Positions 1 to 64,000 of a stretch of DNA of 64,000 nt are shown here, piece after piece. Below the pieces are notes generated by a model. It saw nothing but the letters and a program-made list of their open reading frames with translations. It searched no databases and had not been told where the DNA came from. Position 1 is the stretch's first letter. Every line of letters begins with the position of its first letter. Source of the stretch: Mucilaginibacter pedocola (GTDB lineage Bacteria > Bacteroidota > Bacteroidia > Sphingobacteriales > Sphingobacteriaceae); assembly GCF_002013915.1 (NCBI RefSeq), contig NZ_MBTF01000023.1, forward strand, positions 186,001-250,000, written 5' to 3'. The position numbers were made by a program, and so were the translations under genes.

Positions 1-144
1 AAATCGAAAAAACAATTGGGTTGGGAGCCGAAATACGACCTGCAAGCCCTGGTTACCGACATGGTACAATCAGACCTTGACCTGGCCAAAAAAGACGAGC
101 ATTTGAAAAAAGGCGGTTACAAAACACTCAATTATTTCGAATAG
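1..144 (+). CDS. gmd: GDP-mannose 4,6-dehydratase, C-terminal end (partial)
   Basis: Only the last 47 codons are in the window; the frame is open from base 1 to a TAG at 142-144. The tail, with a Leu-Gly-Trp-Glu-Pro-Lys stretch followed by LVTDMVQSDLDLAKKD and a Gly-Gly-Tyr end, matches the C-terminus typical of Gmd, the short-chain dehydratase that converts GDP-mannose to GDP-4-keto-6-deoxymannose, the first step to GDP-fucose and related deoxysugars for surface glycans. The NAD-binding and catalytic parts lie upstream of the window. The next gene starts 24 nt downstream on the same strand and encodes a Wzi-like barrel, which fits a polysaccharide locus. Identification rests on a short tail only. 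Confidence 0.75.
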   Translation, partial: KSKKQLGWEPKYDLQALVTDMVQSDLDLAKKDEHLKKGGYKTLNYFE

Positions 145-168
145 CATTTATTGATACCCCGGCATTAT

Positions 169-1776
169 ATGAAGAAACTTCTAATCAGCAGTGTTGTATT
201 ACTGGCTACTATGGGTGCTGCGAAGGCGCAATCGGTTTACCAGCCCTATAACTTCCAGTTTTACCAAAAGCTGGATGCCGAGGTATATTCTACCAAAACA
301 AGGGTTCACTCGTCCATGAAACCCTTTTATTCGGACAATCCGCTGCTGAAGGCTAAGTTTGATTCGATTTTGAATTACGGTGTGGTTAAGGATGGCGCCT
401 ATGCCAAAATTTTTAACGAGCACCTCATAGATTCTAAAAGCTCGGATGCTACTTTTTATGCCGACCTGCTGCCTGATTTTAATATTGGCCGCGATTTTAG
501 CGGTAAAAAAACTACCTATTACAACTCGTTGGGTTTGCAAATAGGCGGTACTGCAGGTAGCAAGTTCAGCTACAGTATTGAAGGTTACCTCAACAGCATG
601 AAAGCCCCCGACTACCTGGATACTTACATCAGTCAGGTAGGCATAGTGCCCGGGATGGCTTACGCCAGAAGGGTTAACGGAAAAGCGGATGTTTACAACT
701 GGAGTTATATAACCGCTACAGCATCGTACTCCCCTTATAAATTTATTAACCTGAGCATAGGGCGCGATAAAACTTTTATTGGCGATGGCTACCGTTCGGT
801 GTTTTTATCAGATAACTCGTCGCCTGCGCCGTTCTTCCGTGTAACTGCCGATGTGGGTAACGTAAAATACATGGCCATGTGGGCCATGTACCACGACCCT
901 GCCAACACCAGCAGCATAGGGCAGGACCGTACCAAGTTTGGCGTTTTCCACTATCTGGATTGGAATGTGAGCAACCGCCTTTCGTTCGGTTTCTTCGATT
1001 CGGTTATATGGGCCAGTAAAGATGAAACCGGGCACCAGCGCGGGTTCGATTTTGCATACATCAACCCCTTTATATTCCTGAGGCCTGTTGAGGCATCAAG
1101 CGGCTCGCCCGATAATGCTTTGATAGGGCTTACCAGCAAGTATAAAGTTGTTGACGGGCTTACGCTGTACGGGCAATTTGGGTTGGATGAATTTGAATCG
1201 AAAAACTTTTTCCATAACCCGGGTAACTACCGCAACAAGTTTGCATGGCAATTGGGCCTACGTGGTGCCGACCTGTTTGGTGTTAAAAACCTAAACTACC
1301 TTGCCGAAACCAGCACAGCCAGGCCGTATACTTATTCAGAGCGTTCATCAATTATCAACTACACCGCTAATAGCGAAATGCTGGCACACCCGTTTGGTGC
1401 CAACTTCCGCGAGTATGTAGGTTTGCTTAACTACGCCTACAAACGCTTCAACTTTATGGGTGAGGCCGATTACGGCCACTACGGTTTGGATATAAATAAC
1501 CTTAACTACGGTAAAAACCCTTTCTTAAATTACCAAAACCCTGCTAAGGTTGATGGTAACTACATTGGCCAGGGCCTAACCACCAATATGATTTACCTGC
1601 AGGGCAAAGTAGCCTTTTTACTAAACCCCAAATACAACCTGAGGCTCGAGTTGGGCGGCATTTACCGCAGCGAGAAAAACGACGAGTTTCATGATAAAAC
1701 GGGTATGATCACCTTCGGTATCCGCAGCTCTTTCCGCGATTTGCATAGCGATATAGTAAGCTTTAAATCGCATTAA
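169..1776 (+). CDS. Outer-membrane beta-barrel protein, Wzi/RemB-like
   Basis: 535 residues starting at MKKLLISS; an in-frame TTG at 151 gives six extra residues but would put them before a good signal peptide, so the ATG at 169 is preferred. Signal peptide about 1-21 ending in AKAQS. The rest is rich in alternating aromatic strands ending in a charged turn, as in outer-membrane barrels. The motif IGRDKTFIGDGYRSVFLSD near residue 205 is characteristic of proteins annotated as capsule-assembly Wzi-like or gliding protein RemB in Bacteroidota. Role by family: surface polysaccharide anchoring or surface adhesion. It follows the end of gmd by 24 nt, probably in one operon, which favours a polysaccharide role. 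Exact function unproven. Confidence 0.65.
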   Translation: MKKLLISSVVLLATMGAAKAQSVYQPYNFQFYQKLDAEVYSTKTRVHSSMKPFYSDNPLLKAKFDSILNYGVVKDGAYAKIFNEHLIDSKSSDATFYADLLPDFNIGRDFSGKKTTYYNSLGLQIGGTAGSKFSYSIEGYLNSMKAPDYLDTYISQVGIVPGMAYARRVNGKADVYNWSYITATASYSPYKFINLSIGRDKTFIGDGYRSVFLSDNSSPAPFFRVTADVGNVKYMAMWAMYHDPANTSSIGQDRTKFGVFHYLDWNVSNRLSFGFFDSVIWASKDETGHQRGFDFAYINPFIFLRPVEASSGSPDNALIGLTSKYKVVDGLTLYGQFGLDEFESKNFFHNPGNYRNKFAWQLGLRGADLFGVKNLNYLAETSTARPYTYSERSSIINYTANSEMLAHPFGANFREYVGLLNYAYKRFNFMGEADYGHYGLDINNLNYGKNPFLNYQNPAKVDGNYIGQGLTTNMIYLQGKVAFLLNPKYNLRLELGGIYRSEKNDEFHDKTGMITFGIRSSFRDLHSDIVSFKSH

Positions 1777-1891
1777 TTTATTTCATAGTGGGCGTTGTAA
1801 TCAAGGCTTTTTTCTTATCATTGTGATAGAAATGCGATTCCCTATTAGTCGCATTTTAAAAGAAAACTTGAACCTTATTTGATTAAACTCC

Positions 1892-2533
1892 ATGAAGAAA
1901 ATTCTACTTTTTGCGGTCGTATGCCTATTCGGCCTGAATGCCCATGCGCAATTTGAAAGTGCAAAACAAATTTACGAAAGCCCAAAACTGAAAGATGCGG
2001 TAAAAACGCATAAGCTTGTGGCTATTCTCCCGTTTAATGTTAAAATCTCTTACAAAAAGCCGCCTAAGAATTTTGATGCTGCCAGCAATCACGAGCAGGA
2101 ACTAAAAATGGGCAAAAATATCCAGTCGAGTATGTACACATACCTCCTTAGAAAGGCTGATAACTATTCGGTAAGTTTTCAGGATGTAGAAAAAACCAAT
2201 GTGCTGTTAAATAGGGCAAAGTATTCTGATAGTATAGAAATACATACCAAGGATGAAATAGCTAAAGTATTGGGAGTTGATGCCGTAATTTTTGGCACCT
2301 ATAATCAGGAGAGCACAAAATCAGAGACTGGTGCCATTGTTACTACCGTATTATTTGGCTTTGGGGGCAAAACAGGTGAAGGCGGTATTACCATGCAAAT
2401 TTGCGATGGTGCCGATGGCGAGATGCTTTGGCGTTACACCAAAAGGATGAACGAGGATCTGTTCTCTTCAACAGACGATGTTATTGAGCGGCAGATGAGA
2501 AAGATATCCCGCAACTTTCCTTATTCAAAATAA
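1892..2533 (+). CDS. Secreted protein with a CsgG/LpoB-like fold signature (unknown function)
   Basis: 213 residues with a signal peptide (about 1-19, cut after AHAQ). No lipobox. The sequence has a beta strand VAILPF (about 44-49), a central helix region, and LGVDAVIFGTY (about 128-138), the arrangement seen in periplasmic proteins of the CsgG/LpoB/TolB-N type, where an N-terminal VAVLPF strand and a later D-x-hydrophobic-G strand form one sheet. A glycine-rich segment FGFGGKTGEGG follows. I do not recognise a specific family. It stands alone, 115 nt after the barrel gene, and ends at a strong bidirectional terminator shared with the convergent membrane-protein gene. Confidence 0.6.
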   Translation: MKKILLFAVVCLFGLNAHAQFESAKQIYESPKLKDAVKTHKLVAILPFNVKISYKKPPKNFDAASNHEQELKMGKNIQSSMYTYLLRKADNYSVSFQDVEKTNVLLNRAKYSDSIEIHTKDEIAKVLGVDAVIFGTYNQESTKSETGAIVTTVLFGFGGKTGEGGITMQICDGADGEMLWRYTKRMNEDLFSSTDDVIERQMRKISRNFPYSK

Positions 2534-2546
2534 CTTTAACGTACAT

Positions 2547-2583
2547 AAATACAAAAGGAGGGTTTCGCCCTCCTTTTGTATTT
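2547..2583. terminator. Bidirectional intrinsic terminator
   Basis: A perfect 16-bp inverted repeat (2547-2562 with 2568-2583) around a 5-nt loop; the stem ends in A-tract and T-tract so it works on both strands. It serves the secreted-protein gene (+) and the tilS-membrane protein operon (-), which converge here. Confidence 0.9.
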
Positions 2584-2603
2584 ATCATAAGATGCCTTAG
2601 TGC

Positions 2604-3092
2604 TTACGCTTTCCTCTTCATCTCTTCCTGTACAGCCCTCAAAAATTCGTTTACGTGTTGCGAACCTATAATGTATAGCAACCCATCGCGATCAGTAAGG
2701 TGCACGGCGTCGTTACCGGCGGTGAAAAAACGGATGGTGCCTTTGGTATGCAGGTTATAAACAGGGTTGTTGAACAGGTAGCGGCTGTAGGTGCCTTTTT
2801 CGGCTTTTACAATACTGTTCAGGTCTATTTTTACGCGGCGGGTGGTCCACAGACCGTCGAGCGTAACGCTTTTGTTGGCAACAGTGGTATTAAAATGTAC
2901 TACAAAGCCAAGAATGATGGATATGGTGATAATAGCGAAGCCTACCACGGCAAGCAGGTCGCCGTTGCGTTCGCGCTCATCGGTAAAAAAGTAGGCTGCA
3001 AAGCAAAACATTGATAATACAAGGCGTATGGTTATAGGCATCCACTCGCGGCCCAGGTATTGTTTTTCGGTAAAAACGGCTTTATCGCTCAT
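2604..3092 (-). CDS. Inner-membrane protein with two transmembrane segments
   Basis: 162 residues. Two hydrophobic segments, about 20-37 and 48-68, form a hairpin near the N-terminus, followed by a soluble part of about 95 residues with alternating beta strands (SVTLDGLWTTRRVKIDL, TIRFFTAGNDAV) resembling small bacterial PH-like domains; that resemblance is my inference. Its start codon overlaps the tilS stop in ATGA (3089-3092), so it is probably translated by coupling with tilS. Function unknown. Confidence 0.75.
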   Translation of the reverse strand: MSDKAVFTEKQYLGREWMPITIRLVLSMFCFAAYFFTDERERNGDLLAVVGFAIITISIILGFVVHFNTTVANKSVTLDGLWTTRRVKIDLNSIVKAEKGTYSRYLFNNPVYNLHTKGTIRFFTAGNDAVHLTDRDGLLYIIGSQHVNEFLRAVQEEMKRKA

Positions 3093-4423
3093 AATTTATT
3101 CAATTCGAATATAGTAACTTTTTTAGTGTTATTATCCACTTTATACCTGTCGTCCGGCCGGTGGCCGCCAAGCCAAATAATGTCTCCGTTGCCGTTCACC
3201 AAAACGGGTATTTCGCTTTTTTGGTGCAGCGGCACTTTTTGGTGAATGAAAAAATCGCTCAGCTTTTGCTTCGTCTTCATACCCAGCGGGTAAAAAACTT
3301 CGCCCTGCTGCCATGGCCTCATAATCAGCGGATAAACCAGTTTTGCGGCATCTACCGAAACCGCAAAGGGGTTATCTTTTATAATAAGCGGGCTATCATC
3401 ATGCAGCACAGCAAGCCTAAAATCGCCATAAGTAATAAAAGCCTCGCCTTCCGCTATCGGTACCGCTACCTGTGCCGCGGTTTTCCTTTCAGAAATAATA
3501 AGGTTCTCCCTGTCGAGCACAAGCAGGTGGCTATTACTTTCGAAGACTCGCCCCGAATGTTTATCCAATACTGTTAGCAGGTCATCTATCACTGTATCCA
3601 CAAACCCGTAAGGCTTAAGCAGTTCAAATAGTAGCAGCCTTTGCGGCGCCAATTGCTTTATAGCATCGATAGCTATATGTGTTTCGCCGCCTTTACCAAT
3701 CAATAATGTATTACGCAATTCATCAACCTTTAGGTTCAGTAATTGCTCCATTTCCCTAAAGTTGCGCAGGTTGTTCTCAAAGGTATCTTCCAGCGCAGGG
3801 TTAAGTTCTTTTAGCAAGGGCACTACCTTGTGGCGTATTTTATTGCGGGCATATTTGGTTGAGGCATTGCTGCTGTCTTCTACGAAGGCTATGTTTTCGG
3901 CGGAAGCAATTTGGGCAATCTCTTCGCGGGTTAAAAACATCAACGGGCGCACCAGGTTGCCGTTTTTTGGTAAAATACCATGCAGCCCCGCTATGCCTGT
4001 ACCTCGTGTAAGGTTCAACAATATTGTTTCTATCGTATCGTTCTGATGGTGTGCAAGGGCAATAACTTGGTAGCCTTCGGTTTGGGCAATTTGGTTAAAC
4101 CAGTTGTAGCGCAGATCGCGCGCTGCCATTTGGATAGATACTTTATTTTCGGTAGCAAATTGTTGGGTATCGAAGTTGGTGGTATGGAAGGTAATGCCTA
4201 ATTGCTTGGCCAGTTGACGGGTAAATTCCTGGTCGGCATTAGCTTCATGGCCCCGCAACATAAAGTTGCAGTGTGCTATACCAAAATGGTAGCCCGCATG
4301 TTTAAGTAAATGAGCCATTAAAACCGAATCGACACCGCCGCTAACAGCGGCCAGCACCCTTGTACCGGGTTGGAACAGCGCATTTTGCGAAATAAAACTT
4401 ACAAAACGTTCAACAGGGAGCAT
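3089..4423 (-). CDS. tilS: tRNA(Ile)-lysidine synthase
   Basis: 444 residues. Ligates lysine to C34 of the tRNA-Ile with a CAU anticodon, changing both its decoding and its charging. The ATP-pyrophosphatase P-loop is AAVSGGVDSVLMAHLL (about 24-39); further PP-ATPase motifs are HCNFMLRG and ALAHHQNDTIETILLNL; the middle region TKYARNKIRHKVVPLL is typical of TilS, and a C-terminal TilS domain ends in WLGGHRPDDRYKV. The length fits the family. A promoter box (TAATTTTG, 4428-4435 on this strand) ends 4 nt before the ATG, so the transcript is probably leaderless. The downstream gene overlaps by 4 nt. Confidence 0.96.
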   Translation of the reverse strand: MLPVERFVSFISQNALFQPGTRVLAAVSGGVDSVLMAHLLKHAGYHFGIAHCNFMLRGHEANADQEFTRQLAKQLGITFHTTNFDTQQFATENKVSIQMAARDLRYNWFNQIAQTEGYQVIALAHHQNDTIETILLNLTRGTGIAGLHGILPKNGNLVRPLMFLTREEIAQIASAENIAFVEDSSNASTKYARNKIRHKVVPLLKELNPALEDTFENNLRNFREMEQLLNLKVDELRNTLLIGKGGETHIAIDAIKQLAPQRLLLFELLKPYGFVDTVIDDLLTVLDKHSGRVFESNSHLLVLDRENLIISERKTAAQVAVPIAEGEAFITYGDFRLAVLHDDSPLIIKDNPFAVSVDAAKLVYPLIMRPWQQGEVFYPLGMKTKQKLSDFFIHQKVPLHQKSEIPVLVNGNGDIIWLGGHRPDDRYKVDNNTKKVTIFELNKL

Positions 4424-4427
4424 AAGC

Positions 4428-4469
4428 CAAAATTATTAATTTAATAACCCCCGCAAAAAACTAATTTTG
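4428..4469. promoter_or_regulatory. Divergent promoter pair for tilS and the OstA-like gene
   Basis: Two copies of the Bacteroidota -7 box TAnnTTTG, both TAATTTTG, point away from each other: 4435-4428 on the minus strand, 4 nt from the tilS ATG, and 4462-4469 on the plus strand, 5 nt from the GTG of the OstA-like gene. The whole intergenic gap is 51 bp, so the promoters sit almost back to back. Confidence 0.7.
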
Positions 4470-4474
4470 CCATC

Positions 4475-7066
4475 GTGATAAAATACGCCTTCAGCTTTCT
4501 TCTTATTCTTCTGTCGGTTACGGCGCTGGCCCAAAAAAAGTCTGTTGTGAACCTCATCAGTTCTACACGCAGCGAGGGCGTTAAAATAAACGGCAAGGAT
4601 GTTATAAAGGTTTATAAAGGCACCTTCCAGCAAGATTACTCCATTATGCGGTCGGACAGCGCATACTTCTATCCACAAGAAAATGCCTTTGATGCCTTTG
4701 GCAACGTAAACATTACCCAGGGCGATACCCTGAATATATTTTCGGATAAGCTGAATTACAACGGCAACACCAAAATAGCCATACTTACAGATAACGTGAA
4801 AATGGTTGATAAGGATGCTACCTTAACCACCAATTACCTTACCTACAATACCGCTACACGCATTGGTACTTATACCGGCGGCGGCAAGGTGGTGAATAAA
4901 GACAATACGCTTACCAGCAAAAATGGCTACTACTTCGCCTTCTCGCGCGATTCGTACTTCCGGTACGATGTGGTATTGGTAACCCCCGACGCCTTGATAA
5001 AAAACGACACGCTGCGTTATAACACAGGTACACGCATAGCCTATTTTTACGGGCCAACCAATATTTACGATACCAAGGATAAAAAAGACACGCTTTACAC
5101 GGAGAACGGTTTGTATAATACCGTCACCGAGCAGGCCTTCTTCGGCAAGAAAAACCTGTATAAATCGGGCACTAAAAGGCTGAAGGGGGATAGCTTGTTT
5201 TACGATAAAAAGATAGGCTTTGGCCATGCCGTAAAGCACGTGGTATTTACTGATAGCGAACAAAAAACTACCCTGCTGGGCGATTTGGCCAATTATTACA
5301 AAAGCGAAGAACGCACCGTAGTAACACAAGACCCTTACGTAGTTATTGTAACCGAAGAAAAAGATACCACCAAAACCGATACCATACCCGTGCCGCCTGC
5401 ACCGGCAGATAAGGGCAGTAAGGTTAAAAAAGGCGCATCGCCCATAAAGGCCCCAACGCTTGGTACGCCAATTAAAGGGCAGTCGGCAGCATCGCCCATA
5501 AAGGCGCCACCCCTACAAACACCGGGTGTGCCTGTAAAGATACCGCCACCAGCGAGCGAAGTGCTTAAAGGTGCCCCTGCAAAAGCGCAACCGGCTGCAA
5601 AGCCTCCATTGGGTACGCCACGAAAAGACATGAGCGATACTACACGGCGCGATACCACTATAAAGGCCATCGACTCGTTAGGTAAGAAGCCAAGGGGGGA
5701 GAAAATAAAGCGCGACTCGGTATATATATCTGCTGATACGCTGGAGACACAGATAATGACCTACAAAGATTTGAAGGCAATGTGGGAGAAATTGAGGCTT
5801 TCGCGCATCAGGGATACCTCGTTGAAAGTGAAACCCGACTCGATTGCAGCCAAAGCCAAAAAAGCCGACTCGAAATACCTGTATGCTAAATACCTGAGTT
5901 TCCGCAAAGATAGCTTGATAAAATACCCGCTGCTTTTTGGGCTGCCTAAACCGCAGGTGGCGGTGAAACCTGTTGGTAAAGATGGCAAGCCTTTGGCCGG
6001 CGCAGATAGCACACTAAAGGGGAAGGATACCGCACACGTGGCGGGTATCCCCGGTAAGGGCGATAAAGCCGGCCCGCCGGGAAGTAAAAAGCCCCAAGCG
6101 AAACAGGTAGTTGAAGAACAGGAGGAGAGCGACCCTGCCTTCATTATTCGTAACCGAGTAGTAAGCGATACGGCGCGCATACGCATTATCAGGGCCTACC
6201 ACCATGCCAAGCTCTTTAAATCGGACCTGCAGGCCAAATCCGACTCGATGTTTTACAGCTACAGCGATTCCACCCTGCGTTGTTTTGTGCAGCCTATTAT
6301 ATGGACGCAAGGCTCGCAGTTATCAGGCGATACCATTACCCTGCAAATGCGGAATAAGAAGATGGATAACCTGATGCTGTTCCCCTCGGCATTTATTGTG
6401 AATATTGAGAAGGACGATTCGCTCACCTTTAACCAGGTGGCGGGGAAACGTATGCGCGGCTTTTTTAAGGATGATAAGCTGGATAAAATGTTTATAGCCG
6501 GCAACGCCGAGAGTATTTATTTCAATCGCGATAGCACCAAAAAGGTAACAGAGATGGAGCGCTCGCTGGCCAGCCGTATGCGTGTGTTGTTTAAAGATAA
6601 CAGTGCTACCGATGTGTTCTTTTTAACCAAACCCGAGCACCGCTACGGCCCGCTAAGTAAATTTACTGAGGAAGAAAAGATTCTGAAGGGCTTTATCTGG
6701 AAGCCAAAGGAACGGCCGATATCCAAGGAATCTATCATCCCATCATACGGCAAGAAAAAAGGTACAACAAAGCCTGCCGGTAAACCTGCTGCCACACCGC
6801 CCGGTAAAAAAGGCGCTAAAACACCGGCGCCAAAGCTGATAAATGGCAAGCCTGCCCCGGCAGATAGTACGGCCAATAAAAAGCCGGGCAATGGTGTAAT
6901 TAAATTAGGCACCGACACTTTGGGTACACAACCTGCTGTAAAAAGCAAAGTAGACAGCGCTGTAAATAAGCCAAAGCTTGCACCAAACGTGCCGCCAAAT
7001 ATGGATAGCACGGTGGTGAAGCCGGTGGCTAAACCAAAGGCTGATAGTACGGCGAAGAAGCCTTAA
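4475..7066 (+). CDS. OstA-like protein with long Lys/Pro/Ala-rich linkers
   Basis: 863 residues; GTG start at 4475 gives a clean signal peptide (about 1-19, ending ALAQ). Residues about 20-285 carry the repeated strand pattern of the OstA/LptA-like family (YKGTFQQDYSIMRSDSAYFY, LNIFSDKLNYNG, LTTNYLTYNTATRIG), the fold used for lipopolysaccharide transport across the periplasm. A second OstA-like block lies at about 600-735. Between them, about 298-400 is a Pro/Lys/Ala-rich stretch with recurring SPIKAP and TLGTP units, and a similar stretch makes up the tail from about 740. Family members that I know of lack such long inserts. The stop codon overlaps the rdgB stop in TTAA. Confidence 0.85.
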   Translation: MIKYAFSFLLILLSVTALAQKKSVVNLISSTRSEGVKINGKDVIKVYKGTFQQDYSIMRSDSAYFYPQENAFDAFGNVNITQGDTLNIFSDKLNYNGNTKIAILTDNVKMVDKDATLTTNYLTYNTATRIGTYTGGGKVVNKDNTLTSKNGYYFAFSRDSYFRYDVVLVTPDALIKNDTLRYNTGTRIAYFYGPTNIYDTKDKKDTLYTENGLYNTVTEQAFFGKKNLYKSGTKRLKGDSLFYDKKIGFGHAVKHVVFTDSEQKTTLLGDLANYYKSEERTVVTQDPYVVIVTEEKDTTKTDTIPVPPAPADKGSKVKKGASPIKAPTLGTPIKGQSAASPIKAPPLQTPGVPVKIPPPASEVLKGAPAKAQPAAKPPLGTPRKDMSDTTRRDTTIKAIDSLGKKPRGEKIKRDSVYISADTLETQIMTYKDLKAMWEKLRLSRIRDTSLKVKPDSIAAKAKKADSKYLYAKYLSFRKDSLIKYPLLFGLPKPQVAVKPVGKDGKPLAGADSTLKGKDTAHVAGIPGKGDKAGPPGSKKPQAKQVVEEQEESDPAFIIRNRVVSDTARIRIIRAYHHAKLFKSDLQAKSDSMFYSYSDSTLRCFVQPIIWTQGSQLSGDTITLQMRNKKMDNLMLFPSAFIVNIEKDDSLTFNQVAGKRMRGFFKDDKLDKMFIAGNAESIYFNRDSTKKVTEMERSLASRMRVLFKDNSATDVFFLTKPEHRYGPLSKFTEEEKILKGFIWKPKERPISKESIIPSYGKKKGTTKPAGKPAATPPGKKGAKTPAPKLINGKPAPADSTANKKPGNGVIKLGTDTLGTQPAVKSKVDSAVNKPKLAPNVPPNMDSTVVKPVAKPKADSTAKKP

Positions 7067-7647
7067 GCCGTTTGTTCGTTTAAAAATGCAATAAGTTTCT
7101 CTACCGCGATGGCTCGATGGCTGATACTATTTTTTTCCTCCATGCTCATTTCGGCAAAGGTGGCATCGTAACCATCGGGCTGAAAGATGGGGTCGTAGCC
7201 AAAACCATCGGTTCCGCTCAATTGGATGCGGATGGTGCCTGCAACAATGCCTTCGAAAAAGTATTCCTCGCCGTTCCACATTAGGGAAATCACGGTACGG
7301 AATTGCGCTTTGCGGTTTTCAAGGCCCTCCAGTTTGCTTAATACTTTGGCGTTGTTTGCTGCGTGATCGCCATGGCTGCCCGCGTAACGCGCCGAATAAA
7401 TACCGGGCTCGCCATTTAGTGCTTCAATTTCCAGCCCGCTATCATCGCCAAAACAATTCAAGCCATACCGGTCCCACACAAAACGGCTTTTAATAGAAGC
7501 ATTTGCTCGGAAGGTAAGCCCGTCTTCAATAATATCATCGGTACAGCCAATATCGTTAAGGGTTACCAATTTCAGCTGGCCTTTTATTTTAGCCTCTACT
7601 TCCGTTAACTTGTGGCGGTTATTTGTTGCAAAAACTAATTGCTGCAT
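7063..7647 (-). CDS. rdgB: XTP/dITP diphosphatase (RdgB/HAM1 family)
   Basis: 194 residues. Hydrolyses deaminated purine nucleoside triphosphates (XTP, dITP) to monophosphates and so keeps them out of DNA and RNA. The N-terminal FATNNRHKLTEVEA motif, the acidic segment EDGLTFRANASIKSR, the DDSGLEIEALNG-PGIYSARYAG block and the SHRAIAVEKL end are all family hallmarks. The gene follows the 203-residue protein by one base, so the two form an operon. It converges with the OstA-like gene and the two stop codons share the palindrome TTAA. Confidence 0.95.
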   Translation of the reverse strand: MQQLVFATNNRHKLTEVEAKIKGQLKLVTLNDIGCTDDIIEDGLTFRANASIKSRFVWDRYGLNCFGDDSGLEIEALNGEPGIYSARYAGSHGDHAANNAKVLSKLEGLENRKAQFRTVISLMWNGEEYFFEGIVAGTIRIQLSGTDGFGYDPIFQPDGYDATFAEMSMEEKNSISHRAIAVEKLIAFLNEQTA

Positions 7648-7648
7648 A

Positions 7649-8260
7649 TTAAAGGGTTTTCATTTGGTCCCAAAAGGCTTTCTTATTATCGTTGCTGCTC
7701 ATCATATCATCAAAGCTAAAGCTATACAGCACCGTTGTTTTTTTGCCCTGCACGGGGCTGTTGAATGGTAAGTTACCAATACCCTGGGGCATGGCATCTT
7801 TCCCCATAATTACCATCTTGGCGGGTTTCAGTATCTCCGCAACCTTAGCTATGGCCAGTGGCTGATGCTTGTGCATGTTGAAAATGGCAACATCGGCCAG
7901 TGCAAGTTCTTTACGTTTCAGTATGTTTTCCATAGCGGCCAAATGCGCGGCAGGTATATGCTCTTCGGTAGCGTAATTTACCAGTATGGCAAATTGCTTA
8001 TTGTTGCCGCCCAGATAATTAAACGCCGGTTCTGCCGTTTTTATGGGCTGAGGGATGGTAGGAATAGCCACGGTTACAGGCGCTTTTACAGGTTCTGCGA
8101 TAGGTGCCTGGGCTGTTTGCTGTACAGGTTGCGGCGCTTGGACCTGAGGTTCGGGCGTAGGTTCAGCAAATGGCGCGGGGCTTAAAGCCTTGTCGCCGGC
8201 AAGCAGGTAAATATCATCCTGTAATAAAAAACGGAAAGCGTTGGGGTTATCAACCTTCAT
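7649..8260 (-). CDS. Unknown protein, possible DNA polymerase III psi (HolD)-like
   Basis: 203 residues, no signal peptide. Three parts: an N-terminal 25 residues (FRFLLQDDIYLL), a Pro/Ala/Gln-rich linker at about 27-80, and a globular C-terminal part at about 82-203 with an alpha/beta pattern (FAILVNYATEE, LADVAIFNMHKHQ, KMVIMGKDAMPQ, TTVLYSFSFDDMM, KKAFWDQMKTL). The order of motifs, in particular a short buried strand before an acidic loop and a final W-containing helix, resembles the psi subunit of the clamp loader, but that is a weak inference from pattern. It is cotranscribed with rdgB (1-nt gap) behind a TACTTTTG box at 8282-8289. Confidence 0.6.
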   Translation of the reverse strand: MKVDNPNAFRFLLQDDIYLLAGDKALSPAPFAEPTPEPQVQAPQPVQQTAQAPIAEPVKAPVTVAIPTIPQPIKTAEPAFNYLGGNNKQFAILVNYATEEHIPAAHLAAMENILKRKELALADVAIFNMHKHQPLAIAKVAEILKPAKMVIMGKDAMPQGIGNLPFNSPVQGKKTTVLYSFSFDDMMSSNDNKKAFWDQMKTL

Positions 8261-8281
8261 GTTTATTTAACATATTTTAAC

Positions 8282-8289
8282 CAAAAGTA
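8282..8289 (-). promoter_or_regulatory. Promoter -7 box upstream of the HolD-like/rdgB operon
   Basis: TACTTTTG on the minus strand matches TAnnTTTG and ends 21 nt before the ATG at 8260. Confidence 0.5.
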
Positions 8290-8396
8290 GGCAAAGCAGT
8301 TGATGCATTATAAGCATATTCGCATAACGGCTTAATTATGTGCCATTATTAATTTTTTTTACCGAAATTTGCTTTTTTGGCGGCAAAAGCGGCCGC

Positions 8397-9851
8397 ATGT
8401 TATTCAGATCATTCATGAGAAAATTAGGGTTATTTATAGTAAGTGTTTTTTTACTTGCCACTGCTGCACAGGCTCAAACCGATACTGCTGCTAAACTGCC
8501 TGCTGCCGATACCAACGTTGTACGCACAGGCCCAAGCCGCACCATTGATAAAATTGCCGCCATTGTTGGTTCAAGCATTATCCTGCAGTCGGACATTGAG
8601 CTGCAATATGCACAGTACCTGGTAAGCGGCCAACAACCGCCACCCGATTTTAAAGCAGTGCTTTTGCAAAACCAGCTAACCCAAAAACTATTAGCCCAGC
8701 AGGCCGTGATAGATAGCGTGCAGGTGAAAGATGAAGATGTGGATAGCGAAGTAGAGCGCCGTATGCGTAGCTTTATTCAGCGTGCAGGCGGGCAGGAAAG
8801 GCTTGAGCAATTCTTAGGCCGCTCGGTTATCCAATACAAAGACGAGATACGTCCCGATATCAAAGAATCGCTGGTTGCGCAGAGGATGCGTGCAAAAATC
8901 ACCGAAAAAGTAAATACCACCCCTCAGGATGTAAAACGCTTTTTCGACCTGATGCCGAAAGATAGCTTGCCAACCTTCAACAAAGAGGTAGAGGTAGGCG
9001 AGATTGTGTTTAACCCTAAAATGACCAAAGAGGAGAAACAGTTTTATAAAGATAAATCTGAAGAGTTACGCCAGCGTGTTAAAAAGGGTGAAGACTTTGG
9101 TGCATTGGCCCGCTTATACTCGCAAGACCCCGGTTCGGCACCTGATGGTGGCGACCTTGGTTTTAACGACCGTAACGGTTTTGTGAAAGAGTTTTCGGCG
9201 GTGGCCTTTAAACTAAAAGCTGGTGAAATTTCTCCGGTGTTTGAGAGTGATTTTGGTTTCCACTTTTTACAGGTGATAGAGCGTCGCGGCGAACAGGTAC
9301 ATACCCGCCACATACTGGTTGTGCCGGTTACTACACCCGCTGCATTAGAGAGGGCAAAAGTAACTGCAGATAGTTTGTACAAAGTAATGAAGGCCGATAA
9401 GACTGCTGATTTCTCGACCTACGCGGCTGTGTTTTCTGATGATAAAGACAGTAAATACAATGGAGGTATGATGTTGAACGCCGAGAACGTACAAACCCGT
9501 ACTACTTACATCCCTACAGATAAATTAGACCCGCAGATTGCCCTGGTAATTGATACTATGAAAGTGGGCGCTACATCGACCCCAAAATTGTTTACCGACC
9601 CGCAAACCGGCAAAAAGAACTACAAAATATTGTACCTAAAATCGGTTACTGATGCGCATAAGGCCAACCTGGAGCAGGATTTTGCCAAGCTGAAAGAAAT
9701 GGCTATGGACGATAAACTGAACCGTACCGTAAGCCAATGGTTTGATAAACGCCGTAAAGAAACCTTCATTAAAATTGATGCCGAATACCAGGCTTACCCT
9801 GCTCTGCAAAAATGGGTAGCGTCGCCGGCATCTGCACAGGTAAAACCCTAA
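8397..9851 (+). CDS. Periplasmic peptidyl-prolyl isomerase/chaperone, SurA-like
   Basis: 484 residues from the ATG at 8397; the ATG at 8415 (MRKLGLFIVS) is an equally good start and gives the same signal peptide ending AAQAQ. An upstream GTG at 8340 would add a non-signal extension and is rejected. The SurA-like N-domain (IDKIAAIVGSSIILQSDIELQ) is followed by two parvulin domains, about 205-310 (QDPGSAPDGGDLGF, GFHFLQVIERR) and about 310-415 (TRHILVVP). Role by family: escorts outer-membrane proteins through the periplasm. The moxR-like gene starts 8 nt after the stop, so both are probably one transcript. Confidence 0.9.
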   Translation: MLFRSFMRKLGLFIVSVFLLATAAQAQTDTAAKLPAADTNVVRTGPSRTIDKIAAIVGSSIILQSDIELQYAQYLVSGQQPPPDFKAVLLQNQLTQKLLAQQAVIDSVQVKDEDVDSEVERRMRSFIQRAGGQERLEQFLGRSVIQYKDEIRPDIKESLVAQRMRAKITEKVNTTPQDVKRFFDLMPKDSLPTFNKEVEVGEIVFNPKMTKEEKQFYKDKSEELRQRVKKGEDFGALARLYSQDPGSAPDGGDLGFNDRNGFVKEFSAVAFKLKAGEISPVFESDFGFHFLQVIERRGEQVHTRHILVVPVTTPAALERAKVTADSLYKVMKADKTADFSTYAAVFSDDKDSKYNGGMMLNAENVQTRTTYIPTDKLDPQIALVIDTMKVGATSTPKLFTDPQTGKKNYKILYLKSVTDAHKANLEQDFAKLKEMAMDDKLNRTVSQWFDKRRKETFIKIDAEYQAYPALQKWVASPASAQVKP

Positions 9852-9859
9852 TATAAAAT

Positions 9860-10822
9860 ATGCAACACCGCTCTGAGGTAGAGGCCGCCGACGCATTGAA
9901 GTATGCTTATGAGCAAATTCGTGCCGAAATTGGAAAAGTTATTATAGGGCAGGACGAGGTTATTAAATTCGTCCTGATCTCTATTTTCAGCAACGGGCAT
10001 TGCCTTTTGGTTGGTGTACCGGGCTTGGCTAAAACATTGCTGGTGCAAACCGTAGCTCAGGTGTTAGACCTCGATTTTAAACGCATACAATTTACGCCCG
10101 ACCTGATGCCCTCAGATATTATTGGGGCTGAAATATTGGGCGAAGACCGCAACTTTAAATTCATTCCCGGCCCGGTATTCTCTAACATTATCCTTGCCGA
10201 TGAGATAAACCGTACGCCGCCTAAAACACAAGCAGCCTTGTTGGAAGCCATGCAGGAGAAAGCGGTTACCGCAGCCGGCGTTACGCATAAATTATCGAAA
10301 CCATTTTTTGTACTGGCTACGCAAAACCCCATTGAGCAGGAAGGCACCTACCCGCTGCCCGAGGCACAGTTGGACAGGTTTATGTTTAACGTGGCGCTTA
10401 ATTACCCATCGTTTAAAGAGGAGCTGCAGGTGGTTAAAAATACTACCAGCACCCACCAGGTAACGGTAAATAAGCAGTTAAATGCCGAGCAGATCATTTA
10501 TTTCCAACAGTTGGTGCGCAATATCCCCGTTACCGATAATGTGCTGGAGTATGCCGTAAAACTGGTATCAAAAACCCGCCCCGATAGCGAGTTTGCTACC
10601 CCGCAGGTAAAGCGTTTGCTTAACTGGGGTGCAGGGCCGCGCGCATCGCAATTTTTAATATTGGGCGCAAAATGCCATGCCGTACTCAACGGTAAATACT
10701 CACCCGATATTGAGGATGTACGCGCTGTTGCCAAGCCTATATTAAGCCATCGTATAGTGCGCAGCTACCATGCCGAAGCAGAGGGCCTATCGGCAGGAGA
10801 TATCATCGAACAGTTGTTTTAA
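9860..10822 (+). CDS. MoxR-family AAA+ ATPase
   Basis: 320 residues. Walker A GVPGLAKT (about 53-60), Walker B IILADEINRTPPKTQAALLE (about 109-128), the sensor segment FFVLATQNPIEQEGTYPLPEAQLDRF, and a C-terminal lid domain. MoxR ATPases act as chaperones that activate or insert metals into partner proteins, frequently together with VWA-domain and DUF58 proteins. No such partner lies next to it here; the gene is followed at once by a terminator. It is linked to the surA-like gene by an 8-nt gap. Confidence 0.92.
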   Translation: MQHRSEVEAADALKYAYEQIRAEIGKVIIGQDEVIKFVLISIFSNGHCLLVGVPGLAKTLLVQTVAQVLDLDFKRIQFTPDLMPSDIIGAEILGEDRNFKFIPGPVFSNIILADEINRTPPKTQAALLEAMQEKAVTAAGVTHKLSKPFFVLATQNPIEQEGTYPLPEAQLDRFMFNVALNYPSFKEELQVVKNTTSTHQVTVNKQLNAEQIIYFQQLVRNIPVTDNVLEYAVKLVSKTRPDSEFATPQVKRLLNWGAGPRASQFLILGAKCHAVLNGKYSPDIEDVRAVAKPILSHRIVRSYHAEAEGLSAGDIIEQLF

Positions 10823-10841
10823 AACAAAGCATCACCCATAA

Positions 10842-10874
10842 AAAAACCGCTGCCTGTAACAAGCAGCGGTTTTT
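10842..10874. terminator. Bidirectional intrinsic terminator
   Basis: Perfect 12-bp stem (10842-10853 with 10863-10874) around a 9-nt loop, with A and T tracts at either end. It lies between moxR (+) and the convergent SnoaL-like gene (-). Confidence 0.9.
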
Positions 10875-10893
10875 CTTTTTTGATAGCCGGGGG

Positions 10894-11760
10894 TTATTCT
10901 ATTGTAGAAAATATCTCGGCCAGGATGTTCCATTTGCGGTTTGCATCTATCTCCCAAATGCGCACGTAGTTGTAGTTGTTTACTATATTGCCTTTGCGTA
11001 TGCGGGCAGTGCCATAGCTATAGGCCAAATCGTTACTGGTGGCACGGCCAGCGTTCACGGTTTGAGCAGTAATGCTCATGCCTTCGCTGGTTAAAAATTT
11101 AGATACTTTATCCTTACCGGTCATGGGTTCAAATCCGGGGAAATACAAAGTACCTTCTGCAGCAAAAAAAGCCTTGTAACCAACCAGCGCCGATGCATCT
11201 AAAGTTTTATTAAAGGCGTTGTCATTACTTAAGGTAACAGATTTGCCTTTAAAAGGGTCTTTACTGGCAGCTGCTTGTTTAGTGGCATCTGGCTCTTTAA
11301 AATCGGTACCCGCTTCACCTTCCGGCTCGGGGTGTTGTATGCCAAGGTCTATCAGTAGTTTAAGCTTGTTATCGGCATTGTCCAGCTTCCAAACCGAAAG
11401 GTACTGGCCAAACACTTTATCATCGTCGCTTTTACCGTTTTGATAGATGTAAGGGCCGGCGGTGAAGGCCAGGTCGCCATTGGCAGATATGCGGGCAATT
11501 TTTGGTTTCCAGGTAAGCTTGCCGGGTTGTTTATCAATAGTGCTGTAAAACTCCGATATTTTAACCATGTTGGGTTTAAACACGATACCCTCCGGGTCGG
11601 CAACGGCTAAAAAGCCTGCTTTTATACCCTTGCGCTCTACCAGTTTATCAAACTCAATTTCGGCATTTACTACTTTGCTTACTTCAACGGCTTTTTGCTG
11701 GGCAGATAAATTGGCGCTAAAACCGGCCAGCACTAAGGCGGCTAATAATACTTTCTTCAT
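10894..11760 (-). CDS. Secreted protein with two SnoaL/NTF2-like domains
   Basis: 288 residues starting at MKKVLLAALVL; the frame is open 18 codons further upstream but those residues are polar and precede the signal peptide, so the internal ATG is chosen. Signal peptide about 1-20 (LSAQ). Two consecutive NTF2-like halves can be seen, about 30-150 (GFLAVADPEGIVF, SANGDLAFTAGPYIY) and about 175-288 (LVGYKAFFAAEGTLYFPG, DLAYSYGTARI, NYVRIWEID, WNILAEIFS), in the style of DUF4440/SnoaL proteins. The substrate, if any, is unknown. The gene stands alone between cysS and a terminator. Confidence 0.75.
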   Translation of the reverse strand: MKKVLLAALVLAGFSANLSAQQKAVEVSKVVNAEIEFDKLVERKGIKAGFLAVADPEGIVFKPNMVKISEFYSTIDKQPGKLTWKPKIARISANGDLAFTAGPYIYQNGKSDDDKVFGQYLSVWKLDNADNKLKLLIDLGIQHPEPEGEAGTDFKEPDATKQAAASKDPFKGKSVTLSNDNAFNKTLDASALVGYKAFFAAEGTLYFPGFEPMTGKDKVSKFLTSEGMSITAQTVNAGRATSNDLAYSYGTARIRKGNIVNNYNYVRIWEIDANRKWNILAEIFSTIE

Positions 11761-11801
11761 AAGGTTGTTTTGCGGGCTATGGTTGTGTTGCTTAAGCCGT
11801 A

Positions 11802-11830
11802 TAAATGTACGCAAGCCCCGCGTACATTTA
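11802..11830. repeat. Perfect 11-bp inverted repeat upstream of the SnoaL-like gene
   Basis: TAAATGTACGC (11802-11812) and its exact complement (11820-11830) are separated by 7 nt. The site lies 41-70 nt upstream of the start codon and just after the cysS stop. There is no T-run, so it looks more like an operator or an mRNA stem than an intrinsic terminator. Confidence 0.5.
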
Positions 11831-11853
11831 CATCATTCGGGAGATAAAATTGG

Positions 11854-13344
11854 TTAATTTTTTGTCCAATCGGTACCGCCCTGTTTGTTGTCATTTAATT
11901 GAAAGCCAATTTGTTTCAACCCCTCGCGTATCTTGTCTGATGTGGCGTAATCTTTATTGACCTTTGCCTGGTTGCGCAGGGTAATTATAAGGCTCATCAG
12001 TTCGTCGGTATCGCCGCCTTCGCTATCTTCTGTTTTCAAACCAAGCACATCAAAAAAGAAATCGTTGTACGTTTTCTTCATACGCCCGAAGGTTTCAGCT
12101 TTAATTGCGCCCGAATTACGGGTACCGCCGGCGAACGAGTTTACCTGCTTGGCTATATTATTCAGTGCATCTAACGTTTTTGGCGAATTAAAATTATCGT
12201 TCATACCGTTGTAGCAATCTTCGCAGGCGGCTATAATTGCGCTTTCAATTTCGTCATCAACAGCAACCAAGGCATTTTGTTGTAACGAAGCTAATTTTTT
12301 TGCAGCCTCTGATAATCGCTTGTAAAAGCTTTCGGCAGCATCAATGGCCTCGTTAGAGAAATCTATAGTGCTGCGGTAGCTGGCCTGCAGAAAGAAGAAA
12401 CGCACCACCATAGGGCTGTAGCCTTTTTTAAGCAGCGGGTGGGTGCCGTTGAAAAGCTCGTTCGGCAAAAAGCTGTTGCCAAGCGATTTTGACATTTTTT
12501 GCCCGTTGGTGGTAAGCATGTTGGTATGCAACCAATAAGTGGCCGGGTTGTTGCCGCAACTGGCAACATTCTGCGCTATCTCGTTGGTGTGGTGGGTAGG
12601 CATTAAGTCCATACCGCCGCCATGGATATCAAACTGATGCCCCAAATATTTATTGCTCATGGCCGAGCACTCCAGGTGCCAGCCCGGGAAACCCACGCCC
12701 CACGGTGATGGCCATTTCATCAGGTGTTCGGGCTTTGCTTTTATCCAAAGGGCAAAATCGAGCTTGCCGTGTTTTTGGTCCTGCCCGCCCAGGGTGCGGG
12801 TATTGTTCAGCATATCTTCCAGCTTGCGGCCGTTCAGTATGCCGTAATCCTGCGTTTGATTATATTTTTCTACGTCGAAGTAAACAGAGCCATCAACCTC
12901 GTAGGCATAGCCTTTATCCAAAATGGCCTTTACCAGCTCTATCTGCTCAATAATATGACCGGTGGCCGTAGGTTCGATGCTTGGCGGCAGAGCGTTAAAG
13001 GTTTTCATTACCTCGTGGAAATCCACAGTGTATTTCTGTACAATCTCCATCGGCTCCAAAGCCGATAACCTTGCTTTTTTCGATACTTTGTCTTCGCCCT
13101 CATCTGCGTCGCCTTCCAGGTGGCCTGCATCGGTAATGTTGCGTACATAGCGCACCTTATAACCTAAATGGGTAAGGTAACGGAAGATAAGATCGAAGCT
13201 GATGAACGTGCGGCAGTTACCTAAGTGAACGTCGCTATATACAGTTGGCCCGCATACATACATACCCACATGGGGGGCATCAAGCGGTATAAATTCTTCT
13301 TTTTTGCGTGTTAAAGTGTTATAAACAAATAACTTTTGTTCCAT
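11854..13344 (-). CDS. cysS: Cysteinyl-tRNA synthetase
   Basis: 496 residues. Class I synthetase that charges tRNA-Cys. The start is set at MEQKLFVYNT; the frame runs 22 codons further, but the promoter box TAAGTTTG (13350-13357) ends 5 nt before this ATG. The zinc-binding CGPTVYSDVHLGN block includes the HIGH-type motif (HLGN); WHLECSAMS and the HGGGMDLMPTHHTNE segment supply further zinc and cysteine-site residues; the KMSKS loop is QKMSKSLGN. A DALR-type anticodon domain follows. Length is normal. The message is probably leaderless. Confidence 0.97.
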   Translation of the reverse strand: MEQKLFVYNTLTRKKEEFIPLDAPHVGMYVCGPTVYSDVHLGNCRTFISFDLIFRYLTHLGYKVRYVRNITDAGHLEGDADEGEDKVSKKARLSALEPMEIVQKYTVDFHEVMKTFNALPPSIEPTATGHIIEQIELVKAILDKGYAYEVDGSVYFDVEKYNQTQDYGILNGRKLEDMLNNTRTLGGQDQKHGKLDFALWIKAKPEHLMKWPSPWGVGFPGWHLECSAMSNKYLGHQFDIHGGGMDLMPTHHTNEIAQNVASCGNNPATYWLHTNMLTTNGQKMSKSLGNSFLPNELFNGTHPLLKKGYSPMVVRFFFLQASYRSTIDFSNEAIDAAESFYKRLSEAAKKLASLQQNALVAVDDEIESAIIAACEDCYNGMNDNFNSPKTLDALNNIAKQVNSFAGGTRNSGAIKAETFGRMKKTYNDFFFDVLGLKTEDSEGGDTDELMSLIITLRNQAKVNKDYATSDKIREGLKQIGFQLNDNKQGGTDWTKN

Positions 13345-13349
13345 AGCCG

Positions 13350-13357
13350 CAAACTTA
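13350..13357 (-). promoter_or_regulatory. cysS promoter -7 box, close to the start codon
   Basis: TAAGTTTG on the minus strand, 5 nt before the cysS ATG; a TTTG about 23 nt further upstream could be the -33 element. Confidence 0.6.
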
Positions 13358-13484
13358 CAATTTTTAGGTTTGATGTGTGACAAATTTATGTTTGCCGAAG
13401 GGGCGGGCAAGGCACCCGGAATGATCTAAATTTTAAAATAACGCAGCGTTGACAAAAGGCGATGCCTGTAGAGTTAATCAAGCC

Positions 13485-14012
13485 CTAAGCCCCAAAAGAT
13501 TTCCTGATCCTATCCAATTGTTCCAGATGATGCTGCAAATGCACGCGGATAAATTTAAACCATTGGCTTGCATTGAGCATACCCAATCGCGGGTGTTCCC
13601 ACCTGGCGCGGGGAGAAGCAGAGGCCACCAGTTGCGCCGTGCTTTCTATCCGCTTGCGCACTTTAATGATGAGGTTTTTTGCTTCTTCTATCTCAATTTT
13701 CTTTGGCGCCACTTTAGCCGCAACCGCTTCGGGTACGTTTGTTTTAAAAGGAGGGACGTTGCCGGTAAGCATCATGTAATAGCCCCAAAAGTTCATGCCT
13801 TTTTTGGTGGGTGGGCAATTGTTATGCGTACAACGCTCCAAAGCTATCGACGAGCCCAGGCTCGACTTCAGGATATGATCATACACCTCGCTGTAACTCC
13901 AGCCGCCAATGGGTGGGGTGGTAGCAAAGGCATCCTCGGTAAAGCCATCCAGCTGGCGGCGGTACTCATCCAATGCACTTTCGATGGCGCGGCGTTCTTT
14001 GGCGATGTTCAT
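13485..14012 (-). CDS. DinB-superfamily protein
   Basis: 175 residues, predicted four-helix bundle. Histidines in the DinB positions can be seen: GGWSYSEVYDHILKSS (about 37-52, metal His of the second helix) and the C-terminal pair in FIRVHLQHHLEQLDRI (about 150-166). DinB proteins bind a divalent metal through three His and are often thiol transferases or damage-induced proteins; the substrate here is unknown. It is the last gene of a three-gene operon with yjjG and a HicB-like gene and starts 2 nt after the latter's stop. Confidence 0.85.
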   Translation of the reverse strand: MNIAKERRAIESALDEYRRQLDGFTEDAFATTPPIGGWSYSEVYDHILKSSLGSSIALERCTHNNCPPTKKGMNFWGYYMMLTGNVPPFKTNVPEAVAAKVAPKKIEIEEAKNLIIKVRKRIESTAQLVASASPRARWEHPRLGMLNASQWFKFIRVHLQHHLEQLDRIRKSFGA

Positions 14013-14014
14013 GA

Positions 14015-14197
14015 TTAGATGCCTTCTTGCAAGCTTTGTAAATATAATTCAATTGCCTCATTAGCCATTAGGGTTGCTTCTTCAATAGTTTCGCCTTGAG
14101 TGAAACACCCTGGAAGGCCGGGGACAGAGACGCTATAGCCGCCTTCGTCTTCAGGCATGAATATCACATCGTAATTGCGTATTTGTTTCGAGATCAT
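14015..14197 (-). CDS. HicB-like protein without a HicA partner
   Basis: 60 residues. The sequence is the small HicB core: a YDVIFMPEDEGGYSVSVPGL strand pair, PGCFTQGETIEEATLMANEAI and a C-terminal helix. HicB proteins are antitoxins of HicAB modules, but stand-alone members are also common. No 55-80 residue HicA frame lies next to it. The start is set at ATG 14197, which overlaps the yjjG stop by one base (TGATG); a GTG one codon upstream is possible. It lies inside the yjjG-dinB operon and lacks the C-terminal DNA-binding domain of longer HicB proteins. Confidence 0.82.
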   Translation of the reverse strand: MISKQIRNYDVIFMPEDEGGYSVSVPGLPGCFTQGETIEEATLMANEAIELYLQSLQEGI

Positions 14198-14925
14198 CAC
14201 AACATTAAAGTTAACTCTTTTAAATGAGTTATCTGCACCGGCACATCTGCAGGTTTATCCAGGTTGAAGGGGTTGAAATAGATAGCATCCATACCGAAGC
14301 CCAACGCGCCCCGAATGTCGGCCTCTATGCTGTCGCCTATCATCAGGCTTTCGTGTTTGGTGGTACCTGCCAGATCTACCGCATGCTGAAAGATTAGCGG
14401 GTCAGGTTTGTTTACGCCCACTACCTCGGATATGATGACGTTGGCAAAATATTTCGCCAAGCCCGTGCCGGCAACTTTTAACTGCGTAGAATCTTTAAAG
14501 CCGTTAGAAATAAGATGCAGCGTATATTTCGCCTGCAGGTATTCCAGCGTTTCGTGCGCGTGGGGGAACAGGTTGGTTTTAGTAGGGCAGAGGCGTACGT
14601 AGGCATCCTCAAAATCAGCGGGCATTACATCCGGGTGCAGGCCGAGTTCGGTAAAAGTGCTTTTGAAACGGGCGTCGCGCAGTTCGTCTTTGGTTATTTC
14701 GCCCAAATGGTATTGTGCCCAAAGGCGGTGATTGTGGCGGGTGTAGGTTTCAATAAATATATCAGCAGAATGCACACCAACATCCACCAATTTATAAGTG
14801 CCATAAAGTTCGTGCAGGGTTTCTTCGGCATTCTTGTCAAAGTCCCAAATGGTATGGTCGAGGTCGAAAAAGATGTGGGTGTATTTTGTTTCGGAGTTCG
14901 GATTTGAGATTTCGGAATGTGGCAT
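14197..14925 (-). CDS. yjjG: YjjG-type HAD nucleotidase
   Basis: 242 residues. HAD-superfamily phosphatase: motif I FFDLDHTIWDFDKN (about 19-32), motif II in LHLISNGFKDS, motif III lysine in VVGVNKPDPLIFQHA, and motif IV MIGDSIEADIRGA. The DLDHT(L/I)WDF signature is that of the YjjG family, which dephosphorylates non-canonical pyrimidine nucleoside monophosphates. A TAGCTTTG box (14930-14937) ends 4 nt before the ATG, so the mRNA is probably leaderless. First gene of a yjjG-HicB-DinB operon. Confidence 0.92.
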   Translation of the reverse strand: MPHSEISNPNSETKYTHIFFDLDHTIWDFDKNAEETLHELYGTYKLVDVGVHSADIFIETYTRHNHRLWAQYHLGEITKDELRDARFKSTFTELGLHPDVMPADFEDAYVRLCPTKTNLFPHAHETLEYLQAKYTLHLISNGFKDSTQLKVAGTGLAKYFANVIISEVVGVNKPDPLIFQHAVDLAGTTKHESLMIGDSIEADIRGALGFGMDAIYFNPFNLDKPADVPVQITHLKELTLML

Positions 14926-14929
14926 GGGG

Positions 14930-14937
14930 CAAAGCTA
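14930..14937 (-). promoter_or_regulatory. yjjG promoter -7 box, close to the start codon
   Basis: TAGCTTTG on the minus strand, separated by CCCC from the ATG of yjjG. Confidence 0.6.
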
Positions 14938-14967
14938 ATAATAGTTTGTTTCTCACAGATTGTAGAT

Positions 14968-15468
14968 TTATCGCCTTAACCAATTTTTCTTATCTAACTT
15001 ATTGGTGTCTATCGCCATTTCTATCTTGAAATAAGGTGTAACAGGGCGATGCCATACTATCTCGTAGTCGCCCGGTTCCGTTCCGCCTCCGAATGCTCCC
15101 AAGTCAAGATAACGGCTTATTATCTTCACCTCCGGATCGTTTTTGTTTACATAATAAGTTCCCGCCTCTGACCACACTGCAAGTGGGATGGTCAAAACGA
15201 AGAGCAAGGCGATCATCCAGACTGCGATAAGGAAAATAGCAGACAATATCTTGGTGATAAGATAATGTGCCGAGCGGCTAAAATATCGTTGCAGTTGAAT
15301 AACGGAAGAAAATGCAAATGCTAAAAAGAGGATGCAATAATAAATTAAACGGGGTGTTTGTTGAGTAAAATAAACGGGTATAAATTGAAATGCAGTAAAG
15401 CCCAATACAGAATAAAGCAATGTCCAAAATGAGAGCTTATTACTGTTAGGCGTTAGGTTTTGTTCCAT
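14968..15468 (-). CDS. Small integral membrane protein, unknown
   Basis: 166 residues with three hydrophobic segments at about 12-36, 39-58 and 70-100, followed by a soluble C-terminal part (about 105-166) that contains YYVNKNDPEVKIISRYLDLG and ends with basic residues. No known family recognised. It lies between upp and yjjG on the same strand but has gaps of about 40 nt on each side, so cotranscription is possible though not shown. Confidence 0.65.
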   Translation of the reverse strand: MEQNLTPNSNKLSFWTLLYSVLGFTAFQFIPVYFTQQTPRLIYYCILFLAFAFSSVIQLQRYFSRSAHYLITKILSAIFLIAVWMIALLFVLTIPLAVWSEAGTYYVNKNDPEVKIISRYLDLGAFGGGTEPGDYEIVWHRPVTPYFKIEMAIDTNKLDKKNWLRR

Positions 15469-15489
15469 TTTTAATTGGCTGGTCTAAAT

Positions 15490-15522
15490 TCTATTCCCCC
15501 TTCAGGGGGTAGGAGGCTCACA
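15490..15522 (-). repeat. Dispersed C5/G5 repeat unit overlapping the upp stop codon
   Basis: A unit with the core CCCCCTTCAGGGGG (near-palindrome) followed by TAGGAGGCTCAC. The same unit occurs as an inverted pair at 37076-37207. The TGA stop of upp lies inside the unit's terminal TGAGCC. Confidence 0.7.
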
Positions 15523-16162
15523 CCTTCTCCCCAAACGCCAGATCCCCTGCATCACCCAGCCCGGGCACTATATAACTCTTGCTCGTCATTTCCTCATCCA
15601 CCGCGCAAACCCATATTTTGGCTTTTGGCAAGTTGGCGCGTACGTGGGCAATGCCTTCGGTACTGGCAATTACGGCGGCTACATGCAGTTCGGCAATATC
15701 ATATTGGGCCAATAGTTCTTTACAAACATTTACTACGCTTTGTCCGGTGGCCAGCATGGTGTCTATCATAATTAAAACCTTACCATCAAGGTTAGGTGTG
15801 CTAATGTTATCTACCTGTATGGTAAAACTGCCGCTCTTTTTGGTTTTGCGGCAGGCCGTTACAAATGCCGATTCGGACTGCTCGAACACCTCCAAAAAGC
15901 CCTGGTGAAAAGGTAGCCCGGCACGCAGTATGGTTGCCAATACCGGCTGCTGCGTGGGCAAGTGCACTTTGCATATACCGAGCGGGGTTTGCACTTCGCT
16001 GGTTTGGTAATGCAGGGTTTTGCTGAGCTCGTAGGCGAGTATGGCACCCAGTTTCTGCTGGCTCCGGCGGAAACGGGCGCGGTCGCGCTGAGCCACTACA
16101 TCGCGCATATCGGCGAGGTAAAGATTGGCTATGCTGTCGGTTTTATTTAGGATGAAAGGCAT
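15518..16162 (-). CDS. upp: Uracil phosphoribosyltransferase
   Basis: 214 residues. Converts uracil and PRPP to UMP in pyrimidine salvage. The PRPP loop is KVLIMIDTMLATGQSVVN (about 129-146); the uracil-binding end AVDEEMTSKSYIVPGLGDAG (about 186-205) is highly typical. ATILRAGLPFHQGF is the family's second conserved block. The gene is divergent from uvrB. Its stop codon lies in a dispersed GC-rich repeat unit, and word repeats begin directly upstream of its start. Confidence 0.96.
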   Translation of the reverse strand: MPFILNKTDSIANLYLADMRDVVAQRDRARFRRSQQKLGAILAYELSKTLHYQTSEVQTPLGICKVHLPTQQPVLATILRAGLPFHQGFLEVFEQSESAFVTACRKTKKSGSFTIQVDNISTPNLDGKVLIMIDTMLATGQSVVNVCKELLAQYDIAELHVAAVIASTEGIAHVRANLPKAKIWVCAVDEEMTSKSYIVPGLGDAGDLAFGEKV

Positions 16163-16163
16163 G

Positions 16164-16391
16164 TTTTGGAGATTAGAGGTTTGTTGCTTAGAGGTTAGTT
16201 ATACTTGCCTCTAATTTTTTATAAAGGTTACGAAAGCACTTTGCATAGGCAAAAAATAAGGGGAAAATATTTCTGCTGACATAGGGCTGTCATCGCGGCC
16301 ATATTATTTTGTACTACACAGTATGGAACATTGCCCGGTCAAAATCGTTTACTAAAATCGACTAACCGCTGTTCTCTGCCCTCTAATCACT
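16164..16391. repeat. Inverted word repeats between upp and uvrB
   Basis: The left side (16166-16215) reads GATTAGAGG, CTTAGAGGTTAG and GCCTCTAA; the right side (16361-16391) holds the complements CTAACC and CTCTAATCAC. The 150 bp between them shows no gene. The same words recur before 21963 and 55414. Confidence 0.6.
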
Positions 16392-16398
16392 ATTTTTG
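16391..16398 (+). promoter_or_regulatory. uvrB promoter -7 box, close to the start codon
   Basis: TATTTTTG, 4 nt before the ATG of uvrB. Confidence 0.6.
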
Positions 16399-16402
16399 AA
16401 TA

Positions 16403-18430
16403 ATGGATTTTAAATTAACTTCTCAATACGTACCCACCGGCGACCAGCCCAATGCCATAAAGCAACTGGTTGATGGCGTAAACAATGGCGACCCATTCCA
16501 AACCCTGTTGGGGGTAACGGGCTCGGGTAAAACGTTTACCATTGCCAACGTAATTGAGCGAACGCAAAAGCCTACGCTGATATTAAGCCACAACAAAACA
16601 CTGGCTGCGCAGCTGTATGGCGAGTTCAAGCAGTTCTTCCCCGAGAATGCCGTGAACTACTTTGTATCCTACTACGATTATTACCAGCCCGAGGCTTTTA
16701 TCCCCTCATCTAATACCTATATAGAAAAGGACCTGCAAATAAACGAGGAGATAGAAAAACTTCGTTTGCGTACCACATCTGCCCTAATGAGCGGAAGGAG
16801 GGATGTTATTGTGGTGTCGTCCATTTCCTGTATCTACGGTATGGGTAACCCCGAGGACTTTGCCGCTTCGGTATTTAAATTCGCGGTGGGTACGCGTATT
16901 AGCCGCAATGCTTTTCTGCACCGTTTGGTGGAGATATTGTACGCCCGCACCACCGCCGATTTTAAACGCGGCACCTTCAGGGTGAAAGGCGATACAGTGG
17001 ATATCTTCCCGCCGTATATGGACCATGCCTACCGTGTTTCCTTCTTCGGAGATGATATTGAAGAACTGAGCGCCTTCGATATTACCAGCGGCAAAACCAT
17101 CGAAAAGATGACGCACATGGTGGTTTATCCTGCCAACCTCTACGTGGCCCCGCGCGAACGTTTCCAACAGTCTATCTGGGCCATACAGGAAGAACTGGAA
17201 ACCCGCAAAAAGCAATTTATAGATGACGGCCGCTTTATAGAAGCTAAGCGACTGGAAGAAAGGGTGAATTACGACCTGGAGATGATACGCGAGCTGGGTT
17301 ATTGCAGCGGTATAGAAAACTATTCGCGCTTTTTTGATGGCCGCGCGCCGGGGATGCGCCCCTTCTGCCTGCTGGATTACTTTGCTGATGATTACCTGAT
17401 GGTGATAGATGAAAGCCACGTAACCGTTCCGCAAATACGCGCCATGTATGGGGGCGACAGAAGCCGTAAGATATCACTGGTTGATTATGGTTTTCGCCTG
17501 CCTGCTGCTATGGACAACCGCCCATTAAACTTTCAGGAGTTTGAACGTTTAGCACCGCAAACCATTTATGTAAGCGCTACGCCGGCAGATTTTGAACTGG
17601 AAAAATCGGACGGTGTGGTGGTGGAACAAGTGATACGCCCTACAGGCTTGCTTGACCCATTGATAGAGATACGCCCCGTAATAAACCAGGTGGACGACCT
17701 GCTGGATGAGGTAGACAAAACCATAAAAATGGGCGACCGCGTACTGGTAACCACCCTTACCAAACGCATGGCCGAAGAATTGGCCAAGTATATGGACCGC
17801 CTGGGCATAAAATGCCGCTACATACACTCGGAAGTAAAAACCCTGCAGCGCGTGGAGATATTACGCGGGCTGCGCTTAGGCGAGTTTGATGTATTGATAG
17901 GCATCAACTTACTTCGTGAGGGTTTGGACTTACCCGAAGTATCGTTGGTAGCTATTCTGGATGCTGATAAGGAAGGTTTCCTGCGGTCGGAGCGTTCGCT
18001 GATACAAACCATAGGGCGTGCCGCGCGTAACGATAGGGGCAGGGTAATTATGTATGCCGATACCATTACCGATTCGATGGAGATAACCATAAACGAAACC
18101 GCCCGCCGCCGCGAACTGCAGATAAAGTATAACGAAGAGCACGGCATCGTACCGCGTACCGTAGGCAAAAGCAAAGAGGAAATTATGGAACAAACCTCGG
18201 TGGTGGACTTTAAGGGCGGTGTGCAGCAAGCCTACGTAGAGAACGAGGCCCTCACCCTTGCCGCCGACCCGATAGTGCAGTACATGACCAAGCCGGACCT
18301 GAAAAAGTCTATCGAGAACACCCGCAAAGACATGGTTGCCGCCGCCAAGAATATGGACTTCCTGCTGGCTGCCAAACTCCGCGATGAGATGTTTGCGCTG
18401 GAAAAAATGATGGAGGAGAAGTTTAGTTAA
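16403..18430 (+). CDS. uvrB: Excinuclease ABC subunit B
   Basis: 675 residues, full length. Damage-verifying helicase-like subunit of nucleotide excision repair. Walker A is GVTGSGKTF (about 39-47); the beta-hairpin that clamps DNA is in SYYDYYQPEAFIPSSNTYIE (about 92-111); the Walker B region is LMVIDESHVTVPQ; helicase motifs V and VI are GINLLREGLDLPEVSLV and SLIQTIGRAARND. The C-terminal UVR domain that binds UvrC is at about 633-670. The gene is monocistronic, preceded by a promoter box 4 nt from the ATG and followed, from its TAA stop onward, by inverted word repeats. Confidence 0.98.
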   Translation: MDFKLTSQYVPTGDQPNAIKQLVDGVNNGDPFQTLLGVTGSGKTFTIANVIERTQKPTLILSHNKTLAAQLYGEFKQFFPENAVNYFVSYYDYYQPEAFIPSSNTYIEKDLQINEEIEKLRLRTTSALMSGRRDVIVVSSISCIYGMGNPEDFAASVFKFAVGTRISRNAFLHRLVEILYARTTADFKRGTFRVKGDTVDIFPPYMDHAYRVSFFGDDIEELSAFDITSGKTIEKMTHMVVYPANLYVAPRERFQQSIWAIQEELETRKKQFIDDGRFIEAKRLEERVNYDLEMIRELGYCSGIENYSRFFDGRAPGMRPFCLLDYFADDYLMVIDESHVTVPQIRAMYGGDRSRKISLVDYGFRLPAAMDNRPLNFQEFERLAPQTIYVSATPADFELEKSDGVVVEQVIRPTGLLDPLIEIRPVINQVDDLLDEVDKTIKMGDRVLVTTLTKRMAEELAKYMDRLGIKCRYIHSEVKTLQRVEILRGLRLGEFDVLIGINLLREGLDLPEVSLVAILDADKEGFLRSERSLIQTIGRAARNDRGRVIMYADTITDSMEITINETARRRELQIKYNEEHGIVPRTVGKSKEEIMEQTSVVDFKGGVQQAYVENEALTLAADPIVQYMTKPDLKKSIENTRKDMVAAAKNMDFLLAAKLRDEMFALEKMMEEKFS

Positions 18431-18535
18431 TTTGAATATGAGTTGATTTGAAGATTTGAAAATATTGGACGATGCCGATCGGTTAGTTATTTCATTTTCA
18501 AATCTTCAAATTCCCACATCTTCAAATCTGAGCAT
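18428..18535. repeat. Inverted word repeats starting on the uvrB stop codon
   Basis: The left arm begins with the TAA of uvrB (TAATTTGAA) and contains GATTTGAAGATTTGAAAAT (18450-18470); the right arm (18490-18530) contains the complement ATTTTCAAATCTTCAAAT and a second CATCTTCAAATC. Eighteen consecutive bases of the arms can pair. The same words follow the stop at 19155. Confidence 0.75.
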
Positions 18536-18569
18536 TATCACATTCAAACATTTTTTACGTTATACTACT

Positions 18570-18577
18570 TATATTTG
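18570..18577 (+). promoter_or_regulatory. Promoter -7 box of the DUF4834 gene
   Basis: TATATTTG, ending 18 nt before the ATG at 18596. Confidence 0.55.
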
Positions 18578-18595
18578 TAAGCTAAAAATTAAGAG

Positions 18596-18853
18596 ATGCT
18601 TCGTTACCTCATCATCATAATCTGCATCCTGTACATTGTGCAATACGTTTTTAAGCTGTTATTGCCGGCTATTTTCAGGGCGGTTATCAATAACGTACAA
18701 CAGAATGCGCAGCAAAACGCGCAACAACAATATTATAAGCAACAACAGCCCAAGCCCGATGGCCGTGTAAAGGTGGACTACATCCCCGAAGGGAAAAAAC
18801 AAAGATTGCCTGATAGTGAAGGGGAATTTGTAGATTACGAGGAAATAAAATAA
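18596..18853 (+). CDS. DUF4834-family small membrane protein
   Basis: 85 residues. One hydrophobic helix (about 3-26, YLIIIICILYIVQYVFKLLL), a Gln/Asn-rich stretch (about 35-50, NVQQNAQQNAQQQYYKQQQ), then a polar tail with VDYIPEGKKQRLPDSEGEFVDYEEI. The tail ending in a D-x-EGEFVDYEEI pattern matches DUF4834, found in Bacteroidota next to YfhO-like genes, as here. Function unknown. The next gene starts 5 nt after the stop. Confidence 0.85.
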   Translation: MLRYLIIIICILYIVQYVFKLLLPAIFRAVINNVQQNAQQNAQQQYYKQQQPKPDGRVKVDYIPEGKKQRLPDSEGEFVDYEEIK

Positions 18854-18858
18854 ACCGT

Positions 18859-19155
18859 ATGATACCCGAGAACCTTTACAAACGCAGGCGCCAGCACGAT
18901 AACACCCCGCCGCAATTATTGCTGATTGTAACCAACTGCATTGTATTGGCCGTTCTTATTTCACTATTCAGTACCTGCGATAAAATAAACAACATATTTT
19001 GGGCTGCCCTGGCCATTTTGGCGCTCTACAATGCCTACACCATACGCATTAACCGCGAGCTGTATAACCGCCTGCATGTTATTGTTTATGTAGTGAGCAT
19101 TATTGGTATGGCACTGGTGTTTTACTATATTAACAAACACCCTCATAACTGCTAA
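18859..19155 (+). CDS. Small membrane protein, three helices
   Basis: 98 residues. Hydrophobic segments at about 18-37, 46-63 and 75-92. No family recognised. Cotranscribed with the DUF4834 gene (5-nt gap). A TAA stop is followed at once by the word TTTGAAGATTTGG, the same word as behind uvrB. Confidence 0.65.
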   Translation: MIPENLYKRRRQHDNTPPQLLLIVTNCIVLAVLISLFSTCDKINNIFWAALAILALYNAYTIRINRELYNRLHVIVYVVSIIGMALVFYYINKHPHNC

Positions 19156-19240
19156 TTTGAAGATTTGGAAAAGGTAACCGGCTGGTCCTTTCTATAATTC
19201 ATTATCAAATTTTCAAATAGGCTCATCCTCAAATTATCCA
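19153..19240. repeat. Word repeats starting on the stop codon of the 98-residue gene
   Basis: TAATTTGAAGATTTGG begins with the stop codon; the complementary words TCAAATTTTCAAAT and CTCAAATTATCC follow at 19206-19240. Same word family as 18428-18535, but pairing is less exact. Confidence 0.6.
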
Positions 19241-19270
19241 AACTTATCATTCTATTGTCATTCAATTTTC

Positions 19271-19278
19271 TATTTTTG
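19271..19278 (+). promoter_or_regulatory. Promoter -7 box of the YfhO gene
   Basis: TATTTTTG, 39 nt before the ATG at 19318. Confidence 0.5.
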
Positions 19279-19317
19279 AGAGATTTTACGAGTGGGAATC
19301 CCTTTACAATTATTTAA

Positions 19318-21843
19318 ATGAACAACTGGTTTAAACGTAACGGCATACATTTGGCTGTTATAGGCATTTTTTTAGCTATATGCTTTTTCTATCTTACGCC
19401 TTCTTTCCAGGGTAAAACCCTTGGGCAAAGCGACGTAATTGGCGCACAATCTACCCAAAAAGAAGTAAACGATTACCGCGCAAGGGATACCACCATTTTG
19501 TGGACTAACCAGATATTCGGCGGGATGCCTACATTCCAGATTTGGGCACCATACCCGGATAATATCACTACACACGTAGTTGATATTATAAAAACTACTT
19601 TCCCTAACCCGGTAGATACACTGTTGCTGCTATTGGTTGGCAGCTACTTCCTGTTCATAGTTTTAAAAATGAACCCATGGCTGGCGGCTGCCGGCGCGGT
19701 TGCCTTCGCTTTTTCCAGTTACAACATTATATTGCTGGTGGCGGGGCATAGTAACCAGGCCTTTGCTATTGCATTTTTTGCACCTATACTGGCCAGCATT
19801 ATACTAACGCTGCGTGGAAATTACCTTACAGGTGGTGCCTTAACAGCGTTCTTTTTAGCAATGGAAATACGTTCAAACCACATCCAGATGACGTATTACC
19901 TTTTGCTATCTATCCTGATATTGATGGGTATCGAAATCTTCCATGCTATCAAAGGCAAAAAACTACAATCGTTTTTAAAAGCTTTAGGCTTTTTGGCCGG
20001 TGCTACTGTTTTGGCCATTGCTGTAAATGCATCTATCTTGTGGAGCACTTACGATTATGGTACCGAAACCATCCGCGGTAAATCAAACCTGAAAGCTTCG
20101 GCAAAAGAGCCAAGCGCCGGTTTAGATAAAGATTATGCTTATCAATGGAGCCAGGGCGTGGGCGAATCGCTTACCTTTTTGGTGCCAAATGCTTATGGCG
20201 GCGCGTTGCCAAGTTCTGAGCCAATAAGCGCCGATGCAGCTACCGTAAAAGTATTTACTGATAAAGGCATCCCTGCCGACCAGGCACAGCAATATGCTCA
20301 GCAGATAACCTCGCAAATCATCCCAATGTATTGGGGTACCAAGCCGGGTACATCTGGCCCGTTCTATTTCGGTGCTATTATTTGCTTCCTGTTTGTATTG
20401 GGGCTTATCATCGTACGCAGCCGTTTAAAATGGTGGCTGTTCGGTACCGTGGTGTTAACCTTGTTCCTGTCGTTCGGGCGTAATTTGCCTTTCCTGTCAG
20501 ATATCTTCTTCGATTATTTCCCGCTATACAACAAATTCCGTGCGGTAGAATCAATACTGGCGGTAGCCGGTTTGTGTTTCCCTATATTGGCTTGTTTGGC
20601 CGTACAGGAGTTGATTGAAAGCACTGATAAAAAAGCTTTGTTGAAAAAGCTTTACATAGCAGGTGGTATAACCGGTGGCCTTACACTTATCCTGATCGTA
20701 TTGCCTGGCATATTCCTGAGCTTCCGTACAGATAACCATACCGAAATGGTTAACTACCTTGCCCAGGCCCTTAAAGGTGATAATGCCATGGCCAACGAAG
20801 TAGGCAAAGCCGTAATAAGCGACCGCACCGCCCTGGAGCGTGCCGATGCCATCCGCACCTTTATATTCCTGCTGGTGGGTTTTGGCTTGCTTTGGGCGTA
20901 CCTTAATAATAAGATAAAAGCACAGTTACTGTCGCTGATTTTGTTTGTTTTGGTATTGGTTGATATGTGGCAGATTGATAAGCGCTATTTGAAAGAAAGC
21001 AGCTTCCAGGAAAAGGTAGAAGCAGAACAAGTGGTACAGCCGCGCGAGGTTGATAACTTTATTGCTAAGGATAAAGACCCTAACTTCCGTGTATTTGATG
21101 CCGGTGCCGACCTGCGTTCAGATACCTTTAACCCTTTCTTCCATAAATCAGTAGGCGGTTATTCTGCGGCAAGGTTAAAAAGGTTCGAGGAGTTATACCT
21201 TAACCAATTTACCAAGAGCATTAACCACGATGTGTTGGATATGCTGAACACCAAGTACATTATTACAACCGACCAGAAAAATGGCAGCGCACGTTTGCAG
21301 AATAACGAAACGGCTTGCGGTAACGCCTGGTTTGTAAAAAGTGTGAAGTATGTAAAAGATGCCGACCAGGAAATGCAGGCCATCAGCAGCTTCTCGCCTA
21401 AAGATGAGGCCATGGTTGACCAACAGTACAAAGCTTTAGCAGAGGCTAAGCCATTGGCTAATGATACCAGCGCAACCATTAAACTGGTGAAGTATACCCC
21501 CGATCATCTTACTTATCAAAGTAGTTCGGCAACTAACCAGGTGGCGGTGTTCTCTGAAATTTATTACAACAAGGGTTGGAAAATGTTGATTGATGGCACA
21601 GAGCAGCCTTTCTTCCGCGCCGATTATTTATTGCGTGCGGCAAACATCCCAACCGGTAACCACAAAATTGAATTTATATTCCACCCGGCATCATATTACA
21701 CCGGCGAAGGTATATCATTAGCCAGTTCGATACTGCTTGTGCTGCTATTAGCCGGTGCAGTGTTTGTTGAGCTAAAAAAGAAAACACCCGAACCACAGCC
21801 TGAGCCTGTTGTGGCAAAAACAGCTACTAAGAAAACAAAATAG
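19318..21843 (+). CDS. YfhO-family polytopic membrane protein
   Basis: 841 residues. At least twelve hydrophobic segments: the first at about 10-30, a dense set at about 95-245, another at about 345-470 and 515-550, and the last at about 800-820. A long soluble region (about 560-795) with FRVFDAGADLRSDTFNPFFHKSVGGYSAARLKRFEEL is typical of the YfhO family; YfhO of Bacillus is a membrane glycosyltransferase that adds sugars to lipoteichoic acid, and the fold resembles GT-C enzymes with a periplasmic tail. The tail ends in Glu/Lys/Ala/Thr repeats. Substrate in this organism unknown. Terminator directly downstream. Confidence 0.9.
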   Translation: MNNWFKRNGIHLAVIGIFLAICFFYLTPSFQGKTLGQSDVIGAQSTQKEVNDYRARDTTILWTNQIFGGMPTFQIWAPYPDNITTHVVDIIKTTFPNPVDTLLLLLVGSYFLFIVLKMNPWLAAAGAVAFAFSSYNIILLVAGHSNQAFAIAFFAPILASIILTLRGNYLTGGALTAFFLAMEIRSNHIQMTYYLLLSILILMGIEIFHAIKGKKLQSFLKALGFLAGATVLAIAVNASILWSTYDYGTETIRGKSNLKASAKEPSAGLDKDYAYQWSQGVGESLTFLVPNAYGGALPSSEPISADAATVKVFTDKGIPADQAQQYAQQITSQIIPMYWGTKPGTSGPFYFGAIICFLFVLGLIIVRSRLKWWLFGTVVLTLFLSFGRNLPFLSDIFFDYFPLYNKFRAVESILAVAGLCFPILACLAVQELIESTDKKALLKKLYIAGGITGGLTLILIVLPGIFLSFRTDNHTEMVNYLAQALKGDNAMANEVGKAVISDRTALERADAIRTFIFLLVGFGLLWAYLNNKIKAQLLSLILFVLVLVDMWQIDKRYLKESSFQEKVEAEQVVQPREVDNFIAKDKDPNFRVFDAGADLRSDTFNPFFHKSVGGYSAARLKRFEELYLNQFTKSINHDVLDMLNTKYIITTDQKNGSARLQNNETACGNAWFVKSVKYVKDADQEMQAISSFSPKDEAMVDQQYKALAEAKPLANDTSATIKLVKYTPDHLTYQSSSATNQVAVFSEIYYNKGWKMLIDGTEQPFFRADYLLRAANIPTGNHKIEFIFHPASYYTGEGISLASSILLVLLLAGAVFVELKKKTPEPQPEPVVAKTATKKTK

Positions 21844-21862
21844 TTTTAAGTAGCCGGATGAA

Positions 21863-21900
21863 AAAAAGAGCGATGGATTTTCAAATCCATCGCTCTTTTT
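21863..21900. terminator. Intrinsic terminator after YfhO
   Basis: Perfect 18-bp stem (21863-21880 with 21883-21900) with a 2-nt centre and A/T tracts; usable in both directions. Confidence 0.9.
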
Positions 21901-21927
21901 CGTTTATAACAGAGTGAGGATATTAAC

Positions 21928-21965
21928 CATTCCCTACTCTCCATTCACCACTCACTAAACAGTTA
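21928..21965. repeat. Word repeat beginning at the stop of the first lipoprotein gene
   Basis: On the minus strand the lipoprotein stop TAA is followed by CTGTTTAGTGAGTGGTGAATGG and AGAGTAG, the same words as at 55376-55416. No inverted partner nearby. Confidence 0.45.
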
Positions 21966-22640
21966 CTTAATACTATAACTAATTATACGCTCTTTGCCAA
22001 TTTCGCTGCCAAAGGCCTCGCTATCAATTTCTATCAACCCAACGCCTTTTGCCATAAAAAAATGGTAGGTGGTAAAGGTTTCAAAACCGTCGCCTAAACC
22101 CGTATCGTACTGCAATTCTACCTGGGTGTTTATAACGTCGGTAAAGGTTTTGCCGCCTATGGTTTTGGTTACGCCTTTTTCTATTACGGTACCAATGATC
22201 TGTTCGGGTATACCGTTGATAAAGCCGCTATCGCTTATATGTGCTTTCCATGTATGGCCTAAGGCGGTGGTATCATTCAGTATTTGCATATCAACCGTTA
22301 CACCCGATACCATGGTATTGCTGCGTAACGAGGCTATATGGTTGTTATAATAAATTAAACCCGGCTGGCTGCCGTATTTTTTTGATGTGCTGGTAGATGC
22401 ATGGTAAAGCTTGCCATTAATAGTTTGGGTTTGCCCTGTTATTTTAATGGTAACGGTATCCGGCGCAGAGCCCGCTAATACGTTATTATATACCCAGTAG
22501 CTGCCGGTGGTTGTAGGATAATAGCTTTCTGATTGTGCCGACGAGCCGGTGCCATCGGTTGCTATGTCGGGAGCATCCAGCTTGCAGCCTTGTGCAAACA
22601 ATATAGCTAATGCGATAAAGGTGAGGATAGGTTTATTCAT
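21963..22640 (-). CDS. Lipoprotein, member 1 of a three-paralogue cluster
   Basis: 225 residues from MNKPILTF. Lipoprotein signal with lipobox FAQGC at about residue 18. The body starts with GSYWVYNN, then an all-beta pattern: TVTIKITGQTQTINGKLYH, IIGTVIEKGVTKTIGGKTFTDV, INTQVELQYDTGLGDGFETF, YHFFMAKGVGLIEID. Blocks GSYW, GTVIE..G..K and a final GVGLI recur in order in the genes at 22700 and 24497. Probably surface or periplasmic. No named family recognised. An alternative ATG 8 codons upstream would lengthen the signal n-region. Confidence 0.75.
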   Translation of the reverse strand: MNKPILTFIALAILFAQGCKLDAPDIATDGTGSSAQSESYYPTTTGSYWVYNNVLAGSAPDTVTIKITGQTQTINGKLYHASTSTSKKYGSQPGLIYYNNHIASLRSNTMVSGVTVDMQILNDTTALGHTWKAHISDSGFINGIPEQIIGTVIEKGVTKTIGGKTFTDVINTQVELQYDTGLGDGFETFTTYHFFMAKGVGLIEIDSEAFGSEIGKERIISYSIK

Positions 22641-22699
22641 ACAGCTAAATATACATAAATGCATTTAACTGTATGAATAAAAGATTATTGGCGAAAGGG

Positions 22700-23389
22700 C
22701 TAATTGATTATAATATCGTTGTTCTTTATAACAAAGCTTAGTAATGTGCTATGCCCAAGGTCGGTACCATCAGCTGCTACGCCAATGTTTTCTATTACGC
22801 CAACGCCCATGGCAATATAATAATCGTATGTGGCAAGGGTTTCAAAACCGCTGCCTTTGTCTTGCTGCAACTGCATGCGGGTATGCCTAACCCGCGGGTA
22901 GGTAATGCCATTTAAAACCTTGGTTATATTATTTTCAATCACCGTTCCTACCACTCTTGCAGGGTATCCGTTAAGCATGCCGTCGTCGGTGATTTTTTCT
23001 GTCCAGGTTTGGCCTACAGTGCCTATGCTGTCTATAACATATTTAATTTGGATATACCCGCCTGCTATTGAGCTGTAATCGCGTACAGTTACTGCGCTAT
23101 CGGCAGTATAAAAATAGCTTTCGCCGCCAAATTTGGTAAGCTGGGTGTAAACCGTATGATAAGTTCGCCCATTAATTACCGGCTGGTCTCCCGTAACGCG
23201 CGACTCGGCAGTATCGGGGTCTTGCTCTGCGGTGGTTTTTAAATATTTCCAATAGCTACCCACGCCCAGCGGCTGAAAACTTGCCGACCAATCTTCTTTT
23301 GGTGGCGGGCCATACACAGGCGGGTCTAATTTGCAGCCTTGCAAAAAGGCAGCTACAAGAACAAATAATAAGAGTATTTTTTTATTCAT
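22700..23389 (-). CDS. Lipoprotein, member 2 of a three-paralogue cluster
   Basis: 229 residues from MNKKILLLFVL. Lipobox FLQGC at about 18, followed by KLDPP, which matches KLDAP in member 1. Shared blocks: GVGSYWKYLKT, TADSAVTVRDYSS, VGTVIENNITKVLNGITYPRVRHTRMQLQ (given in part), YDYYIAMGVGVIENIGV. Same strand as members 1 and 3; 59 nt separate it from member 1. The similarity with member 1 runs through the whole length, which speaks for tandem duplication. Confidence 0.75.
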   Translation of the reverse strand: MNKKILLLFVLVAAFLQGCKLDPPVYGPPPKEDWSASFQPLGVGSYWKYLKTTAEQDPDTAESRVTGDQPVINGRTYHTVYTQLTKFGGESYFYTADSAVTVRDYSSIAGGYIQIKYVIDSIGTVGQTWTEKITDDGMLNGYPARVVGTVIENNITKVLNGITYPRVRHTRMQLQQDKGSGFETLATYDYYIAMGVGVIENIGVAADGTDLGHSTLLSFVIKNNDIIIN

Positions 23390-23547
23390 GATATATAGCA
23401 TGTTATACGCAGAAAACCTGTTTTTGGTTGTTTAAAAAACAAACCTTTACAGGGGGCAGGTTTTCGCATTTTCGCGCAAAGATACCATTACAAAATTTAT
23501 GCCCAACAGTTGTAAGGCCTGTTAGGCATAAATTAGTATATAAAAAC

Positions 23548-24402
23548 CTACGGATTGATTTTCAACGTTATGGTTTTTGGGACAGAGCGCAGTGCTCCCT
23601 TCTTGGCTATCAGTGTAATAGCGTAGTTACCGGCGGCTATAAATGTCACCTCGGGGTGTTCATCCGTAGATGCCGGCGGGCCGTTGGTGCCAAACTCCCA
23701 TTCCCAGCTGTCGGCGTTTTTGCTTTGGTTTACCAATTGTATTTGTTCGCCAACTTTGTAGGGGTATGGGTGGTAGTTTAATACAAAGGCCGCTTGCGGG
23801 TTTTGGTTGGCCGCTACCTTAACCACATCGCTGTAGGTAGCTTGCTTATCGCCGTTGATAGCTGTTAAACTAACGAGGTACTCACCGGGCTGTGGAAAGG
23901 TATAAGTGGGGCTGGCCTCGTAATAGTTTACGCCGTTGATGGCCCACTTGTAACTCTGTGCATTTACCGATTGGTTTTTGAATACCACCGTGGCCGGCGA
24001 ATAATCTTTGCCATCTTTAAAAGTATAGGTAAAAAAAGGTGCCGGGTTATTATCGGGTGCTATGTAAATGGTTTGTTTAGATACCATGCGGCGTTCGCCT
24101 TTTATGGCCGTCAGGATAACATCATATACGCCTTCGCCGGTATACTTAATTTTATCAGGGTTGGCTTTGGTGGACGTTTGCCCGTCGCCAAAATCCCATT
24201 TGTAGCTGTCGGCGTTTTTAGACGAATTAGTAAACAGGATATCCGAGTTTATAGTTAACTCTCCCGACCAGCTAAAATCGGCATAAGGCGTAGTATTGTT
24301 GGGTGTGCCGGGCTTAGCTCCGCCGTTATCTTTTTTACAGGAAAGTAAGGCCATAGCGATGGCCATTAAGCACGTTAATGCTTTTAAGTAAGATGTTTTC
24401 AT
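23548..24402 (-). CDS. Lipoprotein with three PKD-like domains
   Basis: 284 residues. Lipobox ALLSC at about 22, then KKDNGG, typical of surface-exposed Bacteroidota lipoproteins. Three PKD-like repeats: about 38-115 (YADFSWSG, SYKWDFGDGQTST, GVYDVILTAIKG), about 118-195 (FFTYTFKDG, SYKWAINGV, GEYLVSLTAINGD), about 200-283 (AAFVLNYHP, SWEWEFGTNG, GNYAITLIAKKG). PKD domains usually bind proteins or sugars outside the cell. It sits between paralogues 2 and 3 of the lipoprotein cluster, all on one strand. Confidence 0.88.
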   Translation of the reverse strand: MKTSYLKALTCLMAIAMALLSCKKDNGGAKPGTPNNTTPYADFSWSGELTINSDILFTNSSKNADSYKWDFGDGQTSTKANPDKIKYTGEGVYDVILTAIKGERRMVSKQTIYIAPDNNPAPFFTYTFKDGKDYSPATVVFKNQSVNAQSYKWAINGVNYYEASPTYTFPQPGEYLVSLTAINGDKQATYSDVVKVAANQNPQAAFVLNYHPYPYKVGEQIQLVNQSKNADSWEWEFGTNGPPASTDEHPEVTFIAAGNYAITLIAKKGALRSVPKTITLKINP

Positions 24403-24416
24403 AGGATGTAGGGTAG

Positions 24417-24450
24417 ATACGGCCGGTAGCGATAAAACTCCCGGCCGTAT
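24417..24450. repeat. Inverted repeat between PKD and paralogue-3 genes
   Basis: Perfect 10-bp arms ATACGGCCGG (24417-24426) and complement (24441-24450) with a 14-nt loop. No T-run; could be a 3' stem or an operator 15 nt upstream of the PKD gene start. Confidence 0.5.
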
Positions 24451-24496
24451 AATCTGTGTTGGTGCCGTGCCGCCAATTGGGGGCGGGCATTTTAAA

Positions 24497-25156
24497 TTAT
24501 TTGATGTTGTGGCTTATCAACTCCGATTTGCTCAGCTGGGCGCCATCGTAACTGGTGTAAACGCCAACTACGCCAATGTTTTTGGCTACATAAAAATCAA
24601 AGGTGAACACGGTGACATATTGCCCTTCGTCTTTGGATTGAAGCTCGAGTTTGGTATGGATAATATTATTGTAGGTTTTGCCCAGGATGGTTTTGCTGAT
24701 GCCTTTTTCTACAATGGTGCCTTTTATTTGAGATTCGGGCGCTTCTTCAATCACAACCGGCACAGTCCAGCTGTCGTTAACTGCTTTTTCGTCGTTCAGG
24801 TAAGGTAGTTCCAGTTCGGCATTGGCTGCATCAACAACGGTGTGGTTGTAGTAAAAGTGGTTATCGATACCGAAATAACTGTTTGTAGTTTCGGTGCCGC
24901 TTACCGATTTTAACTCGCGGAAGGTTTTGCCGTTGAAAACTTTGGTAGTGGCCGTCATGGTGTTTACCGTGGTATCAACTTCTGCTTCGCCCTCGCCTAA
25001 TGCAATACCTTCGTTGCGGTAGCTCCAGGTAGAACCGGTGGTTAGCGGCTGGTAATTGCCGGTTACGTTGTCGCCGGGTTTATTGTCATTGTCTTTTTTG
25101 CAAGCACTAAATAATAAGGTGGTTATGGCTATTGCTGATAAAATGTACTTTTTCAT
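24497..25156 (-). CDS. Lipoprotein, member 3 of a three-paralogue cluster
   Basis: 219 residues from MKKYILSAIA. Lipobox LLFSAC at about 19, followed by KKDNDNKPGD. Blocks shared with members 1 and 2: GNYQPLTTGSTWSYRN, TMTATTKVFNGKTFRELK, GTIVEKGISKTILGKTYNNI, IHTKLELQSKDEGQ, FDFYVAKNIGVVGVY. Most divergent of the three at the N-terminus. It is the first gene of the cluster in the direction of transcription. No function assigned. Confidence 0.75.
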   Translation of the reverse strand: MKKYILSAIAITTLLFSACKKDNDNKPGDNVTGNYQPLTTGSTWSYRNEGIALGEGEAEVDTTVNTMTATTKVFNGKTFRELKSVSGTETTNSYFGIDNHFYYNHTVVDAANAELELPYLNDEKAVNDSWTVPVVIEEAPESQIKGTIVEKGISKTILGKTYNNIIHTKLELQSKDEGQYVTVFTFDFYVAKNIGVVGVYTSYDGAQLSKSELISHNIK

Positions 25157-25329
25157 GTTCTGTAAAAAATTGCGAGGCATTAAAGCCCGGTTTGGTAATG
25201 TGTAAATAGATGTTTTGTAAAATGCGGCGCTACGTGGTACCTACGTTTTGCAACATTTGACCACATTGACGATGATGTTGGTGTAAGCGTTACACCAGGC
25301 AAAAAATTTTTACAGAAAAGGAAATTTTC

Positions 25330-25436
25330 AGTTCCCCTCTTGAGAGGGGCGCGCGGAAGATAGGAGCGGTGGCGGGGTGTGTTAGTCAGTCATGCAATAG
25401 CGGAACACACCCCTAACCCCTCTCAAGAGGGGAACT
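25330..25436. repeat. Dispersed GC-rich inverted repeat element
   Basis: Exact 20-bp arms (25330-25349 and 25417-25436; core CCCCTCTTGAGAGGGG) enclose about 67 bp in which GGGGTGTG (25374-25381) and CACACCCC complement each other. This element, with a short AT-rich lead, fills the 317-bp gap between Ku and the lipoprotein cluster; no gene is seen there. Related in design to the units at 15490 and 37076. Confidence 0.75.
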
Positions 25437-25473
25437 ATAGTTCGATAGGGGCTTGTTAGGGCAGAAAGGTGTC

Positions 25474-26244
25474 CTACGCCCCCTTCTTCACCTTCAAGCT
25501 GCTCATTAGCTGATCGTAAAGGTCGTCGCTTTTGGTTTTGTGGGGTTTTAGTTTTTTAACAGTGGCGCGTTTGCCTTTTGCCTTGGCATGGATGATCTTC
25601 AGCAACTCGCCGTTGTACTCGTCTTTATATTTAGATACATCAAACTTCTCGGCGTATTGGTTGATAAGGGCGAGGCCTACATCCAATTCCTTTTTGCTAA
25701 CGGTAACATCCTTGGCAATGTTCAGGTCATCAGTATCGCGTATCTCTTCGGCGAAGCGTATACGGGTTACCACCAACACGTTTTCTTGCGGATGCACAAT
25801 ACACAGGCTTTCGGTACTGCGGAGCACAAAGCGGGCAAGCCCGGCTTTTTTTGATTGCTGCAGGGCCTTCAGCAGCAGTGCGTACGCTTTATTGTTTTTG
25901 GTGTCGGGTTCGGTGTAGTAGCTGGTTTCGTAAAACATGGGGTTAACTTCGTCCAGTTCTACAAAGCTTTCAATTTCTATTACCTTGCTTTTTTCGGGTG
26001 CGGCATCCTCGAAATCCTTGGCATCAACCACCACGTAATCATCGTTCAGTTTATAGCCTTTTACAATTTTATCGTAGGGTACTTCTTTATGGGTATTCTC
26101 GTTCACGCGCTGAAAGCGGATGCGGGCATGGTCGCGCCCGTCGAGCATATCCAGGTCGAGCGTGCTTTTTTGCACTGCCGAATACAATTTAACCGGTATA
26201 CTTACCAGCCCAAACCCAAGCGAACCTTTCCATATCGACCTCAT
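25474..26244 (-). CDS. ku: Ku protein, non-homologous end joining
   Basis: 256 residues from MRSIWKGSLGFGLVSIPVKLY, the standard start of bacterial Ku; 13 further upstream codons are rejected. Homodimeric ring that loads on DNA double-strand ends and recruits LigD. Core beta-barrel signs are SIPVKLYSAVQ, ALIRF-like HARIRFQRVNENTHKEVPY, and the helical arm LLKALQQSKKAGLARFVLRS; the tail (about 220-256) is Lys-rich. No ligD lies in the window. Alone on its strand, no operon partner. Confidence 0.96.
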   Translation of the reverse strand: MRSIWKGSLGFGLVSIPVKLYSAVQKSTLDLDMLDGRDHARIRFQRVNENTHKEVPYDKIVKGYKLNDDYVVVDAKDFEDAAPEKSKVIEIESFVELDEVNPMFYETSYYTEPDTKNNKAYALLLKALQQSKKAGLARFVLRSTESLCIVHPQENVLVVTRIRFAEEIRDTDDLNIAKDVTVSKKELDVGLALINQYAEKFDVSKYKDEYNGELLKIIHAKAKGKRATVKKLKPHKTKSDDLYDQLMSSLKVKKGA

Positions 26245-26460
26245 AATTACTGCCTTTAGTATCTGAGATAACCAACAAAACAAGGAAGGGTTTTGCCTAT
26301 CAGGCTATAAATACCACATCCGGTTGTAAGGTGTTCCAACTTCTATTAGCCGTCTACGTGTTTCACGGTATGCCAATATACCTCATATGTAGTATTGTGG
26401 TGTGTTGTTCATAATCAGAACTTTACCATCATAAACGCTAAACTTTAAATTCTAAACACG

Positions 26461-27105
26461 ATGAAAAAACTTATCCTAACCGCCGCTTTTGCATTCGCAG
26501 TATGCCTGGGCGCAAATGCACAATCAACTCCTGAACCGGCCGCCATTACCGAAAACCCTGCTGAGGTAAAAAGCGATGGCAAATCGTTAGATCAGCTTAA
26601 AGAAGAAAGAGCTGCTTTAATTGCCATGGTGAAATCAGAAGATTACCAAAAACGCCTTGCCAAAGTTGACGGCTTAAAAGCACCGAAAGAATCGGGCGTG
26701 GCCAGTGTAGATGCCTTATCAACATTGGTTACCACCATGCTGGGCCAGCTGAAAGATAACCGCAACATGGTGCCACAGTTGTACGCCAGCGTTACCGGCC
26801 AAACTTTAGATGGCGTTGCCGCAACCGGCATACAGCCTATCTCGCCGGACCAAATGGTGGCCTTCTCTAAACTTTGCCTGGCTATGGGTAGCAACTTAGT
26901 AAAATCATCAAAAGATTTAGTTACCCTGCCCGGCGATATCTCGAGTGCAGGTTTCATGAAAGGCCTTAAAGCCCTTAAATCTGTAGCTTACATTAAAAGC
27001 GCAATCGGTATCCTGAAAGACGAAATATCATACAACTCAAAAATGGTGAGCAACCTGATGGAGACCAATAAACTGGCTTCGTTAACTGCCACTACTACAA
27101 AATAA
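26461..27105 (+). CDS. Secreted protein of unknown function
   Basis: 214 residues. Signal peptide about 1-20 (GANAQS). The mature part is helical: a charged coil at about 38-65 (KSLDQLKEERAALIAMVKSEDYQKRL), then helices with SVDALSTLVTTMLGQL and MVAFSKLCLAMGSNLVKSSKDL. It has no cysteines apart from two, no lipobox and no known motif. Alone between Ku (divergent) and ileS. A very GC-rich hairpin and an intrinsic terminator follow. Confidence 0.7.
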   Translation: MKKLILTAAFAFAVCLGANAQSTPEPAAITENPAEVKSDGKSLDQLKEERAALIAMVKSEDYQKRLAKVDGLKAPKESGVASVDALSTLVTTMLGQLKDNRNMVPQLYASVTGQTLDGVAATGIQPISPDQMVAFSKLCLAMGSNLVKSSKDLVTLPGDISSAGFMKGLKALKSVAYIKSAIGILKDEISYNSKMVSNLMETNKLASLTATTTK

Positions 27106-27114
27106 CAACGGATT

Positions 27115-27182
27115 AGCCGGCCCCGGCACAGGGAGGCTTTGGGGGCACCAAAAGTGGAACCTCCCTGCTGCCGGGGTTGGCT
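27115..27182. repeat. Long GC-rich hairpin after the 26461 gene
   Basis: AGCC-GCCCCGGCA-CAGGGAGG (27115-27136) pairs with CCTCCCTG-TGCCGGGG-GGCT (27161-27182) with small bulges; loop about 24 nt. Possibly a processing or stability stem upstream of the true terminator. Confidence 0.6.
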
Positions 27183-27226
27183 GATTCGCCTGTAACGGTT
27201 TTATTCAACCCCAAACCTTAATACAG

Positions 27227-27258
27227 CCGCCGAAGGTGTTTCCTTCGGCGGTTTCTTT
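27227..27258 (+). terminator. Intrinsic terminator
   Basis: CCGCCGAAGG pairs with CCTTCGGCGG (10 bp, 5-nt loop), followed by TTTCTTTGTT. Confidence 0.85.
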
Positions 27259-27357
27259 GTTATATGGCCTTTGTGTTTTATCTGCCCAAAATCTCCCCGG
27301 CAGGTCATTTACGAGGGCAAATCACCTCTTTTTCTCGGTTTTATAGATAAAATTGCC

Positions 27358-27365
27358 TATTTTTG
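27358..27365 (+). promoter_or_regulatory. ileS promoter -7 box
   Basis: TATTTTTG, 29 nt before the chosen ATG of ileS. It lies inside the longer open frame, which supports the internal start. Confidence 0.55.
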
Positions 27366-27394
27366 CAGCCTTTAAAATTCGAGCGAACATATTG

Positions 27395-30300
27395 ATGTAC
27401 AAGGAATATAAGCAGTTGAACCTGTCGGAAACAGGCAAGGATATACTGGAATTTTGGCAGCAGAATAACATATTTGAAAAGAGCATAACCAGCAGGCCGG
27501 CAAGCAAGCCGTATACTTTTTATGAAGGCCCGCCAAGCGCCAACGGGATGCCCGGCATCCACCACGTTATGGGGCGCTCTATTAAAGATATTTTTTGCCG
27601 CTACAAAACGCTGAAAGGCTACCAGGTAAAACGCAAAGGCGGATGGGATACCCATGGCCTGCCTATTGAGTTGGCTGTAGAAAAATCGCTTGGCATCACT
27701 AAAGACGATATTGGTAAAAAGATAACCGTAAAGGAGTATAACGATGCTTGCCGCAAAGAGGTAATGCGCTATACAGACGTATGGAACGACCTTACCGAAA
27801 AAATGGGCTACTGGGTTGACCTGGAGAACCCTTACGTTACCTACGAGAACGAATACATTGAGAGCCTTTGGTGGATATTGCAGCAGCTTTACAAAAAAGG
27901 CTGGCTGTACAAAGGTTACACCGTGCAGCCATACTCTCCCAAATCGGGCACGGGCCTAAGCTCGCACGAACTGAACCAGCCGGGTACCTACAAAATGGTG
28001 AAGGATACCACCATCACTGCGCAATTCAAAGTAAAGCGCGACGGCGATTCTGAGTTCCTGTTCGATGGCGTTGCTTCGGGTACGGATGTATTTATCCTGG
28101 CCTGGACGACCACCCCATGGACCCTGCCATCTAACTGCGCACTGGCCGTTGGCGAGAACATTACTTACGTAAAAATTACCACCTTTAACCCATATACCTA
28201 CAAACCTGTTAGCGTAATACTGGCTAAAGACCTGGTTAAAAAATACTTTAAAGCCGAAGGCGAGAACGCCTCTTTTGAAGATTACAAAGGCGGCGATAAG
28301 GTTATCCCTTACAAAGTAGAAGCCGAGATAAAAGGCAGCCAGTTGGTTGGCTTGCACTATTACCAGCTGATGCCTTACGTAACCAACGAGGATTTGGAGA
28401 AAAACGCCTTCCGCGTTATCCCCGCCGACTTTGTTACTACCGAAGATGGTACCGGCATTGTACACACTGCATCTGTTTTTGGTGCGGATGACTTTAGGGC
28501 CTGTAAAGAAAACAACGTGCCATCGGTAATGGTGAAGGACGAGAACGGCAAGGATGTTCCGCTTGTTGACAAGCAGGGCCGCTTTGTTGTAGAGGTTACC
28601 GATTACGCCGGCCGATACGTAAAAGAAGAATACTATACCGCAGAAGAACGCGCCGAAGAAGGTTTTAAACCAACCGACGTACTCATCTCTATAAAACTGA
28701 AGGAAGAGAACAAAGCCTTCAACGTACAAAAATACGAGCACAGCTACCCGCATTCGTGGCGTTCAGATGAGCCTATACTCTACTATCCGCTGGATAGCTG
28801 GTTCATCCGTACTACGGCCATCAAGGATAAAATGGTGGAGCTGAACAAAACCATCAACTGGAAACCCGAAAGCACAGGTACAGGCCGCTTTGGTAACTGG
28901 CTGGAGAACTTGGTTGACTGGAACCTTTCGCGTTCGCGCTATTGGGGCACCCCGCTGCCTATTTGGCGCGAGGAGAACGGTACCGAAGAAAAATGTATAG
29001 GTTCGATAGCTGAACTGAATGCAGAAATAGAAAAATCGATAGCTGCTGGCTTTATGCCGGCAGGCTTTAAGCTGGAAGATATGCACCGCCCTTACGTGGA
29101 TGATGTAATATTAACATCTGCCGCAGGCAACAAAATGATCCGCGAGACCGACCTGATAGACGTTTGGTTCGATAGCGGTGCCATGCCTTATGCGCAATGG
29201 CACTTTCCTTTCGAGAATGCTGAACAATTTAAAGGTGCCTACCCGGCAGATTTCATAGCCGAAGGTGTTGACCAAACCCGTGGCTGGTTCTTTACCCTGC
29301 ATGCTATAGCGGTAATGCTAAGCGAAGCCAGCGACGAGATCAAAGCCATCAACCTGGAAGTTGGCAACAAGGGTATCTCATTTAAAAACGTTATCAGTAA
29401 CGGTTTGGTGCTGGATAAAAACGGCAACAAAATGAGCAAGCGCCTGGGTAACGGTATCGACCCTTTCGAAACCATTAACCAATACGGTGCCGATGCTGCC
29501 CGCTGGTACATGATAAGCAACGCCGCACCTTGGGATAACCTGAAATTCAACATCGAAGGGGTGGATGAGGTGCGCCGCAAGTTTTTCGGTACGTTGTACA
29601 ACACTTACTCGTTCTTTGTGCTTTATGCCAATATCGATAAGTTTAAATACGAAGAAGCTGAAATAGCGATACAAGACCGCCCGGAGATAGACCGCTGGAT
29701 ACTATCCTTACTAAACACCCTGAGCAAAGAGGTGGATGGTTACTATGCCGATTTTGAACCTACCAAAGCCGCCCGCGCTATACAGGAGTTTGTGGATGTG
29801 CATTTCAGCAACTGGTACATCCGCTTAAGCCGCCGCCGTTTCTGGAAATCAGATAACTCGGATGATAAGCTATCGGCATACCAAACGCTTTACACCTGCT
29901 TAATAGCTATCAGCAAACTGATGTCGCCTATAGCGCCGTTCTTTGCTGAGCGTTTGTATACCGACCTTAATTCGGTTACCGGTAAAGAAGAATTTGAATC
30001 GGTACACCTGGCGTACTTCCCTGAGTACCACGCCGACTTAGTTGATACAGCATTAGAAGAGCGTATGCAATTGGCGCAGGATATATCGTCATTGGTATTA
30101 TCGCTTCGTAAAAAGATAGAGATACCGGTGCGCCGCCCGCTGGGTAAAATTTTGCTGCCTATATTGGATAAAAACTTTAAAGAGCAGGTAGAAAAGGTAA
30201 AAGACCTGATACTTTCTGAGGTGAACATCAAAAATATTGAGTATATTACCGACACCGAAGGCTTTGTAAAAAAGAAGATAAAACCAAACTTTAAAGCCCT

Positions 30301-30784
30301 TGGTGCAAAGGTTGGCAAGGACATGAAAGATGTTGCCGCCGCTATAAACGCCTTTGACCAAACCGAAATTGCCAGATTGGAAGCCGAAGGTAGCATTGAC
30401 GTATTGGATGGCAAGTACAGCATACTGGTAACCGATGCCGAAATTATAGCCGAGGACGTTCCCGGCTGGCAGGTAGCAAACCTGGGCAAGCTAACCGTGG
30501 CATTGGATGTTACTGTTTCTGAAGAATTGGCGCAGGAGGGGATATCCAGAGAACTGGTTAACCGCATACAAAACCTGCGTAAATCAAAAGGCTTTGAAGT
30601 TACAGACAGGATAAACGTGCGCGTAAGCGACCATGATTATATCCGCGAAGCTGTAAAAAACAATTTAGCCTATATTTGCGCCGAAATTTTAGCTGATAGC
30701 CTTGTGCTTGATAATGAGCTGACTGAAGGCGACGAAGTAGAAATTGACGGACATAAAATTTTAATAGTAATTAGTAAAAGTTAA
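27395..30784 (+). CDS. ileS: Isoleucyl-tRNA synthetase
   Basis: 1129 residues from MYKEYKQLNL; the frame is open 14 codons further upstream but a promoter box lies in that stretch. Class I synthetase: HIGH motif in PPSANGMPGIHHVMGR (about 45-60), editing (CP1) domain with TTTPWTLPSNCALAVG, DVWFDSGAMPYAQWHF, KMSKR loop in NGNKMSKRLGNGID (about 683-696), then the anticodon domain with SNWYIRLSRRRFW. The length and the KMSKR form fit the IleRS2-type enzymes; whether it is mupirocin tolerant cannot be told. A DksA-like gene starts 1 nt after the stop and lspA follows. Confidence 0.97.
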   Translation: MYKEYKQLNLSETGKDILEFWQQNNIFEKSITSRPASKPYTFYEGPPSANGMPGIHHVMGRSIKDIFCRYKTLKGYQVKRKGGWDTHGLPIELAVEKSLGITKDDIGKKITVKEYNDACRKEVMRYTDVWNDLTEKMGYWVDLENPYVTYENEYIESLWWILQQLYKKGWLYKGYTVQPYSPKSGTGLSSHELNQPGTYKMVKDTTITAQFKVKRDGDSEFLFDGVASGTDVFILAWTTTPWTLPSNCALAVGENITYVKITTFNPYTYKPVSVILAKDLVKKYFKAEGENASFEDYKGGDKVIPYKVEAEIKGSQLVGLHYYQLMPYVTNEDLEKNAFRVIPADFVTTEDGTGIVHTASVFGADDFRACKENNVPSVMVKDENGKDVPLVDKQGRFVVEVTDYAGRYVKEEYYTAEERAEEGFKPTDVLISIKLKEENKAFNVQKYEHSYPHSWRSDEPILYYPLDSWFIRTTAIKDKMVELNKTINWKPESTGTGRFGNWLENLVDWNLSRSRYWGTPLPIWREENGTEEKCIGSIAELNAEIEKSIAAGFMPAGFKLEDMHRPYVDDVILTSAAGNKMIRETDLIDVWFDSGAMPYAQWHFPFENAEQFKGAYPADFIAEGVDQTRGWFFTLHAIAVMLSEASDEIKAINLEVGNKGISFKNVISNGLVLDKNGNKMSKRLGNGIDPFETINQYGADAARWYMISNAAPWDNLKFNIEGVDEVRRKFFGTLYNTYSFFVLYANIDKFKYEEAEIAIQDRPEIDRWILSLLNTLSKEVDGYYADFEPTKAARAIQEFVDVHFSNWYIRLSRRRFWKSDNSDDKLSAYQTLYTCLIAISKLMSPIAPFFAERLYTDLNSVTGKEEFESVHLAYFPEYHADLVDTALEERMQLAQDISSLVLSLRKKIEIPVRRPLGKILLPILDKNFKEQVEKVKDLILSEVNIKNIEYITDTEGFVKKKIKPNFKALGAKVGKDMKDVAAAINAFDQTEIARLEAEGSIDVLDGKYSILVTDAEIIAEDVPGWQVANLGKLTVALDVTVSEELAQEGISRELVNRIQNLRKSKGFEVTDRINVRVSDHDYIREAVKNNLAYICAEILADSLVLDNELTEGDEVEIDGHKILIVISKS

Positions 30785-30785
30785 C

Positions 30786-31169
30786 ATGAGTCAAGAACCC
30801 TCAAAAACAAGATATTCTGACGCAGAGCTGAAAGAATTTAAAGACCTGCTGTTGGATAAACTACGCAGCTCGAAAGAAGAACTGGCTGCTTTGGCAACTT
30901 CGCTTAGCTCGCCAAACGCAAACGGTACCGATGATACCGCCGGCACTTACAAAACTTTGGAAGATGGCTCGGCCACTTTAGAGAAAGAGCAGATAAACCA
31001 GCTGGCTGCCCGCCAGAAGAAATTTATTGAGCAATTGGAGGCTGCTTTGGTACGCATCGAAAACAAAACTTATGGTATTTGCCGCGAAACGGGCAAGCTT
31101 ATACCAAAAGAGCGTTTGCGTGCCGTGCCACATACCACGCTTACTATGGAAGCAAAATTAAAGCAATAG
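30786..31169 (+). CDS. TraR/DksA-family protein with a degraded zinc finger
   Basis: 127 residues. N-terminal coiled coil (about 10-90, SDAELKEFKDLLLDKLRSS, INQLAARQKKFIEQLEAAL) with the Asp-Asp-containing loop NANGTDDTAGTYK, then the DksA C-terminal finger YGICRETGKLIPKERLRAVP. In the usual finger (C-x2-C...C-x2-C) four Cys bind zinc; here only the first remains and the other three are Thr, Thr and Ala or similar. DksA-type proteins enter the RNA polymerase secondary channel. Tightly placed between ileS (1 nt) and lspA (0 nt). Confidence 0.9.
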   Translation: MSQEPSKTRYSDAELKEFKDLLLDKLRSSKEELAALATSLSSPNANGTDDTAGTYKTLEDGSATLEKEQINQLAARQKKFIEQLEAALVRIENKTYGICRETGKLIPKERLRAVPHTTLTMEAKLKQ

Positions 31170-31775
31170 ATGAAGGCAGCTTATACTAAACCTTTCCTAA
31201 CCGCGACATTTATTGTATTAATTGACCAGGCCATTAAGGTTTGGGTAAGGCAAAACATGACTAAGCATGAGCCTATCAAATTCATGGGCAACCATGGCAT
31301 GCTGCAATATGTTGAAAATAACGGTATGGCCTTTGGAATGGAGCTGGGCGGCGAATGGGGCAAATTGGCTCTTACTTTATTCCGCATTGTTGCGGTTGCG
31401 GGTATCGGTTATGGGTTGGTGCATCTTATCAAACAGAAATACCATCGCGGCCTTATTATGATGGTAGCCTTGATATTGGCCGGCGCTGTAGGCAATATTA
31501 TCGATTCTGTTTTCTACGGCGTTATTTACGGCTATGCGCCTCTATTGCAGGGCCAGGTAGTAGATATGTTTTACTTCCCCTTGTTTAGCGGGCATTTCCC
31601 GGCATGGTTTCCGGTTTGGGGTGGCGAGGAATTTATATTTTTCCGCCCGATATTCAACTTTGCCGATGCTGCCATATCCGTGGGTGTTATCATGATACTG
31701 TTTAACCAGGGGCGCTATTTTAAACACGAGCAAGAGGAAGAAAGCAGCCCGAACAGCGAGATGGTAGAAGATTAA
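31170..31775 (+). CDS. lspA: Lipoprotein signal peptidase (signal peptidase II)
   Basis: 201 residues. Aspartic protease of the inner membrane that cleaves prolipoproteins after lipid addition at the lipobox Cys. Four hydrophobic segments, about 7-25, 66-88, 93-115 and 165-185. Catalytic Asp residues lie in AGAVGNIIDSVFYG (about 107-120) and FRPIFNFADAAISVGV (about 160-175); NNGMAFG is the conserved N-terminal loop. Somewhat longer than the E. coli enzyme because of an insert before the second Asp (FSGHFPAWFPVWGGEEF), which is usual in Bacteroidota. Its stop TAA opens a word-repeat array. Confidence 0.95.
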   Translation: MKAAYTKPFLTATFIVLIDQAIKVWVRQNMTKHEPIKFMGNHGMLQYVENNGMAFGMELGGEWGKLALTLFRIVAVAGIGYGLVHLIKQKYHRGLIMMVALILAGAVGNIIDSVFYGVIYGYAPLLQGQVVDMFYFPLFSGHFPAWFPVWGGEEFIFFRPIFNFADAAISVGVIMILFNQGRYFKHEQEEESSPNSEMVED

Positions 31776-31823
31776 GTTTTTTAAGTCCGAAGTCTTTGGT
31801 CGGTAAGTCCGGAAGACGGAATT
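31773..31823. repeat. Word repeats starting on the lspA stop codon
   Basis: TAAGTTTTTTAAGTCCGAAG, GTCGGTAAGTCCGGAAG: words of the type AAGTCCG/AAGTCGG, which recur at 32474-32756 and 38035-38140. The first word contains the stop codon. Confidence 0.6.
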
Positions 31824-31832
31824 TGAAAATAT

Positions 31833-31870
31833 TAAACAATAAAAGCGGCTAAGGCCGCTTTTATTGTTTA
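31833..31870. terminator. Intrinsic terminator after lspA
   Basis: Perfect 17-bp stem (31833-31849 with 31854-31870) around TAAG, AT-rich at the base; GCGGC/GCCGC at the top. Confidence 0.85.
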
Positions 31871-31978
31871 ACCTCAATGGCATGGCGGGAGGGGAGAGAC
31901 GGCACCTTCGTTTAGCACGAACGCGCATTATCGCTTCAATGCCTAAAATTCGCTATATTGCCTTAAAAAACGTCCCCA

Positions 31979-32476
31979 ATGAAAAAGATATTCCTGATAG
32001 CCACTGTTATTGCTTTTGCCACCATCGCCAAAGCGCAAGATAAACCAACCCTTTATCATCCGGAAGCTGATGCAAAAGCGGAGATTGCCGCAGCCGTTAA
32101 GAAAGCAGCTAAAGGGCATAAAAATGTATTGCTGCAAATTGGCGGCAACTGGTGCAGCTGGTGCCTGCGCTTTAACGGCTTGGTTACCCAAAACGATACG
32201 CTGAATACTTACATGAATACCAATTATGAGGTAGTACACGTAAATTACAGCAAAGAGAACACCAACGATAAATTAATGGCAGAATTGGGTTTCCCGCAGC
32301 GTTTTGGCTTCCCGGTATTTATTATACTGGATGAAAAAGGCAACCGCCTTCACACCCAAAACTCGGCCTACCTGGAAGAAGGTAAAGGCTACAGCTCCGG
32401 CAAAGTGAAAGAGTTTTTTGAGAATTGGGCACCTGTCGCGCTCGATCCTAAGAGCTACGCAGAGAAGACGAAGTAG
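31979..32476 (+). CDS. Secreted thioredoxin-fold protein
   Basis: 165 residues. Signal peptide about 1-19 (AKAQD). Thioredoxin fold with active site GGNWCSWCLRFN (CxxC at about 59-62) and the cis-Pro region FGFPVFIILDEKGN (about 107-120). Likely a periplasmic disulfide reductase, oxidase or heme-maturation helper; the CSWC sequence does not settle which. Alone, with a terminator 60 nt downstream; its stop TAG is the first part of an array of AAGTC words. Confidence 0.85.
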   Translation: MKKIFLIATVIAFATIAKAQDKPTLYHPEADAKAEIAAAVKKAAKGHKNVLLQIGGNWCSWCLRFNGLVTQNDTLNTYMNTNYEVVHVNYSKENTNDKLMAELGFPQRFGFPVFIILDEKGNRLHTQNSAYLEEGKGYSSGKVKEFFENWAPVALDPKSYAEKTK

Positions 32477-32533
32477 TCTTAAGTCTTAAGCCTTAAGTCG
32501 GAAGTCCGCAGTCGGAAAGTCCGAAAGTATTTG

Positions 32534-32572
32534 TAAACGATAAACGCGGCGCTAAGCCGCGTTTATCGTTTA
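32534..32572. terminator. Intrinsic terminator after the thioredoxin gene
   Basis: 16-17 bp perfect stem (32534-32550 with 32556-32572), GCGGC/GCCGC at the top and TTTATCGTTTA at the base. Confidence 0.85.
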
Positions 32573-32677
32573 TAGCCACCACACTATTGCGAGCTTTAGT
32601 GCGGCGTTCTTCGGTTAAGCATTATCGCCTGCACATTGTGAGATTATCGATATAGCTTAGGCTTTGCTATTCCAAAC

Positions 32678-32711
32678 AAAAAGGGTTATCGCATCCACGA
32701 TAACCCTTTTT
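32678..32711 (-). terminator. Intrinsic terminator of pyk
   Basis: 14-bp perfect stem (32678-32691 with 32698-32711), 6-nt loop, with an A/T tract on both ends; it lies 38 nt past the pyk stop. Confidence 0.9.
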
Positions 32712-32748
32712 CAATTTCTTCCGTCTTTCGGACTTTCCGACTTAAGGC

Positions 32749-34185
32749 TTATTCTACCACACTTACGCGCAGCATATTGGTTTTACCCTGTTTGCTGATT
32801 GGTACGGCTGCGGTGTTGATAACCACGTCGCCGGTGCGGATGTGGCCTTCTTGTTTCAATATCTCGTTTACATCGGTAATAGTTTGGTCGGTGCTTTCCA
32901 GTTGGTCGTAGTAGAAAGCGCGTACGCCCCAAACAAGGCTTAATGCGTTAAGCAATTGCTTGTTCGATGTAAATATGTAAGTGCCTGCTTTTGGCCTGTA
33001 GCTCGAAATTTCGAAAGCAGTGTAACCCGAAGTAGTCATAGATACTATACCGGCTGCATTGGTATGCTCGGCAAGGTATACGGCGCTACCGCAAAGATTA
33101 TCGCTCAGGAAGTTCGGGTGAGCAGGGTCGAGGTTCTCGCTTTTCTTAGCATTGAACGGATAACCCAGGTCTTCTACATTGCGAACAATTTTGGCCATAG
33201 TTTCAATAACAATAACCGGGAACTCGCCAACAGATGTTTCGCCGCTCAGCATCACTGCATCAGCACCATCTAATACCGAGTTAGCTACGTCGTTCACCTC
33301 GGCGCGGGTTGGGCGCGGGGTGGTTATCATGCTTTCCAGCATTTGGGTAGCAACAATTACGGGTTTAGCAGCATCGCGGCATTTGCGGGCAATCATTTTT
33401 TGCAGTAATGGTACTTCTTCCAAAGGCATCTCAACACCAAGGTCGCCACGGGCAATCATTACACCGTCGGTAGCAGCAATAATATCATCAATGTTTTCAA
33501 TTGCTTCAGGTTTTTCAACTTTAGCAATTACGCGGGCGCTTTTGCCGCTTTCGCGGATAATGCGTTTCAGGTCTATGATATCCTGGCCGGTACGCACGAA
33601 TGAAAGGCCTATCCAATCCAAATCCCACTCCAGTGCAAATTGCAGGTTGTATAAGTCGTCTTCGGTTAAGCTTGGGATAGATACTTTAGTGTTTGGCAGG
33701 TTAACACCTTTGCGCGATGTTAAGATACCGCCGTGTACCACTTCGCAAACAACGGTGTCTTTACGGTTGGTATCAATAACTTTCAATTGCAGTTTGCCAT
33801 CATCCAACAGGATAATTTCGTTGGCTTGTACATCCTGCGGAAAGGTTGGGTAGGTAATGTATATCTGGTTGTCATCGCCAATACACTCGTTGGTAGTAAT
33901 GTTGATGCGGGTACCGTTTATAAGGTTTATACCGCCATCTTTCACCAATCCAATACGGATTTTAGGGCCTTGCAAATCGGCCAGGATGCTCACATTTGTT
34001 TTGTATTCGGCGTTAATTTCGCGAATAATGTCAACAACTTTTTTGTGGTCTTCCGGCTTTCCATGCGAAAAGTTGAGTCGGCAAACGTTCAATCCTGCCT
34101 GAATCATGGCAATCAAAACGTCTTTTTTTGCTGATGCCGGCCCCATGGTGGCAACAATTTTGGTACGGTTATAATAAAAATTCAT
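32749..34185 (-). CDS. pyk: Pyruvate kinase
   Basis: 478 residues. Transfers phosphate from phosphoenolpyruvate to ADP, last step of glycolysis. N-terminal RTKIVATMGPAS (about 7-18), VCRLNFSHGK (about 34-43), the B domain (about 70-165), and the signature VIAKVEKPEAIENIDDIIAA with the catalytic Lys, followed by DGVMIARGDLGVEMP. The C-terminal domain carries SGYTAFEISSYRP. Full length. Monocistronic with its own terminator. Confidence 0.97.
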   Translation of the reverse strand: MNFYYNRTKIVATMGPASAKKDVLIAMIQAGLNVCRLNFSHGKPEDHKKVVDIIREINAEYKTNVSILADLQGPKIRIGLVKDGGINLINGTRINITTNECIGDDNQIYITYPTFPQDVQANEIILLDDGKLQLKVIDTNRKDTVVCEVVHGGILTSRKGVNLPNTKVSIPSLTEDDLYNLQFALEWDLDWIGLSFVRTGQDIIDLKRIIRESGKSARVIAKVEKPEAIENIDDIIAATDGVMIARGDLGVEMPLEEVPLLQKMIARKCRDAAKPVIVATQMLESMITTPRPTRAEVNDVANSVLDGADAVMLSGETSVGEFPVIVIETMAKIVRNVEDLGYPFNAKKSENLDPAHPNFLSDNLCGSAVYLAEHTNAAGIVSMTTSGYTAFEISSYRPKAGTYIFTSNKQLLNALSLVWGVRAFYYDQLESTDQTITDVNEILKQEGHIRTGDVVINTAAVPISKQGKTNMLRVSVVE

Positions 34186-34257
34186 ATTCTCGGGTTTAAA
34201 TCGGGCTATACGTATATATTATATATAGTGTAGTATTGACACATTTTAAAAATCGCG

Positions 34258-34683
34258 CTAAAATAAGAGATTTTCCCGTGATTTTATTTTTTTCGGTTCA
34301 ATCTTTACTGCAGCAACTATCTCGGGTATCTTATTCAGGCCCGAAATTATACTTTCCACGTCACTTTCGTCTATATAATTTTTTATTAATATAAAATAAT
34401 CTGCTTCGCGCATTTCGGGCACAAGGTATCCATCAGACCCTTTATTGCCAATAAAATTAAATTCGGTTTCGGTAGTTTCCCAGGTATATTGATAAATAGA
34501 GAACAAAACCTCGCCGTTGCCGGGGCCAATATCGAGTTTTAGATCGTCCTGACGCACAAAATTAAAGTTTAAGTTTTTGTTAATAAGGTAACAAGTACGG
34601 TAATCTTTAAGAGATGTGGTAAGCGCAATTAATATAAAATCAAAATCGATCTCAAACTTTAAATTTTTCCTGTTCAAAATCAT
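34258..34683 (-). CDS. IPExxxVDY-family protein
   Basis: 141 residues. The signature is seen as YLVPEMREADYFILIKNY (about 85-102), a mild variant of I-P-E-x3-V-D-Y. An N-terminal half with LIALTTSLKDYRTCYLINK and SIYQYTWETTETEFNFIGNK is typical too. The family is restricted to Bacteroidota and has no known function. It shares a 144-bp divergent gap with acpP, an arrangement that recurs in the phylum. Confidence 0.88.
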   Translation of the reverse strand: MILNRKNLKFEIDFDFILIALTTSLKDYRTCYLINKNLNFNFVRQDDLKLDIGPGNGEVLFSIYQYTWETTETEFNFIGNKGSDGYLVPEMREADYFILIKNYIDESDVESIISGLNKIPEIVAAVKIEPKKIKSRENLLF

Positions 34684-34784
34684 TACTTTTACGGCGTTAA
34701 AATTACAAATCCAAACCTTTGCAATAAAATATTGTTCTGATAATTATGCGAAGTTTTTAGGTTTGATATTTAACATAATTTATT

Positions 34785-34792
34785 TTTCTTTG
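34785..34792 (+). promoter_or_regulatory. Possible acpP promoter -7 box (one mismatch)
   Basis: TTTCTTTG-type sequence (34786-34792 region), one base off TAnnTTTG, about 36 nt before the ATG, with a TTTG about 20 nt upstream (34762-34765). Confidence 0.35.
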
Positions 34793-34827
34793 CACTGAAA
34801 ATTTATTAATCATTAAAAATTAAGACT

Positions 34828-35064
34828 ATGTCTGATATCGCTTCAAGAGTAAAAGCTATTATCGTGGAAAAACTGGGTGTTGACGAAAGTGAAGTTACAC
34901 CAGAAGCAAGCTTCACCAACGATCTTGGTGCTGACTCTTTAGACACCGTGGAATTGATCATGGAGTTTGAAAAAGAATTTAACGTTGCAATTCCTGATGA
35001 TCAGGCCGAAACTATCGGTACTGTAGGCCAGGCTGTTGCTTACTTGGAAAAAAACGTTAAATAA
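34828..35064 (+). CDS. acpP: Acyl carrier protein
   Basis: 78 residues, acidic, four-helix. The phosphopantetheine attachment site is the Ser of [16 protein letters not shown] (about residue 37). Carries growing acyl chains in fatty acid synthesis. First gene of acpP-fabF-rnc; fabF starts 20 nt downstream. Confidence 0.98.
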
Positions 35065-35084
35065 GCTCCTCTTAAAACTATTAA

Positions 35085-36338
35085 ATGGAGTTTAAAAGAG
35101 TTGTAGTTACCGGGCTTGGAGCGCTTACTCCGATTGGTAATTCGGTTCCAGAATATTGGGACGGTTTAGTCAATGGGGTAAGCGGCGCTGCCTTAATTAA
35201 GAGTTTTGACGTTACAAAGTTCAAAACCAAATTCGCCTGCGAAGTAAAGAATTTTGACGCGGATGGCTTTTTGGGCCGTAAAGATGCCCGTAAGCTCGAT
35301 CCGTTTGTACAATATGCTTTGTTCTCTACCGAAGAAGCGGTTAAGGATGCCGGATTAGATTTCGAAAAACTGGATACCAGCCGTATTGGCGTTATCTGGG
35401 GTTCGGGCATTGGTGGTTTAAAGACATTTTTGGATGAGGTTGTAAATTTTGCCAAAGGCGATGGTACACCCAAGTTCAATCCGTTCTTTATACCTAAGAT
35501 GATCGCCGATATTGCCCCTGGCCATATTTCTATTAAATATGGTTTGCGCGGGCCAAACTTTACCACTGTATCTGCTTGTGCTTCATCAAATAACTCGCTT
35601 ATTGATGCCTTTAACTACCTGCGCCTGGGTAAAGCAAATATGTTTATCACCGGCGGGTCGGAGGCTATTATAAACGAAGCGGGTATTGGCGGCTTTAATG
35701 CAATGCATGCTTTAAGTACACGTAACGACGACCCTTCAACAGCTTCGCGCCCATTTGATTTGGACCGCGATGGTTTTGTTGCCGGCGAAGGTGCGGGTAC
35801 CATTATTTTGGAAGAATTGGAGCACGCCCTAAAACGCGGCGCAAAAATTTATGCCGAAATGGTGGGTGGCGGCATGAGCGCTGATGCATACCACATGACG
35901 GCCCCTCACCCCGAAGGGCTTGGTGCTGCACTGGTAATGAAAGCTGCTTTAGAAGATGCAGGCTTAACCCCGCAGGATGTTGATTATGTAAATGTACACG
36001 GTACATCTACCCCAATCGGCGACCCGCAGGAAGTAAAAGCCATAACTGATGCCTTTGGCGACAGGGTGTACGATATCAATATCAGTTCAACAAAATCAAT
36101 GACGGGCCACTTGCTTGGTGCTGCCGGTGCTGTTGAAGCAATTGCCTCTATTTTGGCACTGAAACATGGTATTATCCCGCCAACCATCAACCACTTTACC
36201 GATGATCCTGCTTTTGATCCGCGTATCAACTTCACTTTCAACACTGCGCAAAAACGCGATGTGAACGTGGTGCAGAGCAACGGTTTTGGTTTTGGCGGCC
36301 ACAATGCATCTGTTATCTTTAAAAAATACCAGCAATAA
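35085..36338 (+). CDS. fabF: Beta-ketoacyl-ACP synthase II
   Basis: 417 residues. Condenses acyl-ACP with malonyl-ACP. Catalytic triad: Cys in TVSACASSNNS (about 165), His in VNVHGTSTPIGD (about 305), His in STKSMTGHLLGAAGA (about 341). GFGFGGHNASVIF closes the thiolase fold. Placed after acpP and 9 nt before rnc; an operon of these three is common in bacteria. Confidence 0.97.
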   Translation: MEFKRVVVTGLGALTPIGNSVPEYWDGLVNGVSGAALIKSFDVTKFKTKFACEVKNFDADGFLGRKDARKLDPFVQYALFSTEEAVKDAGLDFEKLDTSRIGVIWGSGIGGLKTFLDEVVNFAKGDGTPKFNPFFIPKMIADIAPGHISIKYGLRGPNFTTVSACASSNNSLIDAFNYLRLGKANMFITGGSEAIINEAGIGGFNAMHALSTRNDDPSTASRPFDLDRDGFVAGEGAGTIILEELEHALKRGAKIYAEMVGGGMSADAYHMTAPHPEGLGAALVMKAALEDAGLTPQDVDYVNVHGTSTPIGDPQEVKAITDAFGDRVYDINISSTKSMTGHLLGAAGAVEAIASILALKHGIIPPTINHFTDDPAFDPRINFTFNTAQKRDVNVVQSNGFGFGGHNASVIFKKYQQ

Positions 36339-36347
36339 CTTCGTTGG

Positions 36348-37073
36348 ATGCCTATTAGTCGCTTTTACAAGCTATATATTTCGCCTAACCGCAAGTATGT
36401 GAAGGTTTTAAAGAATTTGCTCGGCTTTGTGCCGGGCAATTTATCTTTATACCGTTTGGCTTTCAGGCATAAATCGGTTGCCCAAAACATCAAAAAAGGC
36501 GTAAAAAATAGTAACGAACGCCTGGAGTTTTTGGGCGATGCCGTATTGGGCAGCGTGGTGGCCGAAGTGCTGTTTAAGCTGTACCCCTACGAAGATGAAG
36601 GCTTTTTAACCGAACTTCGCTCGAAGATCGTAAGCCGAAACAATCTTAATGCCCTGGCCAAGAAGCTTGGCTTTGATAAGCTGATAGAGTTTGATACCAA
36701 AATACTTACCTCGGGCAGGCAGGGCTCGCTGCTGGGCGATGCTTTTGAAGCGCTTATAGGTGCCGTTTACCTCGATAAAGGTTACGATTTCACCCGTAAT
36801 TTTTTGGTGAACCACATCATCAAATCGCATATCGACATACACAAGCTGGAGCAAACCGAAACCAATTTCAAGAGCAAGCTTATTGAGTGGTGCCAGCGCC
36901 ACGGCAAGGATATCAGCTTCGACTTAATAACCAACCTTGACGGCGAAAGCGCCAAACTATTTACCGTACAAGCCAGCATAGATGGCGAAGTATTAGGTTC
37001 CGGCAAAGAATTCAGTAAGAAAAATGCTGAAAAATTAGCCGCCGAAAAGGCTTGTACTGCGCTGGGAATATAG
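36348..37073 (+). CDS. rnc: Ribonuclease III
   Basis: 241 residues. Cuts double-stranded RNA (rRNA and mRNA processing). RNase III signature NERLEFLGDAVLGSVVAE (about 53-70) with the catalytic acidic residues; second acidic block GDAFEALIGAVYLDKG (about 127-142); double-stranded RNA-binding domain at about 172-241 (ETNFKSKLIEWCQRHGKDI, GSGKEFSKKNAEKLAAEKAC). It follows fabF by 9 nt. A GC-rich inverted element starts right at its stop. Confidence 0.97.
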   Translation: MPISRFYKLYISPNRKYVKVLKNLLGFVPGNLSLYRLAFRHKSVAQNIKKGVKNSNERLEFLGDAVLGSVVAEVLFKLYPYEDEGFLTELRSKIVSRNNLNALAKKLGFDKLIEFDTKILTSGRQGSLLGDAFEALIGAVYLDKGYDFTRNFLVNHIIKSHIDIHKLEQTETNFKSKLIEWCQRHGKDISFDLITNLDGESAKLFTVQASIDGEVLGSGKEFSKKNAEKLAAEKACTALGI

Positions 37074-37075
37074 CT

Positions 37076-37207
37076 GAGGCCCCCTAACCCCCTGAAGGGG
37101 GAATAGAAGTTGAAGACTTTGCGAAAGATATTTGTGAGCCCGGCTGTGAAACAGGTGGGCTTTAGGCTTTTCAAAGGCTCCCCCTTCAGGGGGCTGGGGG
37201 GGCTCAC
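37076..37207. repeat. GC-rich inverted element between rnc and the 37204 gene
   Basis: Two units face each other: GAGGCCCCCTAACCCCCTGA (from 37076) and the complement-type CCCCCTTCAGGGGG-CTGGGGGGGCTCAC (ending 37207). Each core is itself nearly palindromic. The right unit's TGAGCC carries the stop codon of the minus-strand gene. The 66-bp centre shows no gene. Confidence 0.75.
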
Positions 37208-37974
37208 GGTTTCTTTATCTTAATTGGCCCCGGCCCGCCCAACGATTCGGGTGCAGTTAATTGAGGTAAGGGCTGATACTTGTCCCCATTTCTGCGGTAG
37301 TAATTGTAATTGGTGCGGATGCGTTTCATCAAGTCGTAATCGGCCCATATCTTAAGGTCTTCGTACGAAGGGCGCCAGTAAGCCATAAATTTTGCTACTT
37401 CTGCAGAATCGGTTAAGCCGGTTACCTTCATTACTAATGCGCTGTTGTAGCGGCGGTCTACCTCGGTAGCTTCCAGTTCGCGTTTGGCAAATTGCGCAAA
37501 GCGTTTGGCCCGATTGGGCGTTTTGCCGAATAGCTCATATACGCCTGTAATAGGGTTTGTGAGGAAGCTCAACACCGGTGGTTTGCCATTATAAAACGTG
37601 CCCTGGCTTTTGTATTGGCCCATTATTTCGCGCAGTTCCTGCTTTTTGGTTTGGCCGGTAATGCGCACCTCGTTCAGTTTAAAACCGGGTTGCATGTATA
37701 CGATCATCGCGAAGCCTTCATATTCCTGCTTTTGAACGGTGTAGTCGGCTTTGGTAAATTCCAGGGTATCGCCAATATTGGCTTTTATGGTGTAATTGCC
37801 CAGCTCGTCGCTAATTGCAATAATGTGGTTTTTGAGGTTGGTAACCTTTACTGCAGCAAGGCGATCGTTAGATATTTTGCGGTAAGTAGTGCCCTTTGCC
37901 TCCTGCGCACGGGCGCAAACGGCAAAAGCAAACATCAGCAATAAAGTAAAGGCTGCATGGCGGGCGTATGGCAT
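37204..37974 (-). CDS. Secreted protein with a carboxypeptidase-regulatory-like domain
   Basis: 256 residues. Signal peptide about 1-23 (CARAQE). Residues about 30-105 look like the Bacteroidota CarboxypepD-reg-like domain: GTTYRKISNDRLAAVKVTNL, SDELGNYTIKANIGDTLEF, YEGFAMIVYM, FKLNEVRITG. The rest (about 110-256) is basic and helical (PNRAKRFAQFAKRELEATEVDRRYN as two shorter blocks) and not recognised. A TAAGTTTG box (37979-37986) ends 4 nt before the ATG, so the mRNA is probably leaderless. Its stop codon comes from a repeat unit. Confidence 0.75.
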   Translation of the reverse strand: MPYARHAAFTLLLMFAFAVCARAQEAKGTTYRKISNDRLAAVKVTNLKNHIIAISDELGNYTIKANIGDTLEFTKADYTVQKQEYEGFAMIVYMQPGFKLNEVRITGQTKKQELREIMGQYKSQGTFYNGKPPVLSFLTNPITGVYELFGKTPNRAKRFAQFAKRELEATEVDRRYNSALVMKVTGLTDSAEVAKFMAYWRPSYEDLKIWADYDLMKRIRTNYNYYRRNGDKYQPLPQLTAPESLGGPGPIKIKKP

Positions 37975-37978
37975 ACTA

Positions 37979-37986
37979 CAAACTTA
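37979..37986 (-). promoter_or_regulatory. Promoter -7 box of the 37204 gene, close to the start codon
   Basis: TAAGTTTG on the minus strand, separated by TAGT from the ATG. Confidence 0.6.
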
Positions 37987-38034
37987 GCCCTAAAAAACGA
38001 CTTGAAATGTGAAAAAGTGTTAAAGCTGAAGTTG

Positions 38035-38140
38035 TAAGTCGGAAAGTCCGATAAGTCCGAAAGAAACTCCAGCCAAGCGCACGTCCTATGAGTGTCTTTT
38101 CTTTGGGCTTTCCGACTTTTCGGACTTTCCGACTAAAAGC
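38035..38140. repeat. Inverted word-repeat pair upstream of yicC
   Basis: The left arm AAGTCGGAAAGTCCGATAAG (from 38036) continues TCCGAAAG; the right arm (38097-38136) is its complement, 25 of 27 positions matching. The loop is about 32 nt. The right arm ends 2 nt before the yicC promoter box. Same words as at 31773 and 32474. Confidence 0.8.
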
Positions 38141-38141
38141 C

Positions 38142-38149
38142 TATCTTTG
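38142..38149 (+). promoter_or_regulatory. yicC promoter -7 box, close to the start codon
   Basis: TATCTTTG, 3 nt before the ATG at 38153. Confidence 0.65.
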
Positions 38150-38152
38150 CAC

Positions 38153-39031
38153 ATGATAAAATCCATGACAGGGTATGGAATTGCCAGCTTCGACTCGGGC
38201 AGGACAAAATATACCGTTGAAATTAAATCCCTGAACAGCAAATTCTTAGAGCTTTCGTTACGCTTACCCAAAATATTTTCGGAAAAAGAGTTTCAACTGC
38301 GCAACGATTGCAGCAAGCAGATAGAGCGCGGTAAAGTAAGCCTTTCTATCAATGCGGAGCAAGCCAACGCTGCCGAGGTTAAAGCCGCCGGTATAGATAA
38401 AGTGCTATTGAAGCATTACTACAACCAGCTTAAAGAAGTAAGTGCAGAAGTGGGCGAAGCCGGAGGCAACCTGTTGCAACTGGCCTTAACTTTACCTGAA
38501 GTGGTGAAGTTTGAGGAAGACACCCTATCTGAAGATGAGTGGAAACTGGTTGAAAAAACCTTCAATCAGGCCATGGCTGCTTTCCAGAAGTTCCGCAGCG
38601 ATGAGGGGAATGTGCTGGAGCAAGATATTAGGATGCGCATAGGTATCATCCTGAAGAACCTGGAGCTGGTTGAAATTGAAGAGCCAAAACGCGTACCCGT
38701 TATCCGCGAACGCCTGAACCAGTTTTTGAGCGAAGCTGTTGGCGCCGATAATATGGATAAGAACCGCTTTGAGCAGGAGTTGATATATTTTATTGATAAA
38801 CTGGATATCACCGAAGAGAAAATAAGGCTGAAAACCCATTGCGAGTATTTTTTAGAAACACTGAAGAATGCCGATGCCAACGGTAAAAAACTGGGCTTTA
38901 TATCGCAGGAGATAGGCCGCGAAATAAACACCCTGGGCTCTAAAGCTAACGATGCTGCTATGCAAAAGCTGGTAGTAGGCATGAAAGAAGAACTGGAAAA
39001 AATAAAAGAACAACTTTTAAATGTATTGTAG
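38153..39031 (+). CDS. yicC: YicC/YloC-family endoribonuclease
   Basis: 292 residues from MIKSMTGYGIASF, the conserved family start; two codons upstream (TTG CAC) belong to the promoter box. N-terminal domain with VEIKSLNSKFLELSLRLP and a C-terminal DUF1732 domain with FEQELIYFIDKLDITEEKIR and KLGFISQEIGREINTLGSKA. Members are single-strand RNA endonucleases. It lies upstream of gmk, as in many bacteria. Its TAG stop starts a word array. Confidence 0.95.
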   Translation: MIKSMTGYGIASFDSGRTKYTVEIKSLNSKFLELSLRLPKIFSEKEFQLRNDCSKQIERGKVSLSINAEQANAAEVKAAGIDKVLLKHYYNQLKEVSAEVGEAGGNLLQLALTLPEVVKFEEDTLSEDEWKLVEKTFNQAMAAFQKFRSDEGNVLEQDIRMRIGIILKNLELVEIEEPKRVPVIRERLNQFLSEAVGADNMDKNRFEQELIYFIDKLDITEEKIRLKTHCEYFLETLKNADANGKKLGFISQEIGREINTLGSKANDAAMQKLVVGMKEELEKIKEQLLNVL

Positions 39032-39134
39032 TTCATTGGTTCATTAGTTCAATGGTTTGTATGGTCCTATTAGACAAGGTACTATGCACAAATGAACTAA
39101 TGGACAATTGAACAAGTGAACTAATAAACCAATG
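39029..39134. repeat. Inverted word-repeat pair filling the yicC-gmk gap
   Basis: The left arm starts with the yicC stop: TAGTTCATTGGTTCATTAG, then TTCAATGG. The right arm (39087-39134) holds the complements AACTAATGGACAATTGAAC and GTGAACTAATAAACCAATGA; its last word contains the gmk ATG. 22 of 25 bases of the outermost parts match. Confidence 0.8.
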
Positions 39135-39704
39135 ACCAAAGAAGGTAAACTCATTATATTTTCGGCACCGTCGGGCGCGGGCAAAACTACTATTGTGCAC
39201 CATTTGCTTGGCGAGGTGCCCGATCTGGAATTTTCCATTTCGGCAACTACACGTGCCCCGCGCGGAGATGAGGAAGATGGTAAAGATTACTATTTTATCA
39301 GCCTGCCCGAGTTTACCCACCGCATTGCTAAAAAGCAATTTGTGGAGTTTGAAGAAGTGTATACCGGCACTTTTTACGGCACCCTGCGTGCCGAGATAGA
39401 ACGCATTTGGGCAAAAGGCAAAACCGTAATTTTTGATATCGACGTAGAAGGTGGCCTTCACCTTAAGCGTAAGTATAACGAACAGGCACTTGCCATATTT
39501 GTTCAACCACCATCACTGGAAGTTTTAAAGGAACGCCTGACCGGCCGCGGCACCGATAGCGCCGAAAAACTGGCTGAACGTTTCGAAAAAGCAGAAAAAG
39601 AACTAAACTACGCACCGCAATTTGATATTATCCTCAAAAATTACGATCTTCAGACGGCTTGCAAAGAAGCGAAGACGCTGGTGACGGAATTTATAGCCAG
39701 TTAG
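39132..39704 (+). CDS. gmk: Guanylate kinase
   Basis: 190 residues. Phosphorylates GMP to GDP. P-loop FSAPSGAGKTTIVHHLL (about 11-27), GMP-binding part SISATTRAPRGDEEDGKDYY (about 36-55), VIFDIDVEGGLHLK (about 97-110), and the lid TGRGTDSAEKLAERF. Full length. The TAG stop forms part of the left arm of the inverted repeat that brackets the next gene. Confidence 0.97.
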   Translation: MTKEGKLIIFSAPSGAGKTTIVHHLLGEVPDLEFSISATTRAPRGDEEDGKDYYFISLPEFTHRIAKKQFVEFEEVYTGTFYGTLRAEIERIWAKGKTVIFDIDVEGGLHLKRKYNEQALAIFVQPPSLEVLKERLTGRGTDSAEKLAERFEKAEKELNYAPQFDIILKNYDLQTACKEAKTLVTEFIAS

Positions 39705-39733
39705 CAGTTTGCAGTGCGCGGTTAGCAGTTTGC
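39698..39733. repeat. Left arm of the inverted repeat around the four-helix-bundle gene
   Basis: CAGTTAGCAGTTTGCAG, TGCGCGGTTAGCAGTT: starts inside the last gmk codons and contains its TAG. It matches the complement of 40140-40172 at 28 of 33 positions. Confidence 0.8.
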
Positions 39734-39741
39734 TTTTCTGA

Positions 39742-40110
39742 ATGGGAACATACAAAGATCTGTTGATATATAAGAAAAGCTTCAGTCTGGCGATGGAGAT
39801 TTTTGTGGTTACCAGATCATTCCCCAAAGAAGAAAGGTACTCATTAATAGATCAGATCAGGAGATCTTCCCGCTCTGTTAACATTTGCTCTGTAGAGGCT
39901 TATAGAAAACGCCGATATCCAAACCATTTTGTAAGCAAGTTGACCGACGCTGATATGGAAAACAGCGAAACCCAGGGCTGGTTGGAGTTTGCCCTGGCGT
40001 GTGAATATATAGATAAGGATACCTACGAAAAGCTTTTAGCCCAGTCGGGCGAAATAGGCCGTATTTTACAGTATATGATGGATAACCCTGACAAATTTGG
40101 GGCAGGATAA
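39742..40110 (+). CDS. Four-helix-bundle protein, S23/intervening-sequence family
   Basis: 122 residues. Short helical protein of the family first seen in intervening sequences of 23S rRNA: LLIYKKSFSLAMEIF (about 7-21), SFPKEERYSLIDQIRRSSRS (about 26-45), NICSVEAYRKRR, FVSKLTDADMENSETQGWLE and ACEYIDKDTYEKLL. It belongs with the pentameric Avd accessory proteins of diversity-generating retroelements, but no reverse transcriptase or template repeat is visible. It is bracketed by inverted word repeats that run from the gmk stop to the nadD start. Molecular role unknown. Confidence 0.9.
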   Translation: MGTYKDLLIYKKSFSLAMEIFVVTRSFPKEERYSLIDQIRRSSRSVNICSVEAYRKRRYPNHFVSKLTDADMENSETQGWLEFALACEYIDKDTYEKLLAQSGEIGRILQYMMDNPDKFGAG

Positions 40111-40120
40111 TTTCTCTGAA

Positions 40121-40172
40121 TACTGCTAACTGAAATATTAACTGCCAACTGCACACTGAAAACTGCCAACTG
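40121..40172. repeat. Right arm of the inverted repeat around the four-helix-bundle gene
   Basis: ACTGCTAACTG, AACTGCCAACTGCACACTG, AAAACTGCCAACTG; ends on the base before the nadD ATG. Complement of the arm at 39698-39733. Confidence 0.8.
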
Positions 40173-40745
40173 ATGAAAATAGGCTTACTATTCGGTTCGT
40201 TCAATCCCATACACATAGGGCATTTAATAATTGCCAACTACATGGCCAACCATACCGCACTTGATAAGGTGTGGCTGGTGGTATCACCACAAAACCCGTT
40301 GAAAAAATACGGCGACCTGATAAACACTTACGACCGGCTGGAGATGGCCAAACTGGCTACCGAAAATGCCACCAATATTGCCGTAAGCGATGTGGAGCTG
40401 AAACTGCCACAGCCATCGTACACCATTGATACACTTACCCATCTTAAAGAAAAATACCCCGAGCACGATTTCGCGCTGATAATGGGTTCGGATAACCTGG
40501 CTACGCTGCATAAGTGGAAGAACTATAAACTCATCCTGCGCGATTACCGCATATTTGTTTACCCACGTCCCGGTTACGAAAATGCCGAGTTTGCATCGCA
40601 CCCATCGGTAACTATCACCATGACGCCTCAGATGGAACTGTCGGCAACGTTCATCCGTAAGTCCATAGCCGAGAAAAAGAATGTACAATATTTCGTCCCC
40701 GACCCTGTTTTAAAGTTTATAGAGGCAAAGAATTTGTATAAGTAA
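40173..40745 (+). CDS. nadD: Nicotinate-nucleotide adenylyltransferase
   Basis: 190 residues. Makes NaAD from NaMN and ATP in NAD synthesis. Nucleotidyltransferase motif GSFNPIHIGHLIIANYM (about 8-24) with HxGH, the substrate loop VSPQNPLKKYG (about 38-48), LIMGSDNLATLHKWKN (about 109-124) and the C-terminal SATFIRKSIAEKKNVQYFVP. Starts directly after the inverted arm, 62 nt past the four-helix-bundle gene. Confidence 0.96.
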   Translation: MKIGLLFGSFNPIHIGHLIIANYMANHTALDKVWLVVSPQNPLKKYGDLINTYDRLEMAKLATENATNIAVSDVELKLPQPSYTIDTLTHLKEKYPEHDFALIMGSDNLATLHKWKNYKLILRDYRIFVYPRPGYENAEFASHPSVTITMTPQMELSATFIRKSIAEKKNVQYFVPDPVLKFIEAKNLYK

Positions 40746-40762
40746 AGTTGTACATTTATAAA

Positions 40763-40769
40763 AAGGAGG
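40763..40769 (+). promoter_or_regulatory. Strong Shine-Dalgarno site of the antitoxin gene
   Basis: AAGGAGG lies 6 nt before ATG 40776. Such a site is rare in Bacteroidota, whose ribosomes largely do not use it, and I see none as strong elsewhere in the window. Confidence 0.7.
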
Positions 40770-40775
40770 CTTGTT

Positions 40776-40952
40776 ATGCTAACGCGGGACAAAGTACAGG
40801 AAATAGTTGCTCACATGCCGGATAAGTTTTCGGTAGATGATTTGGTGGAGAAAATATTGTTGCTTCAAAAAATAGAAATCGGTGAGCAAGAAATACAAAA
40901 TGGCGAGGGAATAGACTGGGAAGATTTAAAAAAAGAAATGGAGCAGTGGTAA
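40776..40952 (+). CDS. Putative antitoxin of a ParE-type module
   Basis: 58 residues, MLTRDKVQEIVAHMPDKF at the start, then SVDDLVEKILLLQKIEIGEQ and an acidic, Trp-containing tail GIDWEDLKKEMEQW. The body is acidic and helical. The layout (small acidic protein directly before and overlapping a ParE/RelE toxin by 7 nt) is that of a type II antitoxin. The KFSVDDLVEKILLLQKIE pattern recurs in Bacteroidota genes beside such toxins, as far as I remember; the family has no name that I can give. Strong Shine-Dalgarno upstream. Confidence 0.75.
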   Translation: MLTRDKVQEIVAHMPDKFSVDDLVEKILLLQKIEIGEQEIQNGEGIDWEDLKKEMEQW

Positions 40953-41257
40953 AGGTTACAATTGCTCCAACTGCCCGCTTAAATATAAGAGAGATCTTCG
41001 ATTATATAAAACGGGATTCAGTTCATTATGCTCAAGTAGAAAAGAGCAGAATAATCGAGGCCATAGATACGCTAAGAGAAAACCCGCTCATTGGAAAAAG
41101 GGTACCTGAACTCGATGATAGTAATTACAGAGAGATACTGTTCAGGCGCTATAGAATTATCTATAAGGTAATCTCTGAAGACGCATTGAATGTGGTCGCT
41201 ATTCAGCACCAGTCGAGATTGCTCTCCAACAATCCTGCGTTTACAAAAGGACTATAA
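40946..41257 (+). CDS. ParE/RelE-family toxin
   Basis: 103 residues, GTG start overlapping the antitoxin end by 7 nt. The RelE fold is visible: KVTIAPTARLNIREIFDYIK (about 3-22), KSRIIEAIDTLRENPLIGKR (about 32-51), YREILFRRYRIIYKVI (about 60-75) and a final VVAIQHQSR strand. The ParE line acts on DNA gyrase, the RelE line on ribosome-bound mRNA; the sequence does not decide. The two genes form a translationally coupled pair, inserted between nadD and miaE. Confidence 0.9.
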   Translation: MVKVTIAPTARLNIREIFDYIKRDSVHYAQVEKSRIIEAIDTLRENPLIGKRVPELDDSNYREILFRRYRIIYKVISEDALNVVAIQHQSRLLSNNPAFTKGL

Positions 41258-41300
41258 ATTCTTCTTGGTTCTTGACTCTTAAATCTTATTTCTAATCTTC
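41255..41300. repeat. Word repeat after the toxin gene
   Basis: From the TAA stop: ATTCTTCTTGGTTCTTGACTC, then TTAAATCTTATTTCTAATC. The complementary words occur at 50143-50175. No inverted partner next to it. Confidence 0.5.
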
Positions 41301-41301
41301 C

Positions 41302-41309
41302 TATCTTTG
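41302..41309 (+). promoter_or_regulatory. miaE promoter -7 box, close to the start codon
   Basis: TATCTTTG, 5 nt before GTG 41315. Confidence 0.6.
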
Positions 41310-41314
41310 CTCCT

Positions 41315-41914
41315 GTGAGCGAGAAAACCATTTTAAAACTACAATTGCCTACCGACCCGCTTTGGGTGAAGAACGTGGTAGAAAGCAATATTGAAGAATT
41401 GCTTACCGACCATGCCTACTGCGAGCAAAAGGCCGCCACAAACGCCATTACCCTTATTGTGCAAAACCCCAACCTGAGCGAGGTGGTGCAGGAGATGATA
41501 GCATTGGCGCAGGAGGAAATGGAGCACTTTAAACGCGTGCACGATCTTTTGCTCGAGCGTGGCTTTACATTGGGTAAAGAGCGTAAAGACAATTACGTGA
41601 ACGAGCTGCGCAAATTTATGATAGTAGGCGGTGGCCGCGAAGCCCAACTGATAGACCGCTTGTTGCTATCCGCAATGATTGAGGCCCGCAGCTGCGAACG
41701 CTTCAAAGTATTGTCAGAAAACATTAACGATAAAGAGTTGTCCGATTTCTATTACGAATTGATGGTGAGTGAAGCCACCCACTATGCGATGTTCATTCGC
41801 CTGGCAAAAAAGTACGCCGTAGAAATAGACGTAGACAAACGCTGGAACGAGTTCCTGAAATATGAAGCCCAGGTTATCCAAAACTACGGCAAAGCCGAAA
41901 CCATCCATGGATAG
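41315..41914 (+). CDS. miaE: tRNA 2-methylthio-N6-isopentenyl adenosine hydroxylase
   Basis: 199 residues, GTG start. Diiron monooxygenase that hydroxylates the isopentenyl group of ms2i6A37 in tRNA. Metal ligands of the ferritin-like bundle can be seen: Glu in DHAYCEQKAA (about 38), Glu-x2-His in LAQEEMEHFKRVHDLL (about 65-80), Glu in AMIEARSCERFK (about 118), and Glu/His in MVSEATHYAMFIRLAKK (about 148-164). Length and motif order fit MiaE. Monocistronic, probably leaderless. Confidence 0.93.
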   Translation: MSEKTILKLQLPTDPLWVKNVVESNIEELLTDHAYCEQKAATNAITLIVQNPNLSEVVQEMIALAQEEMEHFKRVHDLLLERGFTLGKERKDNYVNELRKFMIVGGGREAQLIDRLLLSAMIEARSCERFKVLSENINDKELSDFYYELMVSEATHYAMFIRLAKKYAVEIDVDKRWNEFLKYEAQVIQNYGKAETIHG

Positions 41915-41950
41915 CATCATCATTAGCTTATAAATAAACGCAGGCGCGCA

Positions 41951-42060
41951 ACTCTTACAAATCGGTGGAATCATCTTCCCCAATCGGTGAAATCCCAACA
42001 AAAAAATCCTGTCCCGATCCCTTCATCCCTAAATCCTGTCAACAACTTCTACTATTAAAT
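41951..42060. repeat. AATC-word array in the miaE/T9SS-cargo gap
   Basis: Recurring words AAATCGGTGGAATC, CAATCGGTGAAATCCC and two copies of AAATCCTGTC. Related words occur at 44424-44512 and 62028-62100. The whole gap from 41915 to 42355 holds this array, a hairpin (next entry) and no gene that I can support. Confidence 0.55.
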
Positions 42061-42202
42061 CTTGTTCTCGTCGGCACAAAATCCCCGTTTACCGATACAT
42101 CTCCCAAGCCCCCAAGTTCCTGTTATACTTTTACATCAAGCAATAAGAAACACATAAAAAAATAGCATTAGTGGTAGTATCGTTTACATAACCGCGACAA
42201 TA

Positions 42203-42263
42203 TACGGAGACGGGAGGGGACATTAGGTGTTTAGGTAGGCGTACCCCCTCCCGCCACTCCGTA
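42203..42263. repeat. Hairpin in the gap before the T9SS cargo gene
   Basis: TACGGAGACGGGAGGGG (42203-42219) pairs with CCCCTCCCGCCACTCCGTA (42245-42263), small bulge, loop about 25 nt. Confidence 0.55.
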
Positions 42264-42355
42264 AACAGGCAAGCAATTAAGTGTTCTCTTTTTTCATAAT
42301 AGTTCGATAGGGGCGTTTGTATGTGCTGTGCAACGTCCCTCTTTTTTTAACCGTC

Positions 42356-44320
42356 ATGCACCTGTTTATTAGCCCCAAAACATCCTGCAAGACCAGGGAG
42401 TGGAAACCTTTTGCCCTTTTTTTTGCCTGCACGCTTACCATGCTTGCCGCAAATAACCATGCCCAAGCCCAAAGCCTTGGCGACCCGGTGGTGAACATCA
42501 CTTTTGGCTCGGGCAGTAGTACGCATTCGGGGGCGCTCTCTGCCGATTCGGGCACTACCAGTTATACTTACAGCAGTAACGATTTCCCAAGCGATGGTTC
42601 GTACACTATAGAAAATACTACCGCCGGCGCAGGCAACGTGTGGTGGAGCGGTACCGACCATACGGGCAACACCGGCGGTTACATGATGGTGGTGAACGCC
42701 AGTGTATCCAAAACAGATTACTTTTATAAACGTACCGTTCATGCGCTGTGCTCCAATACTAAATACCAGTTTTCTGCCTGGGTGGTAAATCTGCTGAGGA
42801 GTAGGGATATTAGTCCGCCCAATATTACTTTCTCTATAGAAACAACCGGTGGCACAACTATCCAAAGCTTTAATACGGGCGATATTTCCCTGAAAAGCAG
42901 TTACCAATGGGTACAATACGCCTTTAATTTTACCTTGCCTGCGGGCGTTTCGGATGTGGTTATCAAAATGTCGAACAATAGTGCGGGTGGCGCACCGGCT
43001 AATGATCTCGCCATCGACGATATCGTTTTTCGCCCGTACGGACCGGATATAAAAGCCAGCTTCAGCAGCACTGCAGAAACCGTAGATGCTTCGGCTTGTT
43101 CGGACAACCCTACCAGCTATACCTTAAGCACTACCGCGCCCGATGGTTACTCTATATTATGGCAATACCAAAACAGCGCGGGTGCCTGGGCCGACCTGCC
43201 CGGTGCGAACGCCTCCTCAAATACTTACACCTTCACTTCGCCAATAGTTGCGGGTACTTACAAATACAGGGTGGTGACCGCGCTCACAGATAATATAACC
43301 TCCACGCTTTGCCGCTCGGCATCAAACCAGTTAACGCTAATGGTGGGTTCCTCGCCCTCATCATCGGCAAGTTCTAACTCGCCGGTGTGTGCGGGGCAAA
43401 GTTTATCGCTGAGCGCCTGGGCTGGTGCGTCCTGGGCGTGGACGGGGCCTAACGGCTTTACCTCGAACGTGCAAAATCCTATTATAAACCCCGTGAGCGA
43501 GGCAGCAACAGGCACCTACTATGTTACCGTAACATCGGCATCTAACTGCGTGGTAGTTGCGCAGGTTGATGTAAGCGTAAAAGCACAACCCGTAGCAGTA
43601 GCCGGCGCGATAAGTACCGAGATATGCGAAGGTAACTCTACCGCACTAACCGCAAGCGGCGGCGAAACTTATGCGTGGCTGCCCGTAACCGGTTTATCTA
43701 ACCCTAACATTGCCAACCCCGTTGCCAGCCCTGCACAAACTACTACGTATACCGTAACTGTTAGCAACAGCAGCGCCTGCACAAGTACGGCAACGGTTAT
43801 TATTAATGTATTGAAGAAACCGACGGCCAGTGCCGGGGCAGATAAGCATATTACCCAAACCCAATCGGTAACGTTGGATGGCAGCGCTGGTGGCACCAAC
43901 GTAAGTTATTACTGGACGGCCTCTGATGGCTCTGCAGCCCCCGAAGGGCTTACACCAACGGTAAGCCCGCTGGAAGATATTACTTATACGCTTCACGTGC
44001 TCTCCAACGCAGGCTGCGGGTTAGAGGCTACCGACGACGTATTCGTACGCGTCTACAAAAAAGTGACGATCCCCAATACTTTTACCCCCAATGGCGATGC
44101 CGTTAACGATACCTGGGAAGTAGGCGCATTAGATACCTACCCCGAAGCCACCACGCAGGTATTTAACCGCTATGGCTCGGTGGTATTCAGCAGCCTGGGT
44201 TACCCCAAAGCCTGGGACGGCAACAGCAACGGCCAGCAACTACCGGCAGGAACCTACTACTACAAAATAGACCTGAAGAACGGCAACGTGCTGAGCGGTT
44301 GGGTGTTGGTGGTGAGGTAG
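42356..44320 (+). CDS. Secreted multidomain protein with T9SS type B sorting domain
   Basis: 654 residues from MHLFISPK; an ATG 13 codons upstream is also possible. Hydrophobic signal region about 20-38 (PFALFFACTLTMLAANNHAQ). N-terminal jelly-roll (about 45-235, with WVQYAFNFTLPAGVSDVVIKM and NDLAIDDIVFRPYG as separate blocks). Then Ig/PKD-like units at about 240-330, 335-415, 418-490 (AGAISTEICEGNSTALTASG) and 492-570. The last 80 residues are the gliding motility-associated C-terminal domain: TIPNTFTPNGDAVNDTWEVG, VFNRYGSVVFSS, PAGTYYYKIDLKNG. This domain is the T9SS export and attachment signal. Ligand unknown. Confidence 0.92.
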   Translation: MHLFISPKTSCKTREWKPFALFFACTLTMLAANNHAQAQSLGDPVVNITFGSGSSTHSGALSADSGTTSYTYSSNDFPSDGSYTIENTTAGAGNVWWSGTDHTGNTGGYMMVVNASVSKTDYFYKRTVHALCSNTKYQFSAWVVNLLRSRDISPPNITFSIETTGGTTIQSFNTGDISLKSSYQWVQYAFNFTLPAGVSDVVIKMSNNSAGGAPANDLAIDDIVFRPYGPDIKASFSSTAETVDASACSDNPTSYTLSTTAPDGYSILWQYQNSAGAWADLPGANASSNTYTFTSPIVAGTYKYRVVTALTDNITSTLCRSASNQLTLMVGSSPSSSASSNSPVCAGQSLSLSAWAGASWAWTGPNGFTSNVQNPIINPVSEAATGTYYVTVTSASNCVVVAQVDVSVKAQPVAVAGAISTEICEGNSTALTASGGETYAWLPVTGLSNPNIANPVASPAQTTTYTVTVSNSSACTSTATVIINVLKKPTASAGADKHITQTQSVTLDGSAGGTNVSYYWTASDGSAAPEGLTPTVSPLEDITYTLHVLSNAGCGLEATDDVFVRVYKKVTIPNTFTPNGDAVNDTWEVGALDTYPEATTQVFNRYGSVVFSSLGYPKAWDGNSNGQQLPAGTYYYKIDLKNGNVLSGWVLVVR

Positions 44321-44409
44321 TTGGCGGTGGGCGGTTGGTAGTATGCAGTTGACAGTTTGCGGTGGGCGGTTAGCAGTTCTCAGTTGGCGGTTTGCATAGG
44401 GCAGTTCGC
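44318..44409. repeat. Word repeats starting on the stop codon of the T9SS cargo gene
   Basis: TAGTTGGCGGTGGGCGGTTGG, AGTTTGCGGTGGGCGGTTAG, CAGTTGGCGGTTTGC: same word family as the arms at 39698 and 40121, all in one orientation. The TAG stop is the start of the first word. Confidence 0.65.
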
Positions 44410-44423
44410 ATTTCGTGCGCATC

Positions 44424-44512
44424 AGAGAATCCTTTAATCAAGCGAATCATGGTTCAGACAATCAGCGGAATCAACGTCATCATTAAAATCAGCGGTCAGG
44501 TTTACCGACACA
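44424..44512. repeat. AATC-word array before the response regulator
   Basis: AGAATCCTTTAATCAAGCG, AATCATGGTTCAGACAATC, AGCGGAATCAACG, AAAATCAGCGGTC. Similar to 62031-62060 (AAATCCTCTAATCAAACGAA). No gene supported between 44321 and 44588. Confidence 0.55.
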
Positions 44513-44588
44513 TTCCCGCCATTAAACGATACATCACTGCGCTGCTGCCTGCAAACCTGCACCTTAGATTCAACAAAACAAAATTACC

Positions 44589-44966
44589 ATGAACGCCACA
44601 CACAATAAAAAACACATTTTGGTGCTTGATAAAGATAACCGCATACTATCTGTAGTAGACGACCTGATGCACCTGGGCAATTTTGATGTACACGTTACTT
44701 ACGACCCCAACGCTATTTACGACAGCGCCAAATCGCTTAAACCCGACCTGGTTATTTTAGACTACAAACTGCTGAACGACGAGTGCGAAGAAATTTGCCA
44801 GGACTTTAAACAGGATAGCGAACTAACCGGTGTGCCCATTATTGTGGTAACTACTTACAAAACCAAGAAGATACGCGCCGAAGCCTACAAGTGCGATGCG
44901 CTGTTTGTAAAGCCGCTGGATATTAGCCTATTCGCTTCGCGAATGGACTACCTGATGGCCTCCTGA
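44589..44966 (+). CDS. Stand-alone response regulator receiver protein
   Basis: 125 residues, a single receiver domain. HILVLDKDNRILSVVDDL at the start, where the acidic pocket is D-K-D instead of the more usual D-D/E-D; phosphoacceptor Asp in LVILDYKLLND (about 58); Thr in IIVVTTYKTKK (about 87); Lys in ALFVKPLD (about 106). No output domain, so it works by protein contact or as a phosphate relay. No histidine kinase is in the window. The PepSY-like gene follows by 51 nt. Confidence 0.9.
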   Translation: MNATHNKKHILVLDKDNRILSVVDDLMHLGNFDVHVTYDPNAIYDSAKSLKPDLVILDYKLLNDECEEICQDFKQDSELTGVPIIVVTTYKTKKIRAEAYKCDALFVKPLDISLFASRMDYLMAS

Positions 44967-45017
44967 TACCGCCAAAATAATCTCAGAATATATAGAAATC
45001 AATTAAACTAACGAATC

Positions 45018-45947
45018 ATGAAAAGGAAATTTATCTATTACAGTTTAATGCTGCTGGGCGGCATTGGTGTGTTTTCGTCGTGCAGTAAAGATGCCACAAG
45101 CAACAAAACCGATAGTACCACCACTGCGGCAAGCAGCGCCCTGGCTACAGCGGTGGCCAACACAGGCTCTATTGCTATTTCAACGGTAAGTACATCGGGC
45201 ACAACAGATAGCCTGTACCTGGTGGGCTGCATGGGTAAACGCGACAAAAAAGATACCGTAGCATTTAGCGCGTTGCCTGCCGCTATTGGTACTTATTTAA
45301 CCACTAATTACTCAGGCTATACCTTTAAAAAGGCATTTGCCGTTAAAGATAGCACCGGCACGCTGACCAGTTATATTGTGGCCATACAATTCAATGGTAG
45401 CCCGGTCGGCTTGAAATTTACCGCTGACGGCACTTTTGTAAAAGTATTGGAGCAACGCATTGGTGACGACCTGAGGCACGGCCGCCGTTTCCACGAAGGT
45501 GGCCCCTTTGGCGACCGTAACGGCCACCCGCGCGATACCATTGCCCTATCGGCCTTACCAACGGCTGTTAGTAGCTATTTTGCTACCAACTACGCCGCCG
45601 ATACCCTGCTGCATGCCTTTATTGCGCACGATAGTACTTACGTGCTCATCAGTAAAAATAATGGCTTGTATAGCACCGCTATTACCAAAGCAGGCAGTTT
45701 GGTTAAACGTGTACAAATAGATAACCACCGCGGCAAAGTAGCATCGGTTACCGAGGCCGGTTTGCCTGCAACAGCTACCACGTACTTAACCACCACCTAT
45801 GCGGGTTATGTTTTCAACAAAGCCTTCTCGGTAAGTAAAGCAGGTGTGGTACAAAGCTACGTGGTGTTCATAACGGTGAATACGACCAAATATGTGGTAG
45901 TATTCGACAGTTCGGGAACTTTTGTTGCAGCAAAAGCCATCCGTTAA
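45018..45947 (+). CDS. Lipoprotein with PepSY-like repeats
   Basis: 309 residues. Lipoprotein signal: lipobox GVFSSC at about residue 22. A Ser/Thr/Ala-rich spacer (about 30-60) precedes three PepSY-like units, recognisable by ALPAAIGTYLTTNYSGYTFKK (two overlapping blocks, about 83-102), ALPTAVSSYFATNYAADTLL (about 180-200) and GLPATATTYLTTTYAGYVF (about 247-265). Each unit is followed by a strand that ends in TADGTFVKV or DSSGTFVAA. Such domains occur in envelope proteins of Bacteroidota; they may bind peptides or inhibit proteases. The function is not known. Confidence 0.82.
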   Translation: MKRKFIYYSLMLLGGIGVFSSCSKDATSNKTDSTTTAASSALATAVANTGSIAISTVSTSGTTDSLYLVGCMGKRDKKDTVAFSALPAAIGTYLTTNYSGYTFKKAFAVKDSTGTLTSYIVAIQFNGSPVGLKFTADGTFVKVLEQRIGDDLRHGRRFHEGGPFGDRNGHPRDTIALSALPTAVSSYFATNYAADTLLHAFIAHDSTYVLISKNNGLYSTAITKAGSLVKRVQIDNHRGKVASVTEAGLPATATTYLTTTYAGYVFNKAFSVSKAGVVQSYVVFITVNTTKYVVVFDSSGTFVAAKAIR

Positions 45948-46034
45948 TTCGTCCTCATATACATATCTATATTCCCCGGCCCCGGCTCTTGTGCAAAAGA
46001 GCTGGGGCTTATTTGTGACTATAGGATCCGCGTT

Positions 46035-46067
46035 AGATTTGACAACTTTCAAAAAGTTGTCAAATCT
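46035..46067. repeat. Palindrome copy 1 (AGATTTGACAACTTT)
   Basis: Exact 15-bp arms around a 3-nt loop, followed by TTTT. A second copy lies at 55237-55269. It could act as a terminator in both directions. Confidence 0.75.
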
Positions 46068-46078
46068 TTTACCCTCCA

Positions 46079-46274
46079 TGTCATTTCGACGAACAGAGGG
46101 CTGGGAAAGAGCGGGGTGTGAGGAGAAATCTTGAACGTTAAGTATTACCGCCACGCATTTACTCGTTGATATAACCGACTTGCAGTTCCGCTTTGCATGA
46201 ACGCATAGCAATGTGTCGAAGATTTCTCTTCGCCCACCCGCTCTTTTCCTCCGCGCATGCTCATCGAAATGACA
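46079..46274. repeat. Long inverted repeat of the GTCATTTCGACGA type
   Basis: The left arm begins TGTCATTTCGACGAA and holds AAAGAGCGGG and AGAAATCTT; the right arm holds their complements and ends TCGAAATGACA. Arms of about 57 nt are mostly complementary over a loop of about 80 nt. This type of dispersed intergenic repeat is common in Bacteroidota. Together with the palindrome it fills the 343-bp gap between the convergent PepSY-like and monooxygenase genes; no gene is seen. Confidence 0.8.
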
Positions 46275-46290
46275 TCGTTTTTTGTGTTCT

Positions 46291-47889
46291 TTACCCCTTA
46301 AAACCCACCACATCCCTTAAATAAGCATCCATCATCTCCATATCCACCATATCATTCAAATAGCCGATGTGCATATCCGGGCGAACGATAATGGCTTTGC
46401 GATGCCCTGGGCGTACTTGGAAGGCATCGAAGATATGTTGATTGCTTGACGACGATGGCAGGTGGAAGAAGTTGATACCCGAGTTGTATTGCTGGGTTAG
46501 CCATTTGGCCAGGCTGAAAAGATAGTTCTCTTTTATCTCACCCATGGTGATAAGCGTGAAGCCTGGCTTGTTGCACCAGGCGTGGAGGTCGGTTTTTTCT
46601 TTCTTTTTCTCGTCGAATATTTCGAGATAGGGGAGCCTGTCGCCTGCCCTGATATTTCCCTGGTGCCCTAAGTTGCGGCTTAGCTTGCTATCGCGATAGC
46701 TGATACCCGTTTGGGATACCCGTTTGAAAAATTCGGTGCGCACCTTTTCGCGCTTCCACATAAACTTTAATGCTGCGGGCATTATATATTGCTTTAGCAT
46801 ACTGCCAAATATGCTGCGCGAGGTAATGATGTTGAAGATACGGTCGGTAGTGTTGAGCAGCATTTTGGCAACGGGCATGCGCTCCTCGGCATAGGTGGTT
46901 AATATTGCCGGGGTGAATTGCCCGTTCACTACGCCTGCCAGTTTCCAGGCAAGATTGTAGGCATCCTGCAGCCCCGTGTTCATCCCCTGCCCGCCAACAG
47001 GGGAATGGATATGCGCGGCATCGCCTATCAAAAAACTTCGCCCATCGGCAAATTTATCGGCCATACGGTGGTGCAGTTTGTACTGGGTGAACCAGTGGTT
47101 TTCCTGCACCTCGATAGCTTTACCCGTGAGCTGCCTTAAATGCGGCAAAACTGCATCCAGTTCCAAAGTATCGTGGTCCGCAAGTTCGTCGGGTATGCTG
47201 GCTACTACGCGGTAACAGTCTTCTTCGGGCATGGGGAAGAAACCCGCGAAATCTGTCTTCGACATAAACAGCTGAACGTTATCGCCGTTGAAAACCTTAT
47301 CGATCTTCACATCCGCCAAATAAAATTTATGTGCGTAGGTATCGCCGCTAAAAGGTATGCCCAATTGTTTGCGTACGATGCTATGCGCGCCATCGGCACC
47401 TACTATGTAGTCGCAGGTGATAGCAAAGGTTGCCTCTCCGCTCTGTAGTTGAGCTTCGTAGCCGGTGGCAGTTTGTTTTAGCGATTGCAGCGATGTTTGC
47501 CAGTAAACGGGGCAGCAACCTGTAGTTAACTCATCCAGCAGCAGCCGCTCGTTTTTGCTTTGCTGATAAAGCAGTATGTAGGGGAACATCGTACCGGCAT
47601 CTTCAATAGCATTCATGGGCAGTGATGCTATCGCTTGTCCATCCTTGTTAAAACTTACGCCCGAAGCTTGTTTGCCGCCGCTAAGCACCCGGTCTATCAC
47701 CCCCATTTGCCTGTATATTTCCAGCGAGCGCGCCTGTACCGCCAATGCTTTCGATTGACTGGTTGGCCCTTGTTTGGTATCTATAATAACCGGTACCAAC
47801 CCATAACGCAGCAGTTGCGCGGCCATCATTAAACCCGATGGGCCTGCACCTACAATAAGTACGCTGCAATGGGTAGGAGGGCTTAGCAT
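46291..47889 (-). CDS. FAD-dependent aromatic monooxygenase (PheA/TfdB type)
   Basis: 532 residues. FAD-binding GxGxxG in VLIVGAGPSGLMMAAQLL (about 10-27), the DG motif DYIVGADGAHSIVRKQLG (about 160-177), and the GD motif FLIGDAAHIHSPVGGQGMN (about 280-298). The C-terminal thioredoxin-like part (about 415-532) is typical of the phenol-hydroxylase/TfdB branch of class A flavin monooxygenases. These hydroxylate aromatic compounds or inactivate drugs; the substrate cannot be read from the sequence. It starts 6 nt downstream of the methylase gene, probably one operon. Confidence 0.9.
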   Translation of the reverse strand: MLSPPTHCSVLIVGAGPSGLMMAAQLLRYGLVPVIIDTKQGPTSQSKALAVQARSLEIYRQMGVIDRVLSGGKQASGVSFNKDGQAIASLPMNAIEDAGTMFPYILLYQQSKNERLLLDELTTGCCPVYWQTSLQSLKQTATGYEAQLQSGEATFAITCDYIVGADGAHSIVRKQLGIPFSGDTYAHKFYLADVKIDKVFNGDNVQLFMSKTDFAGFFPMPEEDCYRVVASIPDELADHDTLELDAVLPHLRQLTGKAIEVQENHWFTQYKLHHRMADKFADGRSFLIGDAAHIHSPVGGQGMNTGLQDAYNLAWKLAGVVNGQFTPAILTTYAEERMPVAKMLLNTTDRIFNIITSRSIFGSMLKQYIMPAALKFMWKREKVRTEFFKRVSQTGISYRDSKLSRNLGHQGNIRAGDRLPYLEIFDEKKKEKTDLHAWCNKPGFTLITMGEIKENYLFSLAKWLTQQYNSGINFFHLPSSSSNQHIFDAFQVRPGHRKAIIVRPDMHIGYLNDMVDMEMMDAYLRDVVGFKG

Positions 47890-47895
47890 AAATTA

Positions 47896-48606
47896 TCAGG
47901 CATGGAATAATAAGAAGATGGCCGGGCGTTTGCGCAGGTCGGGCACTTGTTTTTTCCAGTCGGCTATGGTAAGGGTTTTGATGAACTCGGTAGCGGCGGT
48001 AATATCGCAGGCTATACACAGCCGGGTTTGGGGCTTGCAGGTTTTCAGCACATCATCCAGCATACTATCATTACGGAAAGGTGTTTCGATAAACAACTGC
48101 GTTTGCTTATTCTTCTCGGCGAGGCTTTCCATGTCCTTTATCTTTTTGGCGCGCTCCACTTTATCAATGGGGATATAACCATGGAAGGTAAAGCTTTGCC
48201 CGTTAAAGCCCGATGCCATCAGCGCCAGCAGTATAGAGCTTGGCCCAACCAATGGTACTACCTTTATGCCTTTACGATGAGCTTCAGCAACTATATCGGC
48301 ACCCGGGTCGGCAATGCCGGGACAGCCGGCTTCGCTCATCAGGCCAACATCGTTACCGGCCATTAAGCCCGTGAAAAATTCGCCCAATCCGCTATCGCGA
48401 TTATGCTTACCATAATCGTGTACTATCAATTCGCTTTGCGGCGTTTTCAGCCCGGCTTCTTTTAAAAAGCGGCGGGCGGTTTTGCTGTTCTCTACTATAT
48501 ATTCCTTTACCGAGTTAATGGTATCCACCAAATAGGGCGTAAAAGACTTCGCCGCCACTTCATCGGCAAGGGGTACGGGTATTAAAAAGAGCGTTCCTAA
48601 CTGCAT
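47896..48606 (-). CDS. RsmI-family SAM-dependent methyltransferase
   Basis: 236 residues. Tetrapyrrole-methylase fold: TLFLIPVPLADEV at the start, GLMSEAGCPGIADPGADIV (about 89-107, the SAM-binding and turn region), VVPLVGPSSILLALMASGFN (about 117-136), and TQLFIETPFRNDSMLDDVL. RsmI methylates the ribose of C1402 of 16S rRNA; this member lacks the usual N-terminal GN(L)-x-D-I-T-x-R motif of RsmI and is a divergent subgroup, so the target is uncertain. First gene of a two-gene operon with the flavin monooxygenase. A near-match promoter box (TCAATTTG) ends 4 nt before the ATG. Confidence 0.82.
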   Translation of the reverse strand: MQLGTLFLIPVPLADEVAAKSFTPYLVDTINSVKEYIVENSKTARRFLKEAGLKTPQSELIVHDYGKHNRDSGLGEFFTGLMAGNDVGLMSEAGCPGIADPGADIVAEAHRKGIKVVPLVGPSSILLALMASGFNGQSFTFHGYIPIDKVERAKKIKDMESLAEKNKQTQLFIETPFRNDSMLDDVLKTCKPQTRLCIACDITAATEFIKTLTIADWKKQVPDLRKRPAIFLLFHA

Positions 48607-48639
48607 ATTGCAAATTGACGCTTTTTATTTGTTTTAAGC

Positions 48640-48700
48640 TAATTCAGTTTGCAGTTAACGGTGGGAGAGTTTGCAGTTTGCGGTGCGCAGTTTGCAGTTA
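48640..48700. repeat. Word repeat upstream of the RsmI-like gene
   Basis: CAGTTTGCAGTTAACGGTGG, AGTTTGCAGTTTGCGGTGCG, CAGTTTGCAGTTATT: same word family as 39698 and 44318. One orientation only. Confidence 0.6.
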
Positions 48701-48711
48701 TTATAAAACTA

Positions 48712-48839
48712 TGTCATTGCGAGCCGCAGCGGGAGGGTTGGTGAGAAGGGGTGGCGTGGCAATCTCATAGGACAGTCCTCCATGCAGAATTCGGTACCTG
48801 TCCTATAAGATTGCTTCGTCGTTCCTCCTCGCAATGACA
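48712..48839. repeat. Long inverted repeat of the GTCATTGCGAG type
   Basis: The left arm begins TGTCATTGCGAG and ends GCAATCTCATAGGACAG; the right arm carries CTGTCCTATAAGATTGC and ends CTCGCAATGACA. A widespread class of dispersed repeats carries these same ends. Confidence 0.8.
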
Positions 48840-48861
48840 AATTGGGAAATATAGAGATTGC

Positions 48862-50118
48862 TTACACTAATTTCGCCAGTGCAGCTTTCACCCTTGGCAA
48901 CAGATCCTTCATATCCTGCAAGGTGCTTGCTCCTACCGATACACGGAACCACGCCGAGCTTTCATCTGTACCGAATGCTGAGAACGGCACCAGCGCTACG
49001 CCGGCTTCTTTTATCAGGTAAAAGTTCACGTCTGCCGAGTTAGCCAATACTTTGCCATCGGGTGTGGTTCTGCCAATGTAATCGACTTTAACGGTTAAGT
49101 AAATAGCGCCCATAGGCTCAATAGAATCAACGGCGAAGCCTTCAGCCTTCAAGGCCTGGAAACCTTCGTGAAGGGTATTCAGACTTGCTTGTACGTTGGC
49201 TTTCAGGGTATCAAGGAAAGTGTCAACAACGGCTTCATTCTTCAGGTATTCGGCCATGGCCACCTGCTCTGCCTTTGGCGACCATGCCCCCATGTGGCCA
49301 ACTATGGCTTTCATGTGGTTGATCACCTCGGTCGGTCCAAAGCCCCAGCCTACGCGTACGCCTGTTGCAGCGAAGCATTTAGAACCACCATCAACAAAAA
49401 TGGTGTAAGGTTTCAGTTCGGGGCGTAGGGTTACCGGGTCGTAGTGTTTGTATTCGCCGAAGGTAAGTTGCGAGTATATTTGGTCGTACAGCAGGTACAA
49501 TGGTTTTTGGCCTTCCGCGCGGCTTTTGTTTTCTTCTATCACCAGGTCGCAAATTTCCTCCAGGTCCTTTTTGCTGAACATGGTGCCGGTCGGATTCAAG
49601 GGCGAGCACAGCGCCAGTAATGTTGCACCTTTTACATGCGGGCGCAATTCATCTGCCGTTGGCATAAAGTTGTTTTCGGCACGGGTGGGTACGATCAGTT
49701 TTTCGGCACCGGTAAGGTCGCAGTAGTGGTTGTTGTTCCACGATGGTGCCGGGAAAACCACCCAGTCGCCCGGATCAACCAGGGCAAGGTAAGTAGAGTA
49801 TATCAGTGGGCGCGAACCACCTGATATCAATATTTGGTTAGCGGCATACTCCAAACCCAAACGGCTTTTCAGGAAGCCCGAAACGCTTTCGCGCAGGCTC
49901 AGCATACCATCCGCAGGCGGGTAGTTGGTTTGGTTATGTTTGTAGGCCTCAATAATGCCCTCCTTCAGTTCGGCAGGGATAGGATAAATATTCGAGTCGA
50001 AATCGCCAATGGTGAGGTTGGCAATGTTCTGCCCTTGTTTTTTTAACTCGTTTATTTCGCCGGCTATCTTGATGATCTCCGAGCCGCTCAAATTCTCTGC
50101 TAATACCGATACTTTCAT
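48862..50118 (-). CDS. PLP-dependent aminotransferase, class I/II
   Basis: 418 residues. Fold-type I enzyme: the PLP lysine is in VDGGSKCFAATGVRVGWGFG (about 243-262), the SGGSRPLIYSTYLALVDPGD block (about 84-103) carries cofactor-binding residues, LCSPLNPTGTMFSKKDLEEI (about 167-186) has the Asn-Pro-Thr-Gly motif, and the C-terminal Arg that binds the substrate carboxylate is in SSAWFRVSVGAS. Closest in style to aspartate or alanine aminotransferases; the substrate is not certain. A TATATTTG box (50124-50131) ends 5 nt before the ATG. Confidence 0.9.
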   Translation of the reverse strand: MKVSVLAENLSGSEIIKIAGEINELKKQGQNIANLTIGDFDSNIYPIPAELKEGIIEAYKHNQTNYPPADGMLSLRESVSGFLKSRLGLEYAANQILISGGSRPLIYSTYLALVDPGDWVVFPAPSWNNNHYCDLTGAEKLIVPTRAENNFMPTADELRPHVKGATLLALCSPLNPTGTMFSKKDLEEICDLVIEENKSRAEGQKPLYLLYDQIYSQLTFGEYKHYDPVTLRPELKPYTIFVDGGSKCFAATGVRVGWGFGPTEVINHMKAIVGHMGAWSPKAEQVAMAEYLKNEAVVDTFLDTLKANVQASLNTLHEGFQALKAEGFAVDSIEPMGAIYLTVKVDYIGRTTPDGKVLANSADVNFYLIKEAGVALVPFSAFGTDESSAWFRVSVGASTLQDMKDLLPRVKAALAKLV

Positions 50119-50123
50119 GGAGG

Positions 50124-50131
50124 CAAATATA
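50124..50131 (-). promoter_or_regulatory. Aminotransferase promoter -7 box, close to the start codon
   Basis: TATATTTG on the minus strand, then CCTCC, then ATG. A TTG about 22 nt further upstream could be the -33 element. Confidence 0.65.
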
Positions 50132-50142
50132 GCCCTTTAAAG

Positions 50143-50248
50143 ATAAAAGACAGCAAGAATCAAGAACCAAGACAAAGCCCCAAAACTCTTTAAAATAAAA
50201 AGACGAAATACCTTTTGGATATTCCGCCTTTCTTGAATCTTGACTCCT
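50143..50248. repeat. Inverted word repeats in the aminotransferase/desaturase gap
   Basis: Left words GCAAGAATCAAGAACCAAGAC (50145 onward); right words TTCTTGAATCTTGACTC (50231-50247), complementary in 12 of 13 core positions. The desaturase terminator sits between them. Confidence 0.65.
50197..50231 (-). terminator. Probable terminator of the desaturase gene
   Basis: On the minus strand AAAGGCGGAATAT pairs with GTATTTCGTCTTT through three G-U pairs, followed by TTATTTT. Confidence 0.65.
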
Positions 50249-50252
50249 CCGC

Positions 50253-50987
50253 TTACGAATATGCTTTCCTTAGCTTAATAATGCGCATCCAGTGCATCAG
50301 TTTCATTACGGGATAAACCGGGTCTATCTCGAACCATTTGGCACCAAAGTTTGCGCTGTTCGGGCGTTTGTGGTGGTTGTTTTGGAATAATTCGCCCAAC
50401 ATCAGAAAATCGAAAGGGGTTGTATTTTTTGATTTATCGTTGTTATCGAAGTTGGCATAACCGTATTTGTGGCCGCACCAGTTAACAATAGCACCGTGGA
50501 TAGGGCCCATTAAAAAGTGGATAGGCAGCAATAAAAACATCCACCAGTATTCGGCAAAGGCAACGTAAAATGCCACATACAGGCCGCCAAATATCAGGCG
50601 CGAAATCATCGACGAACCGATGTAATCTAAAAACCTCCACTCGGGGTAGTTGCCTTTAAAGCGTTCCTCGGGTTCTTTTAAGCGCCTCTCGTGCATTTTG
50701 TAGCTTTTTGCGGTGTACCAGCTCATCTGGAAAACATCGGTAAAAAAGTGCGGCGAGTGCGGGTCCTTTTCGGTATCGCTGTAAGCGTGGTGCTCGCGGT
50801 GCATAATGGCATACGCACGCGGGTTTAAAAAGGATGAACCCTGGAAAAGATAGGTCATCATATAAAATACACGCTCGAAGAATTTATTCGTTGTAAACAT
50901 CTTATGCGAGGCGTACCTGTGCAGGAAAAACGTTTGAAAGAACAACGATAAAAACCAGTGGCCGAGAAAGAAAATGAGTATGATCAC
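50253..50987 (-). CDS. Acyl-CoA/fatty-acid desaturase, membrane type
   Basis: 244 residues, GTG start. The three histidine boxes of membrane desaturases are visible: HRYASH (about 23-28), HREHHAYSD (about 62-70) and QNNHHKRPN (about 197-205). Hydrophobic segments at about 2-20, 38-55, 125-160. The HRYxSH, HREHHxYSDxxxDPHSP series is that of delta-9 type desaturases, which adjust membrane fluidity. The promoter box TATATTTG (51028-51035) is 40 nt upstream. Electron donor not seen. Confidence 0.93.
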
Positions 50988-51027
50988 AGTATAGAAATTA
51001 ATGTGGCAATGCTATTTATAATGATTA

Positions 51028-51035
51028 CAAATATA
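51028..51035 (-). promoter_or_regulatory. Desaturase promoter -7 box
   Basis: TATATTTG on the minus strand, 40 nt before the GTG start, leaving a short leader. Confidence 0.55.
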
Positions 51036-51087
51036 GCGATAAATTCAAGCATTTGGTTTTATAATTACATATCCGTTACGGGAATAA

Positions 51088-51122
51088 AAAACGCCGCTCC
51101 GGGTTGTCCGGAGCGGCGTTTT
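51088..51122. terminator. Intrinsic terminator of the DUF2383 gene
   Basis: Perfect 15-bp stem (51088-51102 with 51108-51122) with loop GTTGT and A/T tracts at both ends; 23 nt past the stop at 51145 on the minus strand. Confidence 0.9.
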
Positions 51123-51144
51123 AATTAACGAGTGAATTGGGTGC

Positions 51145-51606
51145 TTACACTTGCGCATCGCGCAGGGCTTTGATACGGTCGTGGCCCTGGTTAATGGCTT
51201 GCTGTTGGTTAACTATCAATGAAACTTGATCCGGAGACAGGCCGTTATCTCCTGATAAGGCATCGCGATAAGCTTTCTTGATAGCATCTTCGCCACGTTC
51301 GCATTCCGAAAGGATGGCCTTACGGTCGTGCCCGCTAAAGGTGGCTTTAACATCCAGCCATGCGCGGTGTAAAGTGCCCGATACCGAGTTGCCGGTTTCC
51401 AGCTCGCCGCCTGCCTGGCCAACTGCGCGGCTCAGCTCCTGTACGTTGCGGCGGCTATCGCTTGCAAATTTGTCAAAAACGGCTTTCAGGTCGGCATCGC
51501 CTTCGCCTAAGTCTTTAGAGGCACGGGTGAAACCGTCTACACGGTCGTTATTAATTTCTATTAAATCGTTCAATACTTCTGTTGATCTTTCAATGGTGGT
51601 TTCCAT
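51145..51606 (-). CDS. PA2169/DUF2383-family four-helix-bundle protein
   Basis: 153 residues from METTIERSTEVL; 15 upstream codons are rejected as a poor N-terminus. Ferritin-like helical bundle of the DUF2383 family: VLNDLIEINNDRVDGFTRAS (about 11-30), DLKAVFDKFASDSRRNVQEL (about 39-58), HRAWLDVKATFSGHDRKAIL (about 79-98) and a C-terminal LIVNQQQAINQGHDRIKALR. Function unknown; members are often stress-induced. Monocistronic with its own terminator. Confidence 0.9.
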   Translation of the reverse strand: METTIERSTEVLNDLIEINNDRVDGFTRASKDLGEGDADLKAVFDKFASDSRRNVQELSRAVGQAGGELETGNSVSGTLHRAWLDVKATFSGHDRKAILSECERGEDAIKKAYRDALSGDNGLSPDQVSLIVNQQQAINQGHDRIKALRDAQV

Positions 51607-51809
51607 GGTATTTGTTTTTGTTTGATAAGGTAATTGCAACCACCATGCCAATAATTAATTACTAATTAAATAAATTATAATTATTGATTTGTTGTTTCCT
51701 GTGTTAGTGGGAAAATAAATTTAAAAATAAAATTAACCGCAGAAGATGCGCGGTTTTTGCCTGCGCGAGGGGATAGGACAGGGTGTATAGATTTTTATAA
51801 CGACGAGCT

Positions 51810-52559
51810 TTAATCGTTAGTGCGTTTGTGCCGAAGCCAGTAAGTGCCCAGGTTAAAGGCGATAATAAAATGGTTAAAAACTGTTGGCACCAATCCGTAA
51901 TGCTTTCGCATAATGGCAAAGCGTTCTTCTAAACTTTGGCGGTGTTTAGCTTTAGACATGCCACCCACCAGGTACTTGGCCACATATCCATCCACCTTCA
52001 CAATTTTTTTTGCCTTTTTCGCTGCGCGGATTATCCAGTCTATGTCGGCACTCAGCTGGTAGGCCGGGTCGTAAGGTTCAGCAAGTGTTCTGCGGATGTA
52101 GATGGCCTGGTGGCTTATGCTCATGCCGTATTTAAAGCCACGCCAGCTGAATTTTACGGGCGCTTTGTGTCGGCGCTGGCCAAGGCTTTCACGACGGGCG
52201 TTCACCATTTCGGTTTCGCCGTAATAAATGTCGGCATCATCCGCAGTCGCAAAAACTTTCTCTACGGTATCGGCGGCGTAAAATTCATCGCCCGAATTCA
52301 TGAAGATAACGTACTCGCCCGTTGCCAGCGCCAGCCCTTTATTCATGGCATCGTAAATACCTTTATCAGGCTCGCTGATAAATTTGGTAATGCGGTTTTT
52401 GTAGGTGTTGATGATATCAAGCGTGCCATCGGTTGATGCGCCGTCAATAACAATGTATTCGATATGCGGATAAGTTTGGTTAAGCACCGATAGCATGGTG
52501 CGCCCTATATCCGCAAGATTGTTATATACTACCGTAATTACCGAAAGGGTGGGCTTCAT
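51810..52559 (-). CDS. Glycosyltransferase family 2
   Basis: 249 residues. GT-A fold: SVITVVYNNLADIGRTMLSV (about 5-24), IEYIVIDGASTDGTLDII (about 33-50), SEPDKGIYDAMNKGLALATG (about 61-80), and the metal-binding region FMNSGDEFYA (about 85-94). WcaA-like glycosyltransferases of this type add sugars to exopolysaccharide repeat units. It overlaps the preceding GT4 gene by ATGA (52556-52559), so the two are translationally coupled. Sugar specificity unknown. Confidence 0.93.
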   Translation of the reverse strand: MKPTLSVITVVYNNLADIGRTMLSVLNQTYPHIEYIVIDGASTDGTLDIINTYKNRITKFISEPDKGIYDAMNKGLALATGEYVIFMNSGDEFYAADTVEKVFATADDADIYYGETEMVNARRESLGQRRHKAPVKFSWRGFKYGMSISHQAIYIRRTLAEPYDPAYQLSADIDWIIRAAKKAKKIVKVDGYVAKYLVGGMSKAKHRQSLEERFAIMRKHYGLVPTVFNHFIIAFNLGTYWLRHKRTND

Positions 52560-53827
52560 ACCGTTGCTCCTTTCAGTAACGAAGTATAAAGGCCGATGTA
52601 TTGCCCGGCAACTTTTTGGTTATTAAAATCGCGCAGTACTTTTTCCCTCGCGGGGATAGATAAGGCGCCGTTCTCGCCAAGCACATAGTCTACGCCTGCT
52701 GCTAAACTCTCTGCCGATTTAAAAGTAGCCAGGTAGCCGTTAACTTGGTGCTCTATCATATCGGGTATACCGCCGGTATCAAAGGCTACCACGGGCGTTC
52801 CGCATGCCATGGCTTCCATTACGGTATTGGGCAGGTTATCTTCTACCGATGGCAGCACAAAAACATCCGCCAGGCTATAAACCTCCGCCATTTCTTCGGG
52901 CGAGGTTATGATATTCAGCTGATGAACCGGGAAGGGCAGGGTAGTGGTATCAAAACGTTTGTTTTTTCCGAATATCACCATCTCTATATCGCCCGCAAAC
53001 GGCGAATTACTTTTGAGATGTTGCAAAGCGTCCACCAAATAGCTTAGCCCCTTGCGCCTGTCGGCAATGTTGGCCGCGCCAAAAAGGATTACCTTTTTAT
53101 TTATATCGATGCCACGCTTGGTCCTCGCCGCTGCTTTATCCTTTGGCGAAAACAGTTCGGTATCTATAGGATTGGGGATGGCCTGTATGCTGGCGTTTTT
53201 GAGGAGGCAGCTTTGTTTGGCAACCTCGCCCAGCCAGTTGCTGCAGGTTACGTAGCTGATGTTAGGGGCATTAACCGGCATTTGTTTTTTGCGCAGCCAT
53301 CCGCTGTGCGATATATCATTATCCGCAGGGTTGCGCAAAAAGTAGCAGTTGCCGCACTGGTTCATGAAATGGTTGCAGGCACCAGCGTAGTGGCAGCCGC
53401 CGGTAAACACCCACATATCGTGCAGTGTCCAAACAATGGGTTTGCCCAGGGCAACGAGTTTCGACAAATCTTTTATAGATAGAAAGCCCGAGTTGGTCCA
53501 GTGGATGTGCAGGATATCTGCCTGCTGTATTACCGGCTCGTTGCTGATATCGGTACCGGCATTCGCGGTAGAAAAAGCGAACCTAACACTACGGTCGCGT
53601 GCTTGAAGCGCAATAAAGGGCAGGCGTTCGTAAAAAAAGTTGAAGTTGGCGTGAGCTTTATCTATCGCGTTTTTTTCGATGGAGTACACGGCTTCATTAT
53701 CCCGCTTTTTGTGCTGAACCACTAAAGTAGCATCAACCTGTTGCTGTTGCAGCGCCTTTAACAAACGCATACAGGCCTCGGCAGCGCCGCCGCCCGCATC
53801 AGCTGTATTTATTAAGGCAACTTTCAT
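52556..53827 (-). CDS. Glycosyltransferase family 4 (group 1)
   Basis: 423 residues. GT-B fold: MKVALINTADAGGGAAEACM at the start, donor-binding C-terminal domain with VILFGAANIADRRKGLSYLV (about 240-259), then the EX7E motif in PSVEDNLPNTVMEAMACGTP (about 345-364) followed by VVAFDTGGIPDMIEHQVNGY. Cys-rich insert HYAGACNHFMNQCGNCYFLR (about 153-172), seen in some members that act in exopolysaccharide synthesis. Coupled to the GT2 gene; divergent from an acetyltransferase. Confidence 0.93.
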   Translation of the reverse strand: MKVALINTADAGGGAAEACMRLLKALQQQQVDATLVVQHKKRDNEAVYSIEKNAIDKAHANFNFFYERLPFIALQARDRSVRFAFSTANAGTDISNEPVIQQADILHIHWTNSGFLSIKDLSKLVALGKPIVWTLHDMWVFTGGCHYAGACNHFMNQCGNCYFLRNPADNDISHSGWLRKKQMPVNAPNISYVTCSNWLGEVAKQSCLLKNASIQAIPNPIDTELFSPKDKAAARTKRGIDINKKVILFGAANIADRRKGLSYLVDALQHLKSNSPFAGDIEMVIFGKNKRFDTTTLPFPVHQLNIITSPEEMAEVYSLADVFVLPSVEDNLPNTVMEAMACGTPVVAFDTGGIPDMIEHQVNGYLATFKSAESLAAGVDYVLGENGALSIPAREKVLRDFNNQKVAGQYIGLYTSLLKGATV

Positions 53828-53877
53828 TCACGTTCAATTATCGGGGCAAGTATACTGATACTAAAATTAAAAAACTT

Positions 53878-53885
53878 TACTTTTG
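53878..53885 (+). promoter_or_regulatory. Promoter -7 box of the acetyltransferase/methyltransferase operon
   Basis: TACTTTTG, 52 nt before the ATG at 53938. Confidence 0.5.
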
Positions 53886-53937
53886 AAGGCTTCATCTTCA
53901 GCAGCAGTACACTTAAAAATAAAATTTACCCGCAGGC

Positions 53938-54480
53938 ATGAACTTTTTCGCTTATTTATTCCAGGACCGGCGGGCCAACCGGGGTAATTTTAAAGCGCAA
54001 CTGGTACTTTTCATGTTCAGGCTGGTGAATGCCATCAACCGCTACATGCTGCTCAAAGTTATCTTTTTCCCCTACCTTATGTTCTACCGTTTTTTCGTGG
54101 AATGGAGCCTGGGGATAGAGCTTCCGCGTAAACTGCGTGCGGGTAAAAACCTGGTGTTTTACCACGGGCAGGGGCTTGTAGTAAATTACGGTACCATCAT
54201 TGGCGAAAACTGCGTACTGCGCAACGGCGTAACCATTGGCCACAAAAAACTGGCGGACGGCACACACAGCCGCTGCCCGCAAATTGGCAACAATGTAGAT
54301 ATTGGCGCTAACGTATGCATCATTGGCGATATTACCATTGGCGATAACGTAGTAATAGGCGCCGGCGCCGTAGTGGTAAAAAGTATACCGCCCAATAGCA
54401 CAGCAGTGGGCAACCCGGCGCGGGTGCTGGAGAAAAAGGCAGAAGCAGCCAACCTAACAAAGGATATTAATGGACAATAA
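53938..54480 (+). CDS. Serine O-acetyltransferase-like hexapeptide acyltransferase
   Basis: 180 residues. N-terminal hydrophobic helices (about 18-60), then a left-handed beta-helix (about 75-165) of hexapeptide units: GLVVNYGTIIGENCVLRNGV, IGNNVDIGANVCIIGD and VVIGAGAVVVKSIPPNSTAV. Final VGNPARVLEKK is typical of this acetyltransferase class. Within polysaccharide loci such proteins O-acetylate sugars; a role in cysteine synthesis is less likely given the neighbours. Overlaps the next gene by 11 nt. Confidence 0.9.
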   Translation: MNFFAYLFQDRRANRGNFKAQLVLFMFRLVNAINRYMLLKVIFFPYLMFYRFFVEWSLGIELPRKLRAGKNLVFYHGQGLVVNYGTIIGENCVLRNGVTIGHKKLADGTHSRCPQIGNNVDIGANVCIIGDITIGDNVVIGAGAVVVKSIPPNSTAVGNPARVLEKKAEAANLTKDINGQ

Positions 54481-55216
54481 TTTAACCGACAGGGCCTTTT
54501 GGAAAGCCTTCTGGGAATCGCGCATAGGGCTTATATTTAAACTGAAACCCAATTACGTTTTTGGCGATATATTGGGCAAGGTAATTGCCGAAAAGAATGC
54601 CAAAACCGCCATCGAACTGGGCGGTTTCCCCGGGTATTATGCCATTTACCTCAAAAAATACAAAGGCCTAAAAACTACCCTGCTCGATTACTTTATCCAC
54701 CAGGGCTTAGTGAACCAATTGCTGGAAGTGAACGACCTGAAAGAAGGCGATATAGGCATCATAGAAGCCGACCTGTTCACTTACGTGCCCGAAGAGAAAT
54801 ACGATATGGTGCTTTCCTTTGGGTTGATAGAGCACTTTAACGATACCAAGTTTATCATTGGCGAGCACCTGAAGTTTTTGAAACCCGGCGGTACGCTGTT
54901 TATCACCCTGCCTAACTTTAAAAGCGTGAACGGCTGGGTACAGCGCAAGTTCGACAAAGAGAATTACGACAAACACAACATCAACAGCATGGACCTCGCC
55001 CTGCTGAAAAACAGCTGCGAAGCCCTGGGGCTAAAAAATGTAGAGGCTTACTACCACGGCAAATTTTCGGTTTGGCTGGAAAATAAATCGGAACAAACCG
55101 CCTTTGCCAAACTAATGATGAAAACCATTTGGCTTGCCGGGAAGGTGTTCACCAAAGTGGTGCCGATAGAAAGCAAAGCCTTATCGCCTTACATGGTGGT
55201 TAAGGCGGAACTGTAA
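54470..55216 (+). CDS. Class I SAM-dependent methyltransferase
   Basis: 248 residues. Rossmann-type methyltransferase: AKTAIELGGFPGYYAIYLKK (about 44-63, motif I, ELGG-x-PG), DIGIIEADLFTYVP (about 88-101), YDMVLSFGLIEHFNDTK (about 105-121) and LKPGGTLFITLPNF (about 137-150). Overlaps the acetyltransferase by 11 nt, so both probably modify the same product, likely a polysaccharide built by the GT pair on the other strand. Substrate not known. Confidence 0.9.
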   Translation: MDNNLTDRAFWKAFWESRIGLIFKLKPNYVFGDILGKVIAEKNAKTAIELGGFPGYYAIYLKKYKGLKTTLLDYFIHQGLVNQLLEVNDLKEGDIGIIEADLFTYVPEEKYDMVLSFGLIEHFNDTKFIIGEHLKFLKPGGTLFITLPNFKSVNGWVQRKFDKENYDKHNINSMDLALLKNSCEALGLKNVEAYYHGKFSVWLENKSEQTAFAKLMMKTIWLAGKVFTKVVPIESKALSPYMVVKAEL

Positions 55217-55236
55217 GGAATTATAAAAATCGGGTA

Positions 55237-55269
55237 AGATTTGACAACTTTTTAAAAGTTGTCAAATCT
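55237..55269. repeat. Palindrome copy 2 (AGATTTGACAACTTTT)
   Basis: 16-bp arms around a single base. Same palindrome as 46035-46067; 15 outer bases are identical. Lies 21 nt after the methyltransferase stop, as a terminator would. Confidence 0.75.
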
Positions 55270-55375
55270 ATTTCAGGCCCCTTATACAAACCTCATGCAG
55301 GGCGGTGATACACAAACGCTACCTGCCGTGTGGGGTGCCGAAAAAAAATCGGCATGAACGATTTAAGGCTACAAC

Positions 55376-55416
55376 AACTATCCTCTAATCAACCACTCTC
55401 CAGTCACTAACCGCTA
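55376..55416. repeat. Word repeat beginning at the stop of the YkuK-like gene
   Basis: On the minus strand TAGCGGTTAGTGACTGG, AGAGTGGTTGATTAGAGG: starts with the TAG stop. Same words as at 16164-16391. Confidence 0.55.
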
Positions 55417-55887
55417 CTGCACCATCTTATTAGCGCAGCACGAGCTTGCAAAAGCCTCGGGCTTGGCCTTGAACACGAAGCCCATGCTCAGGATGTAGCC
55501 CATAGCCTCGTGCAGGGCCTGGTTGCTTTTAAACATTGGGTTGGTGTTAATGTCGGCGTGCACCTCAAGCTCTACGTCGTACAGGTCGAGCAGGTCGCAA
55601 AGTTTGTAGGCAATGTCAATAGATTTTTGCACCTCGTTGAGCATACGTTCCTTAATGCTCATTTTTTGGGTAGTGCGCTCCTGGTGGATAAACATGAACG
55701 CGCCGCGTGCTTCGCGGATAAAAACAATAACCGTAGCAAAATCGGTTATCGCCCCCTTCACCTGCGAATCCGTCCCAATACACACTTTCAATTTGTTCCC
55801 CAGGGCAGTTTCGCGCTCAATGGCGTGTTCCACTTCCTCCATAATGGGGGTTTGAATAATCTCTCCGCTAAATTTTCTCCAGGCCAT
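55414..55887 (-). CDS. YkuK-family RNase H-like protein
   Basis: 157 residues. RNase H-like fold of the DUF458/YkuK family: KLKVCIGTDSQVKGAITDFA (about 32-51, with the first acidic residue), TVIVFIREARGAFMFIHQER (about 52-71), VELEVHADINTNPMFKSNQA (about 104-123) and a GYILSMGFVFKAKPEAFASS end. Family function is not known; a nuclease activity is inferred from the fold. It lies alone between the polysaccharide operon and the broken TPR gene. Confidence 0.88.
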   Translation of the reverse strand: MAWRKFSGEIIQTPIMEEVEHAIERETALGNKLKVCIGTDSQVKGAITDFATVIVFIREARGAFMFIHQERTTQKMSIKERMLNEVQKSIDIAYKLCDLLDLYDVELEVHADINTNPMFKSNQALHEAMGYILSMGFVFKAKPEAFASSCCANKMVQ

Positions 55888-56022
55888 AAAATTAATTTTT
55901 GATTGATTTTTAGCACTGACCTTTTTACGGTCTATAAAAATAAGCGATTAACTATTGGATAAACGTTATGTATGCATAATTTATTTGTTAACAATTTGGT
56001 GAATATTAACAAGTTAGGAAGA

Positions 56023-56062
56023 TGTGCAGATTTCAGATGTGCAGGTGTGCAGATGATGAGAG
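56023..56062. repeat. Word repeat GATGTGCAG in the 55888-56190 gap
   Basis: GAAGATGTGCAGATTTCAG, ATGTGCAGGTGTGCAG: same words as 61669-61695 and 62107-62135. The gap also holds the perfect palindrome TCCCGATA-GT-TATCGGGA (56126-56143). No gene is supported in it. Confidence 0.55.
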
Positions 56063-56190
56063 GAGGGAGGAAGTTATAAAATGTGGGCGTTCCTGCTGGT
56101 AGAAGCGGGTGGGCTATCCGTTGCATCCCGATAGTTATCGGGACTTCATTCCGCACCGCTGATAGAAGCGGCGCATTTCACAGTATACTT

Positions 56191-57987
56191 TTACTTAAAT
56201 GGTAGATGAGATATAATTATCTCAACGGGCTTCTCTCTCTCTAAATGTGTATACTTCTTCTCCTTTCTTTTCTTTATATGATAATTAAAAGCGGCCGCCC
56301 ACTCATCGGCTCTTTCGACTTTAGGTCCTAATGTTATTTTTTGTAGTATAGGAATGATATTAATTAATTTGATATAAACTCTTGGAGGGTTTGTTGCTTT
56401 TTGAATTATTTTTTTGAAACCAACTCCCTGAACGACCAGTCTCACTTCTTGCTCGTATTGATACTCCACACTTTTGAATAGGTAGGCTATATCGTTCAGT
56501 ATCACTTTAACTGTATTTTTTTGAGCTTCATTGAGAACCTCAAGTTGCTCTTTTAATTTTTTAAGTAGTCTATTAAGCTTCCTATTTTTAGTCCGCGGGG
56601 CTTCAGGTATAAAGAACTCTTGGTCGTTTTTATAAGCTACTCTATAAAAAGTAAATTTCCCTTCCATTTGAGGCATCGCTTCTAACTCAATCAATGGATT
56701 AAGCTTAGATTCAAGATTGGCAATAAATTGATCTTTAAAAATTGTTAAAGCGCATCCTCGCGCTTCAATATTAGCCTCTTTCCCGTACATCCTCCAAAGG
56801 GTCAAATCATCATTTTTGTTATCCGCGACAAAACTCCCGATGAAAGGTCTCTCAACAAAGTAATCCTCGATGGATTCTTCCTTTTGTTTGGTTGTTGTAA
56901 AAGATAAGTAGTGGAACAGTTCCCTACCCTCTGAGGTGTCATTCAAATAGGCTCCCTCTGAGAGCCGAAATAAACTATTATCCAATATCATAGATTTTGC
57001 CGCCGATAAACTTGTGTAATGAGTAACACATGGCTTATCAAAAAGTAGTAGTTCTTTGATTTTTTGAACTAATTTGTTTATCTCGTCCAACCACCTATTT
57101 GCAATAATTTCAGATAGCTCTTCGCTTTCCGCAATGGCGATTTTGCGCTTATAGTTATCATCATCTGGCAGTAATTTTAAATAGCTTTCATAGTCCTGCA
57201 ATGCTTGTGTGTAGTTTTCCAGTTTCCTGTGTACAATTGCCCGATTAAAAAACGCCTTTCTATAATTTGAGTCAATGCTGATTGCTTTGTTAAAATCTTG
57301 AATCGCATTTTCAAAATCACCAACTTTGGTCAACGTTATTCCTCTATTACTATAAGCACGGGCATTTCCTTCGTCTAATTTGATGATTGTGTTATAGTCA
57401 GCCAAGGCCTCTTCATACCTTTTTAGATTGGCGAAAGACATTCCTCGATTACTGTATGCTTTTACATAAAAAGAGTCTAATTTGATTGCATTATCGAAAT
57501 CCTTGATAGCTTGAATGTACTCTTTTTGATTGAGCCAAAAAGTACCGCGATTATAAAATAAAGCAGCAGAGCTGTTATCTAACGATATTGATTTGTTGAA
57601 ATCGTTTAGCGCTGCATCGAATTTATTAGTTCTTACCAATGCTAAAGCACGCCCGAAATAGTTTGTTGGATTATTTGGATTGAGTTCAATAGCAGTATTA
57701 AAATCTGAAAGGGCTAATTCATACTGGTTATTAAGAAGCCGTGCACTCCCTCTTGTGCTATATCCAAGATCAAGAGTGTTATCTAATTCAATTGCTTATT
57801 CTGCATAAAAAAGGCCGGATTCAAAATTTTGTTGTTTTAAATAGGAACGCGCTTTAAAAGAATATAACTCTGCATTTTTATATTCACTCAATAATTCGTC
57901 AGTCAACAAGGTGGTAATTTCAGAAAACTGATTTTCCTTTATCATACTTTGTACTATCGATACGAGTTCTTCGGATGTTTGTGACAT
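56191..57987 (-). pseudogene. TPR-DUF2971 gene broken by one in-frame stop
   Basis: From ATG 57987 the frame runs 63 codons (MSQTSEELVSIVQSMIKENQ at the start), hits TAA at 57798-57796, and continues in the same frame to 56191. Around the stop the protein reads SGLFYAE-stop-AIELDNTL, where a TPR helix expects AEKAIELD; thus AAA or AAG (Lys) became TAA. Downstream come TPR units (ALSDFNTAIELNPNNPTNYF, AIKDFDNAIKLDSFYVKAYS and others, to about residue 285), then a DUF2971 domain (THYTSLSAAKSMILDNSLF, AYLNDTSEGRELFHYL, DDLTLWRMYGKEANIEARGC). Base composition is clearly more AT-rich than the neighbours, which hints at acquired DNA. The downstream part could still be made from an internal start. 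Confidence 0.85.
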
Positions 57988-58068
57988 AAGGCGGCGGTAA
58001 TTAATCAAACTTAATGTTTAGAATCTTCTATACAAAATAGAAACAGATTTTATTAAGTCTGTAAAAAA

Positions 58069-58097
58069 AAAGCCGCTTCCTATCAGGAAGCGGCTTT
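58069..58097 (-). terminator. Intrinsic terminator of gldJ
   Basis: 12-bp stem AAAGCCGCTTCC / GGAAGCGGCTTT around TATCA, followed on the minus strand by a run of nine T. Confidence 0.92.
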
Positions 58098-58120
58098 CAT
58101 ATTTCTATACCAATTGTGGC

Positions 58121-59809
58121 TTATCTGGCCTTATATGGTTTTGCTTTTTTAACCGGTAGGTGTGGTTTGCCTTCGGGGTGAATCTCCGGGGCACCAACCA
58201 TGGTCATGGCGCAACGGAAGCCTACTTCGGCGCTGGCTTCGTCTTCGTCCATAAAGCGGCGGGTTGCAGGGTTCATCCAATATGCAAGGTCGTTCCAGCT
58301 GCCGCCTTTGTAAATTTTGCTATGGTCGTTTACCAATGTGGTGCTACCGTATAATACGGTATTCACAGCATCATTTTCGCCACGGAAATCGGGGTTGTAA
58401 GCTTTACCGCTGTATTTAATAGCGTCAGGCGTGGTTGGTGGCACAGTGCCACCGGTACCGGGTTGTGCAGCGCCGTTTGCAGGTGCAGCGTTTGGTGTAC
58501 CATTAGGAGCAGTGCCGTTGTTTAGGCCTTGCTGCTGGGCTATCATCTCGCTGTATTTTTGTTTCTTGTTAGAGCGTGACGGATCCTTAATAGGGCGGCC
58601 ATACTTATCTTTTGCGTAAAGGCCCTTGGTTGGGTCGGCAAGGCGTTTGTTGGTGAACTGATTACCACGGAAAGGGTTAAAGTCTTCCACCTCTTCAAAC
58701 GAAGTTTGGCGATAGGTATCGGCAACCCACTCGTTTACGTTACCTGCCATGTTGTATAAACCAAAATCGTTTGGCTCGTAAGAGCGCACAGGTGCAGTAA
58801 TATCGGCCTTATCGTTCAAGCCGCCGCCCACACCGGCATTATCGCCCGAGCCGCGCTTAAAGTTGGCTAATATTAAACCACGGGTTTTACGGCCAGGTGA
58901 ACGTACGCCTAAACCATTCCATGGGTATACTTTACCATCGTTAATGTTTTCAAACTCGGTGTTGCCGGCCAATGCTAAAGCAGCATATTCCCACTCAGCT
59001 TCAGATGGCAAGCGGTAGCCTTGTTTCAAAATACCGTCTTCTATACGCACAGGCCTGCGCGGTGCATTTTTGCCTGTACCTGTAGCATTTGGGTTTTGGT
59101 CGCGCGGCATGTTTTTACCATCTACACCTGCACCGCGTATCTGGCCGTTCAGGTATATATCAGTATTAAAAGGTTCTTTTAAGCCACCTTGCGCGCCGCC
59201 GCCGGCACCGGCTTTGCCTTTTTTACCACCTGCTGCATCTTTCCAGGTCATCATGTAGTTATTCTCGCGCAGGATGTTTTCGTTGGTACGGTCGGTACGC
59301 CATACGCAGTAATCCTGTGCCTGGTCCCAGCTAACACCTACTACAGGGTAATCTTGGAAAGCAGGGTGGCGCATGTAGTTTTCTACATAAGGCTCGTTGT
59401 ACGACAATGGTTTACGCCATACCAGGGTATCGGGCAGGGCATTGTAATATAATTCGCCATCGTTAGGGAAGGTAATATTTATCCAGTGCAGGTAATCGAG
59501 CCAGTCCTGGTTGCTCACCTCGGTTTCGTCCATATAGAAAGACGGAACGGTAACCCTGCGGCGTACGTTGTTGTAATCGTAAGTTACGTCCTGGTCGGCA
59601 CTGCCGCCCAATACGAAGGTACCACCCTCAATTGGCACCAAACCGGGGCCGGGGGTAGGGTGCGTTTGCTTAAAGCGCAGGTAACCACCATTATTACGGG
59701 TATTGTAGGTCATGCCCGTTTTTTGTGATTGCTGAGGTTTACTACAGCTGCTTAGCAAGGTGCCAAAACCCAACAACACTAAAGCAGTATTAGTAAAAAT
59801 TGATTTCAT
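58121..59809 (-). CDS. gldJ: Gliding motility lipoprotein GldJ
   Basis: 562 residues from MKSIFTNTALVL; three codons upstream are optional. Lipobox LLSSC at about 21, so the protein is a lipoprotein. The rest is an SUMF1/formylglycine-generating-enzyme-like domain: GLVPIEGGTFVLGGSADQ (about 54-71), MDETEVSNQDWLDYLHWI (about 90-107), YPVVGVSWDQAQDYCVWR (about 150-167), GYRLPSEAEWEYAALALAGN, NDFGLYNMAGNVNEWVADTY, and YKGGSWNDLAYWMNPATRRF. In Flavobacterium GldJ (about 560 residues) is needed for gliding and stability of the T9SS. Gly/Pro/Asn-rich inserts are at about 195-215 and 425-465. Divergent from porV. Confidence 0.95.
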   Translation of the reverse strand: MKSIFTNTALVLLGFGTLLSSCSKPQQSQKTGMTYNTRNNGGYLRFKQTHPTPGPGLVPIEGGTFVLGGSADQDVTYDYNNVRRRVTVPSFYMDETEVSNQDWLDYLHWINITFPNDGELYYNALPDTLVWRKPLSYNEPYVENYMRHPAFQDYPVVGVSWDQAQDYCVWRTDRTNENILRENNYMMTWKDAAGGKKGKAGAGGGAQGGLKEPFNTDIYLNGQIRGAGVDGKNMPRDQNPNATGTGKNAPRRPVRIEDGILKQGYRLPSEAEWEYAALALAGNTEFENINDGKVYPWNGLGVRSPGRKTRGLILANFKRGSGDNAGVGGGLNDKADITAPVRSYEPNDFGLYNMAGNVNEWVADTYRQTSFEEVEDFNPFRGNQFTNKRLADPTKGLYAKDKYGRPIKDPSRSNKKQKYSEMIAQQQGLNNGTAPNGTPNAAPANGAAQPGTGGTVPPTTPDAIKYSGKAYNPDFRGENDAVNTVLYGSTTLVNDHSKIYKGGSWNDLAYWMNPATRRFMDEDEASAEVGFRCAMTMVGAPEIHPEGKPHLPVKKAKPYKAR

Positions 59810-60025
59810 ACTGTACAAAATATCTATTTGGAGGTAAATTTAATAAAATTCAATAATAAAACGGCCTTAAAGCTACCAATTTAAAAAAAGGACCGTTGTC
59901 TTTCTTTTAAACGGATTATTTATTTGTTGAGTTACAATAATTTGCTGGAATATAGGTTTTATCCTCGAAAACTTAAACGACAGCAGTGTTTTATTATTTT
60001 AAATATTAAAACTAAATTGCACGCA

Positions 60026-61183
60026 ATGAAGTATAGCTATACTAAAAAATTTGCCCTCTATATTTTATTGGCCATACCGGCGGTTGCCACAGCGCAAACC
60101 AACACCAACGGTAGCGGTGCCAATGCCATATCAACAGCGGTACCTTTCCTGAATATTACGCCCGATTCGCGTTCGGGTGCAATGGCCGATGCAGGTGTTG
60201 CCATTACGCCCGATGTTAATGCAAACTACTGGAACCCCGCCAAACTGGCTTTTTTAGATAATGGCGACCACCTATCATTATCGTACAGCCCCTGGCTGCG
60301 CCATTTGGTGCCCGATGTGAGCCTTGCCTACCTAAGCTATGCCCATAAACTTGATGACCGCAATACATTCGGTGCATCGTTAAGGTATTTTAACCTGGGT
60401 AGTATTCAACTGATAGACGATAACCAAAACGACCAGGGTACCTACAAGCCCAACGAACTGGCGCTTGATGCATCGTTTGCCCGTAAATTTGGCGAGAACC
60501 TTTCGCTGGGGCTAACCATGCGGTATATCTACTCCAATTTTTCTAACGGGGCTTTCGTGGCCGGCGGTAATACCTCGCAAAACAAGGCGGGTAATGCCAT
60601 TGCGGCGGGTGTTTCGTTATATTACAACAAGCCTTATGGCGATAGCTCTGTGTTTGCTTTTGGCGCGCATATCTCCAATATAGGGTCGAAAATTGCCTAC
60701 AGCGAGGGTGGCACCAAATACTTTTTGCCCACCAACCTTAAACTCGGCGTAGCCAATACCTGGCATTTTGATGATGCTAATAAGCTTACCGTAGCATTTG
60801 ATATTAATAAACTGCTGGTGCCTACACCGCCTATTCGCGATACCGACGGAAATATCGTATCGGGTAAAAACGATGATGTATCGGTACCTGCGGGCTTGTT
60901 TCAATCGTTTGGCGATGCGCCGGGAGGTTTTAGCGAGGAGCTGAAAGAGATATCATTTTCGCCGGGTGTTGAGTATTGGTATAACAACCTGATAGCCCTG
61001 CGCGCGGGTTACTTTTACGAAAACCCCAACAAAGGTAACCGCAAATACGCCACCTTTGGCGTTGGGCTGAAGTACCAGGTGTTTGCGTTTGATTTTTCGT
61101 ACCTGGCAGCCAGCCAGCAAAACAGCCCTTTGGCTAATACCTTACGTTTCACCCTCTCGGCCAGTTTTGGCGGCAATAAATAG
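60026..61183 (+). CDS. porV: Type IX secretion outer-membrane protein PorV
   Basis: 385 residues from MKYSYTKKFALYILL; 34 upstream codons starting with a TTG are rejected. Signal peptide about 1-22 (ATAQT). FadL-like barrel: NAISTAVPFLNITPDSRSGA (about 30-49), MADAGVAITPDVNANYWNPA (about 50-69), SLSYSPWLRHLVPDVSLAY, RYFNLGSIQLID, and a final FDFSYLAASQQNSPLANTLR. PorV (LptO) carries T9SS cargo from the translocon to the PorU attachment complex. The ispF gene starts 3 nt after the stop. porU is not in the window; in Flavobacterium porU precedes porV. Confidence 0.95.
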   Translation: MKYSYTKKFALYILLAIPAVATAQTNTNGSGANAISTAVPFLNITPDSRSGAMADAGVAITPDVNANYWNPAKLAFLDNGDHLSLSYSPWLRHLVPDVSLAYLSYAHKLDDRNTFGASLRYFNLGSIQLIDDNQNDQGTYKPNELALDASFARKFGENLSLGLTMRYIYSNFSNGAFVAGGNTSQNKAGNAIAAGVSLYYNKPYGDSSVFAFGAHISNIGSKIAYSEGGTKYFLPTNLKLGVANTWHFDDANKLTVAFDINKLLVPTPPIRDTDGNIVSGKNDDVSVPAGLFQSFGDAPGGFSEELKEISFSPGVEYWYNNLIALRAGYFYENPNKGNRKYATFGVGLKYQVFAFDFSYLAASQQNSPLANTLRFTLSASFGGNK

Positions 61184-61185
61184 TA

Positions 61186-61671
61186 ATGGCTAAAATTAAA
61201 GTAGGTTTTGGCTTTGATGTACATCAGCTAAAACAAGATCACCCTTTTGTATTAGGCGGCGTAAAACTGGAACATACCAGCGGCGCCTACGGCCACTCGG
61301 ATGCCGACGTAATGCTGCACGCCATTTGCGATGCCCTTTTAGGCGCGGCCAACCTGCGCGATATTGGTTATCATTTCTCCAACAAAGACGACCGCTGGAA
61401 AGGCATCAGCAGCCTGATACTGTTACAGCACGTTGTTGCCCTGCTTGCCGAAAAGAACTGGAAGATAGGCAACATTGATGCCATGGTATGCCTCGAAGCA
61501 CCTAAAATAAACCCGCACATCCCCGCCATGCAAGCCAATATTGCCGAAGCCGCAGGTATTGATGTGGAGGATATTTCTATAAAAGCTACCACCAACGAGC
61601 AGCTTGGGTTTATAGGCCGGGAAGAGGGGGTTGTGGCTTATGCGGTTTGTTTGATAGCGCGCGCTTCTTAG
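61186..61671 (+). CDS. ispF: 2-C-methyl-D-erythritol 2,4-cyclodiphosphate synthase
   Basis: 161 residues. Makes the cyclic diphosphate in the non-mevalonate isoprenoid route. Metal site: GFGFDVHQLKQDHPF (Asp and His, about 7-21) and GHSDADVMLHAICDALLGAA (about 36-55); substrate part DIGYHFSNKDDRWKG; C-terminal ATTNEQLGFIGREEGVVAYA (about 132-151). Full length. Cotranscribed with porV (2-nt gap). Its TAG stop opens a word array. Confidence 0.97.
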   Translation: MAKIKVGFGFDVHQLKQDHPFVLGGVKLEHTSGAYGHSDADVMLHAICDALLGAANLRDIGYHFSNKDDRWKGISSLILLQHVVALLAEKNWKIGNIDAMVCLEAPKINPHIPAMQANIAEAAGIDVEDISIKATTNEQLGFIGREEGVVAYAVCLIARAS

Positions 61672-62135
61672 ATATGCGGATTTCAGATGTGCGGGTGAGT
61701 TAAGAGGAGTTTCGGTTCTTTAAAAGCTCTATTATCAAGCACAAACACCATCCGCTCATTCGCCGCGGGGGGCTTGTTCTTTTGAAGCACCAAAAGAACC
61801 AAAAGTGCTTTCAGCATAAAGGCTTCTTTGCCGCACGGGCCTTTCCCCTGCAAACCGGGCAGAACCACGGGCTGGGAAAATTTGCCCTTGCTGCGCCGCT
61901 CAGCCCGCCGCTTCAGCAAACATTTCCTATGCCCTTACAGCCACACATGCCCACCATGTTCTGCCCGCTTTCGCCCGAAGCTCTTCTGCTGACGTTCTAA
62001 AAGCTATTTCGTAAAGCACAAGTCAAGAAATCCTCTAATCAAACGAACGGCGAAGCCCTCTTGAGTGCCGATAAAGAATGATTAACCTACGAAAAATCAA
62101 GGTTCAGGTAAATTACCTGCACACCTGCACATTTA
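61669..62135. repeat. Word-repeat arms on both stop codons with a composite block between
   Basis: The left arm (61669-61695) starts on the ispF TAG: AGATATGCGGATTTCAG, ATGTGCGGG. The right arm (62107-62135) on the minus strand starts on the TAA of the glycosyltransferase gene: ATGTGCAGGTGTGCAGG. Between them (61760-62000) lies a block with CTTTTGAAGCACCAAAAG, AACCAAAAG and CGCACGGGCC, which resembles dispersed intergenic repeats; it is followed by an AATC-word stretch (62028-62100). The 461-bp gap holds no gene that I can support. Confidence 0.65.
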
Positions 62136-64000
62136 TTGTTCCTCCTCCGCTTTCAGGTCTTCCTTCTTTATCGTTACCGTTCCGGTGCGTTTTAGTACAC
62201 CCCAGCCGCTTAGCTCGCCTTTGAGGGCTTTGCGGAGGGCCTTGAACAGGATGTAATACATCAACTGCCGCCAAATGAAACGCTGCGGGATAATGTAAAC
62301 CAGCTTTTTGTAATTCTCTTTCTCCATCCGGAAGGCGATGATGGCCACAATGAAATCTACCAGTACGAACACGATGTAATACGTCAGTATCTTCCAGGGT
62401 TTATCGCCCAGCAGGCCGAATATCATCATCAGGTCGGCAAGAGGGGAGAAGAGGGGCAGGAATATTTGGAAAATGAGGATATTAGGCATACCCACCATCC
62501 CGAAGAATTTATACTTCTTGTTGAACAGTGCATCTTTGTTTTTCCAAAAGCTTTGGATAACCCCGAAGCTCCAACGGAAGCGTTGTTTCAGCAACATGTT
62601 CAGCGTTTCAGGGGCTTCGGTATAAGCAACCGCATCGGCGCTGTTACGTACGATGTAGCCCTGCTTCAGGATGCGCATGGTGAGGTCGCAATCCTCCGCC
62701 AAAGTATCATAAGTAAAGCCCCCTGCCTTAAATATGGCCGATTTACGGAAAGCGCCAATCGCACCGGGAACTACCGTGATGCTGTTGATGAGGTCGAAGG
62801 CACGGCGGTCCATATTCTGCGCGGTGATATACTCTATCGATTGCCAGCGGGTGATGATATTTATCTCGTTGGCCACCTTCACGGTACCAGCAACGGCGCC
62901 AATTTCCTCATCGGTAAAGTAAGCCATTAGTTGCTGTATGGCATCGTTACGCAATTGGGTATCGGCATCTATACAAACTACATAATCGTAATTTGATTTA
63001 GATATCCCGAAGTTGAGGGCAGATGCCTTGCCGCCGTTGGGCTTGGTATGCACCCGCACCAATGGATGGTCTGCATAAGCCGCTTTTACTACTTCGTAGG
63101 TATTATCCTTAGACCCGTCATCAACAAATATGATCTCAAGCTCGGGGTATTCCAGTTTCAGCAAGCTTTCAATGGTGGCCGTAGCAGTAACTTCCTCGTT
63201 GTAGGCCGGTACAATAATACTCACGGGCGGCAGGGCTGTGTTGGGTGCAACGCGCTCTTTTTTATCGCCAAAGAACTGCCTTACGGCCAGTATGCCTATC
63301 AAAATAATACGCCCGATGGCCAGGAATATGGCCGACAGGAACAGGTAGAAAATGAATTTATTACCGATAAAGAAGCCTACAATAACCACGTCATAGAACC
63401 TGCCCCAAACGGTTTTATCGTCCGAAGTTGGTAGCGGCATCAGGTCGTCTTTACTTTTATCCAGTACATCGGCAATGGTGGTGAACTGGTAGCCGTGGCT
63501 TTTGAAGAATTTGATAATACGCGGCAGTGCCTTTACGGTTTCTTCGCGGGTATCGCCACCGGCATCGTGCAGCAATATCATCGATCCGTTATCTTTTTGG
63601 CGGATGGTGCGGGCCACAATGCTATCAGCGGTTACGCCGGGCTGCCAGTCCCATGGGTCGATAGATTCGCCTATGGTGATATAGCTTTGGCGGCGGCTCT
63701 CGGCAACAGGTATAACCTCCTGCAGGGTTTGCGGCTCGGCATCGGCATTAAATGGCGGGCGGAACAATATGGTACTGCGCCCGGTGACCGATTCGATGAG
63801 TTTACGGGTAGAGTTCAGCTCCAGGTTCACCCTTTCTAAACTAATGGTAGAAATATCCGGGTGGAAGAAGGTGTGGTTACCTATTTCGTAACCTTCATCG
63901 TAAATACGTTTCAGGATAGGGATATTCTTCTCGGCCATCGAACCCACGATGAAGAAGGATGCAGGCACGTTCTCCTTTTTAAGGATATCCAATATACGCG
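62133..64000 (-). CDS. Polysaccharide deacetylase-glycosyltransferase fusion (5' end outside window)
   Basis: The frame is open to the window edge; at least 622 residues, the start lies beyond base 64000. The visible part begins with RILDILKKENVPASFFIVGS, the second half of a NodB deacetylase (to about residue 180), with HTFFHPD (metal His pair), RPPFNADAEPQTL and MILLHDAGGD. A membrane helix (about 205-235) leads to a processive GT2 domain (about 250-480): VPAYNEEVTATATIE, IFVDDGSKDNTYEVV, VVCIDADTQLRND, AEDCDLTMRIL and KQRFRWSFG. The C-terminus has four to five hydrophobic segments. Homologues with this order make poly-N-acetylhexosamine type polymers and deacetylate them; whether an N-terminal GH18 domain exists cannot be seen. 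Confidence 0.92.
   Translation of the reverse strand, partial: RILDILKKENVPASFFIVGSMAEKNIPILKRIYDEGYEIGNHTFFHPDISTISLERVNLELNSTRKLIESVTGRSTILFRPPFNADAEPQTLQEVIPVAESRRQSYITIGESIDPWDWQPGVTADSIVARTIRQKDNGSMILLHDAGGDTREETVKALPRIIKFFKSHGYQFTTIADVLDKSKDDLMPLPTSDDKTVWGRFYDVVIVGFFIGNKFIFYLFLSAIFLAIGRIILIGILAVRQFFGDKKERVAPNTALPPVSIIVPAYNEEVTATATIESLLKLEYPELEIIFVDDGSKDNTYEVVKAAYADHPLVRVHTKPNGGKASALNFGISKSNYDYVVCIDADTQLRNDAIQQLMAYFTDEEIGAVAGTVKVANEINIITRWQSIEYITAQNMDRRAFDLINSITVVPGAIGAFRKSAIFKAGGFTYDTLAEDCDLTMRILKQGYIVRNSADAVAYTEAPETLNMLLKQRFRWSFGVIQSFWKNKDALFNKKYKFFGMVGMPNILIFQIFLPLFSPLADLMMIFGLLGDKPWKILTYYIVFVLVDFIVAIIAFRMEKENYKKLVYIIPQRFIWRQLMYYILFKALRKALKGELSGWGVLKRTGTVTIKKEDLKAEEEQ

Follow-up and report, generated by a model that had tools for sequence, protein, structure and literature searches.

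The gmk-nadD interval of Mucilaginibacter pedocola raises the question of why a gene for an S23-family protein should sit between two protein genes, enclosed by inverted arrays of a seven-nucleotide word. The window analysed here is a stretch of 64,000 nucleotides (contig NZ_MBTF01000023.1, positions 186,001 to 250,000), and the features discussed below are collected in Table 1. A first-pass annotation of the window had proposed that the S23 gene and its arms form an element resembling the intervening sequences (IVS) of 23S rRNA, with the protein acting on such words and with gene-free arrays as passive derivatives. Coordinates, repeats and Pfam and TIGR matches confirmed an S23 gene inside inverted 7-nt word arrays in the gmk-nadD gap. 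The unit also fills that gap as described, since the left arm contains the gmk stop codon and the right arm ends on the base before the nadD ATG. It is not inserted in a 23S rRNA gene, and Rfam gave nothing at the gathering threshold within the window.

Table 1. Positions in the window of the gmk-S23-nadD unit, its neighbours and gene-free word arrays.
Feature	Position	Strand	Description
gmk, guanylate kinase	39132-39704	+	upstream neighbour, co-directional
Left arm	39698-39733	+	heptamer array CAGTTAG CAGTTTG CAGTGCG CGGTTAG CAGTTTG; gmk stop codon inside
S23-family (23S_rRNA_IVP / Avd-like) four-helix-bundle gene	39742-40110	+	122 aa, divergent subfamily; PF05635, TIGR02436, Foldseek
Right arm	40121-40172	+	inverted heptamer array ACTGCTA..AACTGCC AACTGCA CACTGAA AACTGCC AACTG; abuts nadD start
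nadD-type cytidylyltransferase-like gene	40173-40745	+	downstream neighbour, co-directional
Gene-free word-array hairpin AAGTCTTAAGTC..AAGTCGGAAAGTCCGAAAG	32464-32751		inverted arms within 32487-32527 and 32725-32751
Gene-free 8-nt-word hairpin TTCATTGG/TTCATTAG, yicC-gmk gap	39031-39135		two 25-nt arms with 88% complementarity; repeats on the right-hand side at a spacing of 8
Gene-free heptamer array AGTTNGC	44319-44409	+	about 13 units by eye, single orientation
Gene-free heptamer array CAGTTTGCAGTTA	48645-48700		3 copies

The exact arm complementarity first annotated, 28 of 33 bases, could not be recovered; being arrays of words, the arms can pair in several registers. A repeat search matched 15 of 17 bases (39698-39714 with 40116-40132), and the best local alignment of the arms scored 23, with about 33 matches in 42 columns and one gap, running a few bases into gmk and nadD alike. 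When placements were slid along the window, 2 of 418 reached a score of 16, one of them being the S23 element. The transcript was also folded, as had been suggested, and the two arms are predicted to pair at the base of the unit, bases from 39698 onward pairing with bases ending at 40172. The predicted energy was -141.4 kcal/mol, compared with -120.6 +/- 5.9 for 100 shuffles (z -3.56), and the unit was steadier than every shuffle. In sequence and in predicted fold alike, complementary ends form a stem around the S23 ORF. Elsewhere in the neighbourhood, the gene-free hairpin of 8-nt words in the yicC-gmk gap represents a period-8 word class alongside that of period 7. A small ORF after nadD (40946-41257) resembles, by eye, a toxin of the RelE/ParE type, and the ORF immediately before it may encode the antitoxin.

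The enclosed protein is a divergent but sound S23. It matches PF05635 (E 5e-27, 94.6 bits, cut-off 33.8) and TIGR02436 (E 5e-25), and Pfam bAvd is also above its cut-off. The predicted structure has a mean pLDDT of 96.4, and the best Foldseek hits of this model are 2gsc and 2rld, of five chains each, followed by Avd (4dwl) and the DGR complex 8ub8. The Xanthomonas S23 protein is described as a homopentamer, and the role of the S23/IVP family as unknown, in the account given in PMC4990558. At the Pfam level the 7.0 Mb genome has three S23 genes, all of them framed by inverted word arrays with a different word each, and a genome is thus not limited to one word. A separate observation concerns another of these genes (locus L009), which is surrounded by AAGTCCGA period-8 words.

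The proposal predicts inverted arms around other S23 genes, and this main test was run on 173 S23 loci from Bacteroidota and relatives: the three of this genome, 30 from a family search, 60 more places from the list of that search, and the best 80 of 576 confirmed relatives in named genomes. These are top-scoring members rather than a random sample, and one locus (L011), missed by the custom profile, was added by hand. With six duplicates out, 9 of the 167 unique loci were dropped for a short protein or a flank under 200 nt, and 158 were scored. At a threshold score of at least 16, inverted arms were found at 119 of 158 loci, with 39 scoring below it. The same flanks in direct orientation passed at 22 of 158 loci, reversed only at 10 and complemented only at 18, and a displaced-position control passed at 3 of the 102 loci long enough for one. 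The best period, in a range of 3-15 nt, was 7 or 14 in 111 of the 119 armed loci. The test did not refute the proposal, and both an IVS-like unit outside rRNA and the generality of the arms are supported. Cross-locus swaps and dinucleotide shuffles had served as a first null, with 66 of 158 loci above the swap 95th percentile and 3 of 158 above the shuffle 99.9th. Unrelated loci have word types in common and flanks of low complexity inflate the shuffles, which makes this null a poor control; the orientation and position controls were then used.

S23 genes on plasmids extend the picture to other phyla. Fourteen loci (13 from Cyanobacteriota, one from Gemmatimonadota), taken from 46 records, were judged by inverted against direct score, and the inverted score reached at least 16 in 9 of 14, with words such as GGGAACA and GTAGGGA (by eye). 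In two of those nine the direct score rivals the inverted one (L353, direct 69 vs 28; L363, with gene ends set by hand, direct 34 vs 35), leaving seven clear inverted cases; a further locus, L364, has direct arrays only. On three cyanobacterial plasmids (L353, L354 and L362) a co-directional S23 gene lies inside a CRISPR-cas operon with word arrays alongside, in the order cas6-S23-cas4 twice and cas10-S23-cmr3 once. The 23S rRNA IVP is named in the legend to a figure of CRISPR adaptation modules (PMC10910872), a mention that such operons may explain.

The arms follow a loose grammar. Left arms read roughly AG[T/A]NNNN, and AG recurs every seven bases in a median of 0.67 of units compared with 0.26 in shuffles, the best phase being chosen in both. 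The recurrence reaches at least 0.75 in 55 of 116 arms, and the most conserved dinucleotide is AG in 42 and GT in 33 of the 116. The word itself varies by locus: AGTTTGC at gmk-nadD and AGTATTG, AGATTTG, AAGTTAT or TATCAAG at others. A left arm matched its own right arm at a score of at least 16 in 40 of 48 cases, compared with 7 of 54 when set against another S23 locus of the same genome. For comparisons within one genomic place, loci were grouped according to the neighbour proteins, upstream and downstream, that they have in common; judged by eye, the largest cluster combines two or more neighbouring gaps of a fatty-acid-oxidation operon, whose gene names were likewise assigned by eye. Own arms beat swapped arms in six of the seven clusters of three or more loci, with own/swapped medians of 19/12 (n=72), 22/12 (n=21), 16.5/14 (n=16) and 22/17.5 (n=6) and, in the remaining clusters, 21/21 (n=5), 17/12.5 (n=4) and 19/12 (n=3). 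Both arms of an element thus carry a common word, even when its relatives at the same place have a different one.

A register between the arms beyond shared words was also considered, and 7-nt block shuffling hinted at one (60 of 116 loci). Score-matched swaps behaved alike (own arms 63/116 vs swapped 69/118), as did swaps between different sites (60/116 vs 69/114); own arms thus come to 52-54% and swapped arms to 58-61%, and this calibrated test shows no register beyond shared words. The apparent register arose because the best alignment had been selected, and the claim was therefore dropped. What stands of the complementarity first annotated is that the arms match; the match is owed to their common word type, with no further register.

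The same words also occur away from S23 genes. The gene-free words noticed near 44318 and 48640 are real arrays (Table 1), and within the scanned stretches neither is matched by inverted words. ACTG words of the gmk unit occur in at least 18 array places of this genome, one being the unit itself, counted among the matches listed, part of 148 hits. Of thirty array loci of this genome that were read, some overlapping, 10 lie within 400 nt of an inverted partner; a direct partner at that score was found at none. Gene-free arrays outnumber S23 genes both here and in G007, a genome with one S23 gene, where only one of 35 separate array places among the matches listed lies less than 1 kb from it. 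In G007, 0.53 of 38 array words (from five array loci) occur in the flanks of its own S23 gene and 0.00 in the flanks of five other genomes. This word-sharing test was mixed in those five, which are interrelated genomes with one S23 gene each: G127, G064 and G096 match their own flanks as well as each other's (0.48-0.63), whereas such words are absent from the flanks of the S23 genes of G083 and G016. Beside 84 array loci from 28 genomes (some of them overlapping, with 1.3 kb searched at each), no S23 remains were detected at E 0.01, and a repeat with two S23 loci as positive controls found only those two; derivatives with recognisable remains are therefore not common.

Arrays and S23 genes go together across genomes. 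Arrays, defined as five ACTs set 7 nt apart, were counted over the whole of the 151 family genomes covered by the S23 scan, since 20-kb samples (10 stretches each) had given too few counts (lag-7 arrays, 1 in S23-lacking vs 5 in S23-rich genomes). Among the family genomes, 105 of 118 that have S23 contain such arrays vs 5 of 33 without (Fisher p 1e-15), and with ACT or the reversed word at four hits or more the association stratified by genus gives p 2e-8. A draw from the phylum comprised 118 genomes, four of them common to the family draw, and found arrays in 68 of 90 genomes with S23 vs 4 of 28 without (p 8e-9; p 2e-8 minus those four). Similarly, period-8 arrays (ACT every 8 nt) occur in 38 of 118 genomes with S23 vs 1 of 33 without. 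The presence of gene-free copies goes with that of the gene, as a correlation in which S23 was the sole gene family tested. Together with the words shared in G007, it lends indirect support to the proposal that S23 acts on such words.

The rule is broken in both directions. The ACT pattern is missing from 13 of 118 S23 genomes in the family draw and 22 of 90 in the phylum draw. Conversely, arrays occur in the S23-lacking genomes G006 (16 hits), G047 (17), G077 (2), G078 (1) and G087 (3) of the family draw and G220 (4), G235 (9), G241 (158) and G250 (24) of the phylum draw, and the reversed word only in G008 (6), G162 (11), G182 (3) and four more with one hit. PF05635 had no match in G006, G047, G241 or G250, and TIGR02436 none over its cut-off in G006 or G047. 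G241 and G250 deserve a look, for another partner protein or for recent loss.

Comparison of orthologous gmk-nadD gaps, another check proposed at the outset, found empty, S23-bearing and gene-free hairpin states. nadD was found in 60 of 61 genomes, and of 50 gaps read, 47 have gmk directly upstream. S23 is present in 2 of these 47, the window and G014, a genome of the same genus whose S23 is 75% identical to that of the window and whose arms belong to the same word family. In another genus, the gap of G056 holds an 83-nt gene-free hairpin of the same words, with a loop that reads NPDKFGQ-stop. The S23 protein of the window ends in NPDKFGAG-stop, and NPDKFG occurs 0 times in 799,920 control residues. 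Because the last codons of the S23 gene are kept, the hairpin appears to be a deletion derivative, and judged from its sequence it is most simply a remnant of an S23 unit. The idea of gene-free copies as derivatives thus has one instance, at the same site in another genus. The gap of G058 contains a gene-free heptamer hairpin of other words (by eye). Apart from the gaps with hairpins or a palindrome described below, the remaining gaps measure -8 to 84 nt and show no clear array by eye, with a few word-like units in L112 and L367.

Some further observations belong to these sites. In two genomes of the same genus (L103 and L104) the gmk-nadD gap carries, by eye, a GC-rich hairpin, reading CCCCCTAAAGGGGG..CCCCCTTTATGGGGG in one, and in L104 an AACTG word is retained ahead of the nadD ATG. 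At 48712-48839 of the window, beside a gene-free word array, lies a palindromic repeat of the TGTCATTGCGAG / CTCGCAATGACA type, and by eye a similar repeat fills the gmk-nadD gap of G013 (L370). On contig C24 of G056, near 87391-87715, the single S23 gene seems split into two frames (profile positions 1-82 and 65-109); given this split gene, G056 may be losing S23 altogether.

A second gap, that of locus L013 between a thiolase-like gene and its upstream partner, was followed in the same way. The thiolase-like gene is present in 13 of 16 S23-lacking genomes, and the corresponding gaps measure -2 to 129 nt, with arm-like words kept in two (G067 and G074, by eye). No insertion with target duplication was seen in the gaps, where duplications are indistinguishable from words. 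Near-identical S23 copies at two sites were likewise not seen; the most similar proteins at different sites reach about 0.85, and recent movement is therefore unsupported. Set beside the target-site duplication and fixed terminal inverted repeats that mark an insertion sequence or MITE, the unit has arms built as word arrays, with different words at different loci.

Close S23 orthologs are under purifying selection. Among the 25 same-cluster pairs with the lowest dS, 13 have dN of at most 0.10 and dN/dS of 0.03-0.16. The other 12, which look like different clades, have dN of 0.33-0.44 and dN/dS of 0.35-0.48; the median dN/dS over all 262 same-cluster pairs is 0.30. By an ORF-length rule, the upstream gene is co-directional with S23 in 151 of 156 cases and the downstream gene in 141 of 151. 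One shared-neighbour cluster includes 72 loci, and the named genera in it are as distant from one another as Pedobacter, Hymenobacter, Roseivirga and Flavobacterium. Co-direction and selection fit an RNA-level element that is carried in operons and whose protein is in use.

The best reading of these results, which we hold to be moderately likely, is an IVS-like RNA-level element outside rRNA whose S23 protein acts in trans on heptamer arrays. Gene and arms would together form one unit, placed in short gaps between co-directional genes, and because of this co-direction we infer that the element is transcribed along with the host operon. The inverted heptamer arms would then produce a long imperfect RNA stem closing over the S23 message, and RNase III would cut the element out and spare the flanking cistrons, by analogy with known rRNA IVS. 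The S23 protein, probably an Avd-like four-helix-bundle ring of the kind seen in its solved relatives of five chains, would recognise words set at heptad spacing and help arrays of them to form or spread, also in trans; a copying mechanism and mobility are likewise proposed. The gene-free arrays and hairpins scattered elsewhere would, on this reading, be copies that are non-autonomous or have decayed. Separately, an ORF of the window at 36348-37073 was read as rnc by eye, as in the first-pass annotation.

The main rival, which we consider somewhat unlikely, makes the unit a resident regulatory module: S23 would bind the arms of its own or other transcripts and control operon stability or translation, and the arrays would have spread by ordinary slippage and recombination and been kept as binding sites. 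Purifying selection on close orthologs and near-strict co-direction are what such a module would show, as is a neighbour cluster whose 72 loci reach from Pedobacter to Flavobacterium, and heptamer repeats of Beggiatoaceae have been proposed as translational regulatory sites (PMC4679880). Against it stand the different words at loci of one genome, the lack of the unit at gmk-nadD in most relatives, and a deletion derivative that lost the gene and kept the hairpin. Both readings predict that S23 binds the words; they differ in whether S23 alters array number or flanking-gene expression.

It is improbable that the heptamer hairpins pre-exist, for example through replication slippage, and that S23 genes insert preferentially there. 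The greater number of gene-free arrays than S23 genes in this genome and in G007 would agree with that order of events, but S23-less genomes are mostly without arrays, within genera too, and in most of the empty orthologous gaps no array can be seen by eye. Furthermore, the sole gene-free hairpin at gmk-nadD with matching words, that of G056, contains S23 remains, and the gene therefore came first at that site. Shared ancestry or ecology, with repeat-tolerant lineages keeping both arrays and S23 without a functional tie, is very improbable: genomes that break the rule in both directions are as it would predict, but the association survives genus stratification and arrays physically frame most scored S23 genes.

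An IVS-like element acting at the RNA level would give the S23/IVP family a genomic logic, and the results point to a widespread, little-noticed genetic element. It would join three oddities that were described separately, namely rRNA IVS, orphan heptamer repeats and stand-alone four-helix-bundle genes in operons, and it may explain S23-type genes inside other operons, those of CRISPR-cas on cyanobacterial plasmids included. As a possibility that we offer tentatively, a two-component repeat system may exist in several phyla, in which an Avd-like ring reads an NAG anchor every seven nucleotides and, with no transposase of its own, causes word arrays to be copied; its products might include both rRNA IVS and the orphan heptamer repeats long known from Bacteroidota and Cyanobacteria. 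A testable question follows: does S23 make, bind or process heptamer arrays?

Several known systems share parts of this architecture. REPIN/RAYT systems consist of one gene flanked by inverted repeat units and accompanied by gene-free genomic copies. The unit resembles them in its flanked gene and in many gene-free copies that go with that gene; it differs in that the enclosed gene is S23 rather than a Y1 (HuH) transposase and in that the arms are 7-nt word arrays, not fixed palindromes. The cyanobacterial STRR are intergenic heptamer direct repeats. TAACTGA direct repeats of this kind are described between genes of Beggiatoaceae, Cyanobacteria and Bacteroidetes (PMC4679880). They share the 7-nt period, and TAACTGA fits the right-arm grammar of CT every 7 nt. 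Unlike the window unit, they are described without a partner gene, and "S23", "four-helix" and "intervening" occur 0 times in the main text of PMC4679880, which speculates that the mobile element might be a protein that binds the repeats.

The window S23 is also likened to Avd of diversity-generating retroelements (4dwl, 8ub8), with the same predicted fold at a Foldseek probability of 1.00 and a TM by query of 0.75-0.79; unlike in such a retroelement, its direct neighbours are gmk and nadD and not a reverse transcriptase. In layout the unit is like the 23S rRNA IVS of Coxiella and Leptospira, where an S23 ORF likewise lies between complementary ends (PMC4990558). The Coxiella element further resembles the unit in its heptamer repeats just upstream of the S23 ORF: tandem GACAGAT heptamers stand directly before it, the RNase III site is the start of the first heptamer, and the element is excised by RNase III in vitro, as reported in PMC4990558. 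In contrast to rRNA IVS, the window unit stands between protein genes, its arms are heptamer arrays whose word varies by locus, and many gene-free arrays occur elsewhere in the genome. In addition, S23 is conserved by selection here, whereas in Coxiella it is described as degrading (PMC4990558). Our literature search, with most subscription papers lying outside it, gave no paper among the matches listed that links S23 genes outside rRNA with heptamer arms. The parts, S23, rRNA IVS and heptamer repeats, are already known; among the same matches, their union outside rRNA at this scale did not appear.
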